Of a DNA stretch of 64,000 bases, positions 1 to 64,000 are shown in pieces (within the stretch, counting starts at the first letter, position 1; the number at the start of each line of letters is the position of its first letter). Both the position numbers and the translations under genes were made by a program. Source of the DNA: Lutibacter maritimus (GTDB taxonomy: Bacteria > Bacteroidota > Bacteroidia > Flavobacteriales > Flavobacteriaceae); assembly GCF_900116115.1 (NCBI RefSeq), contig NZ_FOZP01000004.1:131501-195500 (forward strand). The letters are read 5' to 3'. The notes under the pieces were generated by a model that worked only from the letters and a program-made list of their open reading frames with translations, ran no database searches and was not told the origin of the DNA.

Positions 1-443
1 TAATTATCGTTACTTTTAAAAGCTAACCGTTGATAATAAAATGCTGGAATTAGCAGTAATAAAATTATTGGATGAATTAAAAAACGACGTAAATAAAATA
101 TCACTAAATAACCATTTATTAATTGATATTTAATCACTAAAAAAAATAAAATCATTAAAATTAAAAAAGTAATAACATACACTTTTGAAGAAAATCTTAT
201 AACGCTTTTTTTATTAAAAATTACATACAAAATTGATAATGAGATTATTGTATTTATAAAAAATCTAAAAGATAGGTTTAACATATATAAACTCCAATTT
301 AAATCAGGGATAGGTTTATGTAAATAGTCGCTTTTAAAATAGTCTATTAAAGGATCGTACAAAAAGGGTTCTAAAAAAACTCTAACACCTATTAAACATA
401 GTATTAATAAAAATAATAATCCAAATTTTGCAATTTTACCCAT
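1..443 (-). CDS. Exosortase F system-associated membrane protein (edge of window)
   Basis: The reading frame begins with ATG at 443 and stays open to the left edge: 147 codons, then the two bases TA, so the stop codon probably straddles the edge. The translation starts MGKIAKFGLLFLLILCLIG, and has an early RVFLEPFLYDPL motif and several hydrophobic segments suggesting about four membrane helices. This pattern and the position directly after XrtF match the small protein that regularly accompanies exosortase F in Flavobacteriia. Its biochemical role is not known. The start overlaps the XrtF stop by one base (TAATG), which indicates translational coupling. Family assignment rests on context plus the N-terminal motif. 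Confidence 0.8.
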   Translation of the reverse strand, partial: MGKIAKFGLLFLLILCLIGVRVFLEPFLYDPLIDYFKSDYLHKPIPDLNWSLYMLNLSFRFFINTIISLSILYVIFNKKSVIRFSSKVYVITFLILMILFFLVIKYQLINGYLVIFYLRRFLIHPIILLLLIPAFYYQRLAFKSNDN

Positions 444-976
444 TATTTTTGTTTTGAAAATTTAGACACCCACACAATCCATAACATAAAAGTAAAGCCA
501 TAAATTAAAGCAGGAAAAAAAATATCGTGCAACATATACTCGTACTCAGGAAATTTATACAATGCAATAGTAATTACAGCAATTCTAACAACATTTATTA
601 AATAAATCAATAAGCTTCCAACTAAAATAAATAGCAAAGTTTGCTTAAATTTTCCTGAAAACGCCACAATAAATGCAATAAATAAAATTATAATACTTAT
701 TGAATTACAACCTTCAATAACTCTAGCAATTGGTTTTTTATCAATAATTACTTGGTATGATAACTCATAGTTACTTTGTACTATTTCAGAATTATAACCA
801 AAACTATTAATTAAAAAATTACTTTGTTTAGCAACAATTTCTGTAACTGAATCACAAGAGTAAAAAGTTAGTTGTTTTTGACTATTACTTAAATAAATAG
901 AATACAATAAAAATAACAAGGCATAAGTGCCAAAAAATTTAACTAAAAATAATATAACGGTTTTATTATTTTGCAC
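443..976 (-). CDS. xrtF: Exosortase family protein XrtF
   Basis: A 177-aa inner-membrane protein of the exosortase/archaeosortase superfamily, which are predicted transpeptidases that cut C-terminal sorting tails of exported proteins. The likely catalytic triad is visible: Cys90 in EGCNSISIIILF, Arg131 in NVVRIAV and His150 in MLHDIFF, each beside a hydrophobic helix. The N-terminus (residues 7-29) is a membrane segment followed by an extracytoplasmic loop. The length fits the short XrtF type. It is coupled by a one-base overlap to its partner gene and divergent from the GAF gene. No substrate with an obvious sorting tail occurs in the window, so its target remains open. Confidence 0.9.
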   Translation of the reverse strand: MQNNKTVILFLVKFFGTYALLFLLYSIYLSNSQKQLTFYSCDSVTEIVAKQSNFLINSFGYNSEIVQSNYELSYQVIIDKKPIARVIEGCNSISIIILFIAFIVAFSGKFKQTLLFILVGSLLIYLINVVRIAVITIALYKFPEYEYMLHDIFFPALIYGFTFMLWIVWVSKFSKQK

Positions 977-997
977 TCAAAAAGATTTATATTTTTG
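971..997 (+). promoter_or_regulatory. Promoter of the GAF gene (flavobacterial type)
   Basis: TTG at 971-973 and TATTTTTG at 990-997 match the flavobacterial -33/-7 pattern (TTG, TAnnTTTG) with a 16-bp spacer. Transcription would begin near 1004, which supports the ATG at 1017 and excludes the upstream in-frame start at 927. The -33 element lies inside the first codons of the divergent xrtF. Confidence 0.55.
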
Positions 998-1016
998 CAT
1001 AAAATTACAAATTAAT

Positions 1017-1469
1017 ATGAACTTATCTCAACTAAAAGAATCTGTTGTATCTATTATTAACAGCACCAATACAAAACCATTTAAACTACAAGCTATTTGC
1101 GATTTACTAAAAAAAGAAATTTCGTATTATGATTGGGTTGGCTTTTACTTTAAAAATGGAGATAAACATGAATTAAAATTAGCCGAATTTGCTGGTGAAC
1201 CAACCGAACATACAATTATACCTTTTGGAAAAGGAATTTGCGGGCAAGTAGCCATTAGCAACCAAAACTTTGTTGTGCCAGATGTAACCGCTCAAGATAA
1301 TTATATTTCTTGTGGATGGAAAGTTAAAAGCGAAATTGTAATCCCTATTTTTGTTAATCAAGAAAATATTGGACAAATAGATATTGATTCACACACAGTT
1401 AACCCATTTACAAAAAATGATGAAGAACTGTTAGAATTTGTATGTAAAAAAGTAGCACAAATACTATAA
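1017..1469 (+). CDS. GAF domain protein, possibly free methionine-(R)-sulfoxide reductase-like
   Basis: A 150-aa protein that is a single GAF domain. The stretch GKGICGQ (Cys75), VVPDVTAQDNYISCG (Cys99) and KSEIVIPI follows the layout of the free-Met-(R)-sulfoxide reductase GAF family, which repairs free oxidised methionine. Cys99 aligns with the catalytic Cys and Cys75 with one resolving Cys. The third family cysteine, about ten residues before Cys75, is replaced around His65-Thr66. It may therefore work with two cysteines or be a ligand-binding relative. The start at 1017 is chosen because a good -7 box precedes it; a longer in-frame start at 927 would read through the promoter and into xrtF. 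Divergent from xrtF with about 40 bp between. Confidence 0.8.
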   Translation: MNLSQLKESVVSIINSTNTKPFKLQAICDLLKKEISYYDWVGFYFKNGDKHELKLAEFAGEPTEHTIIPFGKGICGQVAISNQNFVVPDVTAQDNYISCGWKVKSEIVIPIFVNQENIGQIDIDSHTVNPFTKNDEELLEFVCKKVAQIL

Positions 1470-1546
1470 AAAATTTATTTGTATTATAATTATATTGAAT
1501 AATCTTAATTGCAACATAGTTATAATTATATTTTTACAATTTTTAT

Positions 1547-1705
1547 ATGTTAAAACTTTATACTAAAAAGAAACTTAAAATAAAACAACTCATCTCAAAA
1601 AAGCTGTTTAAAGACATATTAAACTCAAAAAAAGTTAACAACCAAAAATCACCAAACTACCTTGAAATGGTTCATAATTTTGAATCAAAAATCAAAAAGA
1701 ATTAA
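1547..1705 (+). CDS. Small basic hypothetical protein (52 aa)
   Basis: An ATG at 1547 opens a 52-codon frame ending in TAA at 1703-1705. The product begins MLKLYTKKKLKIKQL and ends in ESKIKKN, with 15 lysines and one arginine-free basic profile. I do not recognise the family. In favour of a real gene are the use of common codons and a plausible amphipathic C-terminal half. Against it are the lysine/asparagine bias, which AT-rich noncoding DNA also gives, and the absence of a clear TAnnTTTG box just upstream. It could equally be a chance frame. Confidence 0.3.
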   Translation: MLKLYTKKKLKIKQLISKKLFKDILNSKKVNNQKSPNYLEMVHNFESKIKKN

Positions 1706-1728
1706 TAAAAATTTAGTATTCTTTTGTT

Positions 1729-1759
1729 TTGTTTAAACTGTTGATAATTATTAGCTTTG
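1729..1759 (+). promoter_or_regulatory. purH promoter
   Basis: TTG at 1729-1731 and TAGCTTTG at 1752-1759, spacer 20 bp, match the flavobacterial promoter pattern. The predicted start of transcription is near 1766, giving a leader of about 17 nt before the ATG at 1783. No PurR-like palindrome or purine riboswitch is visible in the leader. Confidence 0.6.
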
Positions 1760-1782
1760 CGCAAAAATAACAACACAACAAA

Positions 1783-3309
1783 ATGAGCATAACTAAAAAA
1801 GCAAAATCAGCATTAATTTCAGTATTTCATAAAGACGGATTAGCCCCAATAGTTGAAAAACTTAACCAATTAGGAATCACAATATACTCTACCGGAGGTA
1901 CAGAAGATTTTATTAAAAAATTGGGAATTAACGTTGTCCCTGTAGAAGAATTAACTTCATATCCATCAATTTTAGGAGGAAGAGTTAAAACATTACACCC
2001 AAAAGTTTTTGGTGGAATTTTAGCTAGACGTGAAAACGAACAAGATTTAGCTCAATTAGTTGAATACAATATCCCTGAATTAGATATTGTAATTGTTGAT
2101 TTATATCCTTTTGAAAAAACAGTTGCAAGTGGCGCAACTGAGCAAGATATTATTGAAAAAATAGATATTGGAGGAATCTCATTAATTAGAGCAGCTGCCA
2201 AAAATTTTAAAGATGTAATTTGTGTTTCATCAATGAATCAGTACGATGAGTTTTTACAAATTATGACTAATGGAAATGGCGCAACTACTATAGAAGAACG
2301 TAAAAACTTTGCTGCAAAATCGTTTGCAGTTTCAAGTCATTATGATAGTGCAATATTTAATTATTTAAATAAAAACGAAATTGCTTTTAGAGAAAGTTTT
2401 GATGCATCATCAATTTTAAGATATGGTGAAAATCCCCATCAAAAAGGTTATTTCTTTGGAAATTTAGATGAATTGTTTGATAAATTACACGGAAAAGAAC
2501 TTTCATATAATAATTTATTAGATGTTGATGCTGCTGTAAACTTGATGAGTGAGTTTAAAAACGACGCTCCAACTTTTGCCATTTTAAAACATAATAACGC
2601 TTGTGGATTGGCACAAAGAGAAACTTTAAAACAAGCCTATGTTGATGCTTTAGCTGGCGATCCAACTTCAGCTTTTGGAGGTGTTTTAATTTCAAATAAA
2701 GATATTGACCTCGCAACAGCCAAAGAAATTAACAATTTATTTTGTGAAGTTGTAATTGCACCAAACTACTCAAACGATGCTTTAGAAGTTTTAAAAAGCA
2801 AAAAAAATAGAATTATATTAATTCAAAAAAATATTGAATTACCACAAGTACAATATCGCACTGCATTAAATGGAGTTCTTTTTCAAGAGAAAGACAACAA
2901 AACAGATGATGCTAGCGTTATTAATACAGCAACAAAAAAAGAACCTTCAAAAGAAGAATTAGACGATTTATTTTTTGCATCAAAAATTTGTAAACATACC
3001 AAATCAAATACCATTGTTTTAGTTAAAAACAAACAACTTTTTGCAAGCGGAACTGGTCAAACTAGTAGAGTTGATGCTTTAGAACAAGCAATTGCTAAGG
3101 CAAAACATTTTAAATTTGACTTAAACAATGCAGTAATGGCTAGCGATGCTTTTTTCCCTTTCCCAGATTGTGTTGAAATTGCAAAAAACGCAGGAATAAA
3201 TGCTGTAATTCAGCCAGGAGGATCAATTAAAGATCAGTTATCTATTGATTATTGTGATAACAATGAAATGTCTATGATATTTACAGGTATTCGTCATTTC
3301 AAACACTAA
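1783..3309 (+). CDS. purH: Bifunctional AICAR formyltransferase / IMP cyclohydrolase
   Basis: This 508-aa enzyme carries out the last two steps of de novo purine synthesis: formylation of AICAR to FAICAR with 10-formyl-THF, then ring closure to IMP. The N-terminal MGS-like cyclohydrolase domain (about 1-150) shows STGGTEDFIKK and GGRVKTLHPKVFGGIL. The C-terminal transformylase domain shows LRYGENPHQKG and LKHNNACGLA, which contains the catalytic Lys-His pair. Length is typical of bacterial PurH. It has its own promoter and is followed after 53 bp by mreB on the same strand with no hairpin between, so some read-through into the shape operon is possible. Confidence 0.97.
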   Translation: MSITKKAKSALISVFHKDGLAPIVEKLNQLGITIYSTGGTEDFIKKLGINVVPVEELTSYPSILGGRVKTLHPKVFGGILARRENEQDLAQLVEYNIPELDIVIVDLYPFEKTVASGATEQDIIEKIDIGGISLIRAAAKNFKDVICVSSMNQYDEFLQIMTNGNGATTIEERKNFAAKSFAVSSHYDSAIFNYLNKNEIAFRESFDASSILRYGENPHQKGYFFGNLDELFDKLHGKELSYNNLLDVDAAVNLMSEFKNDAPTFAILKHNNACGLAQRETLKQAYVDALAGDPTSAFGGVLISNKDIDLATAKEINNLFCEVVIAPNYSNDALEVLKSKKNRIILIQKNIELPQVQYRTALNGVLFQEKDNKTDDASVINTATKKEPSKEELDDLFFASKICKHTKSNTIVLVKNKQLFASGTGQTSRVDALEQAIAKAKHFKFDLNNAVMASDAFFPFPDCVEIAKNAGINAVIQPGGSIKDQLSIDYCDNNEMSMIFTGIRHFKH

Positions 3310-3362
3310 TTTTAGTAACTTTACAACGTTTCAAAATAAAAAAATAAAAAAAAGTAAAATAT

Positions 3363-4391
3363 ATGGGTTTTTTCGACTTTATGACTGAAGATATTGCCAT
3401 GGATTTAGGTACAGCGAACACCTTAATAATACATGATGGTAAGGTAGTTGTTGATGCTCCTTCAATTGTTGCAAGAGATAGAAATACAGGCAAAATTATT
3501 GCAGTTGGTAAAAAGGCCAGTTTAATGCAAGGAAAAACTCATGAGAATATAAAAACTATTCGCCCTTTAAAAGACGGTGTAATTGCAGATTTTGAGGCTT
3601 CGGAGTTAATGATAAAAGAGTTTATTAAAAATATACCGAACATAAAAAAACGTTTTTTTACACCTTCACTACGTTTAGTTATTTGTATTCCATCTGGAAT
3701 TACAGAAGTAGAAAAACGTGCCGTCATAGATTCTGCAGAACATATGAATGCCAAAGAAATTTATCTAATTCATGAGCCAATGGCTGCTGCAATTGGTATT
3801 GGTATTGATATTATGCAACCAAAAGGCAATATGATTATTGATATTGGAGGAGGTACAACAGAAATTGCAGTTATTGCACTTGGCGGAATTGTTTGCGACA
3901 AATCTGTAAAAGTTGCTGGCGACGTTTTTACTGGTGACATTGCATATTATATGCGTACACAACACAATTTATATGTTGGTGAACGTACTGCTGAAAAAAT
4001 TAAAATTCAAATTGGTGCTGCTACCGAAGATTTGGAAACACCACCAGAAGATATGTTAGTACAAGGAAGAGATTTATTAAGCGGAAAACCAAAACAAGTT
4101 CAGGTTTCATTTAGAGAAATTGCAAAAGCATTAGATAAATCTATTTTAAGAATTGAAGATGCCGTTATGGAAACTTTATCAAAAACACCTCCTGAATTAG
4201 CCGCTGACATTTACAATACTGGAATATATTTAGCTGGTGGAGGATCAATGCTTAGAGGGTTAGATAAACGTTTATCTAGAAAAACTGACTTACCAGTTTA
4301 CGTTGCGGAAGATCCGCTAAGAGCTGTTGTTAGAGGAACAGGAATTGCCTTAAAAGATCTTGAAAAATTCAAAAATGTATTAATGAAATAG
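3363..4391 (+). CDS. mreB: Rod shape-determining actin homologue MreB
   Basis: A 342-aa cytoplasmic actin-like ATPase that forms membrane-bound filaments guiding cylindrical wall synthesis. The nucleotide-binding motifs of the actin/Hsp70 fold are present: phosphate-1 MDLGTANTLI near the N-terminus, phosphate-2 IDIGGGTTEIAVI mid-protein, and the adenosine motif LAGGGSMLRGL near the C-terminus. Length is normal for MreB. It heads a five-gene run (mreB, mreC, mreD, mrdA, rodA) that encodes the elongasome, indicating a rod-shaped cell. Confidence 0.98.
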   Translation: MGFFDFMTEDIAMDLGTANTLIIHDGKVVVDAPSIVARDRNTGKIIAVGKKASLMQGKTHENIKTIRPLKDGVIADFEASELMIKEFIKNIPNIKKRFFTPSLRLVICIPSGITEVEKRAVIDSAEHMNAKEIYLIHEPMAAAIGIGIDIMQPKGNMIIDIGGGTTEIAVIALGGIVCDKSVKVAGDVFTGDIAYYMRTQHNLYVGERTAEKIKIQIGAATEDLETPPEDMLVQGRDLLSGKPKQVQVSFREIAKALDKSILRIEDAVMETLSKTPPELAADIYNTGIYLAGGGSMLRGLDKRLSRKTDLPVYVAEDPLRAVVRGTGIALKDLEKFKNVLMK

Positions 4392-4410
4392 TAAACTTCC
4401 AACACCTAAT

Positions 4411-5244
4411 ATGCAGCATTTAATTTATTTTATCAGAAAATATAGATACTTTCTGCTGTTTATTCTGTTAGAAATTTTAGCTTTTTATTTTACCATTCAG
4501 CACCACTCCTATCATCAAAGTAAGTTTGTGAATTCTGCTAATTTTATTAGTGGTGGATTATACAATAAGGTAAATTCTATAAATGAGTATTTTCATTTAA
4601 AAACTGAAAATCAACTTTTAAATGAAGAAAATGCGCATTTAAAAAATCAGCTCGAAATAATTCAAACAGCTAAAAATGATAGTATTTATACAGTAATAGA
4701 TACCACCACACATAATATTCAGAAATATGAGTATACAGTTGCTAAAGTTATCAATAATAATTTTGTTAAAAGAAACAATTATTTAACCATAAATAAAGGC
4801 ACAAATAACGGTATTTCTCCAGAATTAGGCGTTGTTAATAGTAAAGGAATAATTGGAGTTGTTAAAAATGTTTCTCCAAAATTTGCAACGGTACTTTCTA
4901 TTTTAAATAGCAATTCTAAAATAAATGTACGGTTAAAAAATAGCAATCATTTTGGTTCGTTAATTTGGAATGGAAATGATTATAATTTTGTACAGATAAT
5001 TGATTTTCCTAGGCAAGCAAAATTAAAAAAAGGAGATACTATAATTACAGGAGGAAAATCGGCTATTTTTCCTGAAGGAATAAGTGTTGGAACTATACAT
5101 ACTATTGTAATAAAAAATCATCAATATCATCAAATAAATGTGAAATTATTTAATGATATGAGTGCAATTGGTCAGGTACAAATTGTAAAAAATCTTCAAA
5201 AAGAAGAACAACTAAATTTAGAAGAAAAATCTAATAATGAATAA
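4411..5244 (+). CDS. mreC: Rod shape-determining protein MreC
   Basis: A 277-aa bitopic membrane protein of the elongasome, thought to scaffold and activate PBP2 in the periplasm. Residues about 12-29 form one hydrophobic helix, residues about 55-85 are a coiled coil with leucine and asparagine heptads, and the rest is the beta-rich MreC domain (KVINNNFVKRNNYLTI, GVVNSKGIIGVV, GGKSAIFPEGISVGTI). The gene starts 19 bp after mreB and its end overlaps mreD by 8 bp, so expression is coupled. Confidence 0.95.
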   Translation: MQHLIYFIRKYRYFLLFILLEILAFYFTIQHHSYHQSKFVNSANFISGGLYNKVNSINEYFHLKTENQLLNEENAHLKNQLEIIQTAKNDSIYTVIDTTTHNIQKYEYTVAKVINNNFVKRNNYLTINKGTNNGISPELGVVNSKGIIGVVKNVSPKFATVLSILNSNSKINVRLKNSNHFGSLIWNGNDYNFVQIIDFPRQAKLKKGDTIITGGKSAIFPEGISVGTIHTIVIKNHQYHQINVKLFNDMSAIGQVQIVKNLQKEEQLNLEEKSNNE

Positions 5245-5743
5245 CGTGGTATTAAATAATAGCATCCGATTTATTGGCCTATTACTTTTACAAGTTTTAA
5301 TTTTAAACCATGTAAATTTATTTGGCTTTATTAATCCTTTGTTATACATTGTTTGGGTATTGCTTTTTCCAATTAAAAAAAATAAATCTGCAATATTGTT
5401 CCTTAGTTTTTTATTAGGTTTAAGTGTTGATTTTTTTTTAGATTCGGGAGGAATTCACGCAGCAGCTACACTTTTTATTGCTTACATTAGGCTTCCAATA
5501 TTAAATACAGTTTTAGGAAAATCAGATTTTGATTACCTACTTTTTAATATAAGAAGTATTGCATTTATTAAAGCTTTATCGTTTATCACCATACTTACTT
5601 TAATTCATCATTTCATAGTTTTTAGTTTAGAATATTTTAGTTTTAATGCTATAACATCAATTATGTATAATACGATATTAACTGGAATATTTACTATAAT
5701 TTTAAGTGTTTTAGGAATCATTTTATTTACAAAAAAGAAATAA
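5237..5743 (+). CDS. mreD: Rod shape-determining protein MreD
   Basis: A 168-aa polytopic inner-membrane protein. About five hydrophobic helices are visible, including LYIVWVLLFPI and the FLSFLLGLSVDFFLDSGG segment, a shape and sequence pattern typical of MreD. It belongs to the elongasome and bridges MreC with the PBP2-RodA synthase. The start overlaps mreC by 8 bp and its stop shares one base with the mrdA start (TAATG). Confidence 0.92.
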   Translation: MNNVVLNNSIRFIGLLLLQVLILNHVNLFGFINPLLYIVWVLLFPIKKNKSAILFLSFLLGLSVDFFLDSGGIHAAATLFIAYIRLPILNTVLGKSDFDYLLFNIRSIAFIKALSFITILTLIHHFIVFSLEYFSFNAITSIMYNTILTGIFTIILSVLGIILFTKKK

Positions 5744-7590
5744 TGAAAAGATTTAATCTTTTATCGTTTTCAGTTATTTTAATAAGTGTAATATATATTG
5801 CACGTTTATTCTATTTGCAATTATTAGAGAATGATTATAATATTCCCACGTTAAATAGTTCTGCGGTTAAAGTTGTATATGATTATCCTGAACGAGGTTA
5901 TATTTATGATAGAAATGGTATTTTATTAGTAGCAAATCAGGCATCATATGATATTATGATTGTACCTAATGAAGTAAAACATTTAGATACTTTAGAATTT
6001 TGCAATTTACTTAAAATTACAAAAGAAGATTTGATAAAAAAAACTGAAAAGGCTATAAGATATTCCACCAGAATTCCTTCTATTTTTTTAGCACAACTTT
6101 CTAAAACTGATTATGCATTTCTTCAAGAAAAAATGTATAAGTATAAAGGTTTTTATATCCAAAAAAGGTCAATCAGAGAATATCCTGTAAAATCAGCACC
6201 AAACGTTTTAGGATATATTAGCGAAGTAAATGAAGGTTTAATTGCCAAAAATCCGTATTATCAAATAGGAGAATTAATTGGTACTGCCGGAATTGAAAAA
6301 ACCTATGAAGAAGTATTAAGAGGAACCAAAGGTGTAAAATACATTCAAAGAAACAGGTTTAATAAAGAAATTGGATCATTTAAAAATGGTGTTTTTGATA
6401 CCTTACCTGTTCCTGGTAAAGATATCACTTTAACAATTGATAGTAAATTACAACAATATGGCGAAGCCTTAATGGCTAATAAAAGAGGCGGAATAGTTGC
6501 TATAGAACCAAGTTCAGGAGAAATTTTAGCATTAATTTCAATGCCAACTTATGATCCTAATTTAATGGTTGGAAGAGAACGATCTGCTAATTTCACAAAA
6601 TTATATTTAGATAGTATTAGCAGACCACTTTTAGATAGAGGTTTACAAGCACAATATCCTCCAGGTTCACCTTTTAAAATAATTTCAGCACTAACAGCTC
6701 TTCAAGAAAATGTAATAACGCCTTATACAACTACAACTTGCCATGGTGGTTACAAATATGGATCTGGAGCTGGTTCTTTTATGAAATGTCACTGCGAAAC
6801 AGGATATCCAATTGATTTAAATGTAGCAATTTACAGATCTTGTAATAGCTATTTTTCTAATGCCTACAGAAAAGTTATTGAAAAATATAAAACTCCTTAC
6901 GAAGGAATGAACGTTTGGAACAAACATGTAGAAAGTTTTGGATTAGGAAATTATTTAAATAATGATTTAGCAGTTGGTCAAAAAGGAAACATTCCTGATG
7001 GTGATTACTACAACAGAGTGTATCCAAATGGCAGATGGCGCGCTACAGCAACCATATCAAATGCAATTGGTCAAGGTGAAGTTTTAACAACGCCTATTCA
7101 ATTGGCAAATATGACTGCAACAGTTGCTAATAGAGGTTTTTATTTTACACCTCATATTGCAAAACATATAGAAGGAGTTCCTTTAGATAAAAAATTTACA
7201 ACGCCTAATTATACCACTATTGATAAAAAATATTTTGAGCCAGTTATTGAAGGTTTATTTAATGTAGTTGATAATCCAAGAGGAACAGCCCATTGGTCAA
7301 AAGTTGAAGGAATTGATATTTGCGGAAAAACTGGAACAGCCGAAAATCCTCACGGGCAAGACCATTCTATATTTATTGCATTTGCACCAAAAGATAACCC
7401 TAAAATTGCCATTGCAGTTTTTGTTGAAAATGGGTATTGGGGATCTCGTTGGGCAGGACCAATTGCTACATTAATGATTGAAAACTATTTAAAAGGTAAA
7501 ACAAACAGACCATTAGTTGAGGAACGAATGTTTAATGGAAGCATTCAAGAAGAATATAATAAACAAATACAAGGAAATTTAAGACATTGA
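5743..7590 (+). CDS. mrdA: Penicillin-binding protein 2 (elongation transpeptidase)
   Basis: A 615-aa class B PBP that cross-links new peptidoglycan in the lateral wall together with RodA. One N-terminal membrane anchor (about 5-28) is followed by the dimerisation domain (ERGYIYDRNGILLVANQ) and the transpeptidase domain with SxxK at Ser309-Lys312 in PPGSPFK, SCN in YRSCNSYFS, and KTG in CGKTGTAENPHG. Length is normal. Translation is coupled both upstream (one-base overlap with mreD) and downstream (overlap with the TTG start of rodA). Confidence 0.96.
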   Translation: MKRFNLLSFSVILISVIYIARLFYLQLLENDYNIPTLNSSAVKVVYDYPERGYIYDRNGILLVANQASYDIMIVPNEVKHLDTLEFCNLLKITKEDLIKKTEKAIRYSTRIPSIFLAQLSKTDYAFLQEKMYKYKGFYIQKRSIREYPVKSAPNVLGYISEVNEGLIAKNPYYQIGELIGTAGIEKTYEEVLRGTKGVKYIQRNRFNKEIGSFKNGVFDTLPVPGKDITLTIDSKLQQYGEALMANKRGGIVAIEPSSGEILALISMPTYDPNLMVGRERSANFTKLYLDSISRPLLDRGLQAQYPPGSPFKIISALTALQENVITPYTTTTCHGGYKYGSGAGSFMKCHCETGYPIDLNVAIYRSCNSYFSNAYRKVIEKYKTPYEGMNVWNKHVESFGLGNYLNNDLAVGQKGNIPDGDYYNRVYPNGRWRATATISNAIGQGEVLTTPIQLANMTATVANRGFYFTPHIAKHIEGVPLDKKFTTPNYTTIDKKYFEPVIEGLFNVVDNPRGTAHWSKVEGIDICGKTGTAENPHGQDHSIFIAFAPKDNPKIAIAVFVENGYWGSRWAGPIATLMIENYLKGKTNRPLVEERMFNGSIQEEYNKQIQGNLRH

Positions 7591-8864
7591 GAAGTAAAAA
7601 AAACAATATTTTTTTAGGAATTGATTGGTTATTGGTGTTATTCTATTTCATCCTAATATTTTTAGGATGGTTAAATATTTATGCAGCTACAGTTACTGAA
7701 GATGAATATGAAATAATAAACTTATCTTCAGAATATGGAAAGCAAATAATTTGGATTGGCTTAAGTGTACCTATTATTTTACTTATTTTAATGTTTGATG
7801 CTAAAATGTATGAAAAATACGCTTCAATTATTTATGTCACTTCGCTTATATCTTTATTAGGACTTTTTGTGTTTGGAAAAAACATAAATGGAGCCACTTC
7901 ATGGTATGGATTTGGTATTTTTAGCTTACAACCCTCAGAGTTTGTTAAAGCCACTACTGCCCTAGCAATGGCAAAATTAGTAAGTGAAAAAATGTTTAAC
8001 TTAAAAAACCTTGAAACCCAAATTCAATCTATTTTAATATTATTTTTTCCAGCAATATTAATTACTTTACAACCAGATCCAGGATCGGCATTAGTGTATG
8101 GTGCTTTTATCTTTGTATTATATAGAGAAGGGTTACCCTTTTATTTTATTACAGTAGGTATTACTGCACTTATTTTATTTATTTCAACACTTATATTTGG
8201 GTATTTTATAACCCTTATTGCATCTTTAGTTTTATTCTTTTTAATTTTAATTTACTTTTATTTTTATAGAAAAAGAGCTTTTAAAAGAGGTTGGTTAAAA
8301 ATTATAGGTATATACATAATGTCTGCCTTATTTATATTTAGCATCGACTTTGTTTTTAATCAAGTATTTGAGCAACGCCACAGAGATCGATTCAATATTT
8401 TATTAGGAAAAACAGCCGACACTAAAAGTATAGGTTACAATACAAATCAATCAGTTACAACCATCGCAAACGGCGGTTTTTTTGGAAAAGGATTTTTAGA
8501 AGGAGAACGTACCAAAGGAGATTTTGTACCAGAGCAACAAACAGATTACATTTTTACAACCGTTGGTGAAGAATGGGGATTTTTAGGAAGTTCAATTGTT
8601 ATTATTTTATTTGTACTATTTATTTTACGAATTATTCAAATTGCAGAACGTCAGAAATCAAAATTTAGTAGAGTATATGGTTACAGCATTGCAGCCATAT
8701 TTTTTACTCATTTTACAATAAATATTGGAATGGTTCTAGGTTTACTGCCAACTATTGGAATTCCACTTCCCTTTTTTAGCTATGGAGGATCTGCGCTTTG
8801 GGGATTCACAGTATTACTTTTTATATTTATTAAGTTAGATGCTAACAGAATTTATGAGTGGTAA
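7587..8864 (+). CDS. rodA: SEDS peptidoglycan glycosyltransferase RodA
   Basis: A 425-aa SEDS-family protein that polymerises glycan strands from lipid II with PBP2. About ten membrane helices are visible, and the C-terminal SEDS signature GIPLPFFSYGGSALWG is intact, as is the TTVGEEWGFLGS loop. The start is a TTG at 7587 overlapping the mrdA stop (TTGA). It is chosen because the first helix follows directly and the next in-frame ATG would delete two helices. Last gene of the mre-mrd operon, convergent with rpsT. Confidence 0.95.
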   Translation: MRSKKNNIFLGIDWLLVLFYFILIFLGWLNIYAATVTEDEYEIINLSSEYGKQIIWIGLSVPIILLILMFDAKMYEKYASIIYVTSLISLLGLFVFGKNINGATSWYGFGIFSLQPSEFVKATTALAMAKLVSEKMFNLKNLETQIQSILILFFPAILITLQPDPGSALVYGAFIFVLYREGLPFYFITVGITALILFISTLIFGYFITLIASLVLFFLILIYFYFYRKRAFKRGWLKIIGIYIMSALFIFSIDFVFNQVFEQRHRDRFNILLGKTADTKSIGYNTNQSVTTIANGGFFGKGFLEGERTKGDFVPEQQTDYIFTTVGEEWGFLGSSIVIILFVLFILRIIQIAERQKSKFSRVYGYSIAAIFFTHFTINIGMVLGLLPTIGIPLPFFSYGGSALWGFTVLLFIFIKLDANRIYEW

Positions 8865-8895
8865 TTAAAAAAACTAATTTCACATACATATTAAA

Positions 8896-8924
8896 CAAAA
8901 AAAAGCATCCTTTTAGGATGCTTT
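8896..8924 (-). terminator. Rho-independent terminator of rpsT
   Basis: AAAGCATCC at 8902-8910 pairs with GGATGCTTT at 8916-8924. Read on the minus strand the stem is followed by a run of T (A-run 8896-8904 on the plus strand), so it terminates rpsT. On the plus strand, for rodA, the T-tract is poorer. Confidence 0.8.
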
Positions 8925-8946
8925 CAAATCTTTATTTAACACTAAA

Positions 8947-9198
8947 TTATAATGCAGCAACGTGCTTAGTTAATTTAGATTTTAAATTACTCGCTTTATT
9001 CTTGTGAATAATATTTTTCTTTGCTAATTTATCTACCATAGCAATTACTTTAGGAAATAATTCCTCAGCCTCTTTCTTCTCTGTAGCCGCACGCAAATCT
9101 CTAACAGCATTACGAGTAGTTTTATGCTGATACTTATTTCTTAATTGCTTAGCGCGATTGCTTCTAATTCTTTTTAATGCTGACTTATGATTTGCCAT
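8947..9198 (-). CDS. rpsT: 30S ribosomal protein S20
   Basis: An 83-aa basic protein that binds 16S rRNA early in 30S assembly. The start ANHKSALKRIRSNRAKQLRNK is the S20 hallmark with one residue variation; the rest is alpha-helical and lysine-rich, with normal length. It lies 25 bp downstream of tRNA-Glu on the same strand, and no terminator separates them, so both are probably made from the promoter at 9341-9369. Confidence 0.97.
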   Translation of the reverse strand: MANHKSALKRIRSNRAKQLRNKYQHKTTRNAVRDLRAATEKKEAEELFPKVIAMVDKLAKKNIIHKNKASNLKSKLTKHVAAL

Positions 9199-9223
9199 TA
9201 TAAATTTTGTATTAAATTTTTTG

Positions 9224-9295
9224 TAGTCCGTAGGGGAATCGAACCCCTGTTACCAGGATGAAAACCTGGCGTCCTAACCCCTAGACGAACGGACC
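9224..9295 (-). tRNA. tRNA-Glu (anticodon UUC)
   Basis: The minus strand folds as a full cloverleaf of 72 nt. The acceptor GGTCCGT pairs with ACGGACT (a G-U at the first pair), the anticodon stem CCAGG/CCTGG encloses loop TTTTCAT with anticodon TTC, and the T arm reads GGGGTTCGATTCCCC. The 3' CCA is not encoded. It is placed 25 bp upstream of rpsT. Confidence 0.95.
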
Positions 9296-9340
9296 ATTTT
9301 ATTTGTTTACAACAACACTATTATTTCGTTATTGCGGATG

Positions 9341-9369
9341 CAAAAATACAACTATTTTTCAATCCACAA
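9341..9369 (-). promoter_or_regulatory. Promoter for tRNA-Glu and rpsT
   Basis: On the minus strand, TTG (9369-9367) and TATTTTTG (9348-9341) are separated by 18 bp, a close fit to the flavobacterial consensus. Transcription would start near 9334, about 40 nt before the tRNA. Confidence 0.65.
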
Positions 9370-9386
9370 AATTTTTTTTTAAAAAA

Positions 9387-10865
9387 TTAATAAGCTTTTG
9401 CAAATAATACTCTTTGACTCGATTTTTGTCCTGAAAATACACATTTCCCTTCTTCAATTTTACCATCTAAAGGTATACATCTAATGGTAGCTTTGGTTAA
9501 TTCTTTAATTTTTTCTTCAGTTTCTGCAGTTCCATCCCAATGTGCTGAAACAAAACCTCCTTTTGTTTCTAATGCTTGCTTAAATTCTTCAAAGGTATCC
9601 ACTTCAGTTGTGTGTTCATTTCTATACTCAACAGCTCTATCAAATAAATTAGTTTGAATTTTATCTAATAATACAGAAACATAATCAACAATGGCGTCTT
9701 GTGATACAGTTTCTTTTTCTAAAGTATCTCTTCTAGCAACTTCAATAGTGTTATTTTCTAAATCTCTACTTCCAATTGCAATTCTAATTGGAACTCCTTT
9801 TAATTCATATTCTGCAAACTTTGCACCAGGTCTAAAAGTATCTCTATCATCATATTTTACCGAAATTCCTTTTGCGCGCAATCCTTTTACAAAAACTTCA
9901 ACTCTTTCTGAAATTGCTTCTAATTGATCATCACCTTTATAAATAGGAACAATAACCACTTGTATTGGAGCTAATTTTGGAGGTAGTACCAACCCAAAAT
10001 CATCTGAATGTGTCATTATTAAACCTCCAATTAACCTGGTAGAAACTCCCCAAGAGGTTGCCCATACATATTCTTGTTTTCCTTCTTTAGATGTATATTT
10101 TACATCAAAAGCTTTTGCAAAATTTTGCCCTAAAAAATGTGATGTACCTGCTTGTAATGCTTTTCCATCTTGCATTAAAGCTTCAATTGTAAAAGTTTCA
10201 TCTGCACCTGCAAATCGTTCACTTTCAGATTTTGATCCTTTTATAACTGGCATTGCCATAAAGCCTTCTGCAAACTCAGCATATACTTTTTGCATTAACA
10301 TTGCTTCTGTAATAGCTTCACTTTTAGTTGCATGAGCTGTATGTCCTTCTTGCCATAAAAACTCGGCCGTTCTTAAAAATAAGCGTGTACGCATTTCCCA
10401 ACGCACTACGTTTGCCCACTGATTTATTAATAATGGTAAATCTCTATATGATTGAATCCATCCTCTATATGTATTCCATATTATTGCTTCTGAAGTAGGG
10501 CGAACAACAAGTTCTTCCTCTAATTTGGCAGTTGGATCTACGCGTAGTTTTCCTGGATTATCAGGATCATTTTGCAATCTATAATGTGTTACAACTGCGC
10601 ATTCTTTAGCAAAACCTTCGGCGTTTTTTTCTTCAGCTTCAAATAAACTTTTAGGCACAAACAATGGAAAGTAAGCATTTTCATGGCCTGTTTCTTTAAA
10701 CATTTTATCTAACTGAGCTTGCATTTTTTCCCAAATAGCATAACCATAGGGCTTAATAACCATACAACCTCTAACTGCTGAATTTTCAGCTAAATCTGCC
10801 TTTACAACCAACTCATTATACCACTTGGAATAATCTATTTCTCGCTTTGTTAAATTCTTACTCAT
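9387..10865 (-). CDS. proS: Prolyl-tRNA synthetase (archaeal/eukaryotic type)
   Basis: A 492-aa class II aminoacyl-tRNA synthetase that charges tRNA-Pro. It lacks the long editing insertion of E. coli ProRS and has the C-terminal zinc-binding-like domain ending in a conserved tyrosine (VLFAKAY), which places it in the archaeal/eukaryotic ProRS group that Bacteroidota commonly use. Class II motifs are visible: [22 protein letters not shown] (motif 2 region begins [19 protein letters not shown]) and the motif 3 region. ATG at 10865 is chosen; a TTG two codons upstream is less likely. Divergent from the lipoprotein gene at 10970. Confidence 0.96.
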
Positions 10866-10969
10866 AATCAAAAGTTTGGCACAAATATTGCACCTTTTTA
10901 TAATAAAAATGCTAATTTCGACAAAATTAGTTTTTTTTAATAGTTCAACAACAAAAATTTCAACTGATT

Positions 10970-12187
10970 ATGGAAGTTTCAAATTTATTTACCAAAAAAT
11001 ATGCCCAAATAAGCACTTTAGTTGTTTTATTAGGCACTTTATATTCATGTGGCACCTACCAAAGTGCTTACAATTATGATGATGACGGAATTTACACTTC
11101 CAACACCAATGTTCAAAATAGTGAAGATATTGTTATTGTGGATGAAGATGAATTTGACAAAACTTACTTCAAACGTCAGCTTGAAAAAATGGAAGAACTA
11201 GATAATTCTGACATATTAACAAATGTAGATGAATATTATGATGGATATTATAATGATGATGAAGGTGATTATGACGCTGATTATAACGCTCCGTGGGAAT
11301 ACACAAATGATGTAACCATTTCCATTAACAATGGTTATAGCGGTTTTGGATTTGGTTATAATCCGTTTTACTATGATTATCATGATTATTATTATTCACA
11401 GTACTACAATCCTTGGCGTTATAGATACTATTCTCCATTCTATTATGATTTAGGCGGATATTTCCCGTACAGTTATGGCGGATATTACGGCTATTACGGT
11501 TATAACAATTATTACAGAAGTTATTTTTACCCTCGGTACGGAGGTTATTACAATTACTCGTATAATAACGGCTACTATAATAAATTTGATAGTTACGGAA
11601 AAAGAAGTTCCTATGTTTCTAACGGAAGAAACACTACATCATCCTCATCTCAAAGAACTGTTAGCAGCACAAGAAGAACGCCTTATAATTCTTCAAACTC
11701 CACTTATAATGGAACAAGAAGATCTTCAAGTAATACAGTAATTGACAGAAGTTCATCAACAAGATCTTCTACAAGATCAAACGGTACAATTCAAAGAAAT
11801 ATAAATTCTACAACAAGATCATCAGGTACTAACACTAGAAATAGAGATTACTTTAGAACTGGGAATAATAGAATAGAATCTTCTAACAATGGTTATATAA
11901 TTAGAAGATCAACAAATTCGAGTTCCAATAATACTAACTATCCTACAACTAGAAGAAGTTCTTCAAGTTCTAACAATAATAGTAGTTCAACCAGAAACAA
12001 TTCTTCTAGTTCTAACAACAATAGTAATTATACTAGAAGTAGCTCATCAAGCTCAAACAATAATAGTAGTTCAACCAGAAGTCGATCTGATTCTACAATA
12101 AGATCATCTAGTGCTAATTCATCAAGAGCATCAAGTAGTGGATATTCAGAAAATTCTTCTACAAGAAGTAGCTCTAGAAGAAATTAA
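10970..12187 (+). CDS. Low-complexity lipoprotein (Tyr/Gly-rich then Ser/Asn/Arg-rich)
   Basis: A 405-aa predicted lipoprotein. The hydrophobic stretch VVLLGTLYSC places the lipidated Cys at residue 27. After an acidic region (about 30-110) comes a Tyr/Gly/Phe-rich block (about 120-205), then a Ser/Asn/Thr/Arg-rich tail to the end with repeated SSSNNNSSSTR-type units. Such proteins occur in many flavobacteria and are sometimes labelled vitellogenin-like because of composition alone. Function is unknown; the make-up suggests an intrinsically disordered, surface-exposed or matrix protein. DNA repeats in the tail (11940-12090) make copy-number change likely. It precedes a porin gene by 25 bp. 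Confidence 0.75.
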   Translation: MEVSNLFTKKYAQISTLVVLLGTLYSCGTYQSAYNYDDDGIYTSNTNVQNSEDIVIVDEDEFDKTYFKRQLEKMEELDNSDILTNVDEYYDGYYNDDEGDYDADYNAPWEYTNDVTISINNGYSGFGFGYNPFYYDYHDYYYSQYYNPWRYRYYSPFYYDLGGYFPYSYGGYYGYYGYNNYYRSYFYPRYGGYYNYSYNNGYYNKFDSYGKRSSYVSNGRNTTSSSSQRTVSSTRRTPYNSSNSTYNGTRRSSSNTVIDRSSSTRSSTRSNGTIQRNINSTTRSSGTNTRNRDYFRTGNNRIESSNNGYIIRRSTNSSSNNTNYPTTRRSSSSSNNNSSSTRNNSSSSNNNSNYTRSSSSSSNNNSSSTRSRSDSTIRSSSANSSRASSSGYSENSSTRSSSRRN

Positions 12188-12212
12188 TAACCTCATTACA
12201 ATTTTATACATT

Positions 12213-13562
12213 ATGAAAAAATTATTTTTAGCAATGGTAATTTTTACTGCCTATTTTTCAAATGCGCAAACATTATCATACAACGACATAGGCGAATTAT
12301 TTTCAAAAGAGACTATAAATGGAACTGCAAGGTTCAATGCAATGAGTGGAGCTTTTGGTGCTTTAGGTGGTGATATGTCTGCCATTGATGTAAATCCGGC
12401 GGGTGCAGTAGTTTTCTCAAAAAGTGAGGTTGCACTTTCATTATATAACAAAACCATTAAAACTAATGCTAGCTTTTATGGTTTAAACCAAAATAGTGAA
12501 AATGAATTTTTAGATTTATCTCAAGCAGGTGGTGTAATGATTTTTACAACTAATGACAATTCTGGTTGGGGAAAATTTGCATTAGGTTTTAATTATGCGG
12601 TTACGAATGATTTTAATAACTCGTGGACAGCAAAAGGTAATAGTGGTTACGCTCCTATTACAGATTTTTATGATCCTGATGTGGTTTATTTAAACTCTGA
12701 TGGTCATTATTTTGAAAATTATACAGATGGAAAAAATGAAAAATACACTTTTACATTTGCTTCAGAATATAACAATAATTTAATGCTTGGTTTTTCTTTA
12801 AGCACATATAATATTGACCATTATCAACGTGTTTTAACTGAAGAATACAATAATGATGGTAATCAAAATACTTTTGACGTTTCTCAAAATCAAGAATTAT
12901 TAACCTATGGTGATGGAATTTCTTTCAATTTAGGAATTATATCAAAACCAAATGACAATGTTCGTTTAGGTTTAGCATTTCAATCACCAATTTGGTACTC
13001 ACTTGCAGAAGAATTTTTAGAATATGATGCCATAATATTTGAAAACAATACAAACATTACCGATCAATTTTCAATAGATGATACATATTCTGGCACTAAT
13101 GGTTTTGATTATAGATTAAAAACTCCATCAAAACTAACAGGTAGCGTTGCGTATATATTTAACAAATCTGGTTTAATTAGTTTAGATTATATTTATAAAA
13201 ACTACAGCAATATTAAACTAAGTAACGGTAATTTTACAGCCGAAAATCAAGGATTTAAAAATGATTTAGAAAACGCTACAGAATTAAGACTTGGAACAGA
13301 ATGGAGAGTTGATGCTTTTTCTTTTAGAGGTGGCTATCATTATGAAAAAAATCCTTACAAAAACGCATATCAATCTGATGATATCGAAGGATTTTCATTA
13401 GGTGCTGGGTTTAAATTTAGAGGCGGAAGAGTAGATTTTTCGTATTTAAATTCAACAAATACTGCACCTTATAATTTTTATCCAAATAATAACCAAATTA
13501 ACAATGCTGAATTAGATATTGACACATCAAGATTTACAGCAACATTGGTTTTAAATATATAA
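12213..13562 (+). CDS. OmpP1/FadL-family outer membrane protein
   Basis: A 449-aa outer-membrane beta-barrel. The chosen start at 12213 gives a clean signal peptide, MKKLFLAMVIFTAYFSNAQ, with cleavage after NAQ; a longer frame from 12111 would begin inside the preceding gene. The early segment GTARFNAMSGAFGALGGD followed by DVNPAGAVVFSKSEV is the typical FadL/OmpP1/TodX N-terminal hatch pattern. The C-terminus (TATLVLNI) fits a last beta strand. FadL relatives take up hydrophobic compounds, but the ligand here is unknown. A strong terminator follows. It sits 25 bp after the low-complexity lipoprotein gene and may be cotranscribed. Confidence 0.85.
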   Translation: MKKLFLAMVIFTAYFSNAQTLSYNDIGELFSKETINGTARFNAMSGAFGALGGDMSAIDVNPAGAVVFSKSEVALSLYNKTIKTNASFYGLNQNSENEFLDLSQAGGVMIFTTNDNSGWGKFALGFNYAVTNDFNNSWTAKGNSGYAPITDFYDPDVVYLNSDGHYFENYTDGKNEKYTFTFASEYNNNLMLGFSLSTYNIDHYQRVLTEEYNNDGNQNTFDVSQNQELLTYGDGISFNLGIISKPNDNVRLGLAFQSPIWYSLAEEFLEYDAIIFENNTNITDQFSIDDTYSGTNGFDYRLKTPSKLTGSVAYIFNKSGLISLDYIYKNYSNIKLSNGNFTAENQGFKNDLENATELRLGTEWRVDAFSFRGGYHYEKNPYKNAYQSDDIEGFSLGAGFKFRGGRVDFSYLNSTNTAPYNFYPNNNQINNAELDIDTSRFTATLVLNI

Positions 13563-13581
13563 CCTCAAAATTTATTTACTG

Positions 13582-13610
13582 AAAACGCCTCAATATTGAG
13601 GCGTTTTTTT
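13582..13610 (+). terminator. Terminator after the FadL-type gene
   Basis: A perfect 26-nt palindrome (13582-13607) with core ACGCCTCAA/TTGAGGCGT runs into a T-tract ending at 13610. Confidence 0.9.
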
Positions 13611-13623
13611 ATTATTAACACAT

Positions 13624-13649
13624 TTGCTAAACAAGTTTTAGTACTTTTG
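13624..13649 (+). promoter_or_regulatory. Promoter of the Nfu gene
   Basis: TACTTTTG at 13642-13649 matches the -7 box; TTG at 13624-13626 gives a short 15-bp spacer. Transcription would start near 13656, leaving a leader of about ten nucleotides before the ATG at 13666. Confidence 0.5.
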
Positions 13650-13665
13650 CACAAAATTTAATTAA

Positions 13666-14562
13666 ATGAAAGCAATTACCTTATATATAGAAAAAACTAA
13701 TTCAGACACTATTTTAAAATTTTCATCAAACAATATTTTAACAAGTGGTAGTTATGATTTTAATAATATTGATGAAGCTAAAAATTCACCATTAGCTCAA
13801 CAATTATTTCATTTACCATTTGTAAAACGCGTATTTATTTCTGCAAATTTTATAGCAATTGAACGTTTCTCAATTGTTGAATGGGCCGATGTACAAGAAG
13901 AAGTAAAAGAACAATTAGAAAACTACATTAATAATAATGGCGTTATTATTTCTGAAGAAATTGTTTCAAAAAAAATACCTGTAGAAGTATATGCTGAAGT
14001 TACTCCTAACCCTTCAGTTTTGAAATTTGTAGCCAATAAAAAATTAGTTGAAACAGATGTAGAGTATAAAAATATTGAAGAAGCCAAAAACTCTCCACTA
14101 GCAACTGAACTTTTTAATTTCCCTTTTACAAAAGAAGTTTTTATTTCAGAAAACTATGTATCCATTACTAAATTTGATATTGTTGAATGGAGTGAAGTAA
14201 CTGTAGAAGTTAGAAGTTTTATAAAACAATTTATAGCTAACGGAAACACAATTGTAAATACAACTGCTGAAAAACCAGCAAAAACTATAACTAACAACAC
14301 AAGTAATAGTGAAAATTTAGACGATGTTTCGCTTCAAATTATCAATATTTTAGATGAATATATTCGTCCAGCTGTTGCTGCAGATGGAGGAAACATTTTA
14401 TTCCAATCGTACAATCAAGACTCTAAAACTGTAAATGTAATTTTACAAGGCGCTTGTAGTGGCTGTCCATCATCAACAATTACTTTAAAAAACGGAATAG
14501 AAAATATGCTAAAACAACTAATTCCTGGAAAAATTGAAGAAGTTGTTGCTGTTAATTATTAA
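13666..14562 (+). CDS. Nfu-type iron-sulfur cluster scaffold with duplicated N-domain
   Basis: A 298-aa cytoplasmic Fe-S carrier. Residues about 1-92 and 108-195 are two copies of the Nfu N-terminal domain: each has an LKF strand, DEAKNSPLA or EEAKNSPLA, a VFIS strand and an IVEW motif. Residues about 220-298 are the NifU C-terminal domain with the cluster-binding CxxC, Cys264 and Cys267 in GACSGCPSS. It would receive [4Fe-4S] clusters from the SUF machinery and pass them to apo-proteins. Most bacterial Nfu proteins have a single or no N-domain, so the duplication is notable although it seems to be common in Bacteroidota. Six bases separate it from menG. Confidence 0.92.
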   Translation: MKAITLYIEKTNSDTILKFSSNNILTSGSYDFNNIDEAKNSPLAQQLFHLPFVKRVFISANFIAIERFSIVEWADVQEEVKEQLENYINNNGVIISEEIVSKKIPVEVYAEVTPNPSVLKFVANKKLVETDVEYKNIEEAKNSPLATELFNFPFTKEVFISENYVSITKFDIVEWSEVTVEVRSFIKQFIANGNTIVNTTAEKPAKTITNNTSNSENLDDVSLQIINILDEYIRPAVAADGGNILFQSYNQDSKTVNVILQGACSGCPSSTITLKNGIENMLKQLIPGKIEEVVAVNY

Positions 14563-14568
14563 ATAATT

Positions 14569-15297
14569 ATGACCGAAAAAGTAAAACCATATAAAAACTC
14601 TGACTTAGGAAAAAAAGAACAAGTTGCTAAAATGTTCGACACTATTTCAAATGAATACGATGGATTAAACCGCGTTATTTCATTTGGAATTGATGTTTCT
14701 TGGAGAAAAAAAGTAGTTGAAATTATAAAAAAAACTAATCCTTCAACAATTTTAGATATAGCTACTGGAACTGGTGATTTAGCCATTCATTTAGCAAAAA
14801 CCAATGCTACAAAAATTATTGGTTTAGATATTTCAGAAGGTATGCTTCAAGTTGGGCGTAAAAAAATTGAAGTATTAAAGTTAAATAATACCATTGAAAT
14901 GGTTTTTGGTGATTCAGAAAATATTCCATTTGAAAACAATTCTTTTGATGCTATTACGGTTGCCTTTGGCGTTCGTAACTTTGAAAATTTAGATAAAGGT
15001 TTATTGGAAATTTATAGAGTTTTAAAACCTGGCGGAACATTTGTAGTTTTAGAAACTTCGGTACCAACAAAAACTCCATTTAAACAAGGTTACAATTTTT
15101 ATTCAACAAAAATACTTCCTACAATAGGTAAATTATTTTCAAAAGACAAAGTAGCTTATAAATATTTATCCGATTCAGCGGCTTCTTTTCCTTTCGGTGA
15201 TGCCTTCAACAATATTTTATTAAAAAATGGGTTTATAAATGTTGAAAACAGACCTCAAACATTTGGAGTTGCTTCAATTTATATCGCTAAAAAATAA
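14569..15297 (+). CDS. menG: Demethylmenaquinone methyltransferase
   Basis: A 242-aa class I SAM-dependent methyltransferase of the UbiE/MenG family, carrying out the last C-methylation of menaquinone. The SAM-binding motif [17 protein letters not shown], the family segment [15 protein letters not shown] and the post-motif [16 protein letters not shown] are all present. Bacteroidota respire with menaquinone, hence MenG is preferred over UbiE as a name. It follows the Nfu gene by 6 bp and precedes porT by 3 bp, so the three are probably one transcript. Confidence 0.95.
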
Positions 15298-15300
15298 TAT

Positions 15301-15993
15301 ATGAGAAAAGTTGTTGCTATTACAATTTTAATTTTTACAATAAACAGCCTACAAGCTCAAAAAAGAAGAGGAGTTGAGTACCACCAAAATTGGGATAAAC
15401 AAAAAGTATTTTGGGGTTATTATTTAGGCTTTAACAAAAAAGATTATAAAATTACTTATTTAACGGATAATGTAAATGTTGAAGTAGCCTCAACAGCTGG
15501 ATTTAATGTTGGATTAATTGGAAATTTACGTTTGCATGAAAATGTATCAATCAGATTAGAACCAGGTCTTTCAAGCAATACTAAAACACTAACTTTTAAC
15601 CATATTATTGGTGATGATAAAGATAGAGTTAGAGAGGTAAACTCTACCTATTTACGTGTTCCATTATTGTTAAAGTTAAATACAGATAGGTACAATAATA
15701 TTAGACCTTATATTGTTGGTGGAGTTTCTTACGATTATAATTTTTCTAGCAATCAAAACAATCCTGATGATAATTATGATGGCGAATTTAGAATGAAAAA
15801 AAATAACTTTATGTATGAAATTGGTGCAGGCATTGATATTTATTTACCTTATTTTATTTTTTCTCCTTCTATAAGAGGTGTTTTTGCTATTAATGATGAA
15901 TTGATTAGAGACAACAACCCAAACAGTCCTTGGACAGGACCAATCGATTATTTTGGAACAAGAGGTATTTTTTTAAAATTAGCTTTTCATTAA
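15301..15993 (+). CDS. porT: PorT family outer-membrane protein of the type IX secretion system
   Basis: A 230-aa protein with signal peptide (MRKVVAITILIFTINSLQAQ) and an eight-strand-type outer-membrane barrel. The mature start KRRGVEYHQNWDKQKVFWGY and the motif YLRVPLLLKLN match PorT/SprT, which is required for type IX secretion and gliding in Flavobacterium and Porphyromonas. Linkage of porT with menG/ubiE is known in flavobacteria and strengthens the call. Its stop shares bases with the convergent methyltransferase stop (TTAA). Only this T9SS gene lies in the window. Confidence 0.9.
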   Translation: MRKVVAITILIFTINSLQAQKRRGVEYHQNWDKQKVFWGYYLGFNKKDYKITYLTDNVNVEVASTAGFNVGLIGNLRLHENVSIRLEPGLSSNTKTLTFNHIIGDDKDRVREVNSTYLRVPLLLKLNTDRYNNIRPYIVGGVSYDYNFSSNQNNPDDNYDGEFRMKKNNFMYEIGAGIDIYLPYFIFSPSIRGVFAINDELIRDNNPNSPWTGPIDYFGTRGIFLKLAFH

Positions 15994-16718
15994 GTTAAAC
16001 GTTTAAATTCACTTAATAAAATTGCGGTAGCTGTAGCTACATTTAAACTTTCAGTTTGCTGCAAATTTCCAAAACGAGGTATTGAAATTGCATTATTTGT
16101 CAGATTTAAAATTTGTTCACTAATACCGTTAGCTTCATTACCCATAACTAGAACTCCACTTTTAGGTAAATTACTTTTATAAACATTTTCACTACCCATT
16201 AAAGTTGCAAAAATAGGTAATTGCGTGTTTTTTAAATAATTTTCAATTGCAGTATAAACAATTGACACTCTTGTTAATGAACCCATTGTTGCTTGCACAA
16301 CTTTGGTATTATAGCAATCTACCGTATTTTCTGAACAAATTAATTGATCAACACCAAACCAATCACATAATCTAATAATAGTACCCAAATTACCTGGATC
16401 ATTAACACCATCTAAAACTAAAATTAATCCATCATTTTTTAGTTTTTGAACTTTAGGAATTTTAAATATTGCAACAACATTGTTAGGTGTTTTTAAGGTG
16501 CTAATCTTTTTTAAAATTGCATCTGAAACAAGATAACAGTTTTCAATATTTGAGTAAGGAGAACTATCTACACAAAAAAGCTGATCCAATTCAAAATTTG
16601 AATGCAAAAACTCATCAACTACTTTAGTTCCTTCGGCAATAAATAAATGATGTTTTAATCTGTACTTTTTTTGTTTTAAACTCGTTATTAATTTAAATTG
16701 ATTTTTGCTTAAACTCAT
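15990..16718 (-). CDS. TrmH/SpoU-family RNA 2'-O-methyltransferase
   Basis: A 242-aa SPOUT-fold methyltransferase. The three family motifs are visible: motif 1 DGVNDPGNLGTIIRLCDWFG, motif 2 VLVMGNEANGIS and motif 3 IPRFGNLQQTESLNVATATA. The N-terminal substrate-binding domain (about 1-85) begins with KNQFKLITSLKQKKYRLKHH. Relatives methylate rRNA (for example the RlmB type) or tRNA; the exact target cannot be read from sequence. The end overlaps porT by four bases in convergent orientation. It is divergent from the BamA-like gene. Confidence 0.9.
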   Translation of the reverse strand: MSLSKNQFKLITSLKQKKYRLKHHLFIAEGTKVVDEFLHSNFELDQLFCVDSSPYSNIENCYLVSDAILKKISTLKTPNNVVAIFKIPKVQKLKNDGLILVLDGVNDPGNLGTIIRLCDWFGVDQLICSENTVDCYNTKVVQATMGSLTRVSIVYTAIENYLKNTQLPIFATLMGSENVYKSNLPKSGVLVMGNEANGISEQILNLTNNAISIPRFGNLQQTESLNVATATAILLSEFKRLT

Positions 16719-16742
16719 TAAATTGATTGTAAAAATTGTAAT

Positions 16743-16772
16743 TTGCTAATACCTTGAAATGTTTTACATTTG
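16743..16772 (+). promoter_or_regulatory. Promoter of the BamA/TamA-like gene
   Basis: TTG at 16743-16745 and TACATTTG at 16765-16772, spacer 19 bp, match the flavobacterial consensus well. The predicted transcription start near 16779 lies downstream of the in-frame TTG at 16754, so translation must begin later, at the TTG at 16796. Confidence 0.6.
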
Positions 16773-16795
16773 AAACAAATTTAAACTCTTATTTT

Positions 16796-19270
16796 TTGAA
16801 AAACAATTTTATAATATTTTTAATTTTAATAAGTTTAACTTTAAGTTTTTCATCATGCAATACATTAAAATATGTTTCTGATAATGAATTATTACTTACA
16901 AAAAACGCCGTTTTTGTAAATACTAAAAAAAATGTAAATACTGAAATTACAGATTATATTGTTCAACGCCCAAATCAGCTGGTTTTAGGCATTCCTTTTC
17001 CGCTTTATTTTTACAATATTGGAAACAAAAATTTTGAAACAGATTTTGAAAAATGGAAATCAGAAAATCCTAATTCTTATAAATTTACCACCAATATTTT
17101 TTCAGAAAAACAAACTAGAGGTGTTCGAGATTTTAAATATAGAACACACCAATGGTTTTTAAATAATGGTGAACCACCTGTAATTTTTGATGCTAAAAAG
17201 GCCATTCAAACAGTAGAAAACTTAACACAACATTATTATAACGAAGGTTATTTTAATGTAAATGTAGAATACGAAGAACATAAAATAAAAAATAAAAAAG
17301 TTGCAATTAATTACCTAATAAACACAGACAAACCTTATACATTAGATACCATTTCAACTGCAATAGAATCTGCCGTATTAGACTCTATTTACAATCTTTA
17401 CAAAGAAAAATCGGAACTAAAAACGGGTAAACAGTTTAAATTATCGTTTTTTATTGATGAGCAAAATAGAATTACCAATCTTTTTAGAAATTCAGGAATT
17501 TACAGATTTAACAAAAATGCAATTACTTTTGAAGCTGACTCAACTAAAACCAATTACTCATCAGACATTACTTTAATAATTAATGATAGTATTGCTAGTG
17601 TGCCATTTAAAATTCAAAAAATAAAAGATGTAAATATTTACACCGACTATGCTTACAACACCAAAGATGAGCCAATTAAAACAAAAGTAGAATACAATGG
17701 ATACTCTTTTTTAGCCATTGACAATTTAAAATACAATCCAAAATTATTATTGAATTCGGTTTTTATTCAGCCTAATGATATTTATAAAGATGAAACAAGA
17801 GAATTAACGCGTAAAAATTTAAGACGTTTAAATAATTTCAGATCCGTAGATATAAAATATGAAGAAACTGAAGATGATATGCTTAATGCATCTATTTTTT
17901 TAACACCTTTAAAAAAATATTCAATTGGTTTTAATACTGAGCTTACTCATTCCAATATTAGACAACTTGGTGTTTCAGGAAAATTATCATTTTTAAATAG
18001 AAATATTTTTAAAGGCGCTGAAATTTTAAAATTTTCCGTTCAAGGTTCGTTTCTAGACTCAAAAGATGCAGCAGACCAGAGTAGTTTATTAAATGCTTGG
18101 GAAATTGGTAGTGATATTTCTTTAGAAATTCCACGTTTTTTTATACCATTTAAATTAAAGTCAATTATTCCAAAAAATATGGCTCCTTCAACAACTTTAA
18201 CTTTAGGAACCAGCCTTCAAAAAAATATTGGTTTAGATAAACAAAAATTTACTGGAATTATAGATTATACTTGGGAGTCATCAAAAAATAAAAAACATAG
18301 TTTTCAAATTGTAAATGCACAGTTTATTAAAAATTTAAATGTTAGTTCATACTTTAATATTTACAAATCCGAATTCAATGAAATTTCATCAATTGCAAGC
18401 ACCTATTTTAATGAAAACATAGAAACTACTGGTGTTATTAATTTTATAGATACAAATATTGATTCTAATTTCGAATCATCAAATCCTACCGAATATCGCA
18501 TAATTCAAAATATAAAAAACAGGTACAACATTATTACTGAAGATGTTTTAGTACCTATTTCGGCATATACTTTTACATATAACAATAGTGAAAATTATAA
18601 AGACAATGACTTTTCGTTTTTTAGAGCTAGATTGGTTTCTTCAGGAAATTTAACAACACTATTATCTAATGAAAGAGATGAAAATGGCACAAAAACCTTA
18701 TTAAAAACACCAATTGCCCAATATATTAGAACGGATTTAGAATATAAAAAGTTTTGGAATGTATCTTTAGAAAATGTTATTGCATTCAGAAGTTTTTTAG
18801 GCATTGCAATACCTTACAAAAACTCCAGTTCAATTCCATTTAGCAGAAGTTACTTTATTGGTGGTCCAAACGATTTAAGAGCATGGAAAATTTACGATTT
18901 AGGTCCAGGATCCACAAAAAGTGGTTTAGAATATAATGTTGGAAATTTAAAATTTATTTCAAGTTTAGAGTATCGCTTTAAAGTAATTAATAGCATAAAA
19001 GGTGCTTTATTTATTGATGCCGGAAATATTTGGGACATTAACAATTCATCAGTAGTTTCAAGTGACGCCAAATTTAACGGATTTAGTTCTTTAAAAGATA
19101 TTGCAGTTGGAACCGGCTTTGGTATTAGATACGATTTAAGTTTTATATTACTTCGATTAGATATTGGATTTAAAACCTACGAACCTTATTTAGATAATGG
19201 GAAAAAATGGTTTCAACACGTAAATTTCACTAATAATGTGTACAACTTTGGTATAAGTTATCCTTTTTAA
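16796..19270 (+). CDS. BamA/TamA-like outer membrane lipoprotein (surface antigen D15 family)
   Basis: An 824-aa outer-membrane protein of the Omp85 superfamily. Starting at TTG 16796 gives a lipoprotein signal with lipobox FSSC (Cys21) followed by NTLKYVSDNELLLTKN. The middle holds POTRA-like domains (for example the segment with RNLRRLNNFRSVDIKYEE), and the C-terminal half is a 16-strand-type barrel ending in phenylalanine (NFGISYPF). The FIGGPNDLRAWKIYDLGPG stretch is the conserved region before the last strands. This lipid-anchored Omp85 form is common in Bacteroidota beside true BamA; it may assemble or translocate envelope proteins, but its client is unknown. Confidence 0.88.
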   Translation: MKNNFIIFLILISLTLSFSSCNTLKYVSDNELLLTKNAVFVNTKKNVNTEITDYIVQRPNQLVLGIPFPLYFYNIGNKNFETDFEKWKSENPNSYKFTTNIFSEKQTRGVRDFKYRTHQWFLNNGEPPVIFDAKKAIQTVENLTQHYYNEGYFNVNVEYEEHKIKNKKVAINYLINTDKPYTLDTISTAIESAVLDSIYNLYKEKSELKTGKQFKLSFFIDEQNRITNLFRNSGIYRFNKNAITFEADSTKTNYSSDITLIINDSIASVPFKIQKIKDVNIYTDYAYNTKDEPIKTKVEYNGYSFLAIDNLKYNPKLLLNSVFIQPNDIYKDETRELTRKNLRRLNNFRSVDIKYEETEDDMLNASIFLTPLKKYSIGFNTELTHSNIRQLGVSGKLSFLNRNIFKGAEILKFSVQGSFLDSKDAADQSSLLNAWEIGSDISLEIPRFFIPFKLKSIIPKNMAPSTTLTLGTSLQKNIGLDKQKFTGIIDYTWESSKNKKHSFQIVNAQFIKNLNVSSYFNIYKSEFNEISSIASTYFNENIETTGVINFIDTNIDSNFESSNPTEYRIIQNIKNRYNIITEDVLVPISAYTFTYNNSENYKDNDFSFFRARLVSSGNLTTLLSNERDENGTKTLLKTPIAQYIRTDLEYKKFWNVSLENVIAFRSFLGIAIPYKNSSSIPFSRSYFIGGPNDLRAWKIYDLGPGSTKSGLEYNVGNLKFISSLEYRFKVINSIKGALFIDAGNIWDINNSSVVSSDAKFNGFSSLKDIAVGTGFGIRYDLSFILLRLDIGFKTYEPYLDNGKKWFQHVNFTNNVYNFGISYPF

Positions 19271-19339
19271 ATAAGCACTAATACTATTTCGTTTTCGTTT
19301 TTTTTTCTTTACAAGCATTAATTTAACCCAATTATTCCT

Positions 19340-19347
19340 TAATTTTG
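19340..19347 (+). promoter_or_regulatory. -7 box of fbaA
   Basis: TAATTTTG matches TAnnTTTG 38 bp before the ATG at 19385. No clear TTG lies at the usual -33 distance. Confidence 0.4.
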
Positions 19348-19384
19348 TTTCCATAAATCAAAACTAAATTATACTTAATATATT

Positions 19385-20452
19385 ATGAGTCACACAATTA
19401 AACCAGGAGTTGCAACAGGAAACAAAGTGCAAGAAATTTTTCAATTAGCAAAAGCTAAAAAATTCGCATTGCCAGCTGTAAATGTTATAGGATCAAATAC
19501 TATTAATGCCGTTTTAGAAACTGCAAAAGAATTAAATTCTCCAGTAATTATTCAATTTTCAAATGGTGGAGCGCAATTTAACGCAGGAAAAGGATTATCA
19601 AATGCAAATGAAAAAGCAGCTATCGCTGGTGCTATTGCTGGTGCAAAACACGTACATACTTTAGCGGAAGCTTATGGAGTTGTTGCAATTTTACATACAG
19701 ACCATTGCGCTAAAAAATTATTACCTTGGATTGATGGATTATTAGATGCTGGTGAGCAATTTTATAAAGAAAATGGAGTGCCACTATTTAGTTCTCATAT
19801 GATAGACCTATCAGAAGAGCCATTAGCTGAAAACATTGAAATATGTAAAACATACCTTGAAAGAATGAGTAAAATGGGTATGACTTTAGAAATAGAATTA
19901 GGAATTACAGGCGGAGAAGAAGATGGTGTTGATAATTCTGATGTTGATGCTTCAAAATTATATACACAACCAGAAGAAGTTGCTTATGCTTATACTGAAC
20001 TTAAAAAAGTAAGTGATAACTTTACAATTGCTGCATCTTTTGGAAATGTTCATGGAGTTTACAAACCAGGAAACGTAAAATTAACTCCTAAAATTTTAGA
20101 TAACTCACAAAAATACATTCAAGAAAAATACAATACAGGTGTAAATCCAGTAGATTTTGTATTCCACGGTGGTTCTGGATCTTCATTAGAAGAAATTAGA
20201 GAAGCTATTGGTTATGGTGTTATTAAAATGAACATTGATACCGACTTACAATTTGCTTTTATGGAAGGAATTAGAGATTTTATGGTAAATAATATTGACT
20301 ATTTAAAAACTCAAATTGGAAACCCAGAAGGCGCTGATGTGCCTAACAAAAAAATGTACGATCCAAGAAAATGGGTACGTGAAGGTGAGTTAACTTTTAA
20401 AACTAGATTAATACAAGCTTTTAAAGATTTAAACAATGTAAATACATTGTAA
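19385..20452 (+). CDS. fbaA: Class II fructose-1,6-bisphosphate aldolase
   Basis: A 355-aa zinc-dependent aldolase of glycolysis and gluconeogenesis that splits fructose-1,6-bisphosphate to DHAP and glyceraldehyde-3-phosphate. Metal ligands and active-site segments are visible: HTDHCAKKLLPW, SSHMIDLSEEP, LGITGGEEDGVDN, NVHGVYKPG and VFHGGSGSS. Length and the long loop segments are of the E. coli FbaA type (class IIA). It is a single-gene unit with its own -7 box and a strong terminator. Confidence 0.97.
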   Translation: MSHTIKPGVATGNKVQEIFQLAKAKKFALPAVNVIGSNTINAVLETAKELNSPVIIQFSNGGAQFNAGKGLSNANEKAAIAGAIAGAKHVHTLAEAYGVVAILHTDHCAKKLLPWIDGLLDAGEQFYKENGVPLFSSHMIDLSEEPLAENIEICKTYLERMSKMGMTLEIELGITGGEEDGVDNSDVDASKLYTQPEEVAYAYTELKKVSDNFTIAASFGNVHGVYKPGNVKLTPKILDNSQKYIQEKYNTGVNPVDFVFHGGSGSSLEEIREAIGYGVIKMNIDTDLQFAFMEGIRDFMVNNIDYLKTQIGNPEGADVPNKKMYDPRKWVREGELTFKTRLIQAFKDLNNVNTL

Positions 20453-20475
20453 ACCAATTATTTACACATATTTTT

Positions 20476-20518
20476 AAACAAAGAGAATATATTTTTATAT
20501 GTTCTCTTTGTTTTTTTT
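20476..20518 (+). terminator. fbaA terminator
   Basis: AAACAAAGAGAA at 20476-20487 pairs with TTCTCTTTGTTT at 20502-20513, and a T-run follows to 20518. Confidence 0.9.
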
Positions 20519-20559
20519 AGTAATTTGCACCACTATATTCAACTAAAACAATATTTTAT

Positions 20560-21420
20560 ATGTCATCTTGGTTTAAAAGAAAAGATAAAGGAATTCAAAC
20601 ACCTACAGACAAGAAAAAAGACGTACCAAAAGGTTTATGGTATAAAACCCCAAGCGGTAAAATTGTTGATACTGACGAATTAAAAGAGAATTATTATGTA
20701 AGTCCAGAAGATGGATATCATGTTCGAATTGGAAGTGCTGAATATTTCGAAATTCTTTTTGACAACAATGAATTTACAGAGTTTGATAAAGATATGGTAT
20801 CAAAAGATCCTCTTAATTTTACGGACACAAAAAAATATACCGAAAGATTAAAAGAAGCCTATACCAAAACCAACTTAAACGATGCTGTTAGAACAGCTGT
20901 TGGAAAATCTTTAGGAAAAGACTTAGTAATTGCTGCTATGGATTTTGCATTTATTGGAGGCTCAATGGGAAGTGTTGTTGGTGAAAAAATTGCCAGAGCA
21001 ATTGATTATTCAATAAAAAACAGAATTCCATTTTTAATGATTTCAAAATCTGGTGGCGCAAGAATGATGGAAGCATCATACTCATTAATGCAACTGGTTA
21101 AAACATCTGCTAAATTAGCACAACTTGCTGATGCAAATATTCCATATATATCATTATGTACAGATCCAACAACTGGAGGAACAACCGCCTCATACGCAAT
21201 GTTAGGAGATATTAATATTGCAGAACCAGATGCTTTAATTGGATTTGCTGGACCAAGAGTTGTAAAAGATACAACAGGAAAAGATTTACCTGAAGGTTTC
21301 CAACGCTCAGAATTTGTGCTAGAACATGGCTTTTTAGATAAAATTATTGAACGTAAAAATTTAAAAAAACAAATAAATTTATATATAGATTTAATTGAAA
21401 ACATACCTGTTAGAAAATAA
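20560..21420 (+). CDS. accD: Acetyl-CoA carboxylase carboxyltransferase subunit beta, without the zinc ribbon cysteines
   Basis: A 286-aa beta subunit of acetyl-CoA carboxylase, which with AccA transfers carboxyl from biotin to acetyl-CoA in fatty-acid synthesis. The crotonase-like core is well kept: [47 protein letters not shown] and IGFAGPRVV. The N-terminal region that in E. coli AccD is a Cys4 zinc ribbon keeps its frame ([16 protein letters not shown] to [14 protein letters not shown]), but all four cysteines are gone. The zinc-based RNA-binding/autoregulatory role known in E. coli should therefore be absent. I believe this loss is shared with other flavobacteria, but could not verify it. 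Confidence 0.95.
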
Positions 21421-21430
21421 TAAATAATAA

Positions 21431-21459
21431 AAAAAGAGCGCAATTAGCGCTCTTTTTTA
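21431..21459 (+). terminator. accD terminator
   Basis: AAAAAGAGCGC (21431-21441) pairs with GCGCTCTTTTT (21447-21457) around a five-base loop and runs into T residues. Confidence 0.9.
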
Positions 21460-21620
21460 TAAAGTACTACCTACTTTTAGTTTCTTTGCCTGCTTCATTT
21501 GTATAAATTACAACATTATCACAACTTCAATCTCCAAATTTACAGTACGCAAAGCATCTTTTTATTATTTTTAAAACACTACTAACAACATATTACTAAA
21601 AAATAAGTTCTTATTATAAT
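21460..21620. other. Noncoding stretch between accD and rpsO
   Basis: About 160 bp without a usable frame. On the minus strand a short open stretch broken by one TGA resembles protein (it contains CDNVVIYTNEAGKETKSR), but it has no start codon. I see no RNA gene or further hairpin. Confidence 0.4.
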
Positions 21621-21623
21621 TCA

Positions 21624-21653
21624 TTGCTTTTCAAAATAATAGTAGTATATTTG
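21624..21653 (+). promoter_or_regulatory. rpsO promoter
   Basis: TTG at 21624-21626 and TATATTTG at 21646-21653 with a 19-bp spacer match the flavobacterial consensus. The leader to the ATG at 21718 would be about 58 nt and could hold the S15 autoregulatory structure known in other bacteria, but I cannot confirm a fold. Confidence 0.65.
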
Positions 21654-21717
21654 CCGACTGATAGCGACTTGAAGTTGCATCATTACATAAAAATTATTAA
21701 AATAAATTAATGTTAGC

Positions 21718-21987
21718 ATGTACTTAACAAAAGAAAAAAAAGCAGAAATTTTTGCAAAACACGGAGAATCAGCAACAAACACTGGCTCTACAGAAGGTCA
21801 AATTGCCTTATTTACTTACAGAATTAACCACTTAACTGAACATTTAAAAAGAAATCGTAAAGATTACAACACTGAACGTTCATTAGTAAAATTAGTAGGT
21901 AAAAGAAGAAATTTACTAGACTATTTAATTAAAACTGATATTGTAAGATATCGTGAAATTATTCAGGAATTAGGATTAAGAAAATAA
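21718..21987 (+). CDS. rpsO: 30S ribosomal protein S15
   Basis: An 89-aa primary 16S rRNA-binding protein. The signature TGSTEGQIALFTYRINHLTEHL and HFL-like basic region KDYNTERSLVKLVGKRRNLL are intact, and length is exactly normal. rpsO-pnp order is the widespread bacterial arrangement. A terminator lies between the two genes, so pnp probably has partly separate expression. Confidence 0.98.
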   Translation: MYLTKEKKAEIFAKHGESATNTGSTEGQIALFTYRINHLTEHLKRNRKDYNTERSLVKLVGKRRNLLDYLIKTDIVRYREIIQELGLRK

Positions 21988-21999
21988 TATTCTTTATTT

Positions 22000-22031
22000 A
22001 AAAGAGGCGAATTTTGCCTCTTTTTTATTTT
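22000..22031 (+). terminator. rpsO terminator
   Basis: AAAAGAGGC (22000-22008) pairs with GCCTCTTTT (22016-22024), followed by a T-rich run. Confidence 0.85.
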
Positions 22032-22127
22032 TTTAATTCTAAAAAAGAAAGCTTAAATTAAACTTTTCATTGGTAAACACACAACACAACAACAAACCAA
22101 TTGTTTAATTAATTTTAAAACTTATTT

Positions 22128-24362
22128 ATGATACCTAAGGTACATACACAAATTATTGAATTAGGAGATGGAAGAACCATTTCATTAGAAACAGGAAAAT
22201 TAGCAAAACAAGCGCACGGATCGGTTGTTGTAAGAATGGGTAACGCTATGTTACTTTGTACAGTAGTATCCAACTACAGTGCTAGCCCAGGAGTAGACTT
22301 TTTACCTTTAACTGTTGATTACAGAGAAAAATTTGCTGCTGCTGGAAAATACCCAGGAGGTTTCTTTAAAAGAGAAGCAAGACCAAGTGATGACGAAGTA
22401 TTGACAATGCGTTTAGTTGATCGTGTTTTACGTCCTTTATTCCCAAAAGATTACCATGCTGAAACACAAGTTATGATACAATTAATGTCGCATGACGTTA
22501 ATGTAATGCCTGATGCTTTAGCTGGAATAGGTGCTTCTGCAGCTATTATGTTAAGTGATATTCCTTTTGAAACACCAATTTCTGAAGTACGTGTTGCGCG
22601 TATTAATGGTGAATTTGTTATCAACCCAAGCAGAGCTCAATTAGTTAATGCTGATATTGATATGATGGTTGGTGCCTCTGCAGATTCAGTAATGATGGTT
22701 GAAGGTGAAATGGATGAGTGTAGCGAAGAAGAAATGGCAGATGCTATTAAATTTGCGCACGAAGCTATAAAAGTTCAATGTGCTGCTCAAATTGCATTGG
22801 CTGAAGCTGTTGGTAAAAAAGAAACGCGTGAATACGAAACTGCTGTTACTGATGAAACTTTAGAAAAATTAGCACATGATTTTGCTTACCAAAAAGTATA
22901 TGATATTGCTAAAGCCGGAAGTGCTAAACATGAACGTAGTGCTGCTTTTGCAGAAATTAAAGAAGCATTTAAAGCAACTTTTACAGAAGAAGAATTAGCT
23001 GAAAAAGGAGCTTTAATATCTCAATATTATTCAAAAGCTGAAAAAAGTGCTGTAAGAAACCTTACCCTTGAAGAAGGCTTACGTTTAGACGGTAGAAAAA
23101 CTACTGAAATTCGTCCTATCTGGTGCGAAGTTGATTATTTACCTTCAACTCACGGTTCTTCAATATTTACACGTGGAGAAACTCAAGCATTAGCAACAGT
23201 AACTTTAGGAACTTCAAGAGATGCTAATATTTTAGATTCAGCTACTTTTGAAGGTGAAGAAAGGTTTTACTTACACTATAACTTCCCTCCTTTTTCAACA
23301 GGTGAAGCTCGTCCTTTAAGAGGAACTTCACGTAGAGAAGTAGGTCACGGAAACTTAGCTCAACGCGCTTTAAAAGGAATGATTCCAGCTGATTGCCCTT
23401 ACACTGTAAGAGTTGTATCTGAAGTTTTAGAATCTAATGGTTCTTCTTCAATGGCAACAGTTTGTGCTGGTACAATGGCATTAATGGATGCAGGTGTACA
23501 AATGAAAAAACCGGTATCTGGTATTGCTATGGGATTAATTTCTGACGGTGATCGTTATGCTGTTTTATCTGATATTTTAGGTGATGAAGATCATTTAGGT
23601 GATATGGACTTTAAAGTTACAGGTACTGCCGACGGAATTACCGCTTGTCAAATGGATATCAAAATCAAAGGTTTATCATACGAAATCTTAGTAAAAGCAT
23701 TAAAACAAGCTCGAGAAGGTCGTTTACATATTTTAGGAAAAATTACTGAAACAATTGCACAGCCAAATGCTGATGTAAAACCTCATTCGCCTAAAATGAT
23801 AACCAAAGTTATTCCTAACGATTTTATTGGTGCTTTAATTGGTCCTGGTGGAAAAGTAATTCAAGAATTACAAAAAGAAACAGGTTGTACTATTGTTATT
23901 AATGAAGACCCAATTACTACTGAAGGAATTGTTGAAATTTTAGGAACTAACCAAGCTGGTATTGATGCTGTTTTAGCAAAAATTAGCTCGTTAATGTTTA
24001 AACCTGAAGTTGGTAGTATTTACGAAGTTAAAGTTATAAAAATGCTTGATTTTGGTGCAGTTGTAGAATATACAGAAGCTCCAGGAAATGAAGTATTATT
24101 ACATATTTCTGAATTGGCTTGGGAACGTACTGATAATGTTACTGATGTTGTAAATATGGGTGATGTTTTTGATGTGAAATATTTTGGAAAAGATCCAAAA
24201 ACACGTAAAGATAAAGTTTCAAGAAAAGCACTTTTGCCAAAACCTGAAGGCTTTGTAGAAAGACCTCCAAGAGACGATAAAAGAGGTGGTGGACGTGATA
24301 ACCGTGGTAGAGATAACCGTGGTAACGACAGAGATAGAAAACCAAGAGACGATAGAAAATAA
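22128..24362 (+). CDS. pnp: Polynucleotide phosphorylase
   Basis: A 744-aa phosphorolytic 3'-5' exoribonuclease, a core part of mRNA decay. Two RNase PH domains are visible ([17 protein letters not shown] near the start; [19 protein letters not shown] mid-protein, with [19 protein letters not shown] and [18 protein letters not shown]). Then follow a KH domain with the GPGGK loop (about 565-625) and an S1 domain ([20 protein letters not shown], about 630-705). The last 35 residues are a disordered Arg/Gly/Asp-rich tail with repeated RDNRG units, resembling RGG-like RNA-binding tails. The gene follows rpsO with a terminator between. Confidence 0.97.
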
Positions 24363-24370
24363 TATATTAC

Positions 24371-24404
24371 AAAAAATGCTTTTCAATATTGAAAAGCATT
24401 TTTT
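24371..24404 (+). terminator. pnp terminator, first hairpin
   Basis: A perfect palindrome AAATGCTTTTC/GAAAAGCATTT around AATATT forms a long stem with U-tail. Confidence 0.88.
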
Positions 24405-24418
24405 ATTTCATAAAAATA

Positions 24419-24465
24419 AAAGAAGCCATACATCTAAATAAATTTATTTGTAATTTGGCTTCTTT
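24419..24465 (+). terminator. Second hairpin after pnp
   Basis: AAAGAAGCCA (24419-24428) pairs with TGGCTTCTTT (24456-24465), with a smaller AAATAAATTTATTT hairpin inside and a T-rich run after. It probably backs up the first terminator. Confidence 0.6.
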
Positions 24466-24576
24466 CTTTTTAACAGCAAATACTAATCATTTAGTTCACT
24501 GTTAAATTTAAATTATTAGAAAAACTAACCCATTATTTTTTTCTAATAATTAGTTAATAATTAGAGCCCCAATTTT

Positions 24577-25401
24577 TTATTTTATAATTACTTTTTGATC
24601 TACAAAATGTTTGATTGGTAGTACCACAATGCCATCAGCAGTTTTAATAGTAATACATATATTATCAATTTCTTGGATAACACCTTCCACTTTTTTTGTT
24701 TTAATATGTTGCCCAATCTCAAAATTTCTGCGTGAATAGAATCCAAATAACAATCTGGTAATGATATCTCTTGCCCCAAATCCAAAAGCTATTGTAAATG
24801 ATATTAAAACCGATCCTAATATTAATGTTAAATTACTTGTGATTATTTCTGTATTAACACCTGCTTGGTTTAATGCTGTAATAGATACAAATACTACAAT
24901 TACATAAAAAGCAATATTACTTACCAAATTAGAACCCGAGAGTTCCATAGATTTAAAAGTGCTTACTATTGTATTTTTTATTATTGAAGCAAAATAAACT
25001 CCCACTACAAAAATTAACAAAGCTGTAATTAAAATTGGTAAATACGCTATAAAACTTCCAATTCCTTCAGAAATCATTTTTAATCCTAATATTTCTGAAG
25101 CTATAACTACAAAAATTAGAATTAATAAATATTTTACAAATTTTAAAATAATGTCAGAAGGCACTACATCGTAGTCACTTTTACCAAATAATTTTGCTTC
25201 ATTTAATTTTGTGGTAATCGCATCTATTTTAGTTACTTTTAAAAGTCGTTTTAAAACAAAGTTTACCACTTTAATAGCTATATATGCTATAATTATAAAC
25301 CCAATACCTAACAATATTTTTGGTATAAATGCTAAAATAGATCTCCACAAATCTTGTGCAAACGAAAAGTTTACATTTTCTAATTGAATAATTAATTTCA
25401 T
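24577..25401 (-). CDS. MscS-family small-conductance mechanosensitive channel
   Basis: A 274-aa inner-membrane protein. Three to four N-terminal helices (about 18-180) precede the pore helix segment, whose glycine/alanine pattern (TIAFGFGARDIITRLLFGFYSRR) matches MscS TM3 and the following beta domain (FEIGQHIKTKKVEGVIQEIDNICITIKTADGIVVLPI). Such channels open on osmotic downshock to release solutes. It is the last gene of a minus-strand unit with the ECF sigma factor and a 71-aa protein, starting 27 bp after the latter, which suggests envelope- or osmotic-stress control. Confidence 0.88.
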   Translation of the reverse strand: MKLIIQLENVNFSFAQDLWRSILAFIPKILLGIGFIIIAYIAIKVVNFVLKRLLKVTKIDAITTKLNEAKLFGKSDYDVVPSDIILKFVKYLLILIFVVIASEILGLKMISEGIGSFIAYLPILITALLIFVVGVYFASIIKNTIVSTFKSMELSGSNLVSNIAFYVIVVFVSITALNQAGVNTEIITSNLTLILGSVLISFTIAFGFGARDIITRLLFGFYSRRNFEIGQHIKTKKVEGVIQEIDNICITIKTADGIVVLPIKHFVDQKVIIK

Positions 25402-25428
25402 TTTTAATATAGGTTAGTTACTATTGAA

Positions 25429-25644
25429 TTATTCTTTCAATAAATTATTAATGTTGTTGTTTTTCTTTTTTACTGATTCCTTCTCAGTAATTAAAAATTC
25501 GTTTATGGTACTTGGATATTTTACAGCAAATAAATCAGCTATATCAATAGAAAGTTTAATCAACGAAATATCATTAATTACCTTTTCCCGAAGTACTTTT
25601 GGCACTTCTTCATTATGTAATATTTTCTTAAACGGATTTTCCAT
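25429..25644 (-). CDS. Small hypothetical protein coupled to an ECF sigma factor (71 aa)
   Basis: A 71-aa soluble, mostly helical protein starting MENPFKKILHNEEVPKVLREKV and ending in a lysine/asparagine-rich tail. No membrane helix or known motif is visible. Its start shares one base with the stop of the sigma factor gene (TAATG), so the two are translated together, and mscS follows after 27 bp. Position suggests a regulator or partner of the sigma factor, but it does not look like a membrane-anchored anti-sigma factor. I do not recognise the family; similar short genes after this type of sigma factor occur in flavobacteria, as far as I recall. Confidence 0.7.
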   Translation of the reverse strand: MENPFKKILHNEEVPKVLREKVINDISLIKLSIDIADLFAVKYPSTINEFLITEKESVKKKNNNINNLLKE

Positions 25645-26210
25645 TATTTAAGATTATTATATACATTAATTACTTTCTCTCTGGCTCTTTTTAAGCGCAT
25701 TTTTACAGCACTTTCACCAATTTCCAATGATTCTGAAATTTCTTTTATTGAAAAATCATCTTGATATTTCATCAATAAAATCATTTTATCATCTGGCTCT
25801 AATTGGTCCAATGCTTTTTGTAATTTATCAGCTTTCATTTCAAATAAAGCCTCTTCGCTAGTATCGTGCTCTTCTGTGGCTGATAATTCACCTTCAAAAT
25901 TCTTTTCATTTTTTTTATAATTATTTCGTGTTACATAATTCACACAAAAATTATAAGTAAATGAATATAGCCAAGTAGAAAACTTAGCTGTTCCTTTAAA
26001 CGTTCTTAATTTTACAAATAGCTTAATAAAAATATCATGGGTTAAATCTTGCGCTTCTTCTTTAGAGCTTGCAAATCCGTAACACTTATTATAAACCATA
26101 CTCACATGTCTATCATAAAGCACAGCAAACAAATGTGTATTATTTGTTTTAACTATCCTTTTAACCAACTCGTTATCACTTAATAACGCTATGTCGTCAG
26201 CTGATTTCAA
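25644..26210 (-). CDS. ECF-type RNA polymerase sigma factor
   Basis: A 188-aa sigma-70 family factor with only regions 2 and 4. Region 2 (about 25-95) shows YDRHVSMVYNKCYGFASSKEEAQDLTHDIFIK-type residues, with FSTWLYSFTYNFCVNYVTRN at 2.3-2.4. Region 4 (about 130-188) shows the helix-turn-helix KEISESLEIGESAVKMRLKRAREKV. Such factors direct stress or envelope regulons. No classical membrane anti-sigma gene follows; instead a 71-aa protein and an MscS channel do. Divergent from rpoD. Confidence 0.92.
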   Translation of the reverse strand: MKSADDIALLSDNELVKRIVKTNNTHLFAVLYDRHVSMVYNKCYGFASSKEEAQDLTHDIFIKLFVKLRTFKGTAKFSTWLYSFTYNFCVNYVTRNNYKKNEKNFEGELSATEEHDTSEEALFEMKADKLQKALDQLEPDDKMILLMKYQDDFSIKEISESLEIGESAVKMRLKRAREKVINVYNNLK

Positions 26211-26298
26211 TTATCTTTTATTGGGTTATATTTTATAAGACTCTTTAATAACAAAAAAGTCACAAAAAAATATTTTTTTATTTTATTTGTAACATTTT

Positions 26299-26306
26299 CA
26301 AAAATA
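26299..26306 (-). promoter_or_regulatory. -7 box for the ECF sigma gene
   Basis: On the minus strand the site reads TATTTTTG, matching TAnnTTTG, 89 bp before the ATG at 26210. No TTG occurs at the expected -33 spacing, so strength is uncertain. Confidence 0.35.
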
Positions 26307-26359
26307 CAACGTATATATATTAGACCCTATTAATAAACAAAATAATTTTTAGCTACTAA

Positions 26360-27223
26360 ATGAGACAACTTAAGATTACAAAACAGGTTACTAACAGAGA
26401 AACCGCATCATTAGATAAGTATTTACAGGAAATTGGAAAGGTAGATTTAATTACTGCCGAAATGGAAGTTGAATTAGCACAACGAATTAAAGCAGGAGAT
26501 CAAGTAGCTTTAGAAAGATTAACAAAAGCAAATTTACGTTTTGTTGTATCTGTAGCAAAACAATATCAAAATCAAGGTTTAACATTACCCGATTTAATTA
26601 ACGAAGGAAATTTAGGTTTAATTAAAGCTGCAAAACGTTTTGATGAAACACGTGGTTTTAAATTTATTTCGTACGCTGTTTGGTGGATTCGTCAATCAAT
26701 TTTACAAGCATTAGCAGAACAATCTCGTATTGTACGTTTACCTTTAAACAAAATTGGTTCTATTAATAAAATTAATAAAATGTATGCGTTTTTAGAGCAA
26801 GAAAATGAAAGACCTCCTTCTGCTGAAGAAATTGCAAAAAAATTAGATATGACTGTGAATGATGTAAAAGAGTCTATGAAAAACTCTGGCCGTCACGTAT
26901 CTATGGATGCTCCTTTAATTGAAGGTGAAGATTCTAACCTTTATGATGTATTAAATACAGGTGAATCTCCAAATCCTGATAAAGCCTTATTACACGAATC
27001 TTTAAAAGTTGAAATTGAACGTGCTTTAGAAACTTTAACACCAAGAGAAGCAGATGTTGTGCAATTATACTTTGGTTTAGGTGATGCGCACCCTATGACT
27101 TTAGAAGAAATTGGTGAAACTTTTGATTTAACACGCGAACGTGTGCGTCAAATTAAAGAAAAAGCAATTAGAAGATTGAAACATACTTCAAGAAGTAAAA
27201 TTTTAAAAACATATTTAGGTTAA
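26360..27223 (+). CDS. rpoD: Primary sigma factor RpoD/SigA (short Bacteroidota form)
   Basis: A 287-aa housekeeping sigma factor. It starts directly with region 1.2 ([23 protein letters not shown]), lacking region 1.1, as usual in Bacteroidota. Region 2 shows [36 protein letters not shown] and [16 protein letters not shown]; region 3 follows, and region 4 shows [14 protein letters not shown] and [19 protein letters not shown]. This factor recognises the TTG/TAnnTTTG promoters seen through the window. Monocistronic, with a strong palindromic terminator. Confidence 0.97.
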
Positions 27224-27250
27224 TTTCTATTAACTTTTTAAAAGTCAATA

Positions 27251-27278
27251 AAAACGCTCGAAATTTCGAGCGTTTTTT
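27251..27278 (+). terminator. rpoD terminator
   Basis: A perfect palindrome (27251-27276) with arms AAAACGCTCGAAA and TTTCGAGCGTTTT ends in a T-run. Confidence 0.92.
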
Positions 27279-27290
27279 GTTTATAAATCA

Positions 27291-27298
27291 TACTTTTG
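27291..27298 (+). promoter_or_regulatory. -7 box of rpe
   Basis: TACTTTTG matches TAnnTTTG 17 bp before the ATG at 27315. It lies directly behind the rpoD terminator; the nearest TTG is only 11 bp upstream. Confidence 0.45.
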
Positions 27299-27314
27299 CA
27301 AAAAACTTATTAAA

Positions 27315-27977
27315 ATGAACAAATTTATTGCTCCATCTATGTTAGCGGCAGATTTTGCTAACTTACAACGTGATATTGAAATGATTAACAACAGTAAAGC
27401 CGATTGGTTTCATATTGATGTTATGGACGGTATGTTTGTTCCCAATATTTCTTTTGGAATGCCCGTTATTAGTGCGATTAAAAAGCATGCTAAAAAAATA
27501 ATGGATGTGCATTTAATGATTGTTGATCCAGACAGATATATTGCTGATTTCAAAAAAGTTGGAGCAGATATTTTAACGGTACATTATGAAGCTTGCCCAC
27601 ATTTACATAGAACTGTGCAAGAAATAAAAAGGCAAGGAATGAAAGCTGGAGTATCTTTAAACCCGCATACACCTATTGCTGTTTTAGAAGATATTATTGC
27701 CGATTTAGATTTGGTGCTAATTATGAGTGTAAATCCAGGTTTTGGCGGACAAAGTTTTATTGAAAACACTTACAAAAAAGTGCAACAATTAAGAGCGTTA
27801 ATTGAATTTAGTGAATCTGATGCACTAATTGAAGTTGATGGTGGTGTAACAGATCAAAATATTGAACAATTATTAGAAGCTGGTGCCGACGCATTTGTTG
27901 CCGGAAGTTTTGTATTTAAAAGTGAAAATCCAACAGAAACTATTGCAAATTTAAAAGGATTAGTATCAGGAATTTAA
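27315..27977 (+). CDS. rpe: Ribulose-phosphate 3-epimerase
   Basis: A 220-aa TIM-barrel metalloenzyme interconverting ribulose-5-phosphate and xylulose-5-phosphate in the pentose phosphate pathway. Family motifs are intact: APSMLAADFANLQRDIEM, FHIDVMDGMFVPNISFG, VHLMIVDPDRYI, LVLIMSVNPGFGGQSFI and EVDGGVTDQNI, which supply the metal-binding His/Asp residues and phosphate-binding loop. The stop overlaps that of the convergent CBS gene. Confidence 0.97.
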   Translation: MNKFIAPSMLAADFANLQRDIEMINNSKADWFHIDVMDGMFVPNISFGMPVISAIKKHAKKIMDVHLMIVDPDRYIADFKKVGADILTVHYEACPHLHRTVQEIKRQGMKAGVSLNPHTPIAVLEDIIADLDLVLIMSVNPGFGGQSFIENTYKKVQQLRALIEFSESDALIEVDGGVTDQNIEQLLEAGADAFVAGSFVFKSENPTETIANLKGLVSGI

Positions 27978-28411
27978 GCCTTTTCCAGTTCGTATTGTTC
28001 CAATAAATATTTTAGCAAATCTGTAGTGGTTACTATTCCAACTAATTCATCTAAATCTACAACTGGTAATGCATGAAATTCATTTTTTGCTAAAATTTCA
28101 GCAACTGATTTTATTGTAATATTTGAAGTTACTTTAATTGGATTTTTCACCATAATTTGCTCAATGCTAAGCATATCATAAATAGCATTATCAATTTTAA
28201 TTTCATCAGCATCGTACGAATCTAAAAAGCTAATTCTCCTTAAGTCCGACAAACTTAACATTCCTATTATATGTTTTTTTGTATCCACAACAGGAATATG
28301 ACGAATATGAAAATCTTTAAACAACCGCTCAGCTTTATATAAATCGTCAGATAGTTTTAACGTTACAAGCTTTGTTGACATTATTTTTGATACAGGCTCT
28401 AGACGTTTCAT
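27974..28411 (-). CDS. CBS-pair domain protein
   Basis: A 145-aa cytoplasmic protein made of two CBS domains: about 8-65 (MSTKLVTLKLSDDLYKAERLF, HIRHIPVVD, IIGMLSLSDLRRI) and about 85-140 (VKNPIKVTSNITIKSVAEIL, HALPVVDLDELVGIVTTTDLL). CBS pairs sense adenine nucleotides or related ligands. A stand-alone pair gives no hint of a target. It is convergent with rpe (stops overlap) and divergent from the molybdate operon, with a candidate palindromic operator between them. Confidence 0.88.
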   Translation of the reverse strand: MKRLEPVSKIMSTKLVTLKLSDDLYKAERLFKDFHIRHIPVVDTKKHIIGMLSLSDLRRISFLDSYDADEIKIDNAIYDMLSIEQIMVKNPIKVTSNITIKSVAEILAKNEFHALPVVDLDELVGIVTTTDLLKYLLEQYELEKA

Positions 28412-28463
28412 AATTAAAATATTTTCTAATTATATAAAGTTCTTAAAATATTAGTAAATTTAG

Positions 28464-28479
28464 TATGACCAAAATCATA
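28464..28479. promoter_or_regulatory. Candidate CRP/FNR-type palindrome upstream of modA
   Basis: TATGA-N6-TCATA (28464-28479) has the 5-6-5 geometry of CRP-family operators and sits between the divergent CBS and modA genes. No clear TAnnTTTG box lies nearby. The match is short and may be chance in AT-rich DNA. Confidence 0.3.
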
Positions 28480-28541
28480 TTAAACAATTTTTGAGGCGCT
28501 ATATTAGCATTCTAATTCCTAAATTCTTAAAAATATTTTCA

Positions 28542-29321
28542 ATGAAAAGGCAACTTTTTAATATTCATATCACGTTTGTTAACCTAATTTTTATTTTAAT
28601 TGTCGTTTCTTGTACAACAAAAAATGAAAAATTAACCATTGCAACTGCAGCAAACATGCAATATACAGTTAATGAAATGACTGATATTTTTTATTCTGAA
28701 ACGGGTATTGAATGCCAAACAGTTGTTTCATCTTCTGGAAAATTAACGGCACAAATACAAGAAGGCGCCCCTTTTGATATTTTTATTTCCGCAGATACTA
28801 AATATCCTAATGAATTATTTAAAAACGGTTTCACACAAACTGAACCAAAAATTTACGCTTTCGGAAAGTTAATTTTATGGACTTTAAAGAATGACATACA
28901 ACCATCATTATCAAATTTAACTTCCGAAAAAATAAAACATATTGCAAGCCCTAATCCTATCACTGCACCTTACGGAATTGCAACTGAAGAAGTTTTAGCA
29001 TATTATAAAATTTTAGATTCTGTTAAATCTAAACTAGTTTTTGGGGAAAGTGTTGCACAAACCAACCAGTTTATTACATCAAAAGTTGCAGAATTGGGTT
29101 TCACAGCAAAATCGGTAGTTTTAAGTCCAAATTTAAAAGAAAAAGGTATTTTTATTGAAATTGATGATAAATCTTATAATCCAATTGCCCAAAGTGCTGT
29201 TATCATTAAAAATACTGGGAAAGACCTTAGTAAATCGGAAAAATTCTTTAATTTTCTGTTTTCAAAAAAAGGAAAAGAAATTTTAAAAAAACACGGTTAT
29301 ACTGTAATAGATAATGAATAA
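28542..29321 (+). CDS. modA: Molybdate ABC transporter substrate-binding lipoprotein
   Basis: A 259-aa periplasmic-face lipoprotein that binds molybdate (or tungstate). Starting at ATG 28542 gives a signal with lipobox VVSC (Cys24); a TTG 17 codons upstream is less likely. The ModA pattern is clear: LTIATAANMQYTVNEM, VVSSSGKLTAQIQEGAPFDIFISAD, ASPNPITAPYG and VAELGFTAKSVV. It is the first gene of a four-gene operon with overlaps throughout. Its end overlaps the di-TOBE gene by 8 bp. Confidence 0.92.
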   Translation: MKRQLFNIHITFVNLIFILIVVSCTTKNEKLTIATAANMQYTVNEMTDIFYSETGIECQTVVSSSGKLTAQIQEGAPFDIFISADTKYPNELFKNGFTQTEPKIYAFGKLILWTLKNDIQPSLSNLTSEKIKHIASPNPITAPYGIATEEVLAYYKILDSVKSKLVFGESVAQTNQFITSKVAELGFTAKSVVLSPNLKEKGIFIEIDDKSYNPIAQSAVIIKNTGKDLSKSEKFFNFLFSKKGKEILKKHGYTVIDNE

Positions 29322-29712
29322 ATTACAAGGTTCTATTAATAATATTATTACCAGCGAAAGTTTATCTTTAGTATATATTCTAGTCAATAATACAAAAATT
29401 ACAGCTATTGTAATTGATACGCCAACAACAAATCCTTTATTGCAAATTGGAAAAGCTGTTACGGTAATTTTTAAAGAAACAGAAGTGATTATTGGTACTG
29501 GAACAAATCATACTATTAGTATGCAAAATAAATTTGTAGGTCCCATTTTATCTATAGAATCTAAGGATTTGTTAAGTAAATTAATTATTGAAACTACTGT
29601 TGGTAAAATAACATCTATTATTACAACAAATGCTGTAAAACAATTAAAATTAGTTGTTGGATTAAAAGTTACTGCTATGGTTAAAACTAACGAAATTTTA
29701 GTAACAGAATGA
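29314..29712 (+). CDS. Stand-alone di-TOBE molybdopterin/oxyanion-binding protein
   Basis: A 132-aa protein with two TOBE (Mop) domains in tandem, about 1-65 and 68-132; the second shows NKFVGPILSIESKDLLSKLIIET and ITSIITTNAVKQLKLVVGLKVTAMVK. It has no signal peptide and no DNA-binding domain. Such molbindins store or buffer cytoplasmic molybdate, or sense it. Here it is wedged between modA and modB with overlaps on both sides (8 bp and 4 bp). It may replace the missing ModE regulator, but that is inference. Confidence 0.82.
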   Translation: MNKLQGSINNIITSESLSLVYILVNNTKITAIVIDTPTTNPLLQIGKAVTVIFKETEVIIGTGTNHTISMQNKFVGPILSIESKDLLSKLIIETTVGKITSIITTNAVKQLKLVVGLKVTAMVKTNEILVTE

Positions 29713-30383
29713 TAGATTGGGCACCACTTATATTAACCTTTAAACTGGCATTAATAACTACATTTTTGCTTTTTATAATTTCCATTCCATTGGCATATTG
29801 GATGGCTTTTACAAAGTCAAAATTTAAACCGGTTATTGAAACATTGGTAAGTATGCCACTTGTGTTACCGCCAACTGTAATTGGATTTTATTTACTAATT
29901 GCTTTTAGCCCTGCAAATTCCTTTGGAAATTGGTTAAATGAATGGTTGGGTTTAAAGTTGGTTTTTTCTTTTGAAGGATTACTTTTTGCATCCGTACTTT
30001 ATAGTTTACCATTTATGGTACATCCAATTCAAAGCGGATTTGCTAATTTACCAGTTTCATTAAAAGAAATGTCATATATATTAGGAAAATCGAGATTTAC
30101 CACCATTGTTAAAGTGCTTTTACCAAACATAAAATCATCATTATTAACTGGTATCGTATTGGCTTTTGCACATACAATTGGTGAATTTGGTGTTGTTTTA
30201 ATGATTGGAGGAAATATACCTGGAAAAACAAAAGTTGCATCTATTGCTATATATGATGAAGTAGAAGCACTAAATTATGGCGCAGCAAACACTTATTCCT
30301 TAATTTTATTTACTTTAACTTTTAGTATTCTTTTAATTGTGTATTTGTTTAATAATGGTTATTTAAAACAGTTTCACAAATGA
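29709..30383 (+). CDS. modB: Molybdate ABC transporter permease
   Basis: A 224-aa inner-membrane protein with about five to six helices. The family stretches SMPLVLPPTVIGFYLLIAFSP and the coupling-helix region around GKSRFTTIVKVLLPNIKSSLLTG, plus IGEFGVVLMIGGNIPGKT, mark it as the ModB permease. It forms the channel for molybdate with ModC driving transport. ATGA overlaps join it to both neighbours. Confidence 0.94.
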   Translation: MIDWAPLILTFKLALITTFLLFIISIPLAYWMAFTKSKFKPVIETLVSMPLVLPPTVIGFYLLIAFSPANSFGNWLNEWLGLKLVFSFEGLLFASVLYSLPFMVHPIQSGFANLPVSLKEMSYILGKSRFTTIVKVLLPNIKSSLLTGIVLAFAHTIGEFGVVLMIGGNIPGKTKVASIAIYDEVEALNYGAANTYSLILFTLTFSILLIVYLFNNGYLKQFHK

Positions 30384-31255
30384 TAGCATTAAATTTTCAA
30401 AAAAAATTAATTGCTGCTAATGGTAAAATGCTGCTTTCTGTTGAAACCTTAATTAAAGAAGGTAGCTTGGTAACATTATTTGGTAAATCTGGTGCTGGAA
30501 AAACTACTATTTTAAGAATTTTGGCGGGTTTAACTCAACCTGATTCCGGTAAAATTAGTGTTCATAATTCCATTTGGCTAGATACCCAAAACAACATAAA
30601 TTTAAAACCTCAAAAAAGAAAAGTTGGTTACGTTTTTCAGGATTATGCATTGTTTCCAAATATGACGGTAAAAGAAAACTTAGAATTTGCACTAAATAAA
30701 GAAGATAACAGTAATATTATAAATCATTTAATTGAAATGGTTGAATTAGGTGAATTACAACATCGTAAACCATTTACACTTTCTGGTGGACAACAACAAA
30801 GAGTTGCATTAGCAAGAGCCTTGGTGCAAAAGCCAAAAATACTTTTGTTAGATGAGCCGCTTTCTGCTTTAGATGAAGAAATACGATATAAATTACAAAA
30901 ATATATTTTAACTGTACATAAAGAATTTGGCTTAACAACATTATTAATTAGCCACGATGTTTCTGAAGTTTTAAGAATGTCTGACCTTGTTATTGAACTA
31001 AATGAAGGGAAAATAATTAGACAAGGACCCACAAATCAAATTTTTAATTATCAAGATTTAAGTGCGAAATTTCAATTAACAGGAACATTAATCCAAATCA
31101 TAAAACAAGATTTTATTTACATTTTATCTGTTCAAATTGGAAAAGATATTGTTAAAATTGTTGCAGATGAAAGTGAAGGAAATAATTTAGCTATTGGCGA
31201 TAAAATTTTAGTTTCAGCAAAAGCGTTTAACCCTATAATACAAAAAATAGGATAA
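30380..31255 (+). CDS. modC: Molybdate ABC transporter ATP-binding protein
   Basis: A 291-aa ATPase. Walker A GKSGAGKTT, Q-loop in VGYVFQDYALFPNMTV, signature LSGGQQQRVALARAL, Walker B ILLLDEPLSALD and the H-loop ISHDVSEV are all intact in residues about 1-225. The C-terminal 60 residues (TGTLIQIIKQDFIYILSV onward) form a TOBE-like domain as in other ModC proteins. Last gene of the mod operon; a hairpin (AAATAGGATA/TATCCTATTT, 31245-31278) overlaps the stop codon. Confidence 0.94.
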   Translation: MIALNFQKKLIAANGKMLLSVETLIKEGSLVTLFGKSGAGKTTILRILAGLTQPDSGKISVHNSIWLDTQNNINLKPQKRKVGYVFQDYALFPNMTVKENLEFALNKEDNSNIINHLIEMVELGELQHRKPFTLSGGQQQRVALARALVQKPKILLLDEPLSALDEEIRYKLQKYILTVHKEFGLTTLLISHDVSEVLRMSDLVIELNEGKIIRQGPTNQIFNYQDLSAKFQLTGTLIQIIKQDFIYILSVQIGKDIVKIVADESEGNNLAIGDKILVSAKAFNPIIQKIG

Positions 31256-31278
31256 TTTATTAAAAAACTATCCTATTT
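31245..31278 (+). terminator. Possible terminator after modC
   Basis: AAATAGGATA (31245-31254) pairs with TATCCTATTT (31269-31278); the stem includes the modC stop. The T-tract is weak, so termination may be partial. Confidence 0.4.
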
Positions 31279-31303
31279 CTAGTAAATTAAAATAACTAAA
31301 TCT

Positions 31304-33499
31304 TTATTTGATTGTAATTTTAATTTCTTTTGAAATATTATTTGAAGCATTCCCAACATAAATCAAATAATCTCCTTTTTCTAAATTCCAGTTTGAAATA
31401 CTTTCATCATAAAAAGATAAATCATTTGTATTTATTAAAATTTCAACAGATTCAGTTCCTCCCTTTAATACAGTTACTTTTTGAAAACCTTTCAATTCTT
31501 TTAAAGCTCTTTTAACTTTTGATTTTGACTTTCCTACATAAACCTGAACCACTTCTGCTCCATCAATTTCACCAGTATTTATAACATTTCCACTAATAGT
31601 AATCGTTTCATTTTGCGCATATTCTTTCTTATCAGTTTTAAAATCAGATAGTTTAAACGTTGTGTAAGATTTTCCTTCACCAAAAGCAAATAAAGGTTTT
31701 ATTTTTTTTGTATCGTGCCAACGATAACCAACCAAAATATCCTCTTTGTAATATTGGTTGATGCTATCACCTGGATAAGATAATTTACCAAAAGAATGCG
31801 CAGCATTATCATTTAATTTTTTTGGAAAAGAAAATGGTAACTTACCTGACGGATTAACGTCTCCACTAATTACATCAGCAATTGCATTACCAGTTTCACT
31901 TCCTAAATACCAAGTTTGCATTAATGCTTTAACATTATCAAGCCAAGGTATTTCAACTGCATTACCACTTACTAATAAAACTCCAACATTATTATTAACT
32001 TTTAATAATTCATTTAATAACTCATTTTGCCCAAAAGGTAATTCAAACTCTTGTCTATCTCCACCCTCACAATCTTGTTGATGATTTTTATTTAAACCTC
32101 CAAAAAATAATACAACATCAGCCTTTGATGCTAAAGCTACTGCTTCGTTTTTTAATTTATCAGCATCAAGCGTTGAAGGGATAACTCTACCATAAGCTGA
32201 AGGTCCAGAAGCATAACCTAATCCATATAAAATAGTTGCATTCTTATACTTATTTTTCAATCCTTGTAAAGGAGAAATTTCTTTTTTTGCTTTTAATTCT
32301 GATGAACCTCCGCCAATTGTCATAGATTTTGTTGCATTTTCTCCTATTACTGCAATTGTAATTTTTTTAGATGGATTTATTGGAAAAAAAGAATTTTCAT
32401 TTTTTAACAAAACAATTCCTTCAGCAGCAATTTTACGCGCAACGTCTAAATGTTCTTGGTTATTCATTCTTCCAAATGAACGGTTTGGATTCATATTTGT
32501 ACGAAACATTAATCGTAAAATTCTTCTAACTTTATCATTTAATACATCTTCACTAACATCGTTATTTTTTAATTTTTCTAAAAATGGATTTGCTAAATAA
32601 TAATAATCATATGTGTTTTTAGTAGATGTTGTTAAGCCATCAGTTCCTGTTCCCATTTCTATATCTAATCCATTTAATGCTGCTTCATTTGTATTATGAG
32701 TGGAACCCCAATCTGAAATCACAACTCCATCAAAAGCCCAATCTTCTTTTAAAATAGTATTCATAAGTATCTGATTGTGTGTTGTGTGCTGACCTCTAAA
32801 TTGATTATATGCACCCATTAAAGACCAGACTTTTCCCTCTATTACAGCTGCTTTAAAGGCTGGTAAATAAATTTCATACAATGCTCTATCACTCACTTCT
32901 ACATTAATATGATTCCTCCATAATTCTTGATTGTTCAGCGCAAAATGTTTTACACAAGCTGCCACTCCATTTTGTTGTACACCTTGAATATAAGGAACTA
33001 CCATTTTTGAAGCTAAATAAGGATCTTCTCCCATATATTCAAAATTTCTACCGTTTAAAGGTGTTCTATAAATATTTACACCCGGACCTAATAAAACATC
33101 TTTTTTTCTATACCTAGCTTCTTCTCCTAAACTAATTCCATATTCTTTTGAAAGTTTTGGATTAAAAGTTGCTGCCAAACAAGTTAAAGCAGGAAATGCA
33201 GTAATAGAATCATTTGTCCAATTGGCATATCCCCAATCGTCCCAATTTATTTCACCTCTAACACCATGAGGTCCATCAGACATCCAAATTTCTGGAATTC
33301 CAAGTCTATCAACTCCTGGCGTAGAAAATTTTGATTGTGCATGACACATTGCAACTTTTTCATGTAAAGTTAGTAAAGAAATAATGCTATCAATTTTTTT
33401 TTCCGAATGATAATCAATCTGTTGAGAATTTATTTTAGAACTAATGATAACCAAAAAAAGCGTTACTATAAATTGAAATTGTTTGTTTTTAATATTCAT
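31304..33499 (-). CDS. Exported GH3 beta-glucosidase
   Basis: A 731-aa glycoside hydrolase family 3 enzyme with a signal peptide ending near SKINSQ. The TIM-barrel domain holds KHFALNNQE (184-192) and the nucleophile Asp263 in GVVISDWGSTH. The alpha/beta sandwich domain holds GEGKSYTTF-type and VIGENATKSMTIGGGSSE segments, and the C-terminus is a fibronectin-III-like domain (about 640-725). It resembles BglX-type periplasmic beta-glucosidases that release glucose from beta-glucan oligosaccharides. It follows susD with a 112-bp gap that contains a terminator, so expression is likely lower than that of susCD. Confidence 0.93.
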   Translation of the reverse strand: MNIKNKQFQFIVTLFLVIISSKINSQQIDYHSEKKIDSIISLLTLHEKVAMCHAQSKFSTPGVDRLGIPEIWMSDGPHGVRGEINWDDWGYANWTNDSITAFPALTCLAATFNPKLSKEYGISLGEEARYRKKDVLLGPGVNIYRTPLNGRNFEYMGEDPYLASKMVVPYIQGVQQNGVAACVKHFALNNQELWRNHINVEVSDRALYEIYLPAFKAAVIEGKVWSLMGAYNQFRGQHTTHNQILMNTILKEDWAFDGVVISDWGSTHNTNEAALNGLDIEMGTGTDGLTTSTKNTYDYYYLANPFLEKLKNNDVSEDVLNDKVRRILRLMFRTNMNPNRSFGRMNNQEHLDVARKIAAEGIVLLKNENSFFPINPSKKITIAVIGENATKSMTIGGGSSELKAKKEISPLQGLKNKYKNATILYGLGYASGPSAYGRVIPSTLDADKLKNEAVALASKADVVLFFGGLNKNHQQDCEGGDRQEFELPFGQNELLNELLKVNNNVGVLLVSGNAVEIPWLDNVKALMQTWYLGSETGNAIADVISGDVNPSGKLPFSFPKKLNDNAAHSFGKLSYPGDSINQYYKEDILVGYRWHDTKKIKPLFAFGEGKSYTTFKLSDFKTDKKEYAQNETITISGNVINTGEIDGAEVVQVYVGKSKSKVKRALKELKGFQKVTVLKGGTESVEILINTNDLSFYDESISNWNLEKGDYLIYVGNASNNISKEIKITIK

Positions 33500-33560
33500 T
33501 ATTTGTACTGTTTAAGCATTTTAAAATTTATTTTGTTAAAACACCAATTTAATTAAATTG

Positions 33561-33592
33561 AAAAAGACAACGTGTTAAAACGTTGTCTTTTT
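33561..33592 (-). terminator. Hairpin between susD and the GH3 gene
   Basis: AAAAAGACAACG (33561-33572) pairs with CGTTGTCTTTTT (33581-33592) around eight bases. On the minus strand it is followed by a short T-run, so it should end most susCD transcripts and act as an attenuator before GH3. Confidence 0.75.
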
Positions 33593-33611
33593 TACCTTAT
33601 TAATTCAAAAC

Positions 33612-35132
33612 TTAATATCCAGGATTTTGATCTTCAGGATTAATTAAAACATTTCTACTTATTTCATTTGATGGAATAGGGAATACTTGGTTTTTTGAAG
33701 TATATCCTAAACTTGAAAGTTCAGCATCCGCTAATCCCCAACGAACCAAATCCCAAAAGCGTTGTCCTTCAAAGGCTAATTCTAATTGACGTTCTAATAC
33801 AATTGCATTAAATAAATCGTTTCCTGTAGCTGTTATATCAGGTAAACCAGCTCTAAAACGAACCTTATTTAACTCAATTTGTGCTTTTTCATCTTCATTA
33901 TTTTTATGATATGCTTCAGCAGCCATCAATAAAACATCTGCATAACGTAACAATCTCCAGTTAATTCCATAATTTAATTCATTAATTGGGCCGGCTGTAT
34001 CTTCAGTTCTTGTAACATATTTTAATCGTACATAACCTTCATAATCATGAATTCCTGTATCAGGTGGTGTTACTGCACCACCTGCTGTAATTAAATCTGC
34101 TTCTGAAATAAGTGTTGCATTTTTACGGATAACATCACCTGCATTTACAAACGCCTGACCAATTTTACTTGTTGGTAAATTAAATCCCCATCCGTTGGCA
34201 ACTCCAATAGCAGCAACATCAAATGCATCACCTCTTGGTCCCATTAATTGAGCGTGAATGTTACTTTCTGGACGTCCACCCCAAGGGAAATTACCCCAAT
34301 CGTATTTTTCTGTACTTACATAATTTAATTCAATTAAAGATTCCATTCCGTTTTCAGTACTTGATTTCCAAACATCTGCAAAATTAGGTTCTAAATCAAA
34401 TGCTTGTGATGAAATTACTTTACCAAACTCAATAGAGGCTAAATCATATTTTTTTTGAAATAAATAAACTTTACCTAAAACAGCTTGTGCAGCTTCCTTT
34501 GATATTCTGAAAGGTTGAGCAACTCCGCTTCTTAAAGGTAATCCACTAATTGCATCTGCTAAATCATTTTCAATTTGAATATAAACATCACTTTTTGGAG
34601 ATCTTGCCAAACCAAATTCGCTAATTGATTGCGGTGTTGTTATTCTTAATGGTACATCACCAAATAAAGTTACTAACTCAAAATAACTATATGCTCTTAA
34701 AAATTTTGCTTCAGCAATAAATTTATCTTTGGAGCTTAATTCAGAGATTTCTAATTTTTCAATTAAAACATTTGCTAAACCAATTGTTTTATAAAAACCT
34801 TCCCAAACACCAGTAATTGCAGGATTATCTGCCACATGCGTAAAATCATCTATTTGTTGTAAAGGTGGTTGGTCTCCAATTGTGCTTCCAGCATTTGCAA
34901 TATCACCTGGTAAAACTTTTAAGAAAAAAGCACTATTCCATGGACGATTATAATTCCAAGCCATTAAATCATAAATACCAAATATCACAGATTCTGCTTC
35001 GGCATCAGTTGTTAAAAAATCATCTTCGTTAATTAATCCAATTGGATCAACCTCTGTAAAATCATTACTACAAGAAGTATAATTAAAAATAATTAATACT
35101 CCTAAAACTACTATTTTAATATATTTTTTCAT
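33612..35132 (-). CDS. SusD/RagB-family glycan-binding lipoprotein
   Basis: A 506-aa outer-membrane surface lipoprotein that binds oligosaccharide as the lid of the SusC transporter. The lipobox YTSC places the lipid on Cys21. SusD family features are visible: DFLTTDAEAESVIFGIYDLM near the start, the TPR-like FLRAYSYFELVTLFGDVPL segment, and the C-terminal LERQLELAFEGQRFWDLVRWG and FPIPSNEI motifs. It lies 24 bp after susC in the same direction. Substrate is inferred from the neighbouring GH3 and GH94 as a beta-glucan or cello-oligosaccharide. Confidence 0.95.
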   Translation of the reverse strand: MKKYIKIVVLGVLIIFNYTSCSNDFTEVDPIGLINEDDFLTTDAEAESVIFGIYDLMAWNYNRPWNSAFFLKVLPGDIANAGSTIGDQPPLQQIDDFTHVADNPAITGVWEGFYKTIGLANVLIEKLEISELSSKDKFIAEAKFLRAYSYFELVTLFGDVPLRITTPQSISEFGLARSPKSDVYIQIENDLADAISGLPLRSGVAQPFRISKEAAQAVLGKVYLFQKKYDLASIEFGKVISSQAFDLEPNFADVWKSSTENGMESLIELNYVSTEKYDWGNFPWGGRPESNIHAQLMGPRGDAFDVAAIGVANGWGFNLPTSKIGQAFVNAGDVIRKNATLISEADLITAGGAVTPPDTGIHDYEGYVRLKYVTRTEDTAGPINELNYGINWRLLRYADVLLMAAEAYHKNNEDEKAQIELNKVRFRAGLPDITATGNDLFNAIVLERQLELAFEGQRFWDLVRWGLADAELSSLGYTSKNQVFPIPSNEISRNVLINPEDQNPGY

Positions 35133-35156
35133 TGTTTTATTGTATTAAATTATGAA

Positions 35157-38100
35157 TTATAGGTTTAATGATAAACCAAATATTATTTTACCAGGTATTG
35201 GATAAACACCTCTATCAATTCCTTGACTTTGATTGTTTGTACTACCTGCTTCTGGATCTAAACCTTGATAATTAGTAAAAGTAAAATAATCTTCTAATGA
35301 AACATAAAGGCGTAAATTATCTAATTTAATTTGCTCTACTACTTTTGATGGGAACGTATATCCAAATTGAATTTGTTTAATTCTCATATAAGATCCATCT
35401 CCAACCATTAAATCGCTTCGGTATAATTCATCGCTACCAACATCTGCTTTTGGGTAAGAAGCATTACTTCCTGGACCAGTCCATCTTCCATCAAATAAAA
35501 ATGAAGGTTTGTTAGAATAAATTCTATCAGTTCTAGTCCATAACATATAAATTTCATTTCCTTGAGTTCCTTGGAAGTTTAAATTGAAATCGAAATTTTT
35601 GTAACCTAAATTAATTTGTCCACCGAATAAGAAATCTGGATGAGGATCACCAATATTGGTAATATCATTTGGAGTAATATCTCCACTATCATCTATATCT
35701 ACAATAATAGGCTTTCCAGTTGCTGGATCAATTCCATCTGTTTTATACCCTCTAAAGTACCAAATTGGCTCACCTTCTTCAAAACGAGTAGTAATAAAAC
35801 CTCTAACATCTGCACCATCAATTGGTGAATCTACAGCTAAATCTGTTACTTCATTTTTAAGTGTAGAAAAATTTAAGTTTACGCCATAGGTTAAATCTCC
35901 AACTTTGTCATTATATCCTAATTCAAACTCCCAGCCTTTATTTGAAACTGTACCCCCATTAAAGTTTCCAAAATTACGTCCTACAGATAATGGAATTAAA
36001 CTATTCCCACTTACAATTAAATCTTTTGTTTTTTTATCGTAATAATCTGTAGTAAACTTAAGTCTGCCTTCAAAAGCTCTTAAATCAATTCCTAAATCTA
36101 TTTGTTCAGAAGTCTCCCAAGTTAAATCTTTGTTTGGAATATTACTTGCTTCATAACCTGGTAAAAAACCACCATTTCCATCAGGAACTTTAACCCCAGT
36201 ACTTGAAAAGAATTGTAAATCTTCATTTCCTAGTAAATTTTGATCACTACCAACTTGTCCCCAACTAGCACGAACTTTCAAATAATCTATAGCGCTATCT
36301 TCTTTCCAAAATTCTTCATTAGACATTACCCAACCAGCTGACACGGATGGAAAAATAGCTCCTTTATTAGCTTCAGAAAAAGCACTTGAAACGTCGTAAC
36401 GTATAGTACCTTCTAAAAGGTATTTTTCATCATATTCATAAGAAAACCTTCCAAAAGTTGATCTTTTTCTTCTTTCAATAAAATTTCCACCTACTTTGTC
36501 TAAATCATCATCTTGTGTATAATCATGATAAGCGTAATTATCACCTTCTTTAGGCGTTGGACCTGAGAATAAATACCAGTTAGGAGATTGGTATTTTTCG
36601 GCAGATAAACCTGCTAACAAACTATAATTATGCTTGTTATAAGAACCGTTGTAGGTTACGAAATTTTCCCATAACCATGATGAATTTTTTGTAATATTAT
36701 CATCAACTGTAGTTAATGAATTTTGTCTTTCTGAAGAAACATAATATACAGGATTCCAATTGTGATTTACAGAATAGTTTACATCAATCCCCAATCTAGT
36801 AGTCATAACCAACCCTTCTATAGGAGAAACATTTGCAAAAAAGGTACCTAATATTTTGTCGGTTTTAATGTTTCTATTTTGAATAGAAAGCATTGCTATT
36901 GGATTTGCAATTTCACCAGTTACATAAGCTGGTAGACCATAATAATTACCATTTTTATCAGCTAAAATTGTATTTCCAGCGTTTATTAAACTAGTAACAT
37001 TTGCAGGCACTCCATTGTTGTATATTACAGGAGTTAAAGGATCCATTAATAAAGCATTATTTAAAATACCACGGTATTCATCATCTTCACTAATAACTCC
37101 ACGACTTGTATTAGAATACGTTAGGTTGTTTCCTACTTCTAACCATTTATTTATTTGATGTTTAGAGTTTAATCTTGCAGTGTAACGTTTAAAGTTGGCT
37201 CTTTCACCCCCAACAATACCATCTTGATTGGTATATGAACCTGAAAGTAAATAGGTTGATTTTTCTGTTCCACCTGCAAAACTTAAATGATGTTTTTCCA
37301 TCCAAGCATCTTCAAAAACTTCGTTTAACCAATTTGTATCAATTCCATTAGAAGGAATATTTTGAACACCAGCTTCATTTAAATAAGTTCTGTATTGAGA
37401 CTCATTCATTAACTCCATTTTTGAGCGTTCTGACTGTACTCCAAATTGTGAAATATAAGAAATAAGTGGTTTGTCATAATTTCTACCAGATTTTGTAGTT
37501 ACAATTACAACACCATTTGCACCTTCAGTACCATAAATTGCAGAAGAGGCAGCGTCTTTTAAAATTTCAATAGATTCTATATCTCCACCATCAATATTAT
37601 CAATGCTATAAGTTTTCATACCATCTACAATATAAATAGGATCTGCATTTCCATTAGAACCCGTTCCACGAATTCTTATTTTAGAACCAGCTCCTGGCGA
37701 ACCAGAATTTGTTAATACAGAAATACCGGATACTTTTCCTTGAATTGCTTGTTCAACTCTGGTAGTACCATTGTTTTGCATGTCTTCAGATTTAATACTA
37801 GAAATTGCTCCGGTTACTAAACTTTTCTTTTTAGATCCGTAACCAACTACTACAACTTCTTCTAAAGAATTTGCATTTTCAACAAGGACTACATTAATTA
37901 TTGTTTTACCATTTAAAACTACTTCTTGAGTAGTGTAACCCACAAAACTAATTTGTAATACTGCTTTCGCTGGAACTTCACTTAACATGAACTTCCCATC
38001 AAAATCAGTTGTTGTACCATTAGTTGTACCTTTAACAATTACGTTTGCACCTGGTAATGGCCCATTGGCATCAGATACAAGACCCGAAACACTTTGTGCA

Positions 38101-38165
38101 TTTGCAATAGCATACAGCATAAAGATTCCAAGAAAAATAATTTTTTTTACAATTTGAATTTTCAT
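35157..38165 (-). CDS. SusC/RagA-family TonB-dependent transporter
   Basis: A 1002-aa outer-membrane transporter. After a signal peptide ending IANAQ there is a carboxypeptidase-like beta-sandwich domain (about 25-105: VSGLVSDANGPLPGANVIVKG), then the TonB box/plug region (EEVVVVGYGSKKKSLVTGAI, DGMKTYSIDNIDGGDIESIEIL, GTEGANGVVIVTTKSGR) and the 22-strand barrel ending in an aromatic-poor LSLNL. It imports oligosaccharides with SusD using TonB energy. It is divergent from the AraC-type regulator and has a perfect TAGCTTTG -7 box. Confidence 0.96.
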   Translation of the reverse strand: MKIQIVKKIIFLGIFMLYAIANAQSVSGLVSDANGPLPGANVIVKGTTNGTTTDFDGKFMLSEVPAKAVLQISFVGYTTQEVVLNGKTIINVVLVENANSLEEVVVVGYGSKKKSLVTGAISSIKSEDMQNNGTTRVEQAIQGKVSGISVLTNSGSPGAGSKIRIRGTGSNGNADPIYIVDGMKTYSIDNIDGGDIESIEILKDAASSAIYGTEGANGVVIVTTKSGRNYDKPLISYISQFGVQSERSKMELMNESQYRTYLNEAGVQNIPSNGIDTNWLNEVFEDAWMEKHHLSFAGGTEKSTYLLSGSYTNQDGIVGGERANFKRYTARLNSKHQINKWLEVGNNLTYSNTSRGVISEDDEYRGILNNALLMDPLTPVIYNNGVPANVTSLINAGNTILADKNGNYYGLPAYVTGEIANPIAMLSIQNRNIKTDKILGTFFANVSPIEGLVMTTRLGIDVNYSVNHNWNPVYYVSSERQNSLTTVDDNITKNSSWLWENFVTYNGSYNKHNYSLLAGLSAEKYQSPNWYLFSGPTPKEGDNYAYHDYTQDDDLDKVGGNFIERRKRSTFGRFSYEYDEKYLLEGTIRYDVSSAFSEANKGAIFPSVSAGWVMSNEEFWKEDSAIDYLKVRASWGQVGSDQNLLGNEDLQFFSSTGVKVPDGNGGFLPGYEASNIPNKDLTWETSEQIDLGIDLRAFEGRLKFTTDYYDKKTKDLIVSGNSLIPLSVGRNFGNFNGGTVSNKGWEFELGYNDKVGDLTYGVNLNFSTLKNEVTDLAVDSPIDGADVRGFITTRFEEGEPIWYFRGYKTDGIDPATGKPIIVDIDDSGDITPNDITNIGDPHPDFLFGGQINLGYKNFDFNLNFQGTQGNEIYMLWTRTDRIYSNKPSFLFDGRWTGPGSNASYPKADVGSDELYRSDLMVGDGSYMRIKQIQFGYTFPSKVVEQIKLDNLRLYVSLEDYFTFTNYQGLDPEAGSTNNQSQGIDRGVYPIPGKIIFGLSLNL

Positions 38166-38199
38166 AAATATTTGGTTTAATTATTCTTTTTTATCTAAA

Positions 38200-38230
38200 T
38201 TCATACAATTATGAATTGTAGTTCATACAA
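38200..38230. promoter_or_regulatory. Candidate AraC-family operator (direct repeats, 22 bp apart)
   Basis: TTCATACAA occurs at 38200-38208 and again at 38222-38230, an offset of 22 bp (two helical turns), which is the geometry bound by AraC-family dimers. A perfect inverted repeat TACAATT-ATG-AATTGTA (38204-38220) is nested between. The right repeat overlaps the susC -7 box, so binding could directly gate susC. Position between the regulator and susC supports the call. Confidence 0.5.
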
Positions 38231-38235
38231 AGCTA
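38228..38235 (-). promoter_or_regulatory. -7 box of susC
   Basis: On the minus strand this reads TAGCTTTG, a full TAnnTTTG match, 63 bp before the susC ATG. No TTG is found at the normal -33 distance, consistent with a promoter that needs an activator. Confidence 0.5.
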
Positions 38236-38327
38236 TTGCAATTGTTAAATAATTGTTAATTGAATTTTGTCATTTATTTGTATATTTTCATTAACTATGT
38301 ATTTTAAATCTCAATTTTAAAATAGTT

Positions 38328-39200
38328 ATGATACAAAATGCTCATAGAGAAATTACAAGACTAATTCCAGAAGACAGTTTTTTAGTTGAAGAAAGGGTAA
38401 AAGATGATTTTGATTTTCCTATTCACTTTCATCCTGAAATTGAGTTAAATTTTATTTTTAAAGGAAAAGGTGTTAGACGAATTATTGGAGATCATACTGA
38501 TGAGATTGATGAATTAGAGTTGGTTTTAGTAGGTCCTAATTTAGTTCATGGTTGGGAGCTTCATAAATGCACTTGCAAAGAAATTTACGAAATCACAATT
38601 CATATTCATCCAGATTTGTTTAATGAAAAAACATTATCAAGAAGAATATTTAAGCCCATTAAAGATATGTTTAACAGAGGTAAACATGGCATTTTATTCT
38701 CTAAAGAAACCACTATAAAAGTAATGCCTAGATTGATGGCGCTTACAAGAATTTCTGGAATTGAATATTATTTAGAATTTATTGCAATATTAAATGATTT
38801 AGCAAAATCTGATGCACAAAAGTTATTATCAAACTCTTGCGCTGTAAAAGAAGATTTTCATAATAGTGATAAAATCAAAAAAGTGTATGATTATATTCAA
38901 CAAAACTTTACAAAAACAATTACACTCAATGAAATTTCCGAATTGGTAAATATGAGTCCTGTTTCATTTAACAGATTTATGAAAAATAGAACTGGAAAAA
39001 CATTTATAACTTATGTAAATGACACCAGAATTAGTTTTGCAACCAGATGGCTTTTAGAAACCGATTTAAGTATTGGAGAAATTGGCTTTAAATGTGGTTT
39101 TAACAACATTGCCAATTTTAACAGATTATTTAAAAAGGCAAAAAATTGCACTCCTAAGGAATTTAAAGAAGCTTTTGTAGGTGTAAAAAAAGTATTATAA
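38328..39200 (+). CDS. AraC-family transcriptional regulator
   Basis: A 290-aa regulator. The N-terminal half is a cupin-type ligand domain (FPIHFHPEIELNFIFKGKGVRR, LVGPNLVHGW), and the C-terminal 100 residues are the double helix-turn-helix AraC DNA-binding domain (KTITLNEISELVNMSPVSFNRFMKNR-type first HTH and SIGEIGFKCGFNNIANFNRLFKK second HTH). It is divergent from susC and next to GH94, so it probably controls this locus in response to a glucan-derived sugar, unlike the hybrid two-component sensors typical of Bacteroides loci. Confidence 0.92.
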   Translation: MIQNAHREITRLIPEDSFLVEERVKDDFDFPIHFHPEIELNFIFKGKGVRRIIGDHTDEIDELELVLVGPNLVHGWELHKCTCKEIYEITIHIHPDLFNEKTLSRRIFKPIKDMFNRGKHGILFSKETTIKVMPRLMALTRISGIEYYLEFIAILNDLAKSDAQKLLSNSCAVKEDFHNSDKIKKVYDYIQQNFTKTITLNEISELVNMSPVSFNRFMKNRTGKTFITYVNDTRISFATRWLLETDLSIGEIGFKCGFNNIANFNRLFKKAKNCTPKEFKEAFVGVKKVL

Positions 39201-39223
39201 AAAGTACTTTTTTGATAAATTAC

Positions 39224-39257
39224 AAAACCTTCATAATTATTTAATTATGAAGGTTTT
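39224..39257. terminator. Bidirectional terminator between araC-type gene and GH94
   Basis: AAAACCTTCATAATTA (39224-39239) pairs with TAATTATGAAGGTTTT (39242-39257), a 16-bp stem with a tiny loop lying between convergent genes. Confidence 0.75.
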
Positions 39258-39286
39258 AAATAAACAAATCAAACTTAACTATTCTA

Positions 39287-41725
39287 TCATTTTCCTAATT
39301 CAACTTTTATAAAATGTTCTATATTCTTCTCAAGTATTGGAACTATATTTGAGTTGGTTTTAAGTCCATTTACCCAAACATTTTTAACTCCTTTACTAAC
39401 ATTTTCTGGATTTAAAATTTCAATATTATACGTTGCTCCTCTGAATTTTCTAACCATTTTAAACCCTTTCCAATTTGATGGAATGCACGGATTAATTTCT
39501 AATCCTTTATATGATGGCTTTATTCCTAAAATATATTGAGTAATTGCATAAAAATTCCAAGACGCTGTACCCGATAACCAGGAATTCTTTGCCTCTCCAG
39601 GTTTAAAAGCTTCTTTACCTGCAATCATTTGGCAATATACATATGGTTCAACCTTATGTAACTCCGAAATATCTTCTAAATAACTTGGAGCAATTTTACT
39701 ATAATATTCAAAGGCTTTATCGCCTCTTCCTATTTTTGTTTCTGCAATCATAATCCAAGGATTGTTATGACAAAATATACCACCATTTTCTTTATACCCA
39801 GCTGGATAGGTTGAAATTTCACCATATTCTATATAATACTTGGAAAAAGCTGGACTGTTTAAAACAATTCCATAATCACAATTTAAATGTTTATCAACTG
39901 CATTTAATGACTTTTCAACAAAACCTTCTTCAATACCAATTTCTGCCATACCACACCAACCTTGTGATTCAATAAATATTTTCCCTTCTTCATTTTCATT
40001 TGAACCCACTTTTTTACCAAAATAATCATATGCACGTAAAAACCAATCACCATCCCAACCAAACTTTTTAACAGCTTCAATCATATTATTTACATGATTT
40101 TGTGCTTCCACGGCTTCTGAATTTTTACCAATTTGCTTACATAAATCAATATATTCCTTACCGTACACAACAAATAGTCCAGCAATCATTAATGATTCTG
40201 CTTGGCCATCTTTTTTATTACCCGTAGTTTGAAAAGATTCATTCGGATCTTTTGAAAAACAATTTAAGTTTAAACAATCGTTCCAATCTGCTCTACCAAT
40301 AAGAGGTAATTGATGAGGTCCTAAATTATTTACAACATGATAAAATGACGCTTTTAAATGATCAAAATGGGGCTTTGCTCTTGATGTATCATTGTCAAAA
40401 GGAACTAATTCATCTAGCAATGAAAAATCACCAGTTTCTTTAATATATTCAGTTGTTGATAAAATTAACCATAATGGATCATCATTAAAATTACCACCTA
40501 AAATTGCATTTCCTTTTTTTGTTAATGGTTGGTATTGGTGGTAACATGAACCGTCTTCAAATTGGGTTGATGCAATATCAACAATTCTTTCACGAGCCCT
40601 TTCTGGTATTTGATGAACAAATCCAATTAAATCTTGATTTGAGTCTCTAAAACCCATTCCTCTTCCTATTCCCGATTCAAAAAATGAAGCAGAACGAGAC
40701 ATATTAAAAGTTACCATACATTGGTATTGGTTCCAAATATTTACCATACGATCCAACTTTTCATCAGAAGAAGTAATATTAATTTTACCGAGTAAATGAT
40801 CCCAATATACTCTTAACTCATTAAATGCAATGGCAACTTTTTCAACAGTATTAAACTTTTCAATCATTTCCTTTGCAGGTTTTTTATTGATGATTGATTT
40901 GCTTTCCCATTTATTATTTTCATCAACCTCAACATAACCCAACATAAAAATATAGTCTTTTTCTTGACCAGGATGTAGTTCTACTTCTATATAGTGTGAA
41001 GCCACTGGAGACCAACCATGTGCGATAGTATTTTTTGGTTTTCCATCTGCAACAACATCTGGTGTATCAAAACCATTGTAAAGTCCTAAAAAAGATTCCC
41101 TATCAGTATCAAAACCATTTATACTGGAATTAACTGCAAAAAATGCGTAATGATTTCGTCGTTCTTTAAACTCGGTTTTATGGTAAATTACTGAATCCTC
41201 AACTTCTACCTCACCAGTACTAAAATTTCGTTGAAAATTTGTCATATCATCTTCTGCATTCCACAAACACCATTCAACAAATGAAAATAATTTTAACTTT
41301 TTAATCTTTGAAGATGTATTTTTAATACTCACTTTCTGAATTTCTCCCCAAAAACCAAGAGGAATAAATTGAAGTACTTTAGCCTGAACACCATTTTTTG
41401 AACCTTTAAATTTAGTATAGCTCATTCCATGCCTACATTCGTAGCTATCAAGTTCTGTTTTTACTGGCTTCCAACCTGGAGACCAAACGGTATCTTCATC
41501 TTTAATATAAAAGTATTTCCCACCATCATCCGTAGGAACATTGTTATATCTATAACGCGTTAAACGTCTAAATTTCGCGTCTTTATAAAAAGTATAACCA
41601 CCTCCTGTATTGGAAGTTAATGAGAAAAAGTCTTCATTCCCAAGGTAATTTATCCAAGGATAAGGAGTTTTGGGATTGGTAATTACATACTCTCTTTTAG
41701 CATCATCAAAATGACCGTATTTCAT
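39287..41725 (-). CDS. GH94 cellobiose phosphorylase
   Basis: An 812-aa enzyme that splits cellobiose with phosphate into glucose-1-phosphate and glucose. The start [20 protein letters not shown] and [15 protein letters not shown] match bacterial cellobiose phosphorylases closely. [10 protein letters not shown] (about 356-365) and [13 protein letters not shown] (about 475-487) contain the sugar-binding residues and the catalytic Asp of the WND motif. There is no signal peptide, so it works in the cytoplasm. Length is normal for cellobiose phosphorylase and shorter than cyclic glucan synthases. It lies convergent with the AraC-type gene. Specificity for cellobiose rather than laminaribiose rests on overall sequence resemblance. 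Confidence 0.9.
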
Positions 41726-41935
41726 GTTTAATTTTGTATTTATTCTTTAAACTATAACCATTTGTTATTAAATAAAATAATAAGATCTGATAACAACAAA
41801 CGGACTTTCTTCTTAAGAATTCAAAATTAAGTATCCATTATATTATTTTTTGATACTATATTGTCATTTAAGCAAATAATAAGAAACGTGGTTATCTAAA
41901 TAAATATTAAACAAACAATTATTACTATTATTTTA

Positions 41936-41972
41936 AAACAAAAAACCTTGAATTATTTAAACTCAAGGTTTT
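41936..41972 (-). terminator. Terminator after tRNA-Arg
   Basis: AAAACCTTGA (41942-41951) pairs with TCAAGGTTTT (41963-41972); on the minus strand a T-run follows. It ends the yqeY-tRNA unit. Confidence 0.8.
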
Positions 41973-41984
41973 GTAAATTAATTG

Positions 41985-42058
41985 TGACCCCGGCAGGATT
42001 CAAACCTGCAACCGCTGGAGCCGAAATCCAGTGCGCTATTCAGTTGCGCCACGAGGCC
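41985..42058 (-). tRNA. tRNA-Arg (anticodon UCG)
   Basis: The minus strand gives a 74-nt cloverleaf: acceptor GGCCTCG with CGGGGTC (two G-U pairs), D arm GGCGCAACTGAATAGCGC, anticodon stem CTGGA/TCCAG with loop TTTCGGC and anticodon TCG, and T arm GCAGGTTTGAATCCTGC. CCA is not encoded. It lies 19 bp after yqeY on the same strand. Confidence 0.93.
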
Positions 42059-42077
42059 AATATAGAAATTTTAAAGT

Positions 42078-42527
42078 TTATCCCAATAATTGTTTTACAG
42101 CCATTGATATTGATTTCCCATCAGCTTTTCCTGCTAATTCTTTAGATGCCATTCCCATAACTGCTCCCATATCTTTCATTGAAGTTGCTCCAACTTTCTC
42201 AATAATTTTTTCAACTATAGCTTTTACCTCTTGCTCACTTAATTGTTTAGGTAAAAATTGAGCAATCACTTCCACTTGTGCTAATTCTGGATCAGCTAAA
42301 TCCTGTCTACCTTGCTCAATATAAAGTGACGCACTATCTTTACGTTGTTTCACTAATTTTTGAAGTAATTTAATTTCATCATCTGCTGTTAATTCTTCTG
42401 CAGCACCACCTTTAGTTTGTAATAATAATATTTCAGATTTAATAGCTCTTAATGATTCTAAAGCTATACTATCTTTAGATTTCATAGCTTCTTTCATTTT
42501 TTCCATTAACTTTTGTTGTAAACTCAT
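42078..42527 (-). CDS. yqeY: GatB/YqeY domain protein
   Basis: A 149-aa helical protein with the GatB/YqeY tail fold that resembles the tRNA-interacting end of the GatB amidotransferase subunit. It shows MSLQQKLMEKMKEAMKSKD, LESLRAIKSEILLLQ, LLQKLVKQRKDSASLYIEQ and the C-terminal MGAVMGMASKELAGKADGK glycine loop typical of the family. The exact role is not settled. It lies after ftsZ with a terminator between, and 19 bp before tRNA-Arg. Confidence 0.92.
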   Translation of the reverse strand: MSLQQKLMEKMKEAMKSKDSIALESLRAIKSEILLLQTKGGAAEELTADDEIKLLQKLVKQRKDSASLYIEQGRQDLADPELAQVEVIAQFLPKQLSEQEVKAIVEKIIEKVGATSMKDMGAVMGMASKELAGKADGKSISMAVKQLLG

Positions 42528-42552
42528 AATTCAAATATTTATCTTGCGAAGA

Positions 42553-42603
42553 TAAAAAAAAAGAACTCGAAATTCTCTAATATTTATTAAAGATTTTCGA
42601 GTC
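42553..42603 (-). terminator. ftsZ / dcw cluster terminator
   Basis: On the minus strand ACTCGAAAATC pairs with GAATTTCGAGT (one bulge), followed by TTCTTTTTTTT. It marks the end of the division cluster. Confidence 0.75.
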
Positions 42604-42650
42604 CAAAACTTAGAAAACTTGTCTAAGGGCACTTGTCTTTGGGCAAAGTT

Positions 42651-44543
42651 TTAATCTACATTATCATGTAGGAAAGAGTTGTTTGAACGGAATTGAATAT
42701 CATCATTATCATCAATATTTAAAGTAGTTCTAGACTGATTTAATTGTGATGAATGAGAGGTTTGATTTAATTCTACGCCCATTCTTTTATAAGCCGGCTC
42801 TTTTTCTATTTCGTCAATATTTTTATTTACTTTATTTATAAACTTATAATTAAAGTTTTTCATTTTTTCTCTTCTTTCTGTTGCTCTTTTTTGTAATTCA
42901 GCAATTGTTAAATCTAACGGAGAAACTTCTTTAAAATCAACAACTTCTTGATTATTTATATCAATTTTAGGTTCTGATTTGTACTTTAAAGTAGGTTCGT
43001 CATTTATTCTTTTTTCAATAGTTGCTGGTTTAGAAGCTCTAGTTAAGTTTTCTTCCAACTCTGTATAATCTTCTAGTGTAAAATATACATCCTCTTCTAC
43101 TTTTTTAGGCTGAATTACTTGATGTGCAACAACCTCAATATTATTTATTTCAGTCTTTTTCACCTCTTCTACAGGTTCACTTTTTAATTTAGAAATAGGT
43201 AAATCAAACGTAAAAGATATCTGTTTTTCTTCTTTAACTGGTTCAATTACTGGCTCTTCTTTTTCTGCTTTAACATCTGTTATTACAAATTCTTCAAATT
43301 TTTCTGAAGATATTTCTTCATATACTACATCTATATTTTTAATAACTTCTGAAGTTTGAATAATATCAAATTGTGGTTCTTCTTCTATTTCTTCTCCTAA
43401 ATCATACACAATTTTTTCTTCCTCAATTTCTGCAACAGATTCATTTGTAGATTTTGAAGAATTATCTAATAAGCTTTTCTCAGAAAAATCATAAGATGCT
43501 TCTTGTTCATCATTTAATGTGTGAATTATTTTTTTTGCTTCAACATTTGAAATTTCATGTTGTTGATCTTTATTAAATCCAGTTGCAACAATAGTTACGG
43601 CAATAGCGTCTCCTAAACTTTCATCTTCACCAACACCCATAATAATGTTTACGTTAGATTTAGCTTCTGATTGAATATAATCGTTAATTTCTCCAATTTC
43701 ATCAATGGTAATTTCATCGGTTCCAGATACAATTAATAACAATACATTTTTAGCTCCTGTTATTTTATTATCATTTAATAACGGTGAATCTAATGCTTTT
43801 GAAATAGCCTCTTCTGATCTATTGATTCCTGATGCAGATCCTGAACCCATAATGGCTGTTCCACTATTTGATAGTACGGTTTTAGCATCACGTAAATCTA
43901 TGTTTTGAGTGTAATGATGTGTAATTACTTCTGCAATTCCTCTTGCAGCGGTTGATAATACTTCGTCTGCTTTTGAAAATCCTGCTTTAAAACCAAGATT
44001 TCCATATACTTCTCTTAATTTATTATTATTAATTACAACTAAAGAATCTACATATTCTCGTAATTTTTCAATCCCCTTTTGAGCTTGTTCATTTCTAGTT
44101 TTCCCTTCAAAAGAAAACGGAATGGTAACAATACCAATGGTTAACAAATCTAATTCTCTTGCTGCTTTTGCAATAATTGGTGCTGCACCTGTTCCTGTAC
44201 CTCCACCCATTCCAACAGTAATGAATACCATTTTAGAATTTGTAGACAACATTTGCTTAATTTCTTCAATATTTTCTTTAGCAGCTTGTTCACCAACATC
44301 AGGGTTTGCACCTGCGCCTAAACCTTCTGTTAAAGAAACGCCTAACTGAATTTTTGTAGGAATTGGGCTATTTTGTAATGCCTGAGCATCGGTATTACAA
44401 ACAACAAAATCTACACCATTAATACCTTGGGAGTACATATGGTTTACGGCATTACTACCGCCTCCACCTACTCCAATAACTTTAATAACGTTAGATTGAT
44501 TTTTTGGTAAATCGAAGGAAATGTTGCTAAAATCTGTGCTCAT
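42651..44543 (-). CDS. ftsZ: Cell division GTPase FtsZ with long C-terminal linker
   Basis: A 630-aa tubulin homologue that forms the division ring. The GTPase domain (about 15-325) has VIGVGGGGSNAVNHM, the tubulin signature GGGTGTG (113-119) and the T7 region NKITGAKNVLLLIV. It is followed by an unusually long, acidic, low-complexity linker of nearly 300 residues (repeated EE, EEPV and PVKEE segments), then a conserved basic tract and a tail ending FRSNNSFLHDNVD that should be the partner-binding peptide. Typical FtsZ is near 380 residues. Bacteroidota FtsZ tends to be longer, and this lies at the long end. Confidence 0.96.
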   Translation of the reverse strand: MSTDFSNISFDLPKNQSNVIKVIGVGGGGSNAVNHMYSQGINGVDFVVCNTDAQALQNSPIPTKIQLGVSLTEGLGAGANPDVGEQAAKENIEEIKQMLSTNSKMVFITVGMGGGTGTGAAPIIAKAARELDLLTIGIVTIPFSFEGKTRNEQAQKGIEKLREYVDSLVVINNNKLREVYGNLGFKAGFSKADEVLSTAARGIAEVITHHYTQNIDLRDAKTVLSNSGTAIMGSGSASGINRSEEAISKALDSPLLNDNKITGAKNVLLLIVSGTDEITIDEIGEINDYIQSEAKSNVNIIMGVGEDESLGDAIAVTIVATGFNKDQQHEISNVEAKKIIHTLNDEQEASYDFSEKSLLDNSSKSTNESVAEIEEEKIVYDLGEEIEEEPQFDIIQTSEVIKNIDVVYEEISSEKFEEFVITDVKAEKEEPVIEPVKEEKQISFTFDLPISKLKSEPVEEVKKTEINNIEVVAHQVIQPKKVEEDVYFTLEDYTELEENLTRASKPATIEKRINDEPTLKYKSEPKIDINNQEVVDFKEVSPLDLTIAELQKRATERREKMKNFNYKFINKVNKNIDEIEKEPAYKRMGVELNQTSHSSQLNQSRTTLNIDDNDDIQFRSNNSFLHDNVD

Positions 44544-44589
44544 AATATTTATTTGTTGGTGTTATACGTATCTTTTTCTTACTTGTAAT

Positions 44590-45924
44590 TTATTCTGCGT
44601 TATCTAAAAAATCTCTAAATTTATCGCCCCATTTTTCAAAAATCGATTTTTTAGGTTCTTTAGGCTCTTCTTCTATTTTAATTTCATTATCTACAATTAC
44701 AGTTTTTTCCTCATTTTTTTCTTGTGAAACTTTTGGAGGTAAATTTTTCGCTTTTTGTTTATCAATTTTTTTTAACCCATTCATTAATAAACCAACTGCA
44801 GTTGCATACTGCGGACTTGAAAAACTTTCGTCAGAATCTCCAGCTAAATTTTCATTCGGATAGCCAATTCTAGTATCCATTCCTGTAATATATTCAACTA
44901 ATTGCTTTAAGTGTTTTAACTGTGCGCCGCCACCGGTTAATACAATTCCGGCAATTAATTTTTTCTTTGGCTCTTCGTGTCCGTAATTTTTTATTTCTAA
45001 AAATACTTGCTCAATAATTTCTACAACACGTGCATGTATTATTTTAGATAAATTTTTAAGTGTAATTTCTTTTGGATCTCTTCCTCTTAAACCTGGAATA
45101 GAAACAATTTCATTTTCTTTATTTTCTCCTGGCCAAGCTGAACCAAATTTTGTTTTTAATAATTCTGCTTGTTTTTCAATAATTGAACAACCTTCTTTAA
45201 TATCTTCGGTTATAACATTTCCTCCAAAAGGAATAACTGCTGTATGACGGATAATTCCGTTTTTAAAAATGGCTAAGTCTGTTGTTCCGCCTCCTATATC
45301 AATTAAAGCAACTCCTGCTTCTTTTTCTTCATTACTTAAAACTGCTTCAGCAGATGCTAATGGCTCTAATGTTATACCTGCTAAATTTAAACCGGCACTT
45401 TTAATACAACGTCCGATATTTCTAATAGATGAAACCTGACCTACAACAACGTGAAAATTGGCTTCTAATCTTCCTCCATACATACCAACTGGCTCAGTTA
45501 TTTCCGCTTGTCCATCTACTTTAAACTCTTGAGGTAACACGTGTATAATTTCTTCACCTGGTAACATTACCAGCTTATACACTTGCTTTTCAAGTTTTTC
45601 TAAATCTTCATCGTCAATAACTTCTTCAGAGTTTGGTCGTGTGATATAATCACTATGTTGTAAACTTCTTATATGTTGCCCTGCAATTCCAACAACTGCC
45701 TCGCTAATTTTAATTCCAGAAACCGCAATAGCCTCATCAACAGCTAATTGAATAGATTGAATAGTTTGTGTAATATTATTTACCACACCTCTATGCACAC
45801 CTAAACTTTTTGCTTTACCAGTACCTAGCAACTCAATTTTCCCATATTCATTCTTTCGCCCAATCATAGCAACAATTTTTGTTGTTCCTATATCTAAACC
45901 TACTGAAATATCATTATGCTCCAT
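44590..45924 (-). CDS. ftsA: Cell division protein FtsA
   Basis: A 444-aa actin-like membrane tether for FtsZ. The N-terminal VGLDIGTTKIVAMIGR and the second phosphate motif ALIDIGGGTTDLAIF, plus the adenosine motif IVLTGGGAQLKHLK, are present, together with the FtsA-specific 1C domain between. The last residues (SIFEKWGDKFRDFLDN) form an amphipathic membrane-targeting helix after a charged linker. It overlaps ftsQ by 11 bp and precedes ftsZ by 46 bp. Confidence 0.96.
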   Translation of the reverse strand: MEHNDISVGLDIGTTKIVAMIGRKNEYGKIELLGTGKAKSLGVHRGVVNNITQTIQSIQLAVDEAIAVSGIKISEAVVGIAGQHIRSLQHSDYITRPNSEEVIDDEDLEKLEKQVYKLVMLPGEEIIHVLPQEFKVDGQAEITEPVGMYGGRLEANFHVVVGQVSSIRNIGRCIKSAGLNLAGITLEPLASAEAVLSNEEKEAGVALIDIGGGTTDLAIFKNGIIRHTAVIPFGGNVITEDIKEGCSIIEKQAELLKTKFGSAWPGENKENEIVSIPGLRGRDPKEITLKNLSKIIHARVVEIIEQVFLEIKNYGHEEPKKKLIAGIVLTGGGAQLKHLKQLVEYITGMDTRIGYPNENLAGDSDESFSSPQYATAVGLLMNGLKKIDKQKAKNLPPKVSQEKNEEKTVIVDNEIKIEEEPKEPKKSIFEKWGDKFRDFLDNAE

Positions 45925-46651
45925 ATTCTACCTCTTTTGTACACACAACTTGCTTGTGGTATTTTAAATTTATTGATGAATAATTGTTAATTGTACTATC
46001 CAACATTGTTTTGTTATAAAACGACTTTAAATTTTTAAATTTTTCGTTTAAATGATCGATGTTACCAACAATTATTTTTTGTTCACCAACTCTTGTTTCT
46101 AAAATGTACTCATTATTCGGCGCTAATTCAACGCCAATAATTTGTTTTTTTAAAAAATCATCTTTTAAAATTGTTGTTACCAACAGATGAATTTCATTAA
46201 ATTTTTCTTCTTTTGCATTGCCAAAAACCACTAAAACTCGCTCTGAGTGATTTACTGACAAAGGCATTCTTTTTGCTTGTCTATCAATATAATAACTCTC
46301 ATTGCCAGACACCACTCTTGCTATTGGTGTACGCTGTTTAACTTTTGCTTTTAGCGAACCATCAACGGTTAAAAAAATAGCCGCATTTTCTACCATAGGA
46401 TGTGATAGAACATTAGACTCTAATTTATGTAAATCTATAACAGATTTTTCTTGATTTCTAACAGTTTCTCCATTTTGTATTAACAATTTATTAACCATTT
46501 CATAATTCATAAAAAGGTTATTTCCTCGCTCAAATTCAACCACAACTTCTTTCACTTTTATGGTATTATTTTTATGATTTGAAAAACCATATAAAAACCC
46601 AATTAAAGCAATTAAGAGTACTCCTTTTATGTAGCTCCAGTTAATTTTCAC
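45914..46651 (-). CDS. ftsQ: Cell division protein FtsQ
   Basis: A 245-aa bitopic division protein: short cytoplasmic N-terminus, one helix (about 7-24, YIKGVLLIALIGFLYGF), a periplasmic POTRA-like domain (KVKEVVVEFERGNNLFMNYEMV) and the FtsQ domain (ERVLVVFGN, FKNLKSFYNKTML). It links early and late division proteins. Sequence is divergent, so the name relies partly on position between murC and ftsA; it overlaps both (11 bp each). Confidence 0.88.
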   Translation of the reverse strand: MKINWSYIKGVLLIALIGFLYGFSNHKNNTIKVKEVVVEFERGNNLFMNYEMVNKLLIQNGETVRNQEKSVIDLHKLESNVLSHPMVENAAIFLTVDGSLKAKVKQRTPIARVVSGNESYYIDRQAKRMPLSVNHSERVLVVFGNAKEEKFNEIHLLVTTILKDDFLKKQIIGVELAPNNEYILETRVGEQKIIVGNIDHLNEKFKNLKSFYNKTMLDSTINNYSSINLKYHKQVVCTKEVEYGA

Positions 46652-48008
46652 TTGTTAATTTGTTTTTTATTTCCTTTACTAATTCACCTATGTCTCCAGC
46701 TCCAATCATAACAATTACTTGGGCTTTTGATTTTAATATACTATTGTATAAATTTTCTTTTGATGAAATTTGTTTATATTTTAATGATACTTTATTTAAT
46801 AACCACGCAGCTGTAATACCTTCTATTGGCAATTCTCTTGCCGGATAAATATCTAATAAAATTAATTCATCAAATAATGATAAACTTTTTGCAAAATCAT
46901 CAGAAAAATCTCTTGTTCTACTAAATAAATGTGGCTGAAAAACGCCTATTGTTTTTTTTAAAGGATACATTTCTCTCACAGCATTTGCAACAGCGGTAAT
47001 TTCTGTTGGATGATGTGCATAATCATCAATTAAAACTAAATTATCAGTCTTAATTTTATACGAAAAACGACGCTTTATTCCTGTAAAAGAAAGTAAAGCC
47101 TTAGCAATGACTGGCAATGATATTCCGTAACTATTAGCCATTGCTAAAGCCGCCACCGCATTTAGCACATTATGTTTTCCTGGTAAATTTATTTTTACCT
47201 CTTTTATTATTTCTGTTGGCGTTTTTACATCAAAAATATAAGTACCATTTTCAATTTTAATATTTGACGCATTATAATCAGCATTTTCATCTATTCCAAA
47301 TGTTAATACATCAATTGCAAAAGATAATGCATCAATTGGTAATCCTTTTTTTACAATTAATTTTTCAGATACTTTAGCTCCGAAATCTTTAAACGATTTT
47401 TCCAACTCTGCTGAATCTCCATAAATATCTAAATGATCTGCATCCATAGAAGTTATGCAAGCAATGTTGGGTGATAATTTTAAAAACGAGCGATCAAATT
47501 CATCTGCTTCAACTACCGAAACTTCTGTTCCGCCTAAAATTAAATTTGAATTATAATTTTCTGAAATTCCACCTAAAAACGATGTTGCATTTACACCAGC
47601 TTCATGCAATATATGACCCAACATTGTTGATGTTGTAGTTTTTCCGTGCGTACCAGCAACAGCCAAACTAAACGAATTTTTAGTAATTTCTCCTAATATT
47701 TCTGAACGCTTTACAACATTAAAATTATTATTGAAAAAGAAATTTAATTCTGAATGATTTTTAGGAATTGCAGGCGTATAAACTACCAATGTATTTTCTT
47801 TATTTTTAAATTCATCAGCAATTAAACCTACAGCATCTTCAAAATGAACTTTCACTCCTTTTTCTGCTAAAGAAACAGTTATATCAGAAGGTGTTTTATC
47901 GTAACCAGCAATATTTTTTCCGTTGCTTTTAAAGTAAAAAGCAAGAGAACTCATACCAATTCCTCCAATACCTACAAAATAAATATTATGTATTTTATCT
48001 AAATTCAA
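46641..48008 (-). CDS. murC: UDP-N-acetylmuramate-L-alanine ligase
   Basis: A 455-aa ATP-dependent Mur ligase adding L-Ala to UDP-MurNAc. The N-terminal [17 protein letters not shown] loop, ATP-binding [17 protein letters not shown] and the family segments [12 protein letters not shown] and [12 protein letters not shown] are present. Length is normal. It overlaps murG by 4 bp and ftsQ by 11 bp within the dcw cluster. Confidence 0.97.
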
Positions 48009-49096
48009 TGAATTAATTTTTCTATTTCTTTAACTATATCTTTTGTTGCATTTGGCAATGCCAAAGCTTTAATATTTTTACTTAATTTTTGTTGTAAAAC
48101 TTCATTTGAAATTAAAACGTCAAATACATACTGAAAAGTTTCTAATTCAGACTCTTTTAATAAAATAGCACCTTCATTATCAACAATTGCCAATGCATTT
48201 TTTGTTTGATGATCTTCAGCAACATTTGGTGATGGAATAAATATTACCGGTTTACCAACTATACATAATTCTGAAATTGAACTTGCTCCTGCTCTACTTA
48301 TTAAAAAATCAGCAGCAGCATAGGTTAAATCCATTCTATTTAAAAAAGCATAGGTTTTCACTCCTTTTAATTGATCGTATTTTTTAAATTCATCATAATA
48401 CAACTTACCCGTTTGCCAAAGTACCTGAATGTTGTTTTTAACCAACCAATCAATATTTTTTTCAATTAAATTATTTATAGCTCTTGCACCTAAACTTCCA
48501 CCGATAATTACCAGTGTTTTTTGCTCTTTATTTAAGTTAAAAAATTGAATTGCTTCTTCTCTTTTCCCTTCAATATTTAATAAATCTTGTCGAACTGGAT
48601 TTCCTGTTTTCAATATTTTATCCGCAGGGAAAAAACGCTCTAAACCATCATAAGCAACACAAATTTTATCTGCTTTTTTACTTAATAATTTATTAGTTAT
48701 TCCTGGATATGAGTTTTGCTCTTGTATAAGTGTTTTTATTCCCAATTTATTTGCAACAAATAATGTTGGCCCACTTGCAAAACCTCCAGTTCCAATAACT
48801 ACAGTTGGCTTAAATTTTTTTATTGTTTTGTAAGCATTAAAAAAACTACTAAACAACTTAAAAGGAAATGATAAATTTTTTATAGTTAACCTTCTTTGCA
48901 ATCCAGAAATCCACAATCCTTGTATTTCATAGCCCGCTTGGGGTACTTTTTCCATCTCCATTTTATCCTTGGCTCCAACAAATAAAAATTTGGCATCAGG
49001 ATATTTCTCCTTTAGCTCATTTGCTATAGATACAGCCGGATAAATATGTCCGCCTGTTCCACCGCCACTTAATATGATATTAACCGATTGCTTCAT
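48005..49096 (-). CDS. murG: Lipid II synthase MurG
   Basis: A 363-aa GT28 glycosyltransferase adding GlcNAc to lipid I on the inner face of the membrane. The glycine loop [19 protein letters not shown], second loop [10 protein letters not shown] and donor-binding region [11 protein letters not shown] with [14 protein letters not shown] are visible. The ATG at 49096 is chosen because [13 protein letters not shown] fits the family; an ATG three codons earlier is possible. The start lies inside the end of ftsW (17-bp overlap). Confidence 0.97.
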
Positions 49097-50270
49097 GTAA
49101 AACATCTAAAGGGTTTTCTTCATTATCTGCACTCACTTCTTTTTCTTTATTTGCTGTAACACTTAAAATAATTCCAATAGCAATACAAGTCATCCAAATG
49201 GATGTTCCTCCACTACTAATTAATGGTAATGTTTGCCCAGTTACTGGAAATAAATTTACTGCTACAGCCATATTAATTATGGCCTGAACTATAATTGGTA
49301 TTCCTACTCCAATTATTAATAAAGTAGCAAATATGGTTGTTGCTTTTTTGGCAGCAATTAAAATTCTAATTAATAAAAATAAATAGCAACTCATTACTAC
49401 TATAGCGCCTATTAATCCCCATTCTTCAACAATAATGGCAAAAATAAAATCGGATGATGATTGTGGTAAAAAGTTTTTTTGCACACTTTTTCCTGGACCT
49501 CTACCTTGAATTCCTCCACTTGCAATGGCTATTTTTGCTTTTTCAACTTGATAACCTTCTTCTGCATTTTCATTTGAAAAATTCTCAACTCTACTTATCC
49601 AAGTATCAACTCTATTTGGCAACACACCCGGGAGCGCTTTTGCAGTAAGCACAAATAGAGCTAATACTAATACACCTATCCCCACAACAGATGCTAAATA
49701 TTTAATTGGATAGCCTCCAATAAAAGCTACCATTAATACCATTAAAAAAATAATTGCAGTTGTTGAAAAGTTGGCTGGTAAAATTAATCCTAAGATTAAA
49801 GCAACCCATATCCACAACTTTAAAACACTGTCTTTAAAAGTAAATTCTTTGTCTTTATTTTGGGCCAAATAGCGCGCCACATAAATCATTAAAATTAACC
49901 CCGCTAAAGTTGATGTTTGAAAACCTATACCAATAAACGGAATTTGAATCCATCTACTTGCATTTGCACCACCAATAGTTGAGCCCTTGGCTAATGTAAA
50001 TGCTAGTAATATTAAAACTAGTGGAATCATTAATACAGAACCTCCACTAAAAAATCTGTATGGAATTTTATGAACACCATAAATTATCATAAATCCGCAA
50101 GCCAACAAAAATGCATGTTTAACTAAATGAAAGATTGGTGTACCGTTATTTGCAACGTACACTAAATTGGTACTTGCGCTATAAATTGGTAAAAACGACA
50201 GTAATGCCATAAAACCAACTATTGCCCAAATAGCAAGATCTCCTTCAATATTTTTAAACCATTTAATCAT
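49080..50270 (-). CDS. ftsW: SEDS peptidoglycan glycosyltransferase FtsW
   Basis: A 396-aa ten-helix SEDS protein, the septal glycan polymerase that works with FtsI. The signatures [30 protein letters not shown] loop (seen as [18 protein letters not shown]) and [17 protein letters not shown] are present, distinct from the FFSYGGS form in this window's RodA. Its start is adjacent to the murD stop with no gap, and its end overlaps murG. Confidence 0.96.
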
Positions 50271-51605
50271 TTACAACTCTCTAACTGCTTGTTTAAATTT
50301 GTTACCTCTATCTTCGTAATTATCAAATAAATCAAAACTTGCACAAGCCGGAGACAACAATACGGTATCACCTTTTTCCGCTATTTTATAAGCTACTTTT
50401 ACAGCTTCTTCTGCACCTGCAGTTTCAACAATTAAATCCACTACATTATTAAATGTTTGTATAATTTTTTGATTCTCTATTCCTAAACAAATAATTGCTT
50501 TAACTTTTTCCCTTACCAACGGCATTAAATCTAAATAATCATTACCCTTATCAACACCGCCAACTATCCAAACCGTTGGGGTTTTCATACTTTCTAATGC
50601 ATAAAAAGTGGCATTTACATTGGTAGCCTTTGAGTCGTTTATATACTGAACTCCATTTATTTTTAACACTTCTTCTAGTCTATGTTCAGCCCCTTCAAAG
50701 TCTTCCAAACTTTCTCTAATAGTGTTGCTTCTAACTTTTAATAATGAAGATGCCATAGCTGCTGCCATTGCATTTTTCGTGTTGTGTTTTCCCTTTAATG
50801 CTAAAGTTGTTATACTCATTATTGTTTGTTCAGTTTTATATTTTAAAATTATATTGTTATCTTTTATATACACACCTTGTTCCAATTCCTTTTCTAATGA
50901 AAACGGCAACAAAGTTGCTTTTAATTTATTGTTATTTAACCAGTTAACTATTACTTCATCATCAGCGTCATATATTAAAAAATCATTTTCCTTTTGATTT
51001 TCAGTGATTCTAAATTTTGAGTTGATGTAATTCTCAAATAGGTAATTATATCTATCCAAATGATCTGGAGTTATATTTGTTAGAATGGCAATATGTGGTG
51101 CAAAATCTACAATACCATCTAACTGAAAACTACTTAACTCTAACACATGAAAACCGAAATTATCTTCAGCCACTTGCTGTGCAAAACTTTTTCCAATATT
51201 ACCACCCATTCCAACATTTAAATTGGCTTTTTTCAAAATATGATTTACCAACATTGTTGTGGTAGTTTTACCATTTGAACCAGTGATTCCAACTACAACT
51301 CCATTGGTGTATTTTGAAGCAAACTCAATTTCAGAAATTATAGGAATTCCTTTTTCTTTAAGTGTTACAATCAACTGAACCTTATCAGGAATTCCAGGGC
51401 TTTTCATCACTACATCGGCTTTAAAAATTTTAGCTTCTGTATGGCTTCCATCCTCAAATTCAATTTCATTATTTAAAAGAACGTCTTTATATTTTTGTGC
51501 TATTATTCCTTTATCAGAAACAAAAACATTGTATCCTTTTTGCTTTCCTAAAATAGCAGTTCCAACGCCGCTTTCTCCTCCACCAAGAATGACCAAATTC
51601 TTCAT
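50271..51605 (-). CDS. murD: UDP-N-acetylmuramoylalanine-D-glutamate ligase
   Basis: A 444-aa Mur ligase adding D-Glu. VILGGGESGVGTAILGKQKG at the N-terminus, GITGSNGKTTTTMLVNHIL for ATP binding, EGAEHRLEEV and YINDSKATNVNATFYAL for substrate binding, and LLSPACASFDLFDNYEDRG near the end are all family motifs. Zero-gap neighbours on both sides (mraY before, ftsW after). Confidence 0.97.
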   Translation of the reverse strand: MKNLVILGGGESGVGTAILGKQKGYNVFVSDKGIIAQKYKDVLLNNEIEFEDGSHTEAKIFKADVVMKSPGIPDKVQLIVTLKEKGIPIISEIEFASKYTNGVVVGITGSNGKTTTTMLVNHILKKANLNVGMGGNIGKSFAQQVAEDNFGFHVLELSSFQLDGIVDFAPHIAILTNITPDHLDRYNYLFENYINSKFRITENQKENDFLIYDADDEVIVNWLNNNKLKATLLPFSLEKELEQGVYIKDNNIILKYKTEQTIMSITTLALKGKHNTKNAMAAAMASSLLKVRSNTIRESLEDFEGAEHRLEEVLKINGVQYINDSKATNVNATFYALESMKTPTVWIVGGVDKGNDYLDLMPLVREKVKAIICLGIENQKIIQTFNNVVDLIVETAGAEEAVKVAYKIAEKGDTVLLSPACASFDLFDNYEDRGNKFKQAVREL

Positions 51606-52832
51606 TTATCGCAACTTTAAGGTTACTATTGTAAATACCGCCAACATAATTCCAACAATCCAAAAACGCGTTACAATTTTACTTTCATGATATCCAGATT
51701 TTTGATAATGATGATGTAATGGCGACATTTTAAATATGCGCTTTCCTTCTCCAAATTTTTTCTTAGTGTATTTAAAATATCCTACCTGAAGAATCACCGA
51801 TAAATTCTCCACCAAAAATATACCTGCCAAAATTGGAATTAATAACTCTTTACGCACCGCAATTGCCAAAACAGCAATAATACCACCAATTGTTAAACTT
51901 CCAGTATCACCCATAAAAACTTGAGCTGGATACGTATTATACCATAAAAATCCAACCAAAGCACCTACAAATGCTGCTATAAAAATGGTCATTTCACCAG
52001 AGTTTGGTATATACATTACATCTAAATAATTAGCGAAAATAATGTTACCCGAAACCCAAGCAAAAATACCGAGTGTGAGGACAATAATTGCCGATGAACC
52101 TGCTGCTAAACCATCAATTCCATCCGTTAAATTTGCTCCGTTTGATACCGCTGTAATTATAAATATGACAATTGGAATAAATAATAACCACGCGTAATCT
52201 TTTAATCCTTTTCCAAAAATCTCTAAAGCTTCAGCATATTCTAACTGATTATTTTTAAAAAATGGAATGGTAGTTTTTGTTGATTTTTTTGCTTCACCAA
52301 ATAAAACAGGAACACCATCTTCAGCTACATATTGGTATTTTATTGGTAATTTCTCTTTCATAGTAACACTTGGATGAAAATAAAACATGGCTCCAACAAA
52401 AATTCCCAATGAAATTTGACCTGCAATTTTAAATCTACCTTTTAATCCTTCTTTATCTTTTTTAAATACTTTAATATAGTCATCAACAAAACCAATAATT
52501 CCCATCCAAACAGTAGTAACTAACAAAATAACTATATAAACATTATCCAACTCCGCCAATAACAAAACTGGAATTAACGTTGCCAAAATAATTATTACAC
52601 CACCCATTGTTGGTGTTCCAGCTTTTTCAACCTGACCTTGCAAGCCTAAATCTCTCACTGACTCCCCAACTTGTTTAAACTGTAAATAGTTGATAATTCT
52701 TTTTCCGTAAATGGTAGAAAACAATAATGAAAGTATAAAAGCTAACGCCGAACGAAAAGATATATATTGAAACAGTCCTGCTCCAATAACATCAAATTGT
52801 TTGTCTAAATAATCAAATAAATAATATAACAT
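51606..52832 (-). CDS. mraY: Phospho-N-acetylmuramoyl-pentapeptide transferase
   Basis: A 408-aa polytopic enzyme making lipid I from UDP-MurNAc-pentapeptide and undecaprenyl phosphate. About ten helices; [13 protein letters not shown], the aspartates of [29 protein letters not shown] and the [12 protein letters not shown] motif are intact. It is about 45 residues longer than E. coli MraY because of an insertion (about 155-205, [17 protein letters not shown] onward) between helices, which appears usual for Bacteroidota. Confidence 0.97.
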
Positions 52833-52844
52833 ATTGTTAATTTT

Positions 52845-54299
52845 CTAAGCTTTCAATAATTCAGTTATTATTTCAAAATCATCAAAATGTGTGCGTACTC
52901 CTTTTATTTCCTGATACGTTTCATGACCTTTTCCAGCAATTAAAATGATATCGCCTTTTTTAGCCAATTTTGTAGCTGTTTTTATAGCTTGCTCTCTATT
53001 TAAAACTGAAATTGTTTTTTTATAATGATGCGCTTCAACACCTTGTTCAACTTCATTTAAAATTACTTGCGGATCTTCGCTTCTTGGATTATCTGAAGTA
53101 AAAATAACCTGCGAACTTAATTGAGAGGCTATGCGTCCCATAACAGGACGCTTAGCTTTATCTCTATCTCCACCACAACCCACAACGGTTATCACTTGTT
53201 CATTTCCTGTTCTAATGTCATTAATTGTTTCAAGCACATTTTTTAACGCATCTGGCGTATGTGCATAATCAATTATTGCTGTAATTCCTTCTTTTGAAGT
53301 AAAATGTTGAAATCTCCCACTCACACTTTCCAACTCACTTATTGCTGTTAAGGCTTCTGTAGTATTTAAGCCTAATAAATCTGCAGTTCCATACACTGCA
53401 CATACATTATATGCATTAAAACTACCTGTTAATTTTACCCAAACCTCATTACTATTTATATTTAAAAACAATCCAGAAAACTGATTTTCTAAAATTTTAG
53501 TTTTGTAATCAGCCATTGTTTTTAAAGCATATGTGTATTTTTTTGCTTTTGTATTTTGAAGCATCACTTCACCATTTTTATCATCAATATTTACCAAAGC
53601 AAATGCTGTTTTTGGCAACATATCAAAAAATGATTTTTTTACATCTCTATATTCCTTAAAGGTTTTATGATAATCTAAATGATCGTGCGTAAGGTTTGTG
53701 AAAACTCCGCCTGTAAACGTTAATCCTTCTGTTCTTTTTTGATGAATTCCATGAGAACTCACTTCCATAAAACAATAATCGCAACCAGCTTCAACCATTT
53801 CATTTAAATACTTATTTATAAGTAATGAATTTGGTGTTGTATGCGTTGCTTCATATTGAATTGTATCAACTAAAATTTTTACAGTTGATAGTAATCCAGC
53901 GCTAAATCCTGCTTTTTGAAATAATGTATACAATAAAGAAGCAATGGTTGTTTTACCATTTGTACCTGTAACTCCAACTAATTTTAATTTTGATGAAGGA
54001 TTATCATAAAAATTTGAAGCTATTATAGCTAATGCAGTATCTGAATTTTCTACTTGAACATAAGTAATATCTTCGTTTAAGTTTTCAGGAAGTGTTTGGC
54101 ATACAATTACAGTTGCTCCTTGTTCAATTGCTTTTTCAATAAACAAATGCCCATCAAAAACTAATCCTTTTTGAGCAACAAATAAACTATTTGGTTTTAC
54201 TTGTCTAGAATCAAATGCCACAGCATTAATCTGCAAATTTGTAGTTCCATTTACTGAAATTACACCAACTTTATATAATATGTCTTTTACTAATTTCAA
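52845..54299 (-). CDS. murE: UDP-MurNAc-tripeptide synthetase, meso-DAP type
   Basis: A 484-aa Mur ligase adding the third residue of the stem peptide. VTGTNGKTTIASLLYTLF binds ATP, and HTTPNSLLINKYLNEMV and EVSSHGIHQKRTEGL are substrate segments. The DNPR motif in FTSDNPRSEDP is the recognised mark of meso-diaminopimelate specificity (lysine-adding enzymes differ here), so this organism's wall should be of the DAP type. Located between ftsI and mraY with a 12-bp gap to mraY. Confidence 0.96.
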   Translation of the reverse strand: MKLVKDILYKVGVISVNGTTNLQINAVAFDSRQVKPNSLFVAQKGLVFDGHLFIEKAIEQGATVIVCQTLPENLNEDITYVQVENSDTALAIIASNFYDNPSSKLKLVGVTGTNGKTTIASLLYTLFQKAGFSAGLLSTVKILVDTIQYEATHTTPNSLLINKYLNEMVEAGCDYCFMEVSSHGIHQKRTEGLTFTGGVFTNLTHDHLDYHKTFKEYRDVKKSFFDMLPKTAFALVNIDDKNGEVMLQNTKAKKYTYALKTMADYKTKILENQFSGLFLNINSNEVWVKLTGSFNAYNVCAVYGTADLLGLNTTEALTAISELESVSGRFQHFTSKEGITAIIDYAHTPDALKNVLETINDIRTGNEQVITVVGCGGDRDKAKRPVMGRIASQLSSQVIFTSDNPRSEDPQVILNEVEQGVEAHHYKKTISVLNREQAIKTATKLAKKGDIILIAGKGHETYQEIKGVRTHFDDFEIITELLKA

Positions 54300-56288
54300 C
54301 TAAGCTAATTTTATTTTTATTGTTTTGCCTTTTTCTAATTTTTCGCCTTCCGCTAAAGATTGTTCAATAACTTTTCCTTTTCCTTCTAATTGCACTTTTA
54401 ATCCCAAATTTTCAAGTAAAGAAATGGCGTCCATAGCCGCCATTCCTTTTACATTCGGGATTGAATTAAATTCCTTGTTTGAATTTGCATAATACGTGTC
54501 AAAATTATTTTGAACACCTTTAAAATTTGGTGTTTTATCTTCAACTTTATTAATTATATGATTAGAAGTATATATTTTTTGTGCAATATCTTTAAAAACC
54601 GGACCCGCAACATCTGCTCCATAAAAACCAGTTTGAACTTTTGGTTTATGAATAACCACTATACAACTATACAACGGATTTTCAGCCGGAAAATAACCCG
54701 TAAAAGATGAAATATATAGTTTGTTTTCAGCCCAATCAGACTTCCAATATTCTGTTCGCGCTGTTCCTGTTTTTCCCGCCATAGAAAAGTCTTCTGAATA
54801 CATTTTTTGTCCAGTTCCTCTTTTCACCACATTTTTTAAAACCTCTTGAACTTTTTTAATTGTTTCAGGAGAACAAATAGCTGGGTTTATAACTGTTTTA
54901 TTAAACGATTCTACATGCTTATCCCAAGTTCTTATTTCCTTTACAAACATTGGCTTCACCATTTCACCATTATTTGCAATAGCATTGTAAAATGTAAGCG
55001 TTTGCATAGGTGTTAATTGCAAATTATACCCATAAGACATTGAAGGTAATGCGTTTTTACTCCACTTTTTTTCGCCTGGTGCAGGAATTTCAGGAATTCC
55101 CTCACCTTTTATTGGCAAACCAAGTGGTTTATGTAAATTCATTCCTTTAATTATGTCGATAAATTTTTGTGGATCCGTTCCAAAATTTTCTTCAATAAGT
55201 CTAGCCAATCCAATATTAGAAGAAACCTCTATTGCTCTTGCCGCAGAAATTTTCCCAAAACCACCTCTGTGAGAATCGTTAATAAAACGCCCATACATTT
55301 TATACCTTCCATCACCTGTATCAACAACTGTACTTGTATCAATTACACCAGACTCCAAAGCAGCCACAAAAGCCATTACTTTAAATGCCGAACCTGGCTC
55401 ATGAGATTCTCCAACTGCATAATTTAAACGTTCGTAATATTTACCGTTTGAACTTCTACCTAAATTTGAAATAGCTTTTATTTCACCAGTTTTAGTTTCC
55501 ATAACAACCACACAACCGTGATCAGCTTCATAAAATTCTAACTGACGTAATAACGAATGATGCGCAATGTCTTGAATATTTACATTTATTGTTGTAACAA
55601 TATCATTCCCATTCACTGGCTCCACTTCATTATTATCATTAATTGGCTTCCATTGACCTTTTGCTATTTTTTGTTTTAATCTATATCCATTTTTACCAAC
55701 TAAATAAGACCTATAGGCACCTTCAATTCCAGGAGCTCCTCTATAATCATCATAACCAATAGTTCTTTCAGCGACTCTTCCTAATGGATGTGCTCTAACG
55801 GTTGTTTGCTCGGCAATAAAACCTCCTTTATACATTCCTAAATTGAATATTGGAAAACTTTTTACCAACATATAATCATTGTACCCAAGTCCTTTAGCAA
55901 TAAATAAATATCTATTTTTAGTATTTCTGGCTTTTCTAATTTTCACCTCCCAATTTGATGCTGATTTTCCGAATTTTTTGGCCAATTTTTCAGATAGCGC
56001 TCTAATGTTTTTTTCAAAAACTTCTTCTTCAACAGTAAAAGCATCCATTCTAATTTCATAACGAGACATTGATGTTGCTAATAAACTTCCATCATCAGAA
56101 AAAACACTTCCTTTATTTGCAAAAATAGTATCATTTCTAAGCGTTAGCTGTTGTGAAAGCTCTATATATTTTTCACCATCAGTAAATTGAATATCTGTTA
56201 ACCTTACTACAATAGCAATTAAAAACAACGTAATTATAATAAATACGATGTAAAGTTTATTTAATATGCCCTTTTTAGTAACTGCCAA
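54300..56288 (-). CDS. ftsI: Septal penicillin-binding protein FtsI (PBP3) with PASTA domain
   Basis: A 662-aa class B PBP for septal cross-linking. Anchor helix about 11-29, then the dimerisation domain (NKGSVFSDDGSLLATSMSRYE) and the transpeptidase domain with SxxK at Ser300-Lys303 (EPGSAFKV), SSN in EVSSNIGLA and KTG in AGKTGTARTEY. Residues about 605-662 (SIPNVKGMAAMDAISLLENL onward) are a single PASTA domain, absent from E. coli FtsI. It directly abuts ftsL and murE. Confidence 0.96.
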   Translation of the reverse strand: MAVTKKGILNKLYIVFIIITLFLIAIVVRLTDIQFTDGEKYIELSQQLTLRNDTIFANKGSVFSDDGSLLATSMSRYEIRMDAFTVEEEVFEKNIRALSEKLAKKFGKSASNWEVKIRKARNTKNRYLFIAKGLGYNDYMLVKSFPIFNLGMYKGGFIAEQTTVRAHPLGRVAERTIGYDDYRGAPGIEGAYRSYLVGKNGYRLKQKIAKGQWKPINDNNEVEPVNGNDIVTTINVNIQDIAHHSLLRQLEFYEADHGCVVVMETKTGEIKAISNLGRSSNGKYYERLNYAVGESHEPGSAFKVMAFVAALESGVIDTSTVVDTGDGRYKMYGRFINDSHRGGFGKISAARAIEVSSNIGLARLIEENFGTDPQKFIDIIKGMNLHKPLGLPIKGEGIPEIPAPGEKKWSKNALPSMSYGYNLQLTPMQTLTFYNAIANNGEMVKPMFVKEIRTWDKHVESFNKTVINPAICSPETIKKVQEVLKNVVKRGTGQKMYSEDFSMAGKTGTARTEYWKSDWAENKLYISSFTGYFPAENPLYSCIVVIHKPKVQTGFYGADVAGPVFKDIAQKIYTSNHIINKVEDKTPNFKGVQNNFDTYYANSNKEFNSIPNVKGMAAMDAISLLENLGLKVQLEGKGKVIEQSLAEGEKLEKGKTIKIKLA

Positions 56289-56621
56289 TTATTTTATTTT
56301 TTTAGATATTACTTTTATTACCTGTGGCGGGTTTTCACTTGGTTGCAACCCAAGTTCAACCACCTTGTTTCTTATCGTAGATTCTAACTTCATTCCCATA
56401 AAAATTGTTCTAGTATCCACAAATTCAGCTCTTTTTTCGTTTATTTCTTTATTTAACCGTGCAATTTCCATCACTTTTTTATCAGCACTATGTGAACTCG
56501 CAATTATCAACAACATTAAACCAACTACAAATAATAGAAAACGCCAGTTTTTAAAGGAATCATCACTTACTAAAAATTTTCCTTTTAATACATTGTATAT
56601 TTTATCTTTAACAGCTCCCAT
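56289..56621 (-). CDS. ftsL: FtsL-like cell division protein
   Basis: A 110-aa bitopic protein: cytoplasmic start, one membrane helix (about 27-43, WRFLLFVVGLMLLIIAS), then a heptad-like periplasmic coiled coil (about 48-90). It belongs to the FtsL/DivIC-like group and would activate the FtsWI synthase. Sequence is poorly conserved in this family; the name rests on topology and its place between rsmH and ftsI, with exact abutment to both. Confidence 0.85.
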   Translation of the reverse strand: MGAVKDKIYNVLKGKFLVSDDSFKNWRFLLFVVGLMLLIIASSHSADKKVMEIARLNKEINEKRAEFVDTRTIFMGMKLESTIRNKVVELGLQPSENPPQVIKVISKKIK

Positions 56622-57518
56622 TTATTTTAAGGTTGCAATTCTTAATTTTGCACTTCTTGCTCTATTATTTAATTTCAACTCTTCAAATGATGGAATTATC
56701 ATTTTACCAACAGTTTTTAGCGGAACACTGATGTTTCCAAAAAAATCTTTTTCTGGTTCACCTTCAAATAAACCCGTTTTCATAAAACGTTTTACCAACC
56801 TATCTTCTAATGAGTGGTAAGAAATTACGCTTAACCTACCTTTTTCATTTAGCAACTCTGGAATTTGAAGTAAAAATTCTTTCAACACTTCTATTTCTTG
56901 ATTTACTTCAATTCTAATTCCTTGAAATATTTGTGCTAAAATTTTATGTTCAACCGCTTTTGGCACAAACTCCGAAAGCACTTCTTTTAATTCAAAACTT
57001 GTTTTTATTTTCTTTTCTGCTCTAGCTGCAACAATTTTTTTTGCAATTGCTTTTGCATTTCTTAGCTCACTATATTGAAATAATATATTTGCCAATTTTT
57101 CTTCATCATACAAATTCACTACCTCATATGCTGATAATTCTCCTGTTTGATTCATTCTCATATCTAAATCCGCATCAAAACGTGTTGAAAAACCTCTTTC
57201 AGCTTCATCAAACTGATGTGATGAAACACCTAAATCAGCTAAGATTCCATCAACTTTTTTAACATTATAAAAGCGTAAATACCTTTTTATATGTCTAAAA
57301 TTTTGTGGAATTAATATAAATCTTGAATCATCAATACGGTTTTTCTGAGCATCCTCATCTTGATCAAAACCAAAAAGTTTTCCTTTTTCACCCAAACGAT
57401 TTAAAATTTCTTTTGAATGACCTCCTCCTCCAAAAGTCACATCAACATACATTCCATCAGGTTTAATTGCTAAACCATCAACACTTTCTTTTAATAATAC
57501 AGGATTATGATATTCCAT
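56622..57518 (-). CDS. rsmH: 16S rRNA (cytosine-1402-N4)-methyltransferase
   Basis: A 298-aa SAM-dependent methyltransferase modifying C1402 in the ribosomal P site. YHNPVLLKESVDGLAIKPDG, VDVTFGGGGHSKEIL for SAM binding, DGILADLGVSSHQFDEAERGFS and the C-terminal ISYHSLEDRLVKRFM are the family motifs. It overlaps mraZ by 14 bp and adjoins ftsL without a gap, the classical dcw start. Confidence 0.97.
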   Translation of the reverse strand: MEYHNPVLLKESVDGLAIKPDGMYVDVTFGGGGHSKEILNRLGEKGKLFGFDQDEDAQKNRIDDSRFILIPQNFRHIKRYLRFYNVKKVDGILADLGVSSHQFDEAERGFSTRFDADLDMRMNQTGELSAYEVVNLYDEEKLANILFQYSELRNAKAIAKKIVAARAEKKIKTSFELKEVLSEFVPKAVEHKILAQIFQGIRIEVNQEIEVLKEFLLQIPELLNEKGRLSVISYHSLEDRLVKRFMKTGLFEGEPEKDFFGNISVPLKTVGKMIIPSFEELKLNNRARSAKLRIATLK

Positions 57519-57978
57519 CTTGATCTCCAGTTACGTTACCCATTACTTCTTCAGCCAAACTTCCAAATTCATCCGTCGAATCATCTATCGCCTTTTCATA
57601 TTTGTCTTTATCCCAAATTTCAATAATGTTCACTGCTGAAGAAAAAACTACATTTTTATCAATTTCGGCAAACATTTGTAAATCTTTTGGAATTAAAAGC
57701 CTTCCTGAAGCATCCAATTCAACTATTTTTACACCTGCAGTAAATCGCCTAATAAAGTCGTTATTCTTTTTCACAAACCTATTTAACTTGTTCACTTGTG
57801 CCATTAAAACATTCCATTCAGACATTGGATATAATTCCAGACATGGTTGAAAAACAGAGCGTTTCAACACAAACCCATCTTGTAACATAGGCAGCAATTG
57901 CTTCTTTAATGCAGCAGAAAGTACTATCCTTCCTTTAGCATCAGCTTTAGCTTCATATGTTCCAATTAAATTAATCAT
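57505..57978 (-). CDS. mraZ: Division/cell-wall cluster repressor MraZ
   Basis: A 157-aa protein of the AbrB-like MraZ family with two tandem beta-domain repeats: GTYEAKADAKGRIVLSAALK near the start and GVKIVELDASGRLLIPKDLQ mid-protein, each carrying the DxxGR core. In E. coli MraZ binds TGGG-type direct repeats before its own gene and represses the dcw cluster. Here similar repeats lie immediately upstream of the -7 box (58016-58070), implying autoregulation. It is the first gene of a fourteen-gene minus-strand run. Confidence 0.96.
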   Translation of the reverse strand: MINLIGTYEAKADAKGRIVLSAALKKQLLPMLQDGFVLKRSVFQPCLELYPMSEWNVLMAQVNKLNRFVKKNNDFIRRFTAGVKIVELDASGRLLIPKDLQMFAEIDKNVVFSSAVNIIEIWDKDKYEKAIDDSTDEFGSLAEEVMGNVTGDQDGIS

Positions 57979-57997
57979 AGATATTGTGATATGAATT

Positions 57998-58005
57998 CAA
58001 AAATA
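57998..58005 (-). promoter_or_regulatory. -7 box of the dcw cluster
   Basis: TATTTTTG on the minus strand, matching TAnnTTTG, 19 bp before the mraZ ATG. The -33 region has no TTG and is occupied by the GTGG repeat array. Confidence 0.55.
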
Positions 58006-58015
58006 TAAATTTTTT

Positions 58016-58070
58016 CCCACATTTTACCACTTTATCCCACTTTGTTGATAACTTTTACCACTTCAACCCA
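58016..58070 (-). promoter_or_regulatory. Candidate MraZ operator: GTGG/TGGG repeat array
   Basis: Read on the minus strand, three decamers AATGTGGGAA, AAAGTGGTAA and AAAGTGGGAT follow each other with exactly 10-bp period (GTGG cores at 58016-58040). After a gap of two periods come two more (GTGGT at 58057-58061 and TGGGT at 58066-58070). E. coli MraZ is known to bind TGGG repeats with 5-nt spacers, which is also a 10-bp period. The array covers the -33 region, so MraZ binding would block RNA polymerase. Confidence 0.7.
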
Positions 58071-58155
58071 TTTAACACATATAAAATTGAAATTCAAACC
58101 ATTAAATAATTAATTGTTGGTATATATAAAAAAGTCGTATTTTCGAAAAAATAGT

Positions 58156-58163
58156 TACCTTTG
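58156..58163 (+). promoter_or_regulatory. -7 box of the alpha/beta hydrolase gene
   Basis: TACCTTTG matches TAnnTTTG 31 bp before the ATG at 58187; no clear -33 TTG is visible. Confidence 0.45.
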
Positions 58164-58186
58164 CAATTAGCTTAAAAACATGATTA

Positions 58187-58951
58187 ATGAGCCATAATCT
58201 TATACAAGAAGGAAAATTTAGTTACATTGAAGCCGGTGAAGGGCAACCAATAATTGTGCTTCATGGTCTTATGGGAGCCTTAAGTAATTTTGAAGGTGTA
58301 TTTAACTATTTTTCACAAAATGGTTACAAAGTTTTAATTCCAGAACTACCAATATATTCACTGCCTATTTTAAAAACAAATGTGAAAAATCTTTCAAAAT
58401 TTTTGAAAGATTTTATGAAACATAAAAATATTGATAAAGCTATTTTGGTAGGCAACTCGTTGGGTGGACATATTGCTTTATATTTTGCAAAATTAAACTT
58501 AAACAATGTTAGCGCATTAGTACTTGCTGGAAGCTCTGGACTGTATGAAAAATCTTTAGGAGATACCTACCCTAAAAGGGGTGATTACGATTATATAAAA
58601 CGTAAAACTGAAGAAGTATTTTTTGATCCGAAAGTTGCTACAAAAGAAGCTGTTGATGAAATTTACGCTTCTGTTAATGACAGAACAAAGGTAATTAGAA
58701 CATTAGCCATTGCTAAAAGTGCTATTCGCCATAACATGGCGAAGGATTTACCAAAATTAAACACACCTACTTGCGTAATTTGGGGAAGAAATGATAATGT
58801 TACACCTCCAGAAGTTGCTGTTGATTTTCAAAAATTATTACCTGATGCAGATTTATTTTGGGTTGATGAATGTGGTCACGCACCAATGATGGAACATCCA
58901 GATAAATTCAACGAAATTCTACATAACTGGCTTAAAGTCCGTAAATTATAA
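58187..58951 (+). CDS. Alpha/beta hydrolase
   Basis: A 254-aa cytoplasmic alpha/beta-fold hydrolase. The oxyanion region IIVLHGLMGALSNFEG, nucleophile elbow VGNSLGGH (G-N-S-L-G), acid Asp in WGRNDNVTPPEVA and His in DECGHAPMMEHPDKF give a complete catalytic triad. The substrate cannot be told; relatives include C-C bond hydrolases and esterases. It is divergent from mraZ and 4 bp upstream of engB, a linkage common in flavobacteria. Confidence 0.88.
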   Translation: MSHNLIQEGKFSYIEAGEGQPIIVLHGLMGALSNFEGVFNYFSQNGYKVLIPELPIYSLPILKTNVKNLSKFLKDFMKHKNIDKAILVGNSLGGHIALYFAKLNLNNVSALVLAGSSGLYEKSLGDTYPKRGDYDYIKRKTEEVFFDPKVATKEAVDEIYASVNDRTKVIRTLAIAKSAIRHNMAKDLPKLNTPTCVIWGRNDNVTPPEVAVDFQKLLPDADLFWVDECGHAPMMEHPDKFNEILHNWLKVRKL

Positions 58952-58955
58952 AATA

Positions 58956-59567
58956 ATGATTATTAAAACTGCTGATTTTGTAATTAGCAACACCAATGTA
59001 TCACGATGCCCAAAAGAGCAACTTCCAGAATATGCTTTTATTGGTCGTTCTAATGTTGGAAAATCATCACTTATAAACATGTTAACAGGTCATAGTAAAT
59101 TGGCCAAAACTTCTGGAAAACCAGGAAAAACACAGTTAATTAATCACTTTAAAATTAATAATAATTGGTTTTTAGTTGATTTACCTGGATATGGCTACGC
59201 CAAAGTATCTAAATCTTTACGTCAAGGTTTTCAAGAATTTATAAAAGATTACTTTTTACAACGCGAACAGTTAATTTGCACATTTGTTTTAGTAGATTCT
59301 AGATTAGAACCTCAAAAAATTGATTTAGAATTTATGGAGTTTTTAGGTGAAAATGGCATTCCGTTTTGTATTGTTTTTACAAAATCCGACAAACTAAAGC
59401 TCTCTCAATTAAATAGGAATGTGCAGATTTATAGTAAAACTATGACAAGTACAATTTGGGAAAGTATGCCTCCACATTTTACCACTTCAGCAACAGACTC
59501 TTCTGGAAAAGATGAATTGCTGACTTTTATTGATGATTTAAATCAAAAAGTGTTAGAAAATTCTTAA
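58956..59567 (+). CDS. engB: Ribosome biogenesis GTPase EngB/YsxC
   Basis: A 203-aa TrmE-Era-like GTPase needed for 50S assembly. G1 GRSNVGKSSLINML, G2/G3 segment TSGKPGKTQLINHF and VDLPGYGYAKVSK, and G4 FTKSDKLKL are intact. Length is typical. It sits between the hydrolase (4 bp) and the pseudouridine synthase (2 bp), so the three form one unit. Confidence 0.97.
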   Translation: MIIKTADFVISNTNVSRCPKEQLPEYAFIGRSNVGKSSLINMLTGHSKLAKTSGKPGKTQLINHFKINNNWFLVDLPGYGYAKVSKSLRQGFQEFIKDYFLQREQLICTFVLVDSRLEPQKIDLEFMEFLGENGIPFCIVFTKSDKLKLSQLNRNVQIYSKTMTSTIWESMPPHFTTSATDSSGKDELLTFIDDLNQKVLENS

Positions 59568-59569
59568 TA

Positions 59570-60256
59570 ATGGCTTCAACCAAAAGCACTTTAAATATTT
59601 TATTTGAAGACAATCATTTAATAATTGTTAATAAACAATCTGGTGATATTGTTCAAGGCGATAAAACTGGCGATACACCTTTAAGTGAAGTAATTAAAGA
59701 ATATATTAAAGATACTTATAACAAACCTGGTAATGTTTTTTTAGGTGTTGTACATAGGTTAGATAGACCAACTACTGGAGTTGTGGTTTTTGCAAAAACA
59801 TCCAAAGCTTTAGAGCGTTTTAATAAAATGTTGCGCAATAAAGAAGTAAATAAAACCTATTGGGCTATTGTTAAAAACTTACCAAATAAATTGGAAGATA
59901 CATTAATTGGTTTTCTGAAAAAAAATCCAAAAAATAATAAATCAACCTCTTATTCTTCTGAAATTGAAGGGAGTAAAAAAGCAACCCTACATTATAAAGT
60001 TATCAAATCTTTAGATAATTATCACTTGCTAGAAGTTGATTTAGAAACTGGTCGTCATCATCAAATTAGATGTCAACTTTCATCTATTGGTTGCCCAATT
60101 AAAGGCGATTTAAAGTACGGTTTTGATAGAAGCAATAAAGATGCAAGTATTCATTTACATGCACGTAAAATTGAATTCATTCATCCAGTTACTAAAGAAA
60201 ATATTTCATTAATAGCTCCAACACCAAAGGACCCTATTTGGAATGCTTGTAGTTAG
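59570..60256 (+). CDS. RluA-family pseudouridine synthase
   Basis: A 228-aa RNA pseudouridine synthase without the N-terminal S4 domain. The catalytic motif GVVHRLDRPTTGVVVFAKT contains Asp65; KTYWAIVKN and ETGRHHQIRCQLSSIGCPIKGD are further family motifs. Its target (rRNA or tRNA position) cannot be read from sequence. It starts 2 bp after engB. Confidence 0.93.
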   Translation: MASTKSTLNILFEDNHLIIVNKQSGDIVQGDKTGDTPLSEVIKEYIKDTYNKPGNVFLGVVHRLDRPTTGVVVFAKTSKALERFNKMLRNKEVNKTYWAIVKNLPNKLEDTLIGFLKKNPKNNKSTSYSSEIEGSKKATLHYKVIKSLDNYHLLEVDLETGRHHQIRCQLSSIGCPIKGDLKYGFDRSNKDASIHLHARKIEFIHPVTKENISLIAPTPKDPIWNACS

Positions 60257-60312
60257 TAAATACTAAACATAAATAATGTTCGTTATTTAGAAATACTAAT
60301 TAATTTTATCAA

Positions 60313-60750
60313 ATGTCAAAAAAACTTATTCTTAGCGCGTTTTTGCTATGCGTTATTTCTTTAACAAATGCACAAAATTGGCTTACAGATATTGCCTCAG
60401 CAAAAGAGTTAGCCTCAAAAGAAAACAAACATATTATTCTAGTTTTTCAAGGTTCAGACTGGTGTGCGCCTTGTATAAAACTAGATAGAGAAATTTGGAG
60501 TACACCAGAATTTATAAAATATTCAAAAGAACATTTTATTATGGTAAAAGCAGATTTTCCAAGAAAAAGTAAAAATAAATTATCCGAAAATCAGCAAAAG
60601 CAAAACAATCAACTTATGGAAAATTACAATACCCAAGGTTATTTCCCGTTTGTTGCAGTACTGGATAAAAATGGAAAAATGTTAGGCAGCACAGGCTATA
60701 AAAAAACAAGTCCAACTGAATATATTAAAATACTTACATCATTTAAATAA
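60313..60750 (+). CDS. Exported thioredoxin-fold protein
   Basis: A 145-aa protein with signal peptide (MSKKLILSAFLLCVISLTNA, cleaved before Q21) and a thioredoxin fold. The active site is WCAPC (Cys51, Cys54), and the cis-proline loop is in GYFPFVAVLD. It belongs to the DUF255/thioredoxin_7-like exported reductases that act on periplasmic disulfides. It is the first gene of a tight unit with apbE, the DUF4266-like lipoprotein and the DUF3570 protein; its stop shares a base with the apbE start (TAATG). It may keep the cysteines of the small lipoprotein reduced, which is inference. Confidence 0.9.
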   Translation: MSKKLILSAFLLCVISLTNAQNWLTDIASAKELASKENKHIILVFQGSDWCAPCIKLDREIWSTPEFIKYSKEHFIMVKADFPRKSKNKLSENQQKQNNQLMENYNTQGYFPFVAVLDKNGKMLGSTGYKKTSPTEYIKILTSFK

Positions 60751-61733
60751 TGAAAAAACACCTTTTTTTAATTGTAATTCTACTGTATTCAACACAATTA
60801 TTTAGTCAACAAATACATAGAAAAACATTAAAATTAATGGGAAGCCGATTTGATATTTCGGTGGTAGCAAATGATACATTAAAAGCTTCTTATTACATTA
60901 ACTTAGCTGTTGAAGAAATTAGCCGAATTGAAAAATTAATTTCATCATGGGACCCAAATTCACAAACATCAGAAATAATTAGAAATGCTGGAATACAACC
61001 TGTAAAAGTTGATAAAGAATTGTTTGATTTAATAGAACGCTCTATAGCAATTTCAAAATTAACTGATGGTGCTTTTGACATTAGCTATGCTTCTATGGAT
61101 AAAATTTGGAAGTTTGATGGCAGTATGAAAACAATGCCTTCTGAAAAAGAAATTAAGGAATCTGTAGCTAAAGTAGGCTATAACAATATTATTCTGGATA
61201 AAGAAAACCAAACTGTTTTTCTAAAATTAAAAGGAATGAAAATTGGGTTTGGAGCCATTGGAAAAGGATATGCTGCCGACAAAGCTAAAACGTTGTTAAT
61301 TTCTGAAGGAGTTGTTGCCGGAATTATAAATGCCTCTGGCGATATGAATACTTGGGGAAAACAACCCAATGGAGATGATTGGAAAGTTGCCATTACAAAT
61401 CCACTAAATAAAAATAATGCTTTTGCATTGTTACCAATTTCTAATAGCGCAGTGGTAACTTCTGGTGATTATGAAAAATATGTGAATTTTAATGGGAAAC
61501 GCTATTCTCATATTATTGATCCAAGAACCGGATATCCGGCAAGTGATATTATTAGCGTTTCGGTTTTTGCACCAAAAGCAGAATTAGCCGATGCATTAGC
61601 AACATCCATTTTTGTAATGGGGACTGAAATTGGATTAAATAGAATTAATCAATTAAAAAATATTGAATGCATAATCATCGATTCAAAAGGTGGAATTCAC
61701 ACGTCTAACAATATAAATATTAACAAAATATGA
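60750..61733 (+). CDS. apbE: FAD:protein FMN transferase (ApbE family)
   Basis: A 327-aa periplasmic enzyme with signal peptide ending near LFSQ. ApbE enzymes attach FMN from FAD covalently to Ser/Thr of target proteins, using magnesium. Visible motifs are IGFGAIGKGYAADKA (165-178), NASGDMNTWG (194-203), the HIIDPRTGYP segment (254-263) and the metal-binding DALATS (281-286). Length is normal. No NqrC/RnfG/FMN-bind target gene lies nearby, so the acceptor may be another member of this unit. ATGA overlap with the following small gene. Confidence 0.94.
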   Translation: MKKHLFLIVILLYSTQLFSQQIHRKTLKLMGSRFDISVVANDTLKASYYINLAVEEISRIEKLISSWDPNSQTSEIIRNAGIQPVKVDKELFDLIERSIAISKLTDGAFDISYASMDKIWKFDGSMKTMPSEKEIKESVAKVGYNNIILDKENQTVFLKLKGMKIGFGAIGKGYAADKAKTLLISEGVVAGIINASGDMNTWGKQPNGDDWKVAITNPLNKNNAFALLPISNSAVVTSGDYEKYVNFNGKRYSHIIDPRTGYPASDIISVSVFAPKAELADALATSIFVMGTEIGLNRINQLKNIECIIIDSKGGIHTSNNININKI

Positions 61734-61942
61734 TTAAAAAAACTCTTTTAGCGCTCGTAATTTTATTTTCATTTAGCTCGTGCGTTGTTGTCAAAGAATA
61801 TGAAAAAGTATATTTAAATGATCCTGATATGCTCTTGGCAGATAAAAAAATAAACAAATTTGAAACGAGTTTTCAGGTTTATAGAGAAGCTGCTTCTGGA
61901 GCAAATGGCGGAAAATCAGGTGGAGGTTGTGGATGTAATTAA
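61730..61942 (+). CDS. Small DUF4266-like lipoprotein with GGGCGCN tail
   Basis: A 70-aa lipoprotein: signal with lipobox FSSC (Cys18), a short mature part (VVVKEYEKVYLNDPDMLLAD, then KINKFETSFQVYREAASG) and a glycine-rich end GKSGGGCGCN holding two cysteines. This layout fits the DUF4266 family, which is regularly found with ApbE and DUF3570 genes. Function is unknown. The CGC tail could bind metal, be modified, or exchange disulfides with the thioredoxin upstream. It overlaps apbE by 4 bp and ends 7 bp before the DUF3570 gene. Confidence 0.85.
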   Translation: MIKKTLLALVILFSFSSCVVVKEYEKVYLNDPDMLLADKKINKFETSFQVYREAASGANGGKSGGGCGCN

Positions 61943-61949
61943 TGTAATC

Positions 61950-63410
61950 ATGAAAAAATATATAGGTCTATTTATTTTATTTATTTCATTTTTTGCCTTT
62001 TCACAAAATGAAAATAATACGTATAAAAAAAGAGTTTTAGAAAATACTGAGGTTGATTTAATTTCTAGTTTTTATGGACAAGATGGAGATAACGCTGCTG
62101 TAACTGGAGGAATTGGAACTGAAAAATTAACCGATGTTGCAACTACAATTACGGTATCAATACCTTTAAATGATAATGATATTTTTACGATTGACGCAAC
62201 TATATCCGCCTATAGTTCGGCATCTTCTAGCAATCTAAATCCATTTGATGCTTCGGGAGCTTCACGTGGTGGAGATGATGATGATGATGAACACGATGAC
62301 AGAAGCGCTAAACCTACAGCTATTGGTCCAGCAACAGGAAGTCCTTGGGTTGAATCTTCAGGAGCTTCCAAAAGCGATGTTTGGGTAAATGGTGATATTG
62401 GTTATAGCCATGCTTCAGAAAATAGAAATTCAATAATTGGAGCAAACCTATCTTTTGCTAAAGAATTTGATTATACTTCTATTGGTGTTGGCGGAAATTT
62501 TACCAAACTTTTTAACGAAAAAAATACAGAAATTGGTTTAAAAGCCAATATTTATATGGATAGCTGGCAACCTGTTTATCCAACTGAAATTAAATCGTAT
62601 AAAGAAGTTAATAAAAATTTAAATGATGGTTTTTTTGAAGGAGTTGATATTTTGGACCAAAATGGTGCAATCATAAATAAAACAGGCAGTACCGTTTGGA
62701 GTCCGTTTAACACAACATTAGTTGAAAATAAATCTAGAAATACTTATTCTGCTTCCATCAGTTTCTCGCAAATATTGAGTAAAAAAGCGCAAATCTCTAT
62801 ATTTTTAGATGTTGTGCAACAAAATGGTTGGTTAGCAAACCCAATGCAACGCGTTTATTTTGGAGACAGAGCTAACTATTATATTGGAAATGCTTCAAGT
62901 ATTGCGAATTATACATCGCCAAAAAATACCGACGTGTTTCAATTGGCGGATGATATTGAGCGTTTGCCTGATACAAGATTTAAACTTCCTATTGGAGCGC
63001 GTTTTAATTACTATTTAAATGAAGTTGTTTCGCTAAGAACGTATTATAGATATTATTACGATGATTGGGGAATTACATCACATACAGCAAATATAGAGCT
63101 ACCAATTAAAATTAGTGATACGTATACATTATACCCAACATATAGATATTATACACAAACAGCTGCCGATTATTTTGCTCCGTATGAAGAATTACTTTCA
63201 ACCAGTGAATTTTATACTTCCGATTATGATTTATCAGAATTCAACGCCAATCAATTTGGTTTTGGAGTTTCTTATACCGATATATTTACAACCAGAAGAA
63301 TCTGGAAACTTGGTTTAAAAAGTATTGATTTAAAATATAGCAATTACAAAAGAAATACTGGCTTAACTGCCGGGATTATATCTGCTGGATTTAAGTTTGT
63401 AATGGATTAA
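61950..63410 (+). CDS. DUF3570-family outer-membrane beta-barrel protein
   Basis: A 486-aa protein; the start at 61950 gives a signal peptide MKKYIGLFILFISFFAFSQ. The mature protein begins with VDLISSFYGQDGDNAAVTGG (ending at residue 54) and GTEKLTD, family hallmarks, followed by an acidic loop of Asp/Glu with His115 (109-117) and then many amphipathic strands to a C-terminal ISAGFKFVMD, as in outer-membrane barrels. The family's role is unknown. The gene is last in the thioredoxin-ApbE-lipoprotein unit. The Asp-rich loop may bind metal cations. The VTGG segment loosely recalls flavinylation motifs but does not match them exactly. Confidence 0.88.
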   Translation: MKKYIGLFILFISFFAFSQNENNTYKKRVLENTEVDLISSFYGQDGDNAAVTGGIGTEKLTDVATTITVSIPLNDNDIFTIDATISAYSSASSSNLNPFDASGASRGGDDDDDEHDDRSAKPTAIGPATGSPWVESSGASKSDVWVNGDIGYSHASENRNSIIGANLSFAKEFDYTSIGVGGNFTKLFNEKNTEIGLKANIYMDSWQPVYPTEIKSYKEVNKNLNDGFFEGVDILDQNGAIINKTGSTVWSPFNTTLVENKSRNTYSASISFSQILSKKAQISIFLDVVQQNGWLANPMQRVYFGDRANYYIGNASSIANYTSPKNTDVFQLADDIERLPDTRFKLPIGARFNYYLNEVVSLRTYYRYYYDDWGITSHTANIELPIKISDTYTLYPTYRYYTQTAADYFAPYEELLSTSEFYTSDYDLSEFNANQFGFGVSYTDIFTTRRIWKLGLKSIDLKYSNYKRNTGLTAGIISAGFKFVMD

Positions 63411-63430
63411 AATCTCTTTTGAAGAAATAA

Positions 63431-63565
63431 AAAAGAGGCTGTTTTAAATGCTAACTGTGCGTCAACCTGAACTTGTTTCAGGTTCTCTAAATATTTGTAT
63501 TTACAGAATGAGATTCTGAAATAAATTCAGAATGACAAATAAAATATTTTAAAACAGCCTCTTTG
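63431..63565. repeat. Composite nested inverted repeat, also a bidirectional terminator
   Basis: Outer arms AAAGAGGCTGTTTTAAA (63432-63448) and its perfect complement (63548-63564) enclose two inner hairpins: AACCTGAA/TTCAGGTT (63464-63484) and ATTCTGAA/TTCAGAAT (63513-63533). A third CAGAAT (63504-63509) can compete with the second. It lies between convergent genes (DUF3570 and argH). The inner sequences resemble dispersed intergenic repeats known from flavobacterial genomes. Confidence 0.75.
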
Positions 63566-63569
63566 TATT

Positions 63570-64000
63570 TTATGCTTTATTTTTCTTGGCTACAATTTCA
63601 TCTAAACATAAATTCCCCACACTTCCTTTGTGCGTATGATTCACTTCTTTATTTGGATTAAAAGTACCATTATTAATATCTTTTCCTACTTGTTTATAAG
63701 CATCTCTAAACGGTGTTCCATTTTGAACAAGTTTATTAACTTCCTCAACACTAAATAAATACAAATATTTTTCTTCTTCAACAATATCGGTTCTAACTCT
63801 AATATTTTTTAATGAATAGGTTAGCATTTCTAAACAAGCCTTTAACGTTGAAAATGATGGAATTAATCCTTCTTTCAACAATTGTAAATCTCTATGATAT
63901 CCACTTGGTAAATTATTTGTTATCAAAGTAAACTCGTATGGTAACGCTTGTAATTTGTTGCATTTTCCACGAATTAATTCAAAAACATCTGGATTTTTTT
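63570..64000 (-). CDS. argH: Argininosuccinate lyase, C-terminal part (runs off the edge)
   Basis: The frame is open from the right edge to the stop at 63570, giving 143 codons of the C-terminal part. From the edge it reads KNPDVFELIRGKCNKLQALP, then ITNNLPSGYHRDLQLLKEG, matching the end of the fumarase/aspartase-type core of ArgH, followed by the helical C-terminal domain. The enzyme splits argininosuccinate to arginine and fumarate. An internal Met at 63926 is not the real start. It is convergent with the DUF3570 gene across the composite repeat. Confidence 0.93.
   Translation of the reverse strand, partial: KNPDVFELIRGKCNKLQALPYEFTLITNNLPSGYHRDLQLLKEGLIPSFSTLKACLEMLTYSLKNIRVRTDIVEEEKYLYLFSVEEVNKLVQNGTPFRDAYKQVGKDINNGTFNPNKEVNHTHKGSVGNLCLDEIVAKKNKA

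Follow-up and report, generated by a model that had tools for sequence, protein, structure and literature searches.

The four plus-strand genes at 60313-63410 of the window (the whole 64,000-nucleotide stretch of Lutibacter maritimus DNA analysed here) probably constitute a member of the published ApbE/DUF3570/thioredoxin/DUF4266 redox unit, working by the stepwise mechanism set out below. They encode, in order, a thioredoxin-like protein (60313-60750; Pfam PF13899 (Thioredoxin_7), 56 bits against a cut-off of 27), ApbE (60750-61733; Pfam ApbE, 287.4 bits, cut-off 25.6), a DUF4266 lipoprotein (61730-61942; Pfam DUF4266, 72.1 bits, cut-off 27) and a DUF3570 protein (61950-63410, with its ATG at 61950; Pfam DUF3570, 142.2 bits, cut-off 25). 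The thioredoxin-like and ApbE genes overlap by TAATG and the ApbE and DUF4266 genes by ATGA, and DUF3570 starts 7 bases past the DUF4266 stop codon. This is the arrangement of four exported proteins that an earlier, sequence-only reading had described, and all four ORFs were found in place, their signal peptides being judged by eye and not by a predictor. A sigma-70 scan returned 17 promoter-like sites against 16.9 expected from shuffles, and Pfam gave no match for the minus-strand ORF at 63570-63998.

The expectation that the four genes act as one set is borne out by the conservation observed among relatives. Among the named loci of the gene-neighbourhood survey, chosen as the 80 best of 575 relatives of the window DUF3570, a DUF4266 gene was present in 80 of 80, ApbE in 79 and a thioredoxin gene in 77. 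The missing genes (ApbE and thioredoxin in L192, thioredoxin in L214 and L228) belong to loci whose contigs stop just upstream. Because the companion genes recur in this way, gene order and adjacency are not due to chance. Across 395 sampled Bacteroidota genomes, DUF3570 is carried by 118 (26 of the 171 sampled genera), 114 of which also have ApbE, and it occurs in all 113 genomes that bear DUF4266. Bacteroidia-type loci show the order apbE-DUF4266-DUF3570, with a thioredoxin gene in 47 of the 49 that have DUF4266. Among variants, L119 and L120 hold DUF3570 and DUF4266 without an adjoining ApbE, thioredoxin is absent from the locus in L107 and L118, and in-frame fusions join Trx to ApbE (L116) and ApbE to DUF4266 (L234, one metagenome-assembled genome).

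Clusters of ApbE, DUF3570, thioredoxin and DUF4266 were described in 2021 under 'DsbD systems' (Meheust et al., PMC8238504). That paper demonstrates flavinylation of DUF3570 as an ApbE substrate, at two [S/T]GA[S/T] sites in the protein of C. luteolum, and presents DUF4266 as a CXC protein possibly capable of redox cycling. The sequence-only reading is therefore incorrect in placing no known target next to ApbE, since DUF3570 adjoins it; nor do DUF3570, as an ApbE substrate, and DUF4266, with its suggested redox cycling, lack an assigned function as had been supposed. The window unit resembles the published system in a DUF3570 that exceeds the Pfam cut-off and adjoins ApbE, a PF13899 thioredoxin-like gene, a DUF4266 ending in a C-terminal CXC, and two [S/T]GA[S/T] motifs in DUF3570. 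It has no DsbD gene, like 316 four-gene clusters and unlike the 285 with DsbD counted there, and it departs from the published system in the third acceptor-like site and acidic stretch added to the DUF3570 loop, and in a YSSAS rather than an SGAS at the site aligned with the first site of the comparison family f18.

Judged by its sequence, the window ApbE is an exported FAD:protein FMN transferase, its top PDB match being the FMN transferase 7esa (E 1.6e-46); a crude expression for the histidine motif of ApbE, which was too strict, hit 97 of 158 proteins. In NqrC/RnfG-type proteins, FMN is attached by ApbE to an [S/T]GA[S/T]-type motif (PMC12052999), a feature that DUF3570 shares with these and other FMN_bind flavoproteins. 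In contrast to NqrC and RnfG, however, DUF3570 is predicted to be a membrane barrel whose acceptor loop is flexible, and Pfam found no FMN_bind domain (PF04205) in it. That the window ApbE serves NqrC or RnfG elsewhere, its place beside DUF3570 being incidental, is very improbable. The genome does hold three FMN_bind proteins (contigs C9, C16 and C19), and visual inspection of their neighbours points to operons of NQR and RNF type, but the FMN_bind gene on C16 has a second ApbE about 4.4 kb away, and this, together with the linkage of ApbE to DUF3570 in 79 of the 80 named loci, makes NqrC/RnfG unlikely as its only targets.

The motif positions in the window DUF3570 can be read directly. There are two [S/T]GA[S/T] motifs, S102GAS105 (62253-62264) and S137GAS140 (62358-62369), and the related site YSSAS (Y88-S-S90-A91-S92; 62211-62225), located where strand 3 ends; the acceptor loop comprises residues 91-142, from strand 3 to strand 4, and S102GAS105 stands ahead of an acidic stretch inside it, GGDDDDDEHDD (62268-62300). 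Across 81 DUF3570 proteins, Y88, S90, A91 and S92 of the first site and S136, G138 and S140 around the second are invariant. The first site aligns with the DSVSGAS/DSVTGAS sites of family f18, so that this f18-aligned position reads SSAS in the window, and only S137GAS140 of the two SGAS motifs aligns with an f18 site. The same 81 proteins place 222 of 223 acceptor-like motifs within one loop, and 56 of the 81 have three or four motifs there. In f18, the second [S/T]GA[S/T] of 13 of 47 proteins lies instead in the strand 1-strand 2 region, whose loop shares its face with the acceptor loop. Among 49 Bacteroidia-type DUF3570 proteins, four have an acceptor loop without a standard motif and three have one motif only, with ApbE in the same locus for six of these seven, and 28 of the 49 have at least two putative sites in the loop and no [S/T]GA[S/T] there. 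Many DUF3570 relatives have only [S/T]SA[S/T] sites, a putative variant of the ApbE motif.

DUF3570 is predicted to form a closed, even-stranded outer-membrane barrel of 16 strands, the number counted in each of two AlphaFold models. The DUF3570 sequence profile retrieved no PDB chain at E 0.1, and fold comparison was therefore used; all 50 structure matches listed by VIA-align are outer-membrane barrels, and Foldseek gave low TM-scores to the DUF3570 query (0.28-0.38 among the matches it listed). The flavin acceptor loop distinguishes DUF3570 from the barrels of BamA, PgaA, PelB and BcsC. It is the lowest-confidence region of both models (pLDDT <50 at residues 101-123 in one of them), and is predicted to be extracellular because both place it on the side away from the N and C termini. 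Flavin sites on the outward-facing side of a barrel seem, from these models, to be the novel element. Since the loop is long and modelled with low to middling confidence, an inward fold like that of some porin loops is conceivable. The flavins would then be tucked inside the barrel or turned towards the periplasm and would take part in a reaction confined to the envelope, such as reducing an oxidant or metal in the periplasm, and no electrons would cross the outer membrane. In keeping with such a reaction, metals are handled at the inner membrane or in the periplasm by the RND and VIT1 proteins that some relatives encode close to the unit. We consider this siting of the flavins rather doubtful, as the loop exits opposite the termini in both models and the alternative f18 site, located between strands 1 and 2, shares that face.

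The DUF4266 protein has, by eye, an SSC lipobox with Cys18 (61781-61783), and a Gly-rich tail, YREAASGANGGKSGGGCGCN, with Cys67-Gly-Cys69 (61928-61936). The CGC tail is found in 162 of 162 DUF4266 proteins, including that of the window; among 120 close homologues listed, one ends in CSCN. The thioredoxin-like protein has the active site GSDWCAPC (Cys51 and Cys54; codons 60463-60474), and GSDWCxxC is retained in 125 of 127 thioredoxin-like proteins, again including the window's; a relative of solved structure is PDB 2ju5 (E 3.8e-17), and the best NCBIfam match, DsbH (NF043050), is below its cut-off (98.7 versus 190 bits). As the DUF4266 tail EAASGAN resembles the ApbE motif, a flavin-acceptor role was also considered for this protein; it was rejected because an [S/T]GA[S/T] near the tail occurs in 0 of 82 sampled DUF4266 proteins and in 1 of the 80 named loci (best 80 of 575). 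Alternatively, DUF4266 might be an assembly factor and not a relay, presenting DUF3570 to ApbE or anchoring it, with the CGC tail holding or guiding the substrate. The in-frame ApbE-DUF4266 fusion, the gene order of Bacteroidia-type loci and the strict pairing of DUF4266 with DUF3570 would fit such a role, which is nevertheless unlikely: both tail cysteines are retained throughout, a thioredoxin gene accompanies nearly all Bacteroidia-type loci with DUF4266, a single fusion in a single metagenome-assembled genome is thin, and coexpression with ApbE yielded flavinylated DUF3570 in an experiment for which the available sections of PMC8238504 do not mention DUF4266.

In the favoured mechanism, whose flavinylation step has a published basis in a relative of the window DUF3570 (PMC8238504), ApbE would attach FMN to two, possibly three, serines of DUF3570 (Ser140, Ser105 and possibly Ser92) while the protein is unfolded in the periplasm. 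DUF3570 would then fold into its 16-stranded barrel, its flavin loop facing outward or lying in the barrel mouth. Electrons would come from a DsbD-type protein whose gene lies elsewhere in the genome, pass to the periplasmic thioredoxin and move on to the Cys-Gly-Cys tail of DUF4266, a flexible thiol arm that would reduce the covalent FMNs on the barrel; the flavins would in turn hand them to an acceptor located at the outer membrane or beyond it, for which a metal ion is the most plausible candidate. Two DsbD_TM matches are present in the genome (contigs C8 and C19, the window being on C10), one of them a protein of 679 aa. That electrons take a flavinylated route to a barrel in the outer membrane, as the sequence-only reading had proposed, thus stands as the best reading given the barrel models and the conserved gene set, while we infer the electron flow, each transfer step and the identity of the acceptor.

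Electron routes that cross the outer membrane by means of haem are well established, and porin-cytochrome conduits such as MtrCAB bring electrons to the cell surface via an outer-membrane barrel. The window unit would likewise carry electrons surface-ward through such a barrel, with thiols and covalent flavin where MtrCAB has haem; Pfam found no cytochrome domain in the four proteins, and Cytochrom_c3_2, the one family searched in the genome, had no match. We tentatively suggest, as a possibility short of an even chance, that DUF3570 is a cell-surface flavin array forming a cytochrome-free, thiol-driven conduit, in which one outward loop would bear two to four FMNs, ApbE would also accept [S/T]SA[S/T], and the CGC arm of DUF4266 would reach into or through the barrel. 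If so, many Flavobacteria and other Bacteroidota could reduce extracellular metals or other oxidants, by a route ending in covalent flavins outside a barrel and hence by a chemistry different from that of haem. The window offers a clean case for annotating DUF3570 as an ApbE substrate and likely barrel.

Metal handling, also raised in the sequence-only reading, gains indirect support from linked genes in some relatives and none from the window itself, which has no response regulator, RND or metal gene beside the unit. In 25 of the 80 named loci (best 80 of 575), the unit has at operon-like distance a gene for a response regulator (20 loci) or genes for RND efflux (5 loci); the named loci are not independent because many come from Flavobacterium. 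The regulators, mostly in Flavobacterium, are 3' of DUF3570; RND adaptor genes end 2-81 bp before thioredoxin in L190, L219, L240 and L241, L235 has a pump that exceeds the CusA/CzcA cut-off after DUF3570, and VIT1 occurs in 10 sampled loci. These neighbours would suit a metal-handling device in which CGC binds Cu(I) or another soft metal, the barrel moves the metal and the flavin sets its oxidation state. Such a device is improbable, however, as 55 of the 80 named loci (best 80 of 575) have no regulator or RND gene at operon-like distance, and linked genes may share regulation only. The one regulator, one kinase and one adaptor scanned did not reach metal-specific NCBIfam cut-offs. A home-made profile, which lumps metal pumps with other RND pumps and counts reverse-strand copies, placed a pump in 20 of the 80 loci (best 80 of 575) at E 1e-40. 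As the 29 background genomes were picked with prior knowledge of which loci held pumps, only a density was taken from them: at least 70 over-cut-off CusA/CzcA matches by hand count in about 109 Mb (rounded sizes), or at least roughly 0.8% per 12 kb.

The four genes at 60313–63410 of the window all lie on the plus strand, and their products match the Pfam families Thioredoxin_7, ApbE, DUF4266 and DUF3570, each over the curated cut-off. The tight packing described in the sequence-only reading is borne out: the junctions are TAATG (60748–60752), ATGA (61730–61733) and a seven-base gap that separates the DUF4266 stop codon from the start of DUF3570 (61950). The thioredoxin contains GSDWCAPC, and the DUF4266 protein ends in GGGCGCN and carries, as read by eye, a lipobox cysteine. 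A pseudouridine synthase gene (59570–60256; Pfam) ends 56 bases upstream. Among the best 80 of 575 relatives of this DUF3570 (the named loci), the nearest are Lutibacter records. In the literature searched, DUF3570, DUF4266, PF12094 and PF14086 lead to one paper, Meheust et al. 2021 (PMC8238504), which counts 285 DsbD clusters, and 316 ApbE/DUF3570/thioredoxin/DUF4266 clusters without DsbD; the window's unit belongs to this system.

Among 395 Bacteroidota genomes drawn, DUF4266 occurs in 113, DUF3570 in 118 (26 of 171 genera, with 67 of these genomes from one family, f18) and ApbE in 260. The neighbourhood survey proposed earlier supports the expected co-occurrence: DUF3570 is present in every one of the 113 DUF4266 genomes, and in the best 80 of 575 relatives the genes share loci, with DUF4266 in 80, ApbE in 79 and thioredoxin in 77. 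Fisher tests, uncorrected for relatedness, gave p values of 8e-94 (DUF4266/DUF3570) and 1e-20 (ApbE/DUF3570). Six genomes are exceptions, with DUF3570 lacking DUF4266 in five (G213, G225, G276, G346 and G362) and a detected ApbE in four (G181, G213, G276 and G362); G346 and G362 are less than 90% complete, and G213, 99% complete, has a weak DUF3570 match.

Layout was read from 96 fetched regions. Bacteroidia-type loci usually follow the order trx-apbE-DUF4266-DUF3570, and the fullest loci of f18, which appears Chlorobi-like, the order TlpA-type thioredoxin, DUF4266, DUF3570, apbE, DsbD. Departures include 41 kb between DUF3570 and the other three genes (G304), no adjoining ApbE (L119, L120), no thioredoxin (L107, L118) and thioredoxin in last place (L094). 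Two in-frame fusions join parts of the unit: thioredoxin-ApbE in L116 (6003–7433; 476 aa) and ApbE-DUF4266 with a CGC tail in L234 (4767–5945; 392 aa), where the other two frames show no visible signal peptide. L234, titled Candidatus Neomarinimicrobiota, has a DsbD-profile match directly after DUF3570. In four other loci (L109, L113, L121, L122) DUF3570 and ApbE are separated by a gene for which the representative shows a NusG_II domain and, by eye, a twin-arginine-like start.

PMC8238504 presents UV-gel evidence that in Chlorobium luteolum ApbE flavinylates DUF3570 at two [S/T]GA[S/T] sites; the window protein may be flavinylated too. In an alignment of 81 DUF3570 proteins (the window's and the best 80 of 575), the part corresponding to residues 86–143 of the window protein (4,052 residues in all) contains 222 copies of [S/T][G/S]A[S/T], against a single copy in the remaining 34,123 residues, with two motifs in 25 proteins, three in 52 and four in 4. 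No variation is seen at Y88, S90, A91 and S92 (site 1) or at S136, G138 and S140 (site 2). The acceptor loop (residues 91–142) is predicted to lie on one side of a barrel, between strands 3 and 4. Among 49 Bacteroidia-type proteins from the phylum sample, this loop holds two sites in 37, three in 5, one in 3 and none in 4; 28 of the 49 have at least two sites, yet lack [S/T]GA[S/T] in the loop (one, L085, has SGAT elsewhere). Since ApbE is kept beside such genes, we infer that the ApbE of this lineage tolerates serine for glycine; in another substrate, Gly to Ala lowered flavinylation to about half (PMC12052999). All four loci with site-less DUF3570 (L093, L099, L105, L114) also encode ApbE, and L093 and L099 have ASAS and S-[S/T]-P-S-S in place of the sites. 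In 31 of 47 f18 proteins the only [S/T]GA[S/T] motifs are a pair within the loop, and one further protein adds to such a pair a third copy between strands 7 and 8. Another 13 combine a single loop copy with one or two copies in the region of strands 1 and 2, where the insert alignment is rough, and the remaining two have a single motif. Four f18 loci (L136, L138, L142, L147) carry 2–4 DUF3570 genes that differ in site placement.

Electrons would pass from DsbD to the thioredoxin, the CGC tail, the flavin and an acceptor, an order that we infer. That DUF3570 forms a surface array of flavins supplied by the thiol arm of a lipoprotein is a tentative proposal, with the chances leaning against it. 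The genome encodes two ApbE, three FMN_bind proteins and one DUF3570; DsbD_TM matches lie on contigs other than the window's, one clear (92.5 bits, in a 679-aa protein) and one barely over the cut-off (28.6 versus 27.1). Inspection by eye of nearby ORFs points to NQR and RNF operons. The genome thus holds, independently of the unit, a possible source of electrons for the thioredoxin, as well as other users of flavin. The literature searched, with few subscription papers, yielded no printed description of a DUF3570 barrel: barrel, Rieske, copper, efflux, RND, heavy metal and lipoprotein are absent as terms from the main text of PMC8238504, and Huang et al. 2024 (PMC11334425) mentions the outer membrane in one sentence and does not name DUF3570.

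Bacteroidia-type neighbours, taken as same-strand runs with one representative scanned per cluster, include a Rieske protein in 11 sampled loci, a VIT1-family protein in 10, a response regulator in 8, a kinase in 8 and RND genes in 7. Regulator or RND linkage totals 25 of the named loci (best 80 of 575): in 19 a response regulator starts at most 82 bases from the DUF3570 end, in L208 one follows the first of a pair of DUF3570 genes, in L190, L219, L240 and L241 an RND adaptor ends 2–81 bases upstream of the thioredoxin, and in L235 a pump follows DUF3570 by 110 bases; L178, with regulator and kinase 125 bases upstream, was left out. Pumps sit on the upstream side in some genera and on the downstream side in others, which points to an association that arose repeatedly. 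Of five linked products scanned, the L235 pump exceeds the CusA/CzcA cut-off (1182.6 versus 701.45), the L190 pump, incomplete at the locus end, falls under it (643), the L240 adaptor clears only the cut-off for RND adaptors in general, and the L200 regulator and kinase match heavy-metal families best, both under cut-off. As the window unit has no regulator, kinase, RND, VIT1 or Rieske neighbour of these kinds, metal handling is a lead rather than a finding for this locus.

Downstream of DUF3570, the stretch 63430–63570 holds a hairpin that is long and nearly perfect (fold z −8.3) and contains a palindromic element with CCTGAACTTGTTTCAGG. Copies lie in at least 10 other places in the genome at 70–82% identity (40 of 91 candidates scored), and the terminator was therefore probably invaded by a dispersed repeat. 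Some records bear unexpected names: L227, titled as a Klebsiella pneumoniae metagenome-assembled genome, has a Flavobacteria-type cluster (56% identity) and is probably a binning or naming error, and the DUF3570 proteins of L176, L202, L186 and L234, named Chlorobiota (two), KSB1 and Neomarinimicrobiota, are 56–62% identical to the window's, reflecting either horizontal transfer or misnamed bins.
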